DNA of 21,397 bases from a virus, in the IMG/VR virus record IMGVR_UViG_3300045999_003047, positions 1 to 21,397 of that record, one strand, 5' to 3'. A program made the translations under genes and the position numbers. This document shows, one piece after another, positions 1 to 21,397 of the stretch; within the stretch, counting starts at the first letter, position 1, and each line of letters begins with the position of its first letter. The notes below the pieces were generated by a model, which was not told the origin of the DNA, did no database searches, and was given only the letters and a program-made list of their open reading frames with translations.

Positions 1-2
1 CA

Positions 3-584
3 ATCTTAGGTATTAAATTCGAAGCTGCGACTGGAGGAACTGGTACGACTGGAGGAAATGACAAAAAAAATAAGGAGCCAGAAAAAAAGAAAGAGGAGAC
101 CAAACTAGAGAAACCGGAAGAAAAGAAAACGGAAGAGAATAAAACTAGCGCACAAACTCCAACAACAGAAAACAAGGAAACTAAGTTAGAGGAAAAAATT
201 TCCCCAACTACCCCAGCAAAAACTGAAACTTCCTCAACAAATACCCCTATAAAAGAAACAGAACAACAAAATTTATCTAGTGTGATAATACCAGAGGGTG
301 GAAGCACAGGAGATAATCAAAATAAACAAACAGAAGGTACGAATCAAAATACGACAACTTCTACAGAGACAAAAACAACAGAAACAAAAACAGAAGGTGG
401 AGGAACAACAAACACCCAGTCAGAAACAATAAAAACTGAGGATAAAACAGCAGCTGAAGATAAACAAAAAATGGATAACGAAATGGCAGAGAACATGAAA
501 GCTATGGTAGGCTTACTAACACGCTTAAATAACACACTCCAAAATCCATTAGTTGTTATCCCGAATAATAAAAAGTTTGGCTAG
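3..584 (+). CDS. C-terminal part of a low-complexity Thr/Glu/Lys-rich protein (5' truncated)
   Basis: The frame is open from base 3 to the TAA-type stop region at 584, so this is the 3' end of a longer gene that began before the window. A GTG at 282 could be read as a start, but the uninterrupted upstream frame and its continuous composition argue against that. The visible 193 residues start with a Gly/Thr-rich patch (GGTGTTGG), then run through about 130 residues dominated by Lys, Glu, Thr, Gln and Pro, which are surely disordered. They end in a short amphipathic helix (MAENMKAMVGLLTRLNN) and a hydrophobic tail. No domain or catalytic motif is visible. The flexible linker plus terminal helix suggests a structural or scaffolding protein, but I do not recognise the family. 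Confidence 0.75.
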   Translation: MLGIKFEAATGGTGTTGGNDKKNKEPEKKKEETKLEKPEEKKTEENKTSAQTPTTENKETKLEEKISPTTPAKTETSSTNTPIKETEQQNLSSVIIPEGGSTGDNQNKQTEGTNQNTTTSTETKTTETKTEGGGTTNTQSETIKTEDKTAAEDKQKMDNEMAENMKAMVGLLTRLNNTLQNPLVVIPNNKKFG

Positions 585-595
585 GGGGTTTACTT

Positions 596-619
596 TTTGA
601 AACCTATTTTATATATTTG
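596..619 (+). promoter_or_regulatory. Candidate Bacteroidetes-type promoter box (TATATTTG)
   Basis: TATATTTG at 612-619 matches the Bacteroidetes -7 consensus TAnnTTTG. A TTTG lies at 596-599, but the 12-nt gap is shorter than the usual spacing of roughly 19, so only the -7 half is a good match. It sits in the 61-nt gap after the truncated first gene and would start transcription about 20 nt before the ATG at 646. AT-rich DNA produces such boxes by chance, hence low confidence. Confidence 0.35.
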
Positions 620-645
620 TAAGAAATAAACCTAAATAATATATT

Positions 646-921
646 ATGAATAAAAACTATGAAATTACGAAGGAACTACGAGGCACTTTAGTAGAGTTCC
701 TTAGTATGTACGGAGGCTACAAAGAATGTTTAGAACTTTTAGAAAATGGGGAGAAATTAGAATTTAATGAAGAAGAAGTCAATAAGATATTAAATCTTCT
801 TGGCGTGTTTAGACTTATGGATACATTCCATATAGTAGAGCGCTTTAAAATCGAGGTTACACCACTAAAAAGCGCAGAATCTGATGAGCAATCAGAACCT
901 ACCGAAGAGCAAGCAGGATAA
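646..921 (+). CDS. Small acidic protein of unknown function
   Basis: This 91-residue protein is acidic and predicted to be mostly alpha-helical (for example LRGTLVEFLSMYGGYKECLELLENG), with a polar Glu/Ser/Gln tail (SDEQSEPTEEQAG). There is no signal peptide, membrane segment or recognised motif. The start ATG lies within a 12-bp AT palindrome at 636-647 and has no Shine-Dalgarno sequence. Its last 38 nt overlap the start of the dCMP deaminase gene in another frame, so the two are probably translated from one message. Such small acidic proteins are common in T4-type accessory regions. I do not recognise it. Confidence 0.7.
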   Translation: MNKNYEITKELRGTLVEFLSMYGGYKECLELLENGEKLEFNEEEVNKILNLLGVFRLMDTFHIVERFKIEVTPLKSAESDEQSEPTEEQAG

Positions 922-1321
922 GATCGATTCCCTATATTTAAGAATGGCCAAAGTTTGGTCGGAGAATTCCCACTGTAATCGAAATAAGGTAGGTTGTCTA
1001 ATTGTAAAAGATAGACAAATCATATCTGATGGATATAACGGAACACCCTCCGGATTTTCTAACGAATGTGAGGACTGCAACAACAATACACTTCCAACTG
1101 TATTACATGCAGAAGCTAATGCCATAACTAAAATAGCAAAAAGCACTAACAGTGCTGAGGGATCTACACTTTATGTGACTCTATCCCCTTGTTTTGATTG
1201 CGCTAAACTAATCATCCAAGCGGGAATAAAAAGAATTGTTTATTCTGAAACCTACAGAAACACAGATTCTTTTAAACTTTTTGAAGAAGCAGGAATAGAA
1301 ATTAAAAAAATAAACGTTTAA
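884..1321 (+). CDS. cd: dCMP deaminase (T4 cd-like)
   Basis: This is a zinc-dependent cytidine/deoxycytidylate deaminase. It converts dCMP to dUMP, the substrate of thymidylate synthase, and so supplies dTTP during phage replication. The catalytic signature is intact: H75-A-E77 (zinc ligand and proton-shuttle glutamate) and P102-C103-x2-C106 (remaining ligands). The N-terminal stretch with NKVGCLIVKD and the SDGYNGTPSGF segment are typical of dCMP deaminases rather than tRNA or guanine deaminases. Extra cysteines and histidine (H30, C31, C62, C65) resemble the second metal site of phage T4 dCMP deaminase. The 145-residue length fits a compact family member. I kept the ATG at 884 despite the 38-nt overlap with the previous gene, because a later start at 944 would remove conserved N-terminal helix residues. 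Confidence 0.92.
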   Translation: MSNQNLPKSKQDKIDSLYLRMAKVWSENSHCNRNKVGCLIVKDRQIISDGYNGTPSGFSNECEDCNNNTLPTVLHAEANAITKIAKSTNSAEGSTLYVTLSPCFDCAKLIIQAGIKRIVYSETYRNTDSFKLFEEAGIEIKKINV

Positions 1322-1335
1322 AAAAGAAATTAAAA

Positions 1336-1959
1336 ATGGCAGTAAAAAACATTCAAGAATTGGCAGAGAGTTTTATGAGATCATCATCGGAGAAGGACTT
1401 CGTTGAATTATATAAAAGAATTAAACCAGGGCTACTAAATCATTGTAAATCTATTTTAATGGAGCAAGAAGCAGCAGAAGACGCTGTTTCAAATACAATG
1501 GCTAAGATATGGACAAAGATCTCTCAATATGATCCTACAAGAGGTAATTTTTCCACTTGGGTCTATAACATAGCTAGAAACGAATCCCTAGGCATCAAAA
1601 AGAACGAGGATCGATATCTTCCCATGATTCAAGAAGTGGTTAGAAGTAACGATGATTCCGATGATTTGTCTTTCCCTACTATTACATCAGCGGCAATAAC
1701 ATTAGAGGCAGAATTTGATTATGTTAATGTTGAAAATGATGAGATGGAAGATCTATACGATAACGTCGTGGAAAAAATGAAAGACCTACCAGAAATATAT
1801 AAGGATATACTATTCGATAGGGAAATACTTGGAATGAGATACCAAGAGATTGCCGATAAATACGGAATGAAGAAAAGAGCGATTGCTACAAGAATTAGAA
1901 GGGCAAGACTTAAGGTAAGGGAAATGTTTCCTGGAGTTAATTTAACTTTTAACGACTAA
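1336..1959 (+). CDS. ECF-type sigma-70 family RNA polymerase sigma factor
   Basis: This 207-residue protein has the two-domain layout of ECF sigma factors. Region 2 (about residues 17-80) contains FVELYKRIKPGLLNHCKSIL, then EAAEDAVSNTMAKIWTKISQYDPTRGNFSTWVYNIARN, the classic region 2.1-2.4 pattern that binds the polymerase clamp and melts the -10 DNA. An acidic linker follows. Region 4 (about 150-200) has LPEIYKDILFDREILGMRYQEIADKYGMKKRAIATRIRRARLKV-type residues forming a helix-turn-helix for -35 recognition. No anti-sigma gene is adjacent. The start is preceded by an A-rich stretch with no Shine-Dalgarno. A second sigma-like gene lies at 8720. It presumably redirects host RNA polymerase to a class of phage promoters; which class is not visible here. 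Confidence 0.88.
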   Translation: MAVKNIQELAESFMRSSSEKDFVELYKRIKPGLLNHCKSILMEQEAAEDAVSNTMAKIWTKISQYDPTRGNFSTWVYNIARNESLGIKKNEDRYLPMIQEVVRSNDDSDDLSFPTITSAAITLEAEFDYVNVENDEMEDLYDNVVEKMKDLPEIYKDILFDREILGMRYQEIADKYGMKKRAIATRIRRARLKVREMFPGVNLTFND

Positions 1960-1992
1960 TGTAACTTTTTCCTTTAGATAGATATAATTGTT

Positions 1993-2457
1993 ATGAATTA
2001 TCCTTTTAAAAGAGTTATAAACGACATTAGAAATTATTTCTTTATAAGGAAGACTATAAAGAAAAATATCAACACAATTGAGTGGGAAAAATATAAGCTA
2101 CGTGTCGATTGGATCGGAAGGATCTATACGGTGGTTAATCTTCCACCTGAGGTTATTTATTCTCCAGATTCTCCAGAAGAAATAAGACCTGCTTATGTTC
2201 TTGAAGAGTCCCGTCCTATTAACGAGTATCTGACTAGACTTAATCTACAGGAAATAATAATGCCCGAGCTAACACCTATATCTAATTCTATATCGTACCT
2301 TATTATCTATAGACCTTATTTCCAAAGACTTTCTATTAGATGGGTCATATATCGGATAATATTAGTCCTTTTGCTACTTTGGCTACAATATAAGTTTGGC
2401 TTAATTAGTTGGATCATTGGTGGTATTTCATACTTTTTTACTGATGTTATATTCTGA
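1993..2457 (+). CDS. Unknown protein with C-terminal hydrophobic segment
   Basis: This is a 154-residue protein. The N-terminal half is charged and basic (FKRVINDIRNYFFIRKTIKKN), the middle carries the proline-rich stretch VVNLPPEVIYSPDSPEEIRP, and the C-terminus from about residue 115 is strongly hydrophobic (WVIYRIILVLLLLWLQY, then FGLISWIIGGISYFF). One or two membrane helices at the C-terminus are likely, making it a tail-anchored or hairpin membrane protein. The ATG lies in the loop of a short AT inverted repeat (1984-1989 with 1996-2001). The gene ends 14 nt inside the preferred start of the downstream nuclease. The family is not recognised. Confidence 0.7.
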   Translation: MNYPFKRVINDIRNYFFIRKTIKKNINTIEWEKYKLRVDWIGRIYTVVNLPPEVIYSPDSPEEIRPAYVLEESRPINEYLTRLNLQEIIMPELTPISNSISYLIIYRPYFQRLSIRWVIYRIILVLLLLWLQYKFGLISWIIGGISYFFTDVIF

Positions 2458-3199
2458 AGTTAATATAACCAGACAAGCTTTTCCTTGGGGAAGAGCTTAT
2501 GTAATAGAAGGAGCTGATCAAGCTCCTTTAATTTTGCCGTCCGTTACTACGGTCTTAAAATTAGTTAAGAACGAAAAATACGAAAAACTAAGAGAGCAAT
2601 TTGGCGAAGAAAGATGGAATAAGATTTTGTATGACGCTGCTGAAAGAGGCACAGTTATGCACAGGATGCTTGAACTGTTTCTTTTAGAATGGGCAAAAGA
2701 AAAAGATGTTGATCGATCTTTAAAAAAAGCACAGATATTTGCTATCGAGGAATCGAGAAGAGATGATGGTAAGTACACTAAGTATGTTAACAAAGGAAGA
2801 GATCTTTTTTGGAATTTTTATCACGATAAATTCTGGGAAAACATTCTAGAGGTCGTAGATAACGAAGCCTTCCTCTACACGACTTTTAAAGGCGGATGGG
2901 CAGGAGCTTGTGACTTTGTTTATCGTGATCTGGAAAATTATTTGATAGTAGAAGACTTTAAATCTTCAACCTCTCTTAAAGACGAAGAAGATATATTAAG
3001 CTACAAATTACAAATAGCTGCTTATATGTTCATGTGTGCGGAGAAATACGGGGAAGTTCCTAAAATGGGGAAAATACGTATTGCAAATGAGCAGACATCT
3101 ACTATACAAACATTTACAGTACACGATTACGAATTAAAGGAATATCTCGGGCAATTTATAGATCTTGCTAATAAATTCAGAGAAATTCACGGTATATAG
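2444..3199 (+). CDS. RecB-like PD-(D/E)XK exonuclease domain protein
   Basis: This 251-residue protein is predicted to be a metal-dependent DNA nuclease of the RecB/Cas4-like PD-(D/E)XK superfamily. It shows the expected motif order: PSVTTVLK near the N-terminus, a helix with AERGTVMHRMLELFL (the 'G-x-x-x-H' motif I of this family), GGWAGACDFVYRD with D157, then VEDFKSS with E170, D171 and K173 (the catalytic D/E-x-K), and the LQIAAYMF helix (motif with conserved Gln). The ATG at 2444 gives a 14-nt overlap with the upstream gene and is preferred over a TTG at 2417, which adds only a nonspecific hydrophobic stretch. No helicase domain is attached. Likely roles are recombination or repair of phage DNA, or degradation of host DNA; the sequence does not decide between them. 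Confidence 0.82.
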   Translation: MLYSEVNITRQAFPWGRAYVIEGADQAPLILPSVTTVLKLVKNEKYEKLREQFGEERWNKILYDAAERGTVMHRMLELFLLEWAKEKDVDRSLKKAQIFAIEESRRDDGKYTKYVNKGRDLFWNFYHDKFWENILEVVDNEAFLYTTFKGGWAGACDFVYRDLENYLIVEDFKSSTSLKDEEDILSYKLQIAAYMFMCAEKYGEVPKMGKIRIANEQTSTIQTFTVHDYELKEYLGQFIDLANKFREIHGI

Positions 3200-3241
3200 G
3201 AAACTTATCTTTTAATAATCAATATAAAAAATAAAAAACAA

Positions 3242-3745
3242 ATGGCAAAGAAAGCACAATTAGAACCTGAAGTAATAGAAATCGCTAACGAAAAGAAATT
3301 AGAAGAGTTCGTTGACAAGATAGACAATGAAAAAGTTGAATCTATAAAAAAAGACTTAGAAGGATATAAGACAAGCCTTAAAGATAAGGAATACGCCGTA
3401 TCTATGCCTAAGGAGCTTTTAAGAAGATTTGAAACATTCATGAGAGAAGAAGTTGAATGGAGATCTAAAGAGGCTCTAGGAGTTACAGAGATCATAAAAA
3501 GAATCGAGGCAGTAAAGAAAGAGGGTATTAAGGATGGCGTTGTATATTTCACTAATCTTGAAGCCGAAGCATCCCATTATTTTTTAATGAAATGGTCAGG
3601 AAAAGGCGAAGCAGAAATTAATGACTTTATTTCTCTTTGGAAAACTTTCGAAGAAACTCTTATGCTGATCCAACAAGATAACGTAGTACTTAAAGATCTA
3701 GAGAGACAACTTGCAGCAGCTGAGCAAGGAATTGAGCTAGAATAA
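3242..3745 (+). CDS. Acidic helical protein of unknown function
   Basis: This 167-residue, highly charged (Lys/Glu) protein is predicted to be nearly all helical. Heptad-like stretches occur at the start (EVIEIANEKKLEEFVDKID) and the end (LIQQDNVVLKDLERQLAAAE). A central part (YFTNLEAEASHYFLMKWSGKGEAEINDF) looks like a small folded helical domain. There is no membrane segment or catalytic motif. The start is preceded by a purine/A-rich leader (AAAAAATAAAAAACAA) without Shine-Dalgarno. It is the last gene before the strong terminator at 3768-3796 and so closes the first transcription unit. I do not recognise the family. Confidence 0.75.
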   Translation: MAKKAQLEPEVIEIANEKKLEEFVDKIDNEKVESIKKDLEGYKTSLKDKEYAVSMPKELLRRFETFMREEVEWRSKEALGVTEIIKRIEAVKKEGIKDGVVYFTNLEAEASHYFLMKWSGKGEAEINDFISLWKTFEETLMLIQQDNVVLKDLERQLAAAEQGIELE

Positions 3746-3767
3746 GCTTATCAATATATTAAACTAG

Positions 3768-3796
3768 AAGACTGGGTTTTATCCCAGTCTTTTTTT
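3768..3796 (+). terminator. Rho-independent terminator
   Basis: A perfect 9-bp stem AAGACTGGG (3768-3776) / CCCAGTCTT (3783-3791) encloses a 6-nt loop and runs into a T tract ending at 3796. It lies 22 nt after the stop of the acidic helical protein gene and 18 nt before the next ATG, so it separates two transcription units. Confidence 0.93.
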
Positions 3797-3798
3797 GT

Positions 3799-3812
3799 GG
3801 ATATATAAAGAT
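3799..3812 (+). promoter_or_regulatory. Candidate promoter element GGATATATAAAG just after the terminator
   Basis: The only DNA between the terminator's T tract and the ATG at 3815 is GTGGATATATAAAGATAT. It contains TATATAAAG, similar to a -10 box or a T4-type late TATAAATA box. Related GATATATA-type strings occur just before 1993, 6160 and 18561. If it is a -10 element, the transcript would begin at or within a few bases of the start codon, that is, with almost no leader. Confidence 0.35.
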
Positions 3813-3814
3813 AT

Positions 3815-5026
3815 ATGAAAAAGAAATTACTACCTTGGATAATTGCCTTATCCGCTCTTTCTGTTTCTGGATCTGCAGCTTTTTATTCTGTTTCAGGATT
3901 AGGTAAAATGTTTGCAGGAGCTGCTGTGCAAGTAATGGTATTAGCAGGGAGCTTAGAATTTGCTAAGCTAGTAACAGCTTCCCTGCTTTATCAATATTGG
4001 AGGAAACTTAATTTAGGTCTAAAGCTTTATCTCTCTATAGCAACTTTAATATTGATCGTAATAACATCAGCAGGGATATATGGGTTTCTCTCTTCAGCAT
4101 ACCAAGAAACGGCATTTAAAGTACAGAATCAGGATAAAAATATAGAGATACTTGACAAAAATATTTCTATCATACAGAGTGAGATAAAAAACTTTGAATC
4201 CCAAGTAGAACAGAAGAATGACAGGGTCACACAATTAACATCAATAAGAACTAATTTACAATCCACACAGGATGTTTTAATCGAAAAATCTAAATCAACT
4301 AATGCAGTAAGACAGCAGATAAAAGATGTGGATTCAGAGATAAAAAGAATGGACTCGGAGGTTTCTGTTTTAAATGATTCAATATCCTCTAAAAATACAA
4401 GGATATCCTCCATAGAAAAACAAAAGCTTGATGTTTCTTCAAACTCTGATCTAGCTAGAGAGGTAGGTCCTTTGAAATATATTGCAGAATTAACAGGCAA
4501 AGACATAGACAGTGTTGTTAACTGGTATATAATAATCTTAATGCTTGTATTCGACCCATTAGCAATAGCTCTTGTAATTGCAGCAAACTTTGCATTTGAA
4601 ATGAGCGAGGAAAAAAAAGAAAAAGAAATGAGTGAAAAAAAAGAAGGTAAACTTAAATCCATATGGAACAGAATAGTTTCGTTTAATAAAAAGAAAGAAA
4701 AGTTAAACAAAACGGGGGATACCCCTGAAGTTCCCCCAGTATTTGAAGAAGCCCCTATCCAGGAGGAAATTATTACGGAGGAAGAAATAATCAACGAAAA
4801 AAAAGAGATCCTAGAGAATAATAAACCTGCAGTAGATATGAAAAAAGAATCTGCGGAGAAAGAGGAGAATAATGAATCTGCTGAGGATAAATATAATGAG
4901 GAATCTAGCTCACATTTTGATAAATCCAGAAGGGAAAGATTTAGAGGAAATCCTGATTCAAGTGGGTCTAGAAAAAACTTTAGAAATAATCCTGGTGGAG
5001 AAACAGATCCACTTAGTTTAAGATGA
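3815..5026 (+). CDS. Multi-pass membrane protein with central coiled coil
   Basis: This is a 403-residue protein. Three hydrophobic segments lie at about residues 5-25 (LLPWIIALSALSVSGSAAFY), 32-58 (AGAAVQVMVLAGSLEFAKLV) and 70-92 (YLSIATLILIVITSAGIYGFL). A long coiled coil follows at about 100-210 (repeated Ile/Leu heptads such as NIEILDKNISIIQSEIKNFE), then a fourth membrane helix at about 235-265 containing WYIIILMLVFDPLAIALVIAAN. The C-terminal 140 residues are highly charged Lys/Glu and end in an Arg/Asn/Ser/Gly-rich tail. The topology puts the coiled coil on one side of the membrane between helices 3 and 4. From memory, similar membrane-plus-coil proteins occur in other large myoviruses without a known function. 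Its stop overlaps the next ATG by 4 nt (ATGA). Confidence 0.8.
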   Translation: MKKKLLPWIIALSALSVSGSAAFYSVSGLGKMFAGAAVQVMVLAGSLEFAKLVTASLLYQYWRKLNLGLKLYLSIATLILIVITSAGIYGFLSSAYQETAFKVQNQDKNIEILDKNISIIQSEIKNFESQVEQKNDRVTQLTSIRTNLQSTQDVLIEKSKSTNAVRQQIKDVDSEIKRMDSEVSVLNDSISSKNTRISSIEKQKLDVSSNSDLAREVGPLKYIAELTGKDIDSVVNWYIIILMLVFDPLAIALVIAANFAFEMSEEKKEKEMSEKKEGKLKSIWNRIVSFNKKKEKLNKTGDTPEVPPVFEEAPIQEEIITEEEIINEKKEILENNKPAVDMKKESAEKEENNESAEDKYNEESSSHFDKSRRERFRGNPDSSGSRKNFRNNPGGETDPLSLR

Positions 5027-5607
5027 TTAAAACAGTTTATACAACAAATCAAGAATACGTAAAATACCTTGATTGTAATCCGGGCGTATATCGTAGAGTA
5101 TTTTTTCAGACTTGTAATTTAGACATAAAGGAGGGAGCTAATATTTTATCCAGCATTTCTCTTTGTGATTTTAAGCTGGAATCATTAGGAAATTCTGAAC
5201 TTGGTGGATGTGGAGGATCTCTTAAAAGAAGTATCACATTATCTCCATCCGGCTCATATGTTCTAACAGCTCCAGAGGTTGGTCAAGCTCAGGGAGAGGT
5301 TCAAATGATAGTTATTAAAGTAAAATACGAGAAAGGATATCCAGACGAAGAAAGGTATCTAAATTGGGAATACAAAGGAAGCGTATATCCCCTACATACT
5401 CTTATGATATTAACAGGAAGAACCGAACCGGACATCCAGTGGCAAGGATGGGATTTAAGCTATTATTCTAACAACCCTCCAAGTCCGGATTTTAGTCCTC
5501 AGCCTTATCCTGTAATTACTTCACCAAACCTTTCGTTTGGTGGTATACTATTTAGTAATCCTAGCGATACATATAGTGTTGAATTAGAAATATTTGTTTT
5601 TAACTAA
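5023..5607 (+). CDS. Beta-rich protein, first of a tandem paralogous pair
   Basis: This 194-residue protein is predicted to be mainly beta-strand, with no signal peptide, membrane helix or catalytic motif. It is clearly homologous to its immediate downstream neighbour. Both share an N-terminal block (TCNLDIKEGANILSSISLCD here), a central block (MIVIKVKYE...YKGSVYPLHTLMILTG) and a C-terminal block (QGWDLSYY, then FGGILFSNPSDTYSVELEI). Cysteines in the N-terminal block (CNL, LCD, GCGG) are conserved between the two. It is coupled to the preceding membrane protein gene by an ATGA overlap and to the next by TAATG. A virion or adsorption-apparatus protein is plausible from composition and context, but the function is not recognised. 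Confidence 0.78.
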   Translation: MIKTVYTTNQEYVKYLDCNPGVYRRVFFQTCNLDIKEGANILSSISLCDFKLESLGNSELGGCGGSLKRSITLSPSGSYVLTAPEVGQAQGEVQMIVIKVKYEKGYPDEERYLNWEYKGSVYPLHTLMILTGRTEPDIQWQGWDLSYYSNNPPSPDFSPQPYPVITSPNLSFGGILFSNPSDTYSVELEIFVFN

Positions 5608-6095
5608 TGGCTACTCCTCCTACAGTATGTGATACTATTCAATTCGAAGGCGCAATCTTTCAAAGATGCAATCTTCAAGTGGTTAGGGGTACTACCCTGC
5701 TTCGAGAGATAAGCCTATGTGATACAAACATAGCACTAAACAATTATTCTAGTTTTAGCGGGTGTGTTTACGGTAATTCCACATTGGTTTTAAATTCTGA
5801 AGGACTTGGTGAATTATGCTTTATTATGATTAAGGCGACATATCCATCTACACTTCCAGTTTCTAATAGATTTATAAATATAATATACAACGGATCTTAT
5901 ATGCCTATGGCTAACCTTACTATTCTTACAGGTAACCCATCTGATCTATCTCCTTATATTAATAACAGAGGGTGGGACCTAGATCCAAATGGGAGCGATA
6001 TAGAATCTCCTTTTTTCAGCGAAGGTGGAATGCTCCTTTATAATCCACACTCAGTTAGAGTAAACGTTGAAGTTATTTTAGGCGGTAATATTTAA
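5607..6095 (+). CDS. Beta-rich protein, second of a tandem paralogous pair
   Basis: This 162-residue protein is a paralog of the upstream gene. Aligned blocks are QRCNLQVVRGTTLLREISLCD, FIMIKATYPS...YNGSYMPMANLTILTG, RGWDLDPNG and GGMLLYNPHSVRVNVEVILGG. It is shorter than its partner because the first block starts earlier and two loops are reduced. Translation is coupled through a one-base stop/start overlap (TAATG). It has no recognisable catalytic residues. The strand-rich, Asn/Gly/Pro-rich loops look like a small beta-sandwich, so the two could form a hetero-oligomer on the virion; that is inference only. Confidence 0.78.
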   Translation: MATPPTVCDTIQFEGAIFQRCNLQVVRGTTLLREISLCDTNIALNNYSSFSGCVYGNSTLVLNSEGLGELCFIMIKATYPSTLPVSNRFINIIYNGSYMPMANLTILTGNPSDLSPYINNRGWDLDPNGSDIESPFFSEGGMLLYNPHSVRVNVEVILGGNI

Positions 6096-6159
6096 TTGGG
6101 TTTGGAAAGATGTAAAAACTTTAATAGAGTAAGATATATACTAAAAAAGCGAACAACAA

Positions 6160-8475
6160 ATGGAAAAAAATATTAATCCAGAGATCAATAGATTAAATAT
6201 GGAGGCCTCTAGAAATGCCGCAGACTCTCTAAGAGAATGGGCTGGACTAGGGTCAGAAAAAAGACCTGTTGCATCTTCATTCCTAAACGGATCTACCGCT
6301 CAGATGTTAAAAGAATCGCAAATGACCGACCTATCAACAGGAGCAAAAAACAGTGTTTCTTTTAGTTTCGGACTTATTAATACCGTGTCAGCACTTAAAA
6401 ATAGTTCTTTAGCAGATCTTCCCGCAGGTAAAATCTTATTAGAAAAGTATGATCATTTGTTATTAAGCAGAGGAATTTCAGAAGCTTTTATATTTGAATC
6501 ATTTTTAGGAGATCTTCAACCTTTCTCTTGGGAAAACTCAGTATCTCCTGTCTTAGAATCTTTAAACAGAACTTTTGATAACAGAAGAAGAGAAATTGAA
6601 GTTCTTAAAACCTATGAGACAATGAAAAGTGCTCCAGGAAGAGAGCTTTTTTCTGATGCTACAGACCAGATGAAAAATTGGTTAGTTTCAGAAACTAAAT
6701 CGTCTGAAACATTAATCCACGGTCTTAAGAGATTTGGATTTAATCCAATGGTAAGAAACCTAGTTAGCTTTCTTTCAATTTACGAAAACGAAAACACAGG
6801 AAAATTCCACGTTGGTTTCGATAACGAAGTTTGTAAAGTGGAAAATCTTTATTCACCTATTCACGTAAATGAGAATGAAACAATATTCTACTCAGGAGGA
6901 AAATTCTTAAAATTAGATCAAAACAGTGGTTCTATTAAAGAATGTAACATGGATGAGGTTCCTGCAGAACTACAGGATCAAGCTAACATTATTGATGATA
7001 GAGACGTAAAAATAGACAACAATAGAATCTCATTAAATATTGGAAACAATAAGGTTGAAATCGTATTTACTAATGAATCTAAAGAGGTTTATTTTGACGG
7101 TAAAAGAATCAACGAGAGTGACTTGCCAGTTGCTGTTAGTGTAAGTACTAATAATTTATTAGGAGGATCAAATTCAAAAATATCTAGAGCAGTTTTCGTT
7201 GCTCAGAATGCTGATGATATTGTTGATATAGATTTTGGTAAAAAAATCAGATCTAAAATTTATGAAGGCGTAGAGGTAAACATATTTAAAACAGAGCACG
7301 CTATTTATGTTCAGACAGTTAATCCTTCAATGAGATTAAATAAAATTTACGAGGCAAACGCAACTCAAGCAATCTCAATAATTAAGGACTTTATTAAGTA
7401 CGATATTTCTGAATCATTAACCGAGTTTTTAGACGGAGAACAAGCATTCTTAAGCGTTATGAAAAACGATAAGAATGAGATAGTTAAGAACATAGATATT
7501 CTAGAAAGAGAATTAATAAAAATAGACGCCCTTAGAAAAGATAATCCTATTCTTGCAGATTCTCATGAGATCGTAACATTACAAGAAAGCATTGAGAATG
7601 AAATAGATAATCTTAAAGATAGATGGAACGAGATAAACGTTGAGATATCAAGATTTGAAGGTAGAGTTAAAGTGGTACCTTCTGTTAACGAAGATTTAGG
7701 ATATCCTATCGACACAGAGATTAGAATCAAAAGAAACGGAAATAAAGGAAGAGTTATTGGAGTTGATGGCAATTCTAAAACATATACCATTCTTTTTAAA
7801 GAGGGAAAAACTGGAGAATACTTTTTCTCTGACGTAGAAGATATCGACGATGAAGTAGATCGCTACGATATTAAAGCACCAGATCTTGATTTAGAGTACA
7901 CAAATGAATCTAATCAAAACTTCGCTAATGCACCAGGCACAAGAGGAGGTTCACACAAAGATTCTAGAATTGAGAGTCTATCTAAAAAGCACATGGCTCA
8001 AGCTCCTGATAAAAAGACTGGATCATCTCCTAAGTTTATTAACAACGAAAAAGGAACTATGTCTGGTCTACCTAAGAGCGGTAAATCTGCTCCTTTAACA
8101 GGAAGAGGTGTTAAATCTAAATCAGCTAACATGGCAGATCTTCCAAGCAAAGGTAAGGGGGGATCAGGAAAAAAATTCATTGACAATCTTGAAAATTTAG
8201 ATTTAGCTAAAGCGCCTAGCGCATCTCTAAAAGGATCTGCTAAGTTTATTCAAGACCTTAAGAATATGAATTTATCGCTTAAGGAGAGTCAAAAAAATTC
8301 ACACGTAGAAAAGGCTCCTAGCGGAAAGACTGAAAAGACTAAGAAGTTTATGGAGGACGAGGACGATTTTAATTTAGCAGGTCCTCACGGAAACAGTAAG
8401 AAAAATGGAAGAAGATTTGCAGAAAAAGATAAAGTAGCAAATCTTTCATCTGCTCCGAGAACAAAAAAAAAGTAA
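6160..8475 (+). CDS. Large protein with KOW/Tudor-like segment and repeated C-terminal motif tail
   Basis: This 771-residue protein's family is not recognised. The N-terminal 200 residues are helical. A region near 220-410 looks beta-rich (two strand sets around YFDGKRIN and IFKTEHAIYVQTVNP). A coiled coil spans about 434-500 (VKNIDILERELIKIDALRKD and later QESIENEIDNLKDRWNEI). Residues about 513-562 (DTEIRIKRNGNKGRVIGVDG, then YTILFKEGKTGEYFFSDVEDI) resemble a KOW or Tudor-like small barrel. From about 587 to the end the chain is Ser/Gly/Lys-rich and carries degenerate copies of K-F-I-x-[DN] followed 8-9 residues later by [NTD]-[ML]-[AS]-x-[AL]-P. The 64-nt gap before it holds an A-rich leader and a GATATATA string. 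Its position at the head of a late gene block suggests a structural or scaffold role. Confidence 0.75.
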   Translation: MEKNINPEINRLNMEASRNAADSLREWAGLGSEKRPVASSFLNGSTAQMLKESQMTDLSTGAKNSVSFSFGLINTVSALKNSSLADLPAGKILLEKYDHLLLSRGISEAFIFESFLGDLQPFSWENSVSPVLESLNRTFDNRRREIEVLKTYETMKSAPGRELFSDATDQMKNWLVSETKSSETLIHGLKRFGFNPMVRNLVSFLSIYENENTGKFHVGFDNEVCKVENLYSPIHVNENETIFYSGGKFLKLDQNSGSIKECNMDEVPAELQDQANIIDDRDVKIDNNRISLNIGNNKVEIVFTNESKEVYFDGKRINESDLPVAVSVSTNNLLGGSNSKISRAVFVAQNADDIVDIDFGKKIRSKIYEGVEVNIFKTEHAIYVQTVNPSMRLNKIYEANATQAISIIKDFIKYDISESLTEFLDGEQAFLSVMKNDKNEIVKNIDILERELIKIDALRKDNPILADSHEIVTLQESIENEIDNLKDRWNEINVEISRFEGRVKVVPSVNEDLGYPIDTEIRIKRNGNKGRVIGVDGNSKTYTILFKEGKTGEYFFSDVEDIDDEVDRYDIKAPDLDLEYTNESNQNFANAPGTRGGSHKDSRIESLSKKHMAQAPDKKTGSSPKFINNEKGTMSGLPKSGKSAPLTGRGVKSKSANMADLPSKGKGGSGKKFIDNLENLDLAKAPSASLKGSAKFIQDLKNMNLSLKESQKNSHVEKAPSGKTEKTKKFMEDEDDFNLAGPHGNSKKNGRRFAEKDKVANLSSAPRTKKK
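7918..8475 (+). repeat. Degenerate peptide repeat array in the 771-aa protein tail
   Basis: Five units pair a [KR]F[IMA] element with a [NTD][ML][AS]x[AL]P-like element 8-9 residues on: KFINNEKGTMSGLP, KFIDNLENLDLAKAP, KFIQDLKNMNLSLKE, KFMEDEDDFNLAGPH and RFAEKDKVANLSSAP, from nt 8032 onward. Half-units NFANAP, HMAQAP and NMADLP precede or interrupt them. Linkers are Gly/Ser/Lys-rich. The DNA copies are diverged, so the conservation is at the peptide level. Confidence 0.7.
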
Positions 8476-8488
8476 ATACTAGATCATT

Positions 8489-8541
8489 AATTGAGTCTAT
8501 GGCCAAAGATCCTGATGAGGGAGTTGGCAATAGACTCAATT
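8489..8541 (+). promoter_or_regulatory. Stem-loop over the start codon of the next gene
   Basis: AATTGAGTCTAT (8489-8500) pairs perfectly with ATAGACTCAATT (8530-8541). After one mismatch, GCCAA (8502-8506) pairs with TTGGC (8524-8528), giving 17 base pairs. The ATG at 8499-8501 lies at the top of the long stem, so initiation at this gene would need the hairpin to open. Confidence 0.6.
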
Positions 8542-8723
8542 TTGTTTTAGACGATTTGAAAAATTGTTTAACAAAAATAAAAGAACTAGAAACTTCTAGT
8601 GAAGAAAACGGTAGAATAGGTATAGGGGTAATTAAGAATTCGAGGAAAAATTTGGAAGAATTAAAGATTGATTTAGAAAAGCAAATAGAAAAGCTCCAAA
8701 ATAATATTCCACAGCAAGAATGA
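8499..8723 (+). CDS. Small helical protein upstream of the late sigma factor
   Basis: This 74-residue, charged, predicted all-helical protein has a C-terminal coiled-coil stretch (NLEELKIDLEKQIEKLQNNI) that could mediate dimerisation. No family is recognised. It starts 23 nt after the 771-aa gene, with its ATG inside a strong stem-loop (8489-8541), and its stop overlaps the ATG of the gp55-like gene (ATGA), so the two are likely translationally coupled. The layout raises the possibility that it modulates or accompanies the sigma factor, but nothing in the protein itself shows this. Confidence 0.65.
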   Translation: MAKDPDEGVGNRLNFVLDDLKNCLTKIKELETSSEENGRIGIGVIKNSRKNLEELKIDLEKQIEKLQNNIPQQE

Positions 8724-9076
8724 TCTATGTAAAAAACAAAGAGCTAAAAAGAGCTCTTCTCGAAAGCAAAGAAAACGGACAACTAACCGACGAAACAGTA
8801 AAGATGTTTACTCTCATAGTAAACGGGATGTCTAAGACACATTCATATAGGGACAACGAAGATCGAGAAGACTGCATCTCATCCGGCCTAGAAGATCTAG
8901 TTAAATACTGGAACAGATATGATCCAGAAAAGTCTGATAATCCATTTGCCTTTATATCTCAAATAGCACATAACGGAATGAAGAAAGGCTGGAAGAAAAT
9001 TCATCCACCTAAATCTCCAAAAACTATTCCTTTTTCTAGAATAGTTAGAGAAGAGAATTCCAATTACAATGTATAA
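8720..9076 (+). CDS. 55: Late-transcription sigma factor, T4 gp55-like
   Basis: This 118-residue protein has a sigma-70 region 2-like core: YRDNEDREDCISSGLEDLVKYW, then RYDPEKSDNPFAFISQIAHNGMKKGWKK. This matches the T4 gp55 family pattern, in which a short factor with only a region 2 equivalent recognises the -10-like late promoter box (TATAAATA in T4) and depends on the sliding clamp and gp33 for activation. It lacks a region 4. It is shorter than T4 gp55 (185 residues). Its start overlaps the stop of the 74-aa gene by 4 nt, and it lies in the late/structural block, upstream of the gp4-like and portal genes. Assignment to the gp55 type rather than a general ECF fragment rests on the compact length, the motif and the context. 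Confidence 0.78.
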   Translation: MIYVKNKELKRALLESKENGQLTDETVKMFTLIVNGMSKTHSYRDNEDREDCISSGLEDLVKYWNRYDPEKSDNPFAFISQIAHNGMKKGWKKIHPPKSPKTIPFSRIVREENSNYNV

Positions 9077-9084
9077 CACCAATT

Positions 9085-9570
9085 GTGGATATAAAAAAAT
9101 TAAAACCCAATGGAAAGTGGAAATCTGGGAAATACACTCCAGTTAATCCAGGAAAATACATTGGAGATATCCACAATATAATCTATAGAAGCTCTTGGGA
9201 GAGGAAATTTTGTCAGTACTGTGACATAAATCCAAATATAACAAAATGGAGTTCAGAGCCAACTTCTATTCCTTATTGGAGTCCAATAGATAAGAAGGAA
9301 CACAAATATTTCGTAGATTACTACATACAGGTTCAAAAAGGCGAAGCTTTTGAAAATTGGTTAATCGAAATAAAACCAGAAGATCAATATGCCTTAAACA
9401 AAAGACCGAAAGAACCAGTAGGAAACCTGACAGAAAAAAAGATCAGAAGCTATAACGAAAAGCTTAAGATCTGGATTACTAATAGGGCTAAGTTTGAAGC
9501 AGCAACTAGATTTGCTGAATCTATGGGATATAAATTCGGAGCAATTAACGAAAGCTTTATAATGAGATGA
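9085..9570 (+). CDS. 4: Head completion nuclease, T4 gp4-like
   Basis: This 161-residue protein (T4 gp4 is about 150) has the head-completion family pattern: YTPVNPGKYIGD near the N-terminus, then IIYRSSWERKFCQYCDINPNI, KWSSEPTSIPY, KYFVDYYI and WLIEIKPEDQ. E (in SWERKF), D (in FVDYY) and E-x-K (in IEIKP) form a TnsA-like PD-(D/E)XK nuclease site. In T4, gp4 acts late in head assembly, before tail attachment. The start is GTG at 9085, eight nt after the previous stop; no ATG is available in that position. An 11-bp inverted repeat (9082-9092 / 9167-9177) covers this start. It overlaps the next gene by ATGA. Confidence 0.87.
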   Translation: MDIKKLKPNGKWKSGKYTPVNPGKYIGDIHNIIYRSSWERKFCQYCDINPNITKWSSEPTSIPYWSPIDKKEHKYFVDYYIQVQKGEAFENWLIEIKPEDQYALNKRPKEPVGNLTEKKIRSYNEKLKIWITNRAKFEAATRFAESMGYKFGAINESFIMR

Positions 9571-10163
9571 TTACTCCATTTAAACAACAATTTGACGACT
9601 ATAGATCGTCAGTATCTGGCCTTACATCACTACAAGAAGAGTCCTTCATGTTTTGGTTTAAAAATTTCGTCAATAAAAACTCTCAATTCAATCCACTAAA
9701 TTTCTTACAAGGGAAGGTTTATTCTTTTGAATACAATGATAAGTTAGAAAAGGGAAAGAAGTTTATAAACAGAAGACCTGTTGTTTTCTTTACTGGGTAT
9801 GACAACTACGAGAAAAAAAATCTATTCAATGGTCTGGATCTTGTTTTAATTCCCCCAATTTTTAGATTGTACTTTTTCGAAAGAGTACAAAATGTTTTTC
9901 ACGACCAAATAGAAAGAAATATACGTAAGGCTGAAAACGGGGAGGGAAGGGATCAATCGCCACTCAGAACTGAGTATCAAATAATGGAAAATATACTAAA
10001 AGGAATACCATATAAGCACTCCTATAGATCCTGGGATTTAAAAAAAGTTAGAGATGTTATGGAAATTCCTTTCGAAGATTGGACTAGAATAGTATATCTT
10101 GATACTAAGTCAATTGAAGGGACCCAGCTTATTGAGATATATAATAAAAATTCACAAGTCTAA
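9567..10163 (+). CDS. Unknown 198-aa protein between gp4-like and portal genes
   Basis: This 198-residue soluble protein is mixed alpha/beta. A strand-rich block GKVYSFEYNDKLEKGKKFINRRPVVFFTGYD is followed by NLFNGLDLVLIPPIFRLYFFERVQ. The pattern 'K-x-Y-x-F-x-Y ... R-x-P-x-V-x-F ... G-x-[DN]-L-x-x-[IL]-P-P' resembles, from memory, a family of unassigned small proteins found in several T4-type phages. In T4 the gene after gp4 is the baseplate wedge gene 53, of nearly the same length (196 residues), but I do not see gp53 sequence features here. It is linked on both sides by ATGA and TAATG overlaps, so it is expressed with head genes. Confidence 0.75.
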   Translation: MITPFKQQFDDYRSSVSGLTSLQEESFMFWFKNFVNKNSQFNPLNFLQGKVYSFEYNDKLEKGKKFINRRPVVFFTGYDNYEKKNLFNGLDLVLIPPIFRLYFFERVQNVFHDQIERNIRKAENGEGRDQSPLRTEYQIMENILKGIPYKHSYRSWDLKKVRDVMEIPFEDWTRIVYLDTKSIEGTQLIEIYNKNSQV

Positions 10164-11812
10164 TGGCTGGATTAACAGACGAAAAAAAATCTTTCTTCAG
10201 CTCTATTATAGAGAACATAAAGAAAGTGGGCAGTTTCGGAATGGCCTACGAAGACTTAGTTGTTAAGAATTCACAAGCAGTAGGTATATCGGAGGCACAA
10301 TTCCTACAAAAAGGTGGTATTAAGGATGAGGCTTTCTTGTTTGGTTTAAGGAGAGCAGATACAACAACTAAACAGTACATAGCATATTTTGATAAGGACT
10401 ACAAAAATAAAAGACACTATCTACAGGGATTTGCACAAAACCCCGAGATAGAATTTATTCTTGACACTATATGTGACGAAGCTATTGTTTACGACGAAAA
10501 GAACTTCTGGGGATATTTCTCCTTTATGCAGCACGATGATGTCGATGACGAAACATACGAGAAGGTTCAGAAAAGATATAAAGAAATATACAATCTATTT
10601 GGGTTTAATCAGGATATAGCCGCCTGGCATTTATTTAGAAAATTTCTTGTCGACGGTATAATAGCTTTCGAAATAGTATTCGATAAAAAAGGAAAAAACA
10701 TAGTTGGCTTTAAAGAATTAGATCCTTGGTCTTTAATCCCCACAGTAGAGGCACAGCCTGATGGATCTTTTACTGACATATGGATTCAGTACCCAGATAA
10801 CCCAGCACTTACCAGAAAACTATACGATTCACAAATAATTTATATAAGTTACGCCAAAGGAGGAGGTACTTCTTCCCGTGTTAGTTATTGTGAAAGAATG
10901 ATCAGATCATTTAATCTACTTCGTATAATGGAACATACTAGGATTATATGGAACGTAATGAACTCTTCTTACAGGATGGCTATGACGGTTCCTATTGGTA
11001 CTAGATCTCCACAAAAAGCAAAACAAACGCTAGGAGAACTTATGTCCATATACAAAGAGGATATAAGATTAGATACAGATAGCGGAGAATTAAGTATAGA
11101 CGGGAGACCTAAAATACAATTCTTTAAAAACTATTTAATGCCTTCGTCACCTAATGGAACCCCAGATATACAACCTTTACCTGGAGGAGGAGATGCAACG
11201 GCTTTCTCAGATACCACAGTTCTTAAATACTTTGCGAATAAGCTAAGAATGGATTCTAAAATTCCAGCGACTAGATTTGGTAGAGAAGAATCTGGATCAG
11301 AGGGAACTATTACTTTTACTGCAGAAGGATTAGACCAAGAAGAAATAAGATTTGCTAAATTTGTAAATAGATTACGATCAATATATCAGGAAATCCTAAT
11401 GAAGCCCCTTTGGGTTCAATTCTGCTTAGACTTCCCTGCTCTTAAGAAAGACTATATAATTAAATCCGAATTTGGATTAGATTACGTCAAGGAAAACATA
11501 TTTAGAGAAGCCAAAGAAATGGAGGTCTTAATGGCAAGGAAAGACCAGGTAATTAAAATTTCTGCTCTTATGAACTCCGCCGGTACCAAGTATTTTAATA
11601 TGGATTTCTTGGTAGATAGATATTTGGGTGTAAAGGGGCAGGACATAATAGGCAACAAAAAAGCTAAGGAAAAAGCTGCCGAGGAAAAAAAGAAAGCTGA
11701 AGAGGCAGGTGCAACTGGTGCAGAGGCAGGTGCAGAGGCAGGTGCAGAGGCAGGTGCAGAGGCAGGTGCCGAAGGTGGTGCAGAGGCAGGAGGAGACATG
11801 GGGACAATTTAA
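10163..11812 (+). CDS. 20: Portal vertex protein, T4 gp20-like (copy 1)
   Basis: This 549-residue protein compares with 524 in T4 gp20. The dodecameric portal forms the DNA-entry vertex, nucleates head assembly and docks the terminase and then the tail. Family features include the N-terminal SFGMAYEDLV, DTICDEAIVYDEKNFW at about residues 101-116, a wing region with GFKELDPWSLIP, the conserved RSFNLLRIMEHTRIIWNVMNSSYRM, then PQKAKQTLGELMSIYKEDI, and YLMPSSPNG...LPGGGDAT, which precedes the crown/clip-region KYFANKLRMDSKIPATRF. The C-terminal 43 residues are a Lys/Glu then Ala/Gly/Glu low-complexity tail ending in GGDMGTI. Start ATG overlaps the upstream stop (TAATG). A second complete portal gene follows after 11 nt. 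Confidence 0.92.
   Translation: MAGLTDEKKSFFSSIIENIKKVGSFGMAYEDLVVKNSQAVGISEAQFLQKGGIKDEAFLFGLRRADTTTKQYIAYFDKDYKNKRHYLQGFAQNPEIEFILDTICDEAIVYDEKNFWGYFSFMQHDDVDDETYEKVQKRYKEIYNLFGFNQDIAAWHLFRKFLVDGIIAFEIVFDKKGKNIVGFKELDPWSLIPTVEAQPDGSFTDIWIQYPDNPALTRKLYDSQIIYISYAKGGGTSSRVSYCERMIRSFNLLRIMEHTRIIWNVMNSSYRMAMTVPIGTRSPQKAKQTLGELMSIYKEDIRLDTDSGELSIDGRPKIQFFKNYLMPSSPNGTPDIQPLPGGGDATAFSDTTVLKYFANKLRMDSKIPATRFGREESGSEGTITFTAEGLDQEEIRFAKFVNRLRSIYQEILMKPLWVQFCLDFPALKKDYIIKSEFGLDYVKENIFREAKEMEVLMARKDQVIKISALMNSAGTKYFNMDFLVDRYLGVKGQDIIGNKKAKEKAAEEKKKAEEAGATGAEAGAEAGAEAGAEAGAEGGAEAGGDMGTI
11702..11785 (+). repeat. Ala-Gly-Glu coding repeat in portal copy 1 tail
   Basis: Tandem 12-nt units GCAGGTGCAGAG encode (Ala-Gly-Ala-Glu)n, with four nearly perfect copies in a row. 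The units use GGT and GAG codons, unlike the matching tail of portal copy 2. Such repeats change copy number by replication slippage. Confidence 0.85.
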
Positions 11813-11823
11813 TAAAATAGAAG

Positions 11824-13482
11824 ATGGCAGGATTTTTAGATAATTTAGGAAAGATCAATCCGAATATCTCTAGGATATTAAAAACGATCAGTGGACTAGG
11901 TTCCTTCGGAATGGAATATAAAGATATGGTCATAGAAGACTCTATGGCGATAGGAGCTTCCGAAGCCGCTATGAGAGAAAGATTTGGTTTTACTGAATCT
12001 GATGAGGATTTTATTTATAGTATAGCTGCACAAGATACTTCTAACAGAAAATACATAGCATATTTTGATAAGGACTACCCAGTTAAAAGAGATTTTCTTA
12101 GAACTTTTGCTCTTAATGCAGAAATAGAATACATTCTAGATACGATATGCGATGAGGCTATAGTATATGATGAAAAAAACTTTTTCTGTCACCCAGCTTT
12201 AATAAATATGGATTTGAAAGATGACGTTATAAAATCCATGAGAGCTAATTTCAGGAAGTTATACGTTCTTCACAATTTTGCAAACGGACTAACGGGTTGG
12301 CAATACTTTAGGCAATTAGTCGTAGAAGGATTTTTAGCTTTTGAGATAATTTATTCCAATGACGGTAAAGAGATAGTAGGATTTAAAGAATTAGATGCTG
12401 TAAGTTTAACTCCCGCTATAGAAAAGAAACCTGATGGAACAAGAGAAACTATCTGGTGGCAGTACTACGGAGAAACAACTAGACAAAGAAAACTTCTGGA
12501 TGCACAAATTATTTATATCTCATACGCTAAAGCCAACGTGGTTTCTAGAGTTTCGTATACAGAAAGATTGATAAGATCTTATAACTTATTAAAGATAATG
12601 GAGCATTCTAGAATTATATGGAACGTTATGAATGCCCAGTATAGAATTAAAATGACAGTTCCTATTGGTAGCAAAGCTCCTCAAAAGGCAAAAGAAACAC
12701 TGGGAGAGTTAATGTCTGTATACAAGGAGGATATAAAGCTAGATACATCATCGGGTGAATTAGCAATCAATGGTAGACCTGATCTCCAATTCTATAAAAA
12801 TTATTTATTTCCTCAACAGGGTGGAGAATCAGTAAAAATAGAAACTCTAAATGCACAAGGACCAAATCTTAATATAATGGATTCGGTGGTTTATTTCTAT
12901 AACAAATTAAGACAGGATTCTAAAATACCTTACAATAGATTCTCATCACGATTTGGTGTGGGTTCTAACAACGTTTTTAAAACTGGAGCAGATGGTGCAG
13001 AGAGAGACGAAATTAGATTTGCTAAATTTATAACTAGACTTAGATCCATATTCCAAGAGATAATGGTAAAGCCTTTATGGATACAAATGTGTTTAGAATT
13101 TCCTGAACTAAAAAATGACTCGGAATTTAGGAGTCAAATTGGTGTCAAATTCGAAAGTGACAACATGTTTGGCGAATCTAGAGAAATTGAACAGCTAATC
13201 AAAAGGATCGATTTCATAACAGCAATGGGAGAAATAAAAGAAACAGTAAAAGAAGAAGAGGTACAATATTTCGACCAAGATTTTATGATTGAAAGATGGC
13301 TAGATTTGTCATATGAAGATATACAGCTAAACAAATCTTACGTTAAAAAAGCGGAAGAGGAAGCCAAAGCTGGAGCAACTGGAGCAGAAGCTGGAGCAAC
13401 TGGAGCAGAAGCTGGAGCAGAAGCTGGAGCAACCGGAGCAGAAGGTGAAGCAGAGGCTGGAGGAGACATGGGGACAATTTAA
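11824..13482 (+). CDS. 20: Portal vertex protein, T4 gp20-like (copy 2)
   Basis: This 552-residue full-length paralog of the preceding portal gene matches it along the whole length. Paired segments include SFGMEYKDMV, YIAYFDKDYP, DTICDEAIVYDEKNFF, RSYNLLKIMEHSRIIWNVMNAQYRI, PQKAKETLGELMSVYKEDI and FAKFITRLRSIFQEIMVKPLWIQMCLEFP. Divergence is greatest in the wing (FCHPALINMDLKDD) and near the clip (PQQGGESVKIETLN). No stop, frameshift or lost core motif is visible, so both copies look functional. The C-terminal tail is again Ala/Gly/Glu/Thr-rich and ends in the same GGDMGTI. Two intact portals could form mixed rings, serve different assembly steps, or be a recent specialisation; the sequence does not decide. 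Confidence 0.9.
   Translation: MAGFLDNLGKINPNISRILKTISGLGSFGMEYKDMVIEDSMAIGASEAAMRERFGFTESDEDFIYSIAAQDTSNRKYIAYFDKDYPVKRDFLRTFALNAEIEYILDTICDEAIVYDEKNFFCHPALINMDLKDDVIKSMRANFRKLYVLHNFANGLTGWQYFRQLVVEGFLAFEIIYSNDGKEIVGFKELDAVSLTPAIEKKPDGTRETIWWQYYGETTRQRKLLDAQIIYISYAKANVVSRVSYTERLIRSYNLLKIMEHSRIIWNVMNAQYRIKMTVPIGSKAPQKAKETLGELMSVYKEDIKLDTSSGELAINGRPDLQFYKNYLFPQQGGESVKIETLNAQGPNLNIMDSVVYFYNKLRQDSKIPYNRFSSRFGVGSNNVFKTGADGAERDEIRFAKFITRLRSIFQEIMVKPLWIQMCLEFPELKNDSEFRSQIGVKFESDNMFGESREIEQLIKRIDFITAMGEIKETVKEEEVQYFDQDFMIERWLDLSYEDIQLNKSYVKKAEEEAKAGATGAEAGATGAEAGAEAGATGAEGEAEAGGDMGTI
13369..13455 (+). repeat. Ala-Gly-Thr/Glu coding repeat in portal copy 2 tail
   Basis: Repeats of the form GCTGGAGCAACTGGAGCAGAA encode Ala-Gly-Ala-Thr-Gly-Ala-Glu. 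The codons (GGA, GAA, GCT) differ from those in copy 1, so the arrays were built separately by slippage rather than copied whole. Confidence 0.8.
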
Positions 13483-13484
13483 TT

Positions 13485-13540
13485 TTTTCGCGAAAACTTA
13501 TTAATTTTATCTGGTATAATAATAAATCCTTTTTATTATT
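13485..13540 (+). promoter_or_regulatory. Intergenic control region before the ligase gene: palindrome, promoter-like box, hairpin
   Basis: The 94-nt gap holds three elements in order: a perfect 12-bp palindrome TTTTCGCGAAAA (13485-13496), an extended -10-like TGGTATAAT (13512-13520), and an AT-only inverted repeat AATAATAAA / TTTATTATT (13518-13526, 13532-13540) that overlaps the box. The position fits a promoter with an operator between late head genes and replication genes. Confidence 0.4.
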
Positions 13541-13576
13541 GCAAAGGGATTTCTATATTAGCTAAAATAGTATTGT

Positions 13577-14899
13577 ATGAAAAAAGAGCTTGGTATTCTA
13601 TTAGAGATAGAAAATGCCACTGGTAATGGGTCGCAAAAAATAAAACAGGATTTAATAAAAAACAACTACTCTAAAGAATTAGAATATCTTCTTAAAGTTG
13701 CTTTGGATCCTTTTCTAACAACTAAGTTACACAAACTTCCAATTCTGGACGATGCTCCGTATTTAGAAGATGGAGATTTATTCGAGAGATTTAAATCCCT
13801 TACAGAAAAACTTTTCTTAGCACCAGCAGCAAATGACAAATTAAGAGAAGAAGCATTTGAGATTGTTAATTGCTATAATCTTTCTGACGATGAGAAAAAA
13901 ATACTAGGTAAGGTATTAACTAAAAGATTAAACATAGGTATAGGTGCTAAACTAATAAACAAAGCATTCAATAAGGAGATTATTCCAGATCCAAGTTTAA
14001 TGTTAGCTCAGGATGACGAGGACGAAATAAAAAAGTGGGAAACCATAGTTTGTGAAGAGAAATATGACGGCGTTCGTGTTATCGCATACATGTCTGGGAA
14101 TGAGATTAAATTTTATACCAGAGCTTTTAATGAAATACCAAACCAGTATTTAGAAAAAATAGCCAATGAGTGTTTAATTCTCATTAAAAATTCAGGGCTC
14201 AATGGTGATTGGTTTTTTGACGGCGAATTAACGGACTTAAACAGAAAAAGTGTTTCTGGAAAAGTCACACAAATGCTAAAAGGAAAACCTTTAGATTCTA
14301 TAGGTGATGACCTTATCTACAATATATTCGATTTAGAAGACGCAGAAACACTTAAAAGGGGTAGGGGAATTATTCCTTTTGATGTTAGAAGAAGTACATT
14401 AGAGGGTGTTTTTATGACGTATAAGACATCTTCTCTTACCCTTGCAGATTCTTTCTTGACTTCAGAAAAAGAAGACATCTACGCTTACTATAACAAGATC
14501 GTTGCTCAAGGAGGAGAAGGCGTTATACTTAAAAATCCGGATCATGTTTATGAATGTAAAAGGTCTAAGAATTGGATTAAACTTAAAGAAGTAAATGACT
14601 GTGATTTAATTATTACTGGATGGTATCCAGGAGAGGGTAAAAGAGAGGGGTTTATTGGTGGCTTCTATTGCGAGGATTCATCTGGTACAGTTAAAGTAAA
14701 AGTAGGAGCAGGATTTACAGACCAAGATCTTAAAGATCTTAGCGAAAATCCAGATTCTCAAATAGGTAAAGTTTGTGCTATACAATACAACGTTATCATT
14801 AACGACAAGAACAATAATTGGTCTTTATTCTTACCAAGATTTATTGAGATAAGAAATGATAAGGATACAGCAGATGATATGAATGGATTGTGCAAATAG
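13577..14899 (+). CDS. 30: ATP-dependent DNA ligase, T4 gp30-like
   Basis: This 440-residue enzyme (T4 ligase has 487) joins Okazaki fragments and nicks, using ATP to form an enzyme-AMP intermediate. Motif I is E-K162-Y-D-G-V-R, with K162 the adenylated lysine. RAFNE follows (motif Ia-like). Motif III is DWFFDGEL, motif IV is GGEGVILKN and motif V is WIKLKEV. The C-terminal OB-fold region runs from about residue 345 (DCDLIITGWYPGEGKREGFIGG) to the end. The N-terminal 150 residues are helical and correspond to the DNA-binding domain of phage and archaeal-type ligases. It starts a new block after a 94-nt gap with promoter-like elements, followed by clamp loader and 5'-3' exonuclease genes, which fits lagging-strand maturation. 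Confidence 0.95.
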   Translation: MKKELGILLEIENATGNGSQKIKQDLIKNNYSKELEYLLKVALDPFLTTKLHKLPILDDAPYLEDGDLFERFKSLTEKLFLAPAANDKLREEAFEIVNCYNLSDDEKKILGKVLTKRLNIGIGAKLINKAFNKEIIPDPSLMLAQDDEDEIKKWETIVCEEKYDGVRVIAYMSGNEIKFYTRAFNEIPNQYLEKIANECLILIKNSGLNGDWFFDGELTDLNRKSVSGKVTQMLKGKPLDSIGDDLIYNIFDLEDAETLKRGRGIIPFDVRRSTLEGVFMTYKTSSLTLADSFLTSEKEDIYAYYNKIVAQGGEGVILKNPDHVYECKRSKNWIKLKEVNDCDLIITGWYPGEGKREGFIGGFYCEDSSGTVKVKVGAGFTDQDLKDLSENPDSQIGKVCAIQYNVIINDKNNNWSLFLPRFIEIRNDKDTADDMNGLCK

Positions 14900-14917
14900 T
14901 TTTAATTTATTTAATAC

Positions 14918-15502
14918 ATGGGGACTAGAGTAACAAAATTTTTAAAAGGCGAATGCGAGATTCACGGAGAAACCAATTTCTATATCTATAAAGAAGAGGC
15001 GCATAAGTGTGTTGAGTGCACTAAGAAAAAATCTAAAGAGTGGAGATTGAAAAATCTCAAATACGTAAAACAATATTCAATTAAATACAACAAAAAAAAT
15101 AAGGAAAAAATAAAATCTCTAAGGGATATTCGCAATGAAATAAGTAGGAGAAAAACAATAGAGAATCACGAAGATTTCTATAAAAAATTCGGCGACTATA
15201 TCAATGATGTAGCATCTAGAATCCATCTAGAAAGCATACCCAGATCAATTAAGCACATTAAAGATCCCACGGAAGATAAAATATTTAATTTTCTTATCAA
15301 AGCAAAAAGAGCTCAGCTAAGATCATATCAGATTTTTAGAATATCCTCATATGTTAAATGGCAGCATCTTAAGTCACTAAATCTCCGATCCGCAACAGAA
15401 AAACAGAAATCTATTATAAGAGAGGAGTATAAAAGAAAAGCCAAAGAGATCGTTGATATAGAGATTGAAAAGATATTACAGAATTTTAATAAAAATAAAT
15501 GA
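14918..15502 (+). CDS. Basic protein with N-terminal zinc-binding motif
   Basis: This 194-residue, strongly basic (Lys/Arg) helical protein carries an N-terminal C-x2-H ... C-x2-C cluster: CEIHGETNFYIYKEEAHKCVEC. This is a small zinc-ribbon like those at the N-terminus of phage HNH/endonuclease VII-type proteins. However, no HNH catalytic histidine/asparagine core follows. Instead the rest is Lys-rich coil (KSKEWRLKNLKYVKQYSIKYNKKNKEK) and a helical C-terminus. Nucleic acid binding is likely. It lies between ligase and clamp loader and overlaps the latter by ATGA. It could be a degenerate homing-type nuclease or a replication accessory protein. The function is not recognised. Confidence 0.72.
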   Translation: MGTRVTKFLKGECEIHGETNFYIYKEEAHKCVECTKKKSKEWRLKNLKYVKQYSIKYNKKNKEKIKSLRDIRNEISRRKTIENHEDFYKKFGDYINDVASRIHLESIPRSIKHIKDPTEDKIFNFLIKAKRAQLRSYQIFRISSYVKWQHLKSLNLRSATEKQKSIIREEYKRKAKEIVDIEIEKILQNFNKNK

Positions 15503-16446
15503 TACAAGAATTATTAACAGAAAAATTAAGACCGAAGGAACTAAAACATATGATCCTTCCACAAAGAATAAAGGGCTCGTTTGAAAGTGGCCTTCAACAA
15601 AATGTCCTATTAGCTGGCTCTCCTGGATCGGGTAAAACTAGTATGGCTAAAATTCTAATAAAGAATCATCCCTACATTTTTATAAATGTCTCTGATGAAA
15701 GTTCTGTCGAAACAATTAGAACCAAAGTACATGATTTTTGTTCTACCGTTTCTATACTAGACGGGGAGAATCAAATTAAGATTGTAGTATTAGATGAGTT
15801 CGACGGCGCATCAGATCAGTTCTACAAAGCTTTAAGAGGCACAATAGAGAAATATGCTAGAACAACAAGATTTGTTGCTACATGTAACTATTTAAGCAAA
15901 ATCCCAGATGCTATTAGATCAAGATTTGAAGTTTATGATTTTGATCCTATGAGTAAGGAAGAGGAGAGCGAAATAAAGAACCAATGGCAAGATCGTGTTT
16001 CTAAAATACTTAATCTGCTGGAAATAAATCACGACGACAGAAGTCTGGAGTTATTTACAAAGAAGTATTTTCCTGATATGAGATCTGCACTTAATACCAT
16101 ACAAAGATGGCAAATAGACGGAGTAAAGGACCTAACAGAAAGCAAAATAAACGAAATAACATTTGATCACGAGGAAGTTTTTAATATGATTCTATCTAAA
16201 CCAGATCCAATTGGAAACTACCAATATGTAGTTGGACAATATTCAGGAAGAGTTGATGAGGTTATGGCATCTTTAAGCTCTGACTTTATTAAATGGATTG
16301 AAGAAAAGAATCCACATAAATTAAACTTAATACCCTCTATAGTTATTACTGTGGCAAGATATCAATCTCAAAGAAGTCAAGTAATAGATCCTATAGTTAG
16401 CCTATTAGCTTTAATATTTGAACTACAGCAGATGTTCAATAAATGA
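15499..16446 (+). CDS. 44: Sliding clamp loader ATPase subunit, T4 gp44-like
   Basis: This 315-residue AAA+ ATPase (T4 gp44 has 319) opens the sliding clamp and places it on primer-template DNA. Walker A is G40-SPGSGKT47. Walker B is IVVLDEFDG (about 95-103), with the D-E-F-D variant of the clamp-loader DExx box. Sensor 1 is at ATCNYLSKIP (N130). The SRF at 141-143 supplies the arginine finger across the subunit interface. The N-terminal LTEKLRPKELKHMILP matches the 'YRP...' lead-in of clamp loaders. A C-terminal helical collar domain completes the length. It overlaps the zinc protein gene by 4 nt. A candidate small subunit is encoded at 18112. Confidence 0.93.
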   Translation: MIQELLTEKLRPKELKHMILPQRIKGSFESGLQQNVLLAGSPGSGKTSMAKILIKNHPYIFINVSDESSVETIRTKVHDFCSTVSILDGENQIKIVVLDEFDGASDQFYKALRGTIEKYARTTRFVATCNYLSKIPDAIRSRFEVYDFDPMSKEEESEIKNQWQDRVSKILNLLEINHDDRSLELFTKKYFPDMRSALNTIQRWQIDGVKDLTESKINEITFDHEEVFNMILSKPDPIGNYQYVVGQYSGRVDEVMASLSSDFIKWIEEKNPHKLNLIPSIVITVARYQSQRSQVIDPIVSLLALIFELQQMFNK

Positions 16447-16460
16447 CCAGTATACTAGAC

Positions 16461-16485
16461 ATTATCTAAGGTTTTAGATCATAAT
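16461..16485 (+). other. Intergenic hairpin after the clamp-loader gene
   Basis: In the 65-nt gap, ATCTAA (16464-16469) pairs with TTAGAT (16474-16479), and flanking ATTAT/ATAAT extend it with a bulge. No T tract follows, so it does not look like a terminator. Downstream AT-rich TATTATAATATG could be a promoter for the kinase gene at 16512. Confidence 0.35.
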
Positions 16486-16511
16486 GCTTATTATAATATG
16501 CAAATAATAAT

Positions 16512-16982
16512 ATGAAAGGAAAAATCATAATAGTTGGACCAGGAGGATCAGGAAAAGATTTTTTAAGAAAGAAAATGGTAGGTAAGGGATTTTCTTATGG
16601 AGTATCTTTTACAAGTAGACCACCTAGAGTAGGCGAATCAGAATCTGTTGATTATTATTTTAGGTCCCTAGATTTTTTTGAAGCTAACTCCGATCTTTTT
16701 TTAGAACTACAGGAATTCAATGGATGGAAATATGGAATATCAAAAGAAGAGTTTAATGAGAAGGATCTTTTCATACTTAGTCCAGCAGGATTAAAAAGCT
16801 TGCCCGATGATCTTAGAAAAATTTCATTCGTGATTTATTTAAATCCTGATGAGAAAACCCGCATTAAAAGACTTGGAGAGAGAAATGACGCGGACAATGT
16901 GGAGAGAAGATTAATTGCAGACAAGAGGGATTTTTCTGGTTTTTTTGACTATGATATAATGATAACTAACGAAGATTTCTAA
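16512..16982 (+). CDS. gmk: Guanylate kinase-like (d)NMP kinase
   Basis: This 156-residue enzyme has a P-loop G-P-G-G-S-G-K-D (residues 9-16) and the GMP-binding signature SFTSRPPRVGE followed by VDYYFRS, the hallmark of guanylate kinases (usual form TTRxPRxGE ... VDYxF). Then come LELQEFNGWKYG, matching the E-x-x-x-x-G-x-x-Y-G segment, and the lid-like RIKRLGERND. It is expected to phosphorylate GMP/dGMP to the diphosphate for DNA synthesis. It differs in sequence from the T4 gp1 kinase. The protein ends right at FDYDIMITNEDF, where cellular enzymes continue for a final helix, so it is some 20-40 residues shorter than usual. The last residue D in the P-loop (GKD instead of GKS/T) is unusual. 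It overlaps the next gene by TAATG. Confidence 0.85.
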   Translation: MKGKIIIVGPGGSGKDFLRKKMVGKGFSYGVSFTSRPPRVGESESVDYYFRSLDFFEANSDLFLELQEFNGWKYGISKEEFNEKDLFILSPAGLKSLPDDLRKISFVIYLNPDEKTRIKRLGERNDADNVERRLIADKRDFSGFFDYDIMITNEDF

Positions 16983-18112
16983 TGACAACAGTTTGTATAG
17001 ACGGGAACTATATTTTTCATAAGACCTTTGGTATATTCTCTGGATTTGGTTCTAAGAATCCAGGAGATGTTCTATCTTCAGAGGCTGAAAGAAATATGTT
17101 TGTAAGGAAAGTAATCACTGATCTGTGTTATGCTTTAAAGCAAATACCAGATGTAAAACAAGTGATATTTTGTAAAGATTCTAGATCTTGGAGAAAAGAT
17201 TATAAAATAACAAGAAGTGTTTATAAGGAAAGCAGGGTTAAGGGAGAAGGCGTAGATTGGGGATCTTTCTTTAGACTTATGGACGAATTTTCAGAATATC
17301 TAGAATCGAACGGGTTTATTTATAGCTCATATCAAGGAGCTGAAGGTGATGACTTAATATGGGCATGGTGCGAACACTTATCAGAAAAAGGTGAATCTGT
17401 AATAGTAATAAGCGGTGATAAAGATATGCACCAGCTTGTTAAATATAATGATGTTTCTTGGGTTGGCATATGGAATAGTAACTCAAAAAACAATAAACTA
17501 ATAGTTTCTAAAAACTGGAAAGAAGAATCAGAAGGTGAGACAACAATATTTGATGTTAATCCAACTTCTGGCTCCAATTCATCAAAAATGGAAAAGCTAC
17601 TATCCTCATGTACTTTAGAAAGGATTGACACGAAGGAATATATTTTTAAAAAGATCCTAATGGGAGATAAAAAAGACGACGTCCCCGGTGTTTTTCCGTA
17701 TCAAACTAAAAACGGAAAGAATTCTAATATAGCGGAGGGAAAGTCTAATAAGATCTGGGAATTATATTTAGAATCAGAGTGGAAAGATTTCGATATGGAG
17801 TATCTATGGGATAATCAAGATTTCCTTGGTTGGGTCGCAGGTTTATCCCTTAGATTGATTTCACAAACAGATAACACTGAAAATAGGGAAAGATTTAAGA
17901 AATTCTACGAGGAGAATGCTAGATTAGTTTGGCTAAACTCGAGAACTCTTCCTCGAAATATGGTAGAGGGTTTAAAAAATCATATTAATGATGTTTCATC
18001 AAAGGAGAGAATCACATTGAGTATCGATAAAAAAGAAATGATAGAAAAATCACCTTGGGCTAAAGAATCTACTCCTCCTAAAGGATTCGATCCATTTGAA
18101 CTTTTTAACTAA
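16982..18112 (+). CDS. rnh: 5'-3' exonuclease / RNase H, T4 rnh-like (FEN family)
   Basis: This 376-residue nuclease (T4 RNase H has 305) of the flap endonuclease family removes RNA primers and 5' flaps from Okazaki fragments. Active-site acidic residues are visible: D7 in CIDGNYIF, FCKDSRSWRKDY, then EGDDLIWAW (121-129), SGDKDMHQL (144-152) and MGDKKDDVPGV, the helix-3-turn/H2TH region with paired aspartates. The extra length is an insertion around residues 165-225 (Ser/Asn/Lys-rich) and an extended C-terminus (SPWAKESTPPKGFDPFELF). That C-terminal tail is proline-rich with a hydrophobic end and could contact the sliding clamp or single-strand binding protein; this is inference. The gene is joined by TAATG overlaps on both sides. 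Confidence 0.92.
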   Translation: MTTVCIDGNYIFHKTFGIFSGFGSKNPGDVLSSEAERNMFVRKVITDLCYALKQIPDVKQVIFCKDSRSWRKDYKITRSVYKESRVKGEGVDWGSFFRLMDEFSEYLESNGFIYSSYQGAEGDDLIWAWCEHLSEKGESVIVISGDKDMHQLVKYNDVSWVGIWNSNSKNNKLIVSKNWKEESEGETTIFDVNPTSGSNSSKMEKLLSSCTLERIDTKEYIFKKILMGDKKDDVPGVFPYQTKNGKNSNIAEGKSNKIWELYLESEWKDFDMEYLWDNQDFLGWVAGLSLRLISQTDNTENRERFKKFYEENARLVWLNSRTLPRNMVEGLKNHINDVSSKERITLSIDKKEMIEKSPWAKESTPPKGFDPFELFN

Positions 18113-18513
18113 TGAATAATCCATTTGATATAATAAAAGCATTCCACACAAGTGGATGGCAAAAAATATCCGATAGGGATAAAGCGAAGAATCTATTTAT
18201 GGTTAACAGAATATGTTCTATAGCTTATCCTTTGCAAGCAAATTCTTTTAATCACATAAAGATAAATCCAGAGAACGTAGTTAATTTTTGGAAGATCCTA
18301 GTAACTCACCACAACAAGAAAACTCCATCTTGGATATGGACTAAAACAGTAAAGTCTGAACGGGTAAAAGATAAAAAAGAATACAAAGAGGAGATCATAG
18401 AATTTATAAAAGAGAAATATCAAATCTCTAATCGGGAAATACAAGAGCTACAAAACTTTTTCCCTAGCAAATTTAATAGTTTTTATAAGGAGATCGAAAC
18501 ACTGATGAGTTAG
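18112..18513 (+). CDS. Candidate clamp loader small subunit, T4 gp62-like
   Basis: This 133-residue, basic, helical protein has no catalytic motif. From memory of T4 gp62 (187 residues), two stretches appear to correspond: FMVNRICSIAYP followed by VVNFWKILVTHHNKK...WIWTK here versus FMVENALSQFP ... [20 protein letters not shown]; and EEIIEFIKEKYQISNREIQEL here versus EVLIIKLLAKRYQVNTNDAI. In T4, gp62 forms a 1:4 complex with gp44. Here the two genes are separated by the GMP kinase and rnh genes, whereas in T4 they are adjacent. The gene overlaps rnh by TAATG and closes the replication block. The identity is weak and needs profile comparison; an unrelated replication accessory protein is the alternative. 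Confidence 0.5.
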   Translation: MNNPFDIIKAFHTSGWQKISDRDKAKNLFMVNRICSIAYPLQANSFNHIKINPENVVNFWKILVTHHNKKTPSWIWTKTVKSERVKDKKEYKEEIIEFIKEKYQISNREIQELQNFFPSKFNSFYKEIETLMS

Positions 18514-18521
18514 ATTGATAT

Positions 18522-18560
18522 TTAAGTTCCGGATATATATTCTAAACATAATATTCCGGG

Positions 18561-18574
<14 letters not shown>
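18522..18574 (+). promoter_or_regulatory. Nested inverted repeats around the start of the collagen-like gene
   Basis: TTAAGTTCC (18522-18530) pairs with GGAACTTAA (18566-18574), and inside it GGA-ATATT (18531 on, with a TAT bulge) pairs with AATATTCC (18550-18557). The ATG at 18561 would sit in an internal bulge. The left part includes a GGATATATATTCTAAA string that could be a promoter box. Confidence 0.4.

Positions 18575-21397
<2,823 letters not shown>

Follow-up and report, generated by a model that had tools for sequence, protein, structure and literature searches.

The recruitment of many proteins into the large heads of huge phages is poorly known. The closest described system is the prohead core of phage T4 (gp22, gp67, gp68 and the internal proteins) where gp21 degrades the proteins of the core and where internal proteins are loaded by means of a targeting sequence (PMC9958956). 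The protease of SPN3US cleaves after A-X-E, S being preferred at P1′ (PMC10052503).

The window analyzed here is a 21,397-nt (21.4-kb) piece of a large T4-related phage genome, whose lineage may be like that of the freshwater moraphages treated in PMC12619734, and it encodes a 771-aa protein which, judging from its gene neighborhood, is an uncharacterized head-module protein conserved in huge T4-related phages. It is like the T4 prohead-core proteins in its gene neighborhood (gp2, gp4, gp20, protease and capsid protein), in its candidate [L/I]-x-E protease sites and in the order of events proposed for it, prohead loading and then cutting. It differs from them in that no sequence relation was found and in that its core is without a full-length match among solved structures, and whereas the T4 internal proteins carry one short N-terminal tag, the tag proposed for the 771-aa protein is C-terminal, disordered and many-copy. 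Our preferred reading, to which we give a probability of about 40%, is that this protein is loaded into the prohead core by a multivalent docking tail, which is afterward cleaved by the prohead protease. The repeat tail is conserved across the lineage, on a widespread unnamed head-module protein, and hence provides a concrete peptide for testing.

The head-module gene and its predicted core

No PHROG or Pfam family matched the 771-aa protein at E 0.1 and one genome scan found no relatives in bacterial genomes, while 21 distinct full-length homologs make up its alignment. The gene stands in a conserved order, 771-gp55-gp4-gp2-gp20 (Table 1), lying upstream in every locus with room, and in the testable loci the downstream neighbors are the gp55-like sigma factor (72/72), gp4 (72/72), gp2 (69/69) and gp20 (53/53). 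The window contains neither the prohead protease gene nor gp23; among 13 records, the protease is found in eight and gp23 in nine, the misses being fragments, and in LR756500 the gp55-gp4-gp2-gp20 run extends into the prohead protease and the capsid protein.

Portal-like genes are in tandem in the window (10163-11812 and 11824-13482) and apparently also in contig G001, with LR756500 showing one; the Pfam comparison covers the first of the two (10163-11812). Each of the two encoded proteins has a low-complexity Gly/Ala/Glu tail at its C-terminus (11680-11812 and 13370-13482). Farther along, positions 19250-21270 are GC-rich, with collagen-like Gly-Pro repeats that show up as long Pro/Val ORFs when the other strand is read, and likely encode a fiber protein.

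The full-length AlphaFold model of the 771-aa protein is poor (pLDDT 56.8), with values below 50 at residues 564-694 and 712-771 and one helix, residues 693-715, over unit 3 of the tail. The core, modeled on its own with 30 sequences, is predicted to comprise helices, a beta domain, a long coiled coil and a KOW/Tudor-like domain. The last of these, residues 513-567, has a KOW/Tudor match with Z 8.6-9.6 (about 9.5 over 53 residues), and by structure comparison the coiled-coil hairpin also matches Gfh1. The likeness to KOW/Tudor domains (NusG, Spt5, PHF1) is one of fold in the model; it concerns only a small domain of the 771-aa protein, and no function follows from it. No full-length PDB match to the core was listed, which does not establish a new fold. 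Unnamed phage proteins of 414-531 aa share the predicted fold; among them, A0A5S9HXP5 of the Tenacibaculum phage PTm1 matches it with an E value of 4.5e-15.

Table 1. Features of the 771-aa protein and of the genes downstream of it (positions in the window; a slash marks the predicted cut; bits are scores in the divergent-clade matrix).
Feature	Residues	Position	Strand	Evidence or remark
771-aa head-module protein (core + repeat tail)	1-771	6160..8475	+	ORF; homologs aligned; synteny
Predicted folded core	54-567	6319..7860	+	AlphaFold2 pLDDT 81, pTM 0.65
Possible protease site T-N-E/S, core/tail junction	581-584	7900..7911	+	weaker than E709 site
Lys-rich, mostly disordered repeat tail	585-771	7912..8472	+	pLDDT; charge
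Partial unit NQNFANAP	585-592	7912..7935	+	
Partial unit SRIESLSKKHMAQAP	602-616	7963..8007	+	
Unit 1 KFINNEKGTMSGLP	625-638	8032..8073	+	one residue shorter; score -8.0
Partial unit SANMADLP	655-662	8122..8145	+	
Unit 2 KFIDNLENLDLAKAP	672-686	8173..8217	+	24.4 bits
Unit 3 KFIQDLKNMNLSLKE	695-709	8242..8286	+	27.3 bits; inside predicted helix 693-715
Predicted prohead-protease site L-K-E/S, cut after E709	707-710	8278..8289	+	conservation; capsid likeness
Partial unit NSHVEKAP	713-720	8296..8319	+	
Unit 4 KFMEDEDDFNLAGPH	729-743	8344..8388	+	12.1 bits
Unit 5 RFAEKDKVANLSSAP	752-766	8413..8457	+	6.8 bits
gp55-like late sigma factor		8720..9076	+	phrog_234 E 2.7e-16
gp4-like head closure + gp2-like DNA end protector		9085..10163	+	phrog_218 E 5.6e-45, phrog_429 E 6.9e-11
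gp20-like portal protein		10163..11812	+	PF07230 E 1e-60

Repeat units in the tail

Between residues 585 and 766 the tail is taken up by five F-starting units and four partial cores, with a unit consensus of approximately K-F-I-E-D-L-K-N-x-N-L-A-x-A-P. An earlier note on this DNA had described five copies of a motif with loose spacing in the tail, and all five were located, together with the four partial cores (Table 1) that its reader had missed. Three of the five units carry exactly the final P that it assigned to the motif, while the 695 unit ends in SLKE and the 729 unit in AGPH. The note had also remarked that the DNA of the units is diverged while the pattern persists, which agrees with the presence of just two two-copy 16-nt repeats and no tandem array; a DNA-level tandem repeat was rejected, as none was found. 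No mention of the motif was found in the literature that our searches covered, and comparison of the tail with solved structures by sequence gave a single match (E 0.6), taken as chance.

The pattern survives a shuffled-sequence test of composition. Two patterns, both composed after inspection of the tail, were scored against 20,000 shuffled tails: F[IVMA]x[DNEK]x(2-6)[LMF][AS]x[ALSKGP] was observed five times (shuffled mean 0.026, maximum 2, 0/20,000 reaching 5) and [NDTSHKGAQ][LMF][ASGEV]x[ALT]P six times (shuffled mean 0.066, 0/20,000 reaching 6). A position matrix was derived from 38 units of a divergent clade (36-44% identity); by this matrix three window units score 8 bits or above versus 0.0017 per shuffle (0/3,000), and units 1 and 5 fall under the 8-bit line. 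Chance or composition as the source of the repeats was rejected by these tests.

Scans of viral contigs yielded 49 loci at first and 74 later, the later set adding 32 to the earlier one (L103-L134). Units are present in all 48 distinct tails longer than 150 aa, with three to six in each at a score of at least 8 bits; 17 of these tails, in or near the clade used to train the matrix, have three to six units, and the other 31 have three to five. Spacing from one unit to the next is exactly 23 residues in 82 of 162 consecutive pairs, this being the commonest value, and most others are 32-36 and 46-47. When the unit matrix was applied at 11 bits to 424,482 aa of stop-to-stop ORFs, it found the 771-aa homologs and one other ORF, of 124 aa in L095, where the match (16.5 bits, one copy) was taken as chance; a signal common to several virion proteins was rejected, as beyond the 771-aa homologs this ORF alone matched. 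The scanned contigs are fragments, so further unit-bearing proteins may have gone unseen.

Selection on the tail was estimated from all pairs of 16 sequences, among which pS is near saturation in all regions (0.58-0.64). The pN/pS ratio is 0.23 in the core, 0.29 in the units and 0.40 in the linkers, and the units are thus only somewhat more constrained than the linkers. Among the seven relatives closest to the window, pN is 0.039-0.065 in the units versus 0.075-0.135 in the core, with pS of about 0.6, and in more distant relatives, from L016 onward, the tail changes faster than the core. From these figures the tail is constrained, yet diverging between sublineages. The AlphaFold model, the shuffles and the homologous tails together describe many conserved motif copies within predicted disorder, and the repeat tail is real, multi-copy and under strong selection.

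Relatives of the core without the repeat tail

The core occurs without the repeat tail in LR756500, LR756504, LR756501 and LR745206, three of which are 630-735-kb phages, and in all four it has the same gene place as the 771-aa protein. In LR756504, LR756501 (735 kb) and LR745206, where neighbors were judged by eye, a tailless 428-435-aa protein occupies that place, while Lak has the core with an 804-aa acidic insert (263 D/E, 64 K/R) and, again judged by eye, a C-terminal KOW-like part. No repeat units were found in these five relatives, the four LR proteins being checked whole and Lak over its acidic segment.

Assignment to the same core is by profile, tblastn or predicted fold, depending on the protein. 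LR756504 matches the 771-aa family by profile (E 1.5e-7), and LR756504, LR756501 and LR745206 are related to one another by tblastn. Profile A3 gave no match to PTm1, PAU, LR756501 or LR745206; LR756501 and LR745206, which were picked out by gene place and by tblastn to LR756504, are tied to the family through the profile match of LR756504, and PTm1 is linked only by predicted fold.

Because these farther relatives have the core without such a tail, the tail is an addition in one lineage and is dispensable for the basic role of the core. Homologs with unrelated tails, which the earlier note had named as counting against its motif, thus exist outside the lineage and not inside it. The core family, with members in Lak, the 735-kb phages and Tenacibaculum phages, merits a name and a function.

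Candidate protease sites and a proposed role of the tail

L-x-E-S at the tail site is kept in 43 of 46 rows, and a relaxed form with Q and N in 46 of 48. For the junction site, 40 of the 48 distinct tails have a loose [NFT]E[SGA] somewhere in their first 45 residues. Capsid proteins have H-S-L-N-E-S-A-G after about 45 residues (the four readable of eight, with LR756500 and Lak read twice and L151/L152 once), and by analogy with T4 their L-N-E-S is expected to be the maturation site; the corresponding capsid sites are L-Y-E-N in LR756500, I-H-E-N in LR756504 and I-N-E-N in both LR745206 and PTm1. In sequence, the tail L-x-E-S resembles this predicted capsid-protein cleavage site.

In the 771-aa family eight [LIVM]xE[SAGN] columns are kept in at least 85% of rows, and in 15 neighboring families (4,236 aa) two are. 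This excess is suggestive only, because seven of the eight columns are in the folded core, one of them reading ILER in the window, and the core columns may simply be structural. Shuffling gives an expectation of 3.8 such sites for the core, where 11 are present (3/5,000), and of 0.55 for the tail alone, which has 1 and is not enriched. In addition, most members of the near clade, but not L042, have [LIM]-x-E-S around residues 50-53; the residues up to this site exceed the length of the T4 targeting sequence.

The prohead protease of these phages is fused to a long scaffold-like part of 14-residue repeats (YSEYLAENLDKNIS), as read in L071 (G001 167131-169176), L157, L170, L171 and L086, and a PTm1 protein is likewise annotated as a scaffold-protease fusion. 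Since most of the 14-residue repeats contain L-A-E-N, which could be a cleavage site, cutting may reduce the scaffold to short peptides. A unit that mimics this scaffold repeat was considered and dropped, the best register scoring 5.2 with 223 of 2,000 column shuffles as good.

In the mechanism that we propose, the 771-aa protein would be a component of the prohead core or an internal protein of the head in huge T4-related phages, and an aquatic lineage would have extended its core by a Lys-rich, disordered tail in which short docking motifs are repeated. The units would most likely become short helices on binding a repeated prohead partner, either the scaffold or the inner capsid surface, and several weak unit contacts would keep the protein in place in the head as it grows. 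Thereafter the prohead protease would cut the tail, chiefly after E709 and perhaps after E583, which would release the 771-aa protein or clear the tail. That the repeats are docking motifs, as the earlier note had suggested, fits their position in a disordered, conserved tail of a head-module protein, but the similarity of unit and scaffold is not significant. Of the partners that it had named (capsid, scaffold or polymerase), one in the head is likelier, the polymerase having just the KOW-like domain and the neighboring sigma gene in its favor. It is possible, if rather unlikely, that the tail is a new type of head-loading tag, a C-terminal multivalent repeat by whose avidity the protein would be zipped onto the prohead lattice before the protease destroys the repeat; T4, by contrast, uses a single N-terminal targeting sequence.

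Docking followed by cutting has to be weighed against a conserved but partnerless tether, either a spacer or a Lys-rich filler that packs or neutralizes head DNA, with its pattern originating from an ancestral segment of 23 residues that was duplicated. Such a tether, which we consider doubtful, would explain the net charge of +20 over residues 584-771 in the window (39 K/R, 19 D/E), the predicted disorder, the 23-residue spacing of the units and the different filler, or none, in other lineages. However, the pattern of the units has been kept although synonymous sites have reached saturation, the units are more constrained than the linkers and the net charge of homologous tails ranges from +27 to -4, hence charge is not the conserved property.

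It is improbable that the partner docked by the units instead belongs to transcription or replication (RNA polymerase, the sliding clamp or the gp55-like sigma) and that the protein acts in late transcription. The gene is directly upstream of the gp55-like sigma gene in every testable locus, and the core has a NusG/Spt5-like KOW fold and a coiled-coil hairpin also matching Gfh1, yet its other neighbors are head genes, and KOW/Tudor domains and coiled coils are common folds. Very little probability is given to a reading in which each unit is an unusual substrate, recognized and cut by the prohead protease, and not a docking motif. In its favor, N-L-A-E-A-P occurs in some homologous units and resembles [L]-x-E/A, and it is similar to the L-A-E-N of the scaffold repeats. 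Against it, none of the units in the window has E at that place, and in the near clade the residue at x is free to vary (N, Q, D, K, S).

Several Lak proteins begin with a common sequence, M..IK.L[IML]-E-S-L-F-D-D, at about residue 10 (L173 and L174; MK250019.1 524037-525200, 105455-106153 and 113970-115355; Lak-A2, code 15), and this start is like a capsid targeting or processing sequence.

Follow-up and report, generated by a model that had tools for sequence, protein, structure and literature searches.

The locus described here raises the question of why a phage should encode two portal proteins. Portals are regarded as homomeric rings, and how a 5-fold vertex, a 12-fold portal and a 6-fold tail are reconciled despite their mismatch is a standing question. 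T4 and practically all of the phages that we matched have one portal gene, whereas the window (the whole stretch of DNA analysed, a 21,397-bp fragment of an uncultured virus) encodes two, here called portal A and portal B (table 1), and the lineage to which it belongs always keeps two diverged copies. The initial annotation had described two intact, full-length portal genes in tandem, and this description is accurate in its coordinates: the genes lie on the same strand, 11 nt apart, and their frames are undamaged.

Table 1. Predicted features of the two-portal locus, in window coordinates
Feature	Coordinates	Strand	Basis or remark
gp4-like head closure gene (TnsA-like fold)	9085..9570	+	PHROG 218 E 5.6e-45; PF08722; same position in relative G008
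gp2-like DNA end protector gene, immediately 5' of portal A	9567..10163	+	PHROG 429 E 6.9e-11
Portal A, T4 gp20-type, 549 aa	10163..11812	+	PF07230 E 1e-60; top Foldseek hit is the T4 portal, E 3.4e-22
Portal A stem helix 1, residues 244-267, 86% identity with B	10892..10963	+	T4 gp20 domain limits transferred by alignment
Portal A outer clip, residues 268-310; corresponds to the surface that docks terminase in T4; largely the same in B	10964..11092	+	T4 alignment
Portal A inner clip strands and channel loop, residues 311-348, many paralog-fixed differences	11093..11206	+	Column counts
Portal A low-complexity G/A/E-rich C-terminal tail	11702..11809	+	Sequence; tail variable across lineage
Intergenic gap between A and B, 11 nt	11813..11823	+	2-11 nt across all complete pairs
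Portal B, T4 gp20-type, 552 aa	11824..13482	+	PF07230 E 6.1e-61; top Foldseek hit is the T4 portal, E 1.6e-21
Portal B stem helix 1, residues 247-270	12562..12633	+	T4 alignment
Portal B outer clip, residues 271-313	12634..12762	+	T4 alignment
Portal B inner clip strands and channel loop, residues 314-351	12763..12876	+	Column counts
Portal B low-complexity C-terminal tail, last nine residues identical to those of A	13384..13479	+	Sequence

By profile and by predicted fold, A and B are T4-type portals. Both exceed the cut-off of the Portal_T4 profile PF07230 (206 bits for A and 207 bits for B against 22.9), both match the PHROG 213 portal, and the best Foldseek matches of their AlphaFold2 monomers are T4 gp20 chains, at a TM of about 0.5 and from models of moderate confidence (mean pLDDT 70.5 for A and 69.2 for B). 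When aligned with T4 gp20, each copy contains the wing, stem, clip, tunnel loop and crown, and the pair thus resembles the T4 portal in profile family, fold and domain order (wing-stem-clip-stem-wing-crown). BLASTP aligns A with B over 519 aa at 49% identity and 67% positives (E 4e-176). Pfam and PHROG matches place a late sigma factor-like gene and the gp4-like and gp2-like genes 5' of the pair and a DNA ligase 3' of it; proximity to gp2 and gp4 genes is often seen for the portals of T4 relatives. In the window the tails of A and B are both G/A/E-rich and share the last nine residues EAGGDMGTI, whereas in most relatives A ends in E-F-K/T-L and B otherwise, which suggests that the tails have been locally exchanged in the window phage.

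The pair is a trait of an entire lineage of uncultured phages of very large size. We scanned IMG/VR with A, B and more distant lineage members as queries and recovered at least 55 distinct pairs in which A and B are both complete, drawn from many metagenomes, or 99 when pairs cut by contig or locus ends are included. The two-portal loci that the initial annotation had proposed to look for in related phages thus do exist. In all complete pairs the gene order is invariably A then B, with a gap of 2-11 nt. No lineage member with a single portal copy was found in the IMG/VR scans, and the contigs with one copy all break off on the missing side. The paralogs are always retained together across the lineage, as expected of a heteromeric ring that arose from a duplicated gene, and the one-gene-per-genome rule, which is usual for T4-type portals but does not define them, is broken by every complete lineage member. 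Identity to the window copy falls to about 69% (A-A) and about 67% (B-B), while A-B identity remains near 49%. The recurrence of the pair in many separate contigs rules out an assembly artefact or chimera. One relative (L054, 1542-3164) has a portal A with a single in-frame stop after LMP that is otherwise 96% identical to its neighbor, and this stop is either a sequencing error or a genuine loss.

Among phage records, 1,182 match A at 1,184 places, and in 1,180 of these records there is a single place. The remaining two records, both 735,411 bp long, have a second portal place at a large distance from the other. We examined it in LR756501, where it is a portal-like ORF of 342 aa that lacks the clip (L148 8021-9049) and is unlinked to the full portal. 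LR756500 and LR756502 have unlinked ORFs of 189 aa and 153 aa that are similar to the clip region (L149 7912-8481; L150 7850-8311). Such unlinked fragments in huge phages are possibly relics or reused clip modules, and a search for a full second portal elsewhere in the single-portal relatives returned fragments only. The nearest sequence relatives of A and B are the LR756500-like portals (42-46% identical), and the LR745206-like and Lak portals are 33-37% identical. The LR756500-like sister clade has one portal in all 78 further contigs, within the stretch covered, and the next group outward has one in 80 contigs. We rooted a second tree on this next group, using the well-sampled sister clade and leaving out the Lak phages, which have a long branch and an insecure placement. 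In this tree A and B together are supported at 100/99 and each copy at 100/100, with stems of 0.51 and 0.53, which shows one old duplication followed by symmetric change; the A and B subtrees mostly mirror each other. The tandem duplication thus happened once, on the branch between the divergence of the sister clade and the last common ancestor of all two-portal phages, and A and B changed by equal amounts from the duplication to that ancestor.

Both copies are under strong purifying selection. Median dN/dS is 0.013 for A and 0.019 for B (Nei-Gojobori, 16 pairs with unsaturated synonymous sites), and these values, with conservation within clades, rule out a pseudogene or relaxed copy. Two of the outcomes that the initial annotation had named as fatal to its claim, a relaxed copy and an artefactual duplication, are therefore not borne out. 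Over 990 pairs, the dN of A and the dN of B are correlated at 0.986 with a median ratio of 0.94. The correlation of A and B distances persists when those of the ligase, of gp2, of gp4 or of the clamp loader are partialled out (partial r 0.69-0.92, 0/1000 permutations), which supports co-evolution of A and B beyond the control genes, to which similar constraint on the paralogs would contribute too. The A-B distance within a genome equals that between genomes, and therefore the core has not been homogenised; no gene conversion between copies was seen in the core, and only the low-complexity tails in the window look exchanged. When compared with the sister clade, A keeps the ancestral residue while B varies at 34 sites and the converse holds at 29 sites. 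Relaxation of the two copies is thus reciprocal, with a complementary loss of ancestral constraint.

Where the copies differ bears on what they do. With T4 domain limits (PMC4493910), transferred through an alignment to T4 at roughly 20% identity on which the boundaries rest, stem helix 1 is the most similar part of A and B (86% identity), followed by stem 2 (62%), the clip (55%) and the main wing (51%), and identity is lowest in the crown (30%), the tunnel loop (36%) and the N-terminus (42%). Divergence had initially been assigned to the wing and clip; this holds for the inner half of the clip with its channel loop, which is rich in paralog-fixed differences, but not for the main wing or the conserved outer clip. 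We defined fixed-different sites as those at which A and B have different residues, each at 90% or more. There are 39 such sites, and they occupy 10/39 columns of the inner clip and channel loop versus 29/517 columns elsewhere (Fisher p 1.3e-4, a descriptive value given that the domain grouping was picked after viewing the table). Of the 42 outer-clip columns, 23 have one and the same residue in both copies at 90% conservation or more, and three are fixed-different. In T4 the outer clip is the terminase-docking part of the portal, the clip sheet is built from neighboring subunits and forms their sole main-chain contact, and the inner clip and channel loops face the DNA (PMC4493910). By this alignment A and B have the terminase-docking clip face in common, and the fixed differences are concentrated further in, on the inner strands of the clip and on the channel loop. 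Judged against the sister clade, the fixed-different sites are ancestral in B at 14, in A at 8 and in neither at 12.

Each two-portal contig has one full terminase gene, beyond which there are weak partial matches in frames of 231-235 aa, and the full-length major capsid protein is single wherever it was found. Because both are single, two head types are disfavored. This was one of three possibilities that had been offered for the pair; a hetero-oligomeric portal fits best, and separate homomeric roles keep a lesser likelihood. One contig, G003, has a 294-aa ORF at 63526-64410 (L458), on the strand opposite the portals and 70 kb from the portal pair, that matches the major capsid profile (E 6.7e-15) and is shorter than the frames of about 590 aa in which major capsid protein matches lie.

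The portal is not the only duplicated structural gene. In an all-against-all comparison of the 244,850-bp relative G008, the second structural tandem pair consists of tail tube genes of 190 aa and 192 aa that are 52% identical and lie directly behind the sheath (123828-124988; L355 3828-4988; further pairs L374-L453). Both tube genes are present in 9/9 two-portal contigs that span the complete region, the distinct tube pairs number 47, and no single-copy tube was found in the two-portal lineage apart from contigs cut at that point. By comparison, there is one tube gene in 10 records of single-portal relatives and in 12 records of a further comparison, and the 31 records with a tube match in the phage collection have 31 places. 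The LR756500-like, LR745206-like and Lak huge phages have one portal and one tail tube each, some with unlinked portal fragments only, whereas the two-portal lineage has two of each. Mean identity is 54% between T1 and T2 within a genome, 75% between T1 copies and 77% between T2 copies, from which the portal and tube duplications look similar in depth. The window ends short of the tube region, and to judge from its relatives the window phage presumably carries both tube genes. More than one tube-type protein per particle is possible, as seen for T4 gp19 with gp54 and for the two tube proteins of extracellular contractile systems. The tube genes described here differ from these in being direct neighbors with about 54% identity and in occurring together with the portal pair. 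A tandem duplication of the tail tube in exactly the two-portal lineage is new here, and the duplication of both portal and tube in one lineage suggests that rings normally made of one protein are here built from two.

We give an even chance to the hypothesis that A and B build one mixed portal ring, perhaps alternating; that they share a ring, in what stoichiometry, and what role the changed loops have is what we infer. A single portal gene was duplicated in tandem once in an ancestor of these huge phages, and the two products would then have become an obligate pair. The resulting heteromeric portal would be one ring of about 12 subunits with both A and B, perhaps as an alternating 6+6 (the dodecamer is assumed from T4). 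The single terminase and the neck would meet the same outer clip on A as on B, and the copy-specific inner clip strands and channel loops would lead to correct A-B neighbor pairing, with two kinds of loop facing the DNA. A six-plus-six ring would have C6 symmetry, matching the six-fold tail. We favor the mixed ring because the genes are always A then B, 2-11 nt apart and never alone, because a single duplication was followed by equal stems, equal constraint, co-evolution and reciprocal relaxation (34 versus 29 sites), because the outer clip is common to both copies with the fixed differences in the inner clip and channel loop, and because terminase and major capsid protein are single and the tail tube, another ring protein of the DNA conduit, is duplicated in the same lineage. 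We know of no heteromeric portal, and no reports of paired portals, portal paralogs or heteromeric portals were found in the open-licence papers searched. In the fungal V-ATPase ring, the gene of a homomeric ring was duplicated and both copies became indispensable through complementary losses. The portal pair resembles this ring in its reciprocal site pattern, although the mixed V-ATPase ring is proven by experiment whereas we infer that of the portal.

A broader form of this hypothesis, which we put forward tentatively and think possible rather than probable, is that two tandem duplications, both on one branch, turned the DNA conduit of portal and tail tube from one-protein into two-protein rings. 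The symmetry of the portal would then be lower, possibly C6 if A and B alternate, so that the portal would fit the six-fold neck and tail in place of the usual 12-fold ring, with a mixed tube below.

The symmetric divergence and reciprocal relaxation would also be expected of two copies that form rings apart from each other and do different jobs, and the correlation that remains between A and B may come from paralogs being similarly constrained. A and B could in that case be separate homomeric portals that differ in task or in timing, one serving, for example, prohead initiation or a certain host condition and the other packaging, each in its own particle population. Both copies keep every domain and the terminase-docking surface, so each could work alone, and subfunctionalisation would yield symmetric divergence. 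We nevertheless consider separate portals rather unlikely, given that there is one portal vertex per prohead, that the terminase and major capsid genes are single, and that the spacing of 2-11 nt suggests joint expression; the parallel duplication of the tube would also be left unexplained.

It is more doubtful still that a single copy has stayed the true portal while its paralog took on an accessory structural role, for instance as another ring on top of the portal or as a factor that initiates assembly. T4 offers a parallel in its capsid gene duplicates gp23 and gp24, which have specialised sites, gp24 being derived from the capsid gene, and B is slightly closer to the single portals, being ancestral at 14 fixed-different sites versus 8 for A. 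However, the stems are equally long and the constraint is equal, and A retains a terminase-docking outer clip that would be superfluous in an accessory ring. Although tandem duplications are common in phages and the relative L054 has an in-frame stop in A, we find it highly improbable that the pair lacks functional meaning and reflects a duplication that is recent or neutral, a dosage effect or an artefact of assembly, given at least 55 distinct complete pairs from many metagenomes, an A-B identity of 49%, dN/dS near 0.015 and no lineage with a lost copy.

With its paired portals and paired tail tubes, the lineage is a natural experiment in which one can directly test whether heteromeric portals exist, whether lower symmetry eases the joint with the tail, and by what route a one-gene ring turns into a two-gene ring. 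Where a count of one portal per genome is used for binning or phylogeny of T4-like phages, it fails for this well-represented group of environmental contigs.

The named phages with tail tube matches have Prevotella, Tenacibaculum, Chryseobacterium and Flavobacterium as hosts, and they also include phage PAU. Based on these matches, the hosts of the two-portal lineage are likely Bacteroidota; a scan of bacterial and archaeal genomes recovered no relative. A scan for promoters and terminators gave no signal above that of shuffled sequences. Further paralogs occur in these genomes. Two adjacent ORFs of 194 aa and 162 aa at window positions 5023-6095, whose family is unassigned, are mutual paralogs (31% identity, E 2e-20), and G008 has three neighboring ORFs at the equivalent position. 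G008, itself a two-portal contig, also encodes two radical SAM and two galactosyltransferase-like genes at about 69.8-76.1 kb (L352 9827-16083), and each of these pairs consists of neighboring paralogs. Finally, an open-ended ORF of 945 residues at window positions 18561-21395, which ends at the contig edge, contains long collagen-like GXY stretches and probably encodes a fiber.
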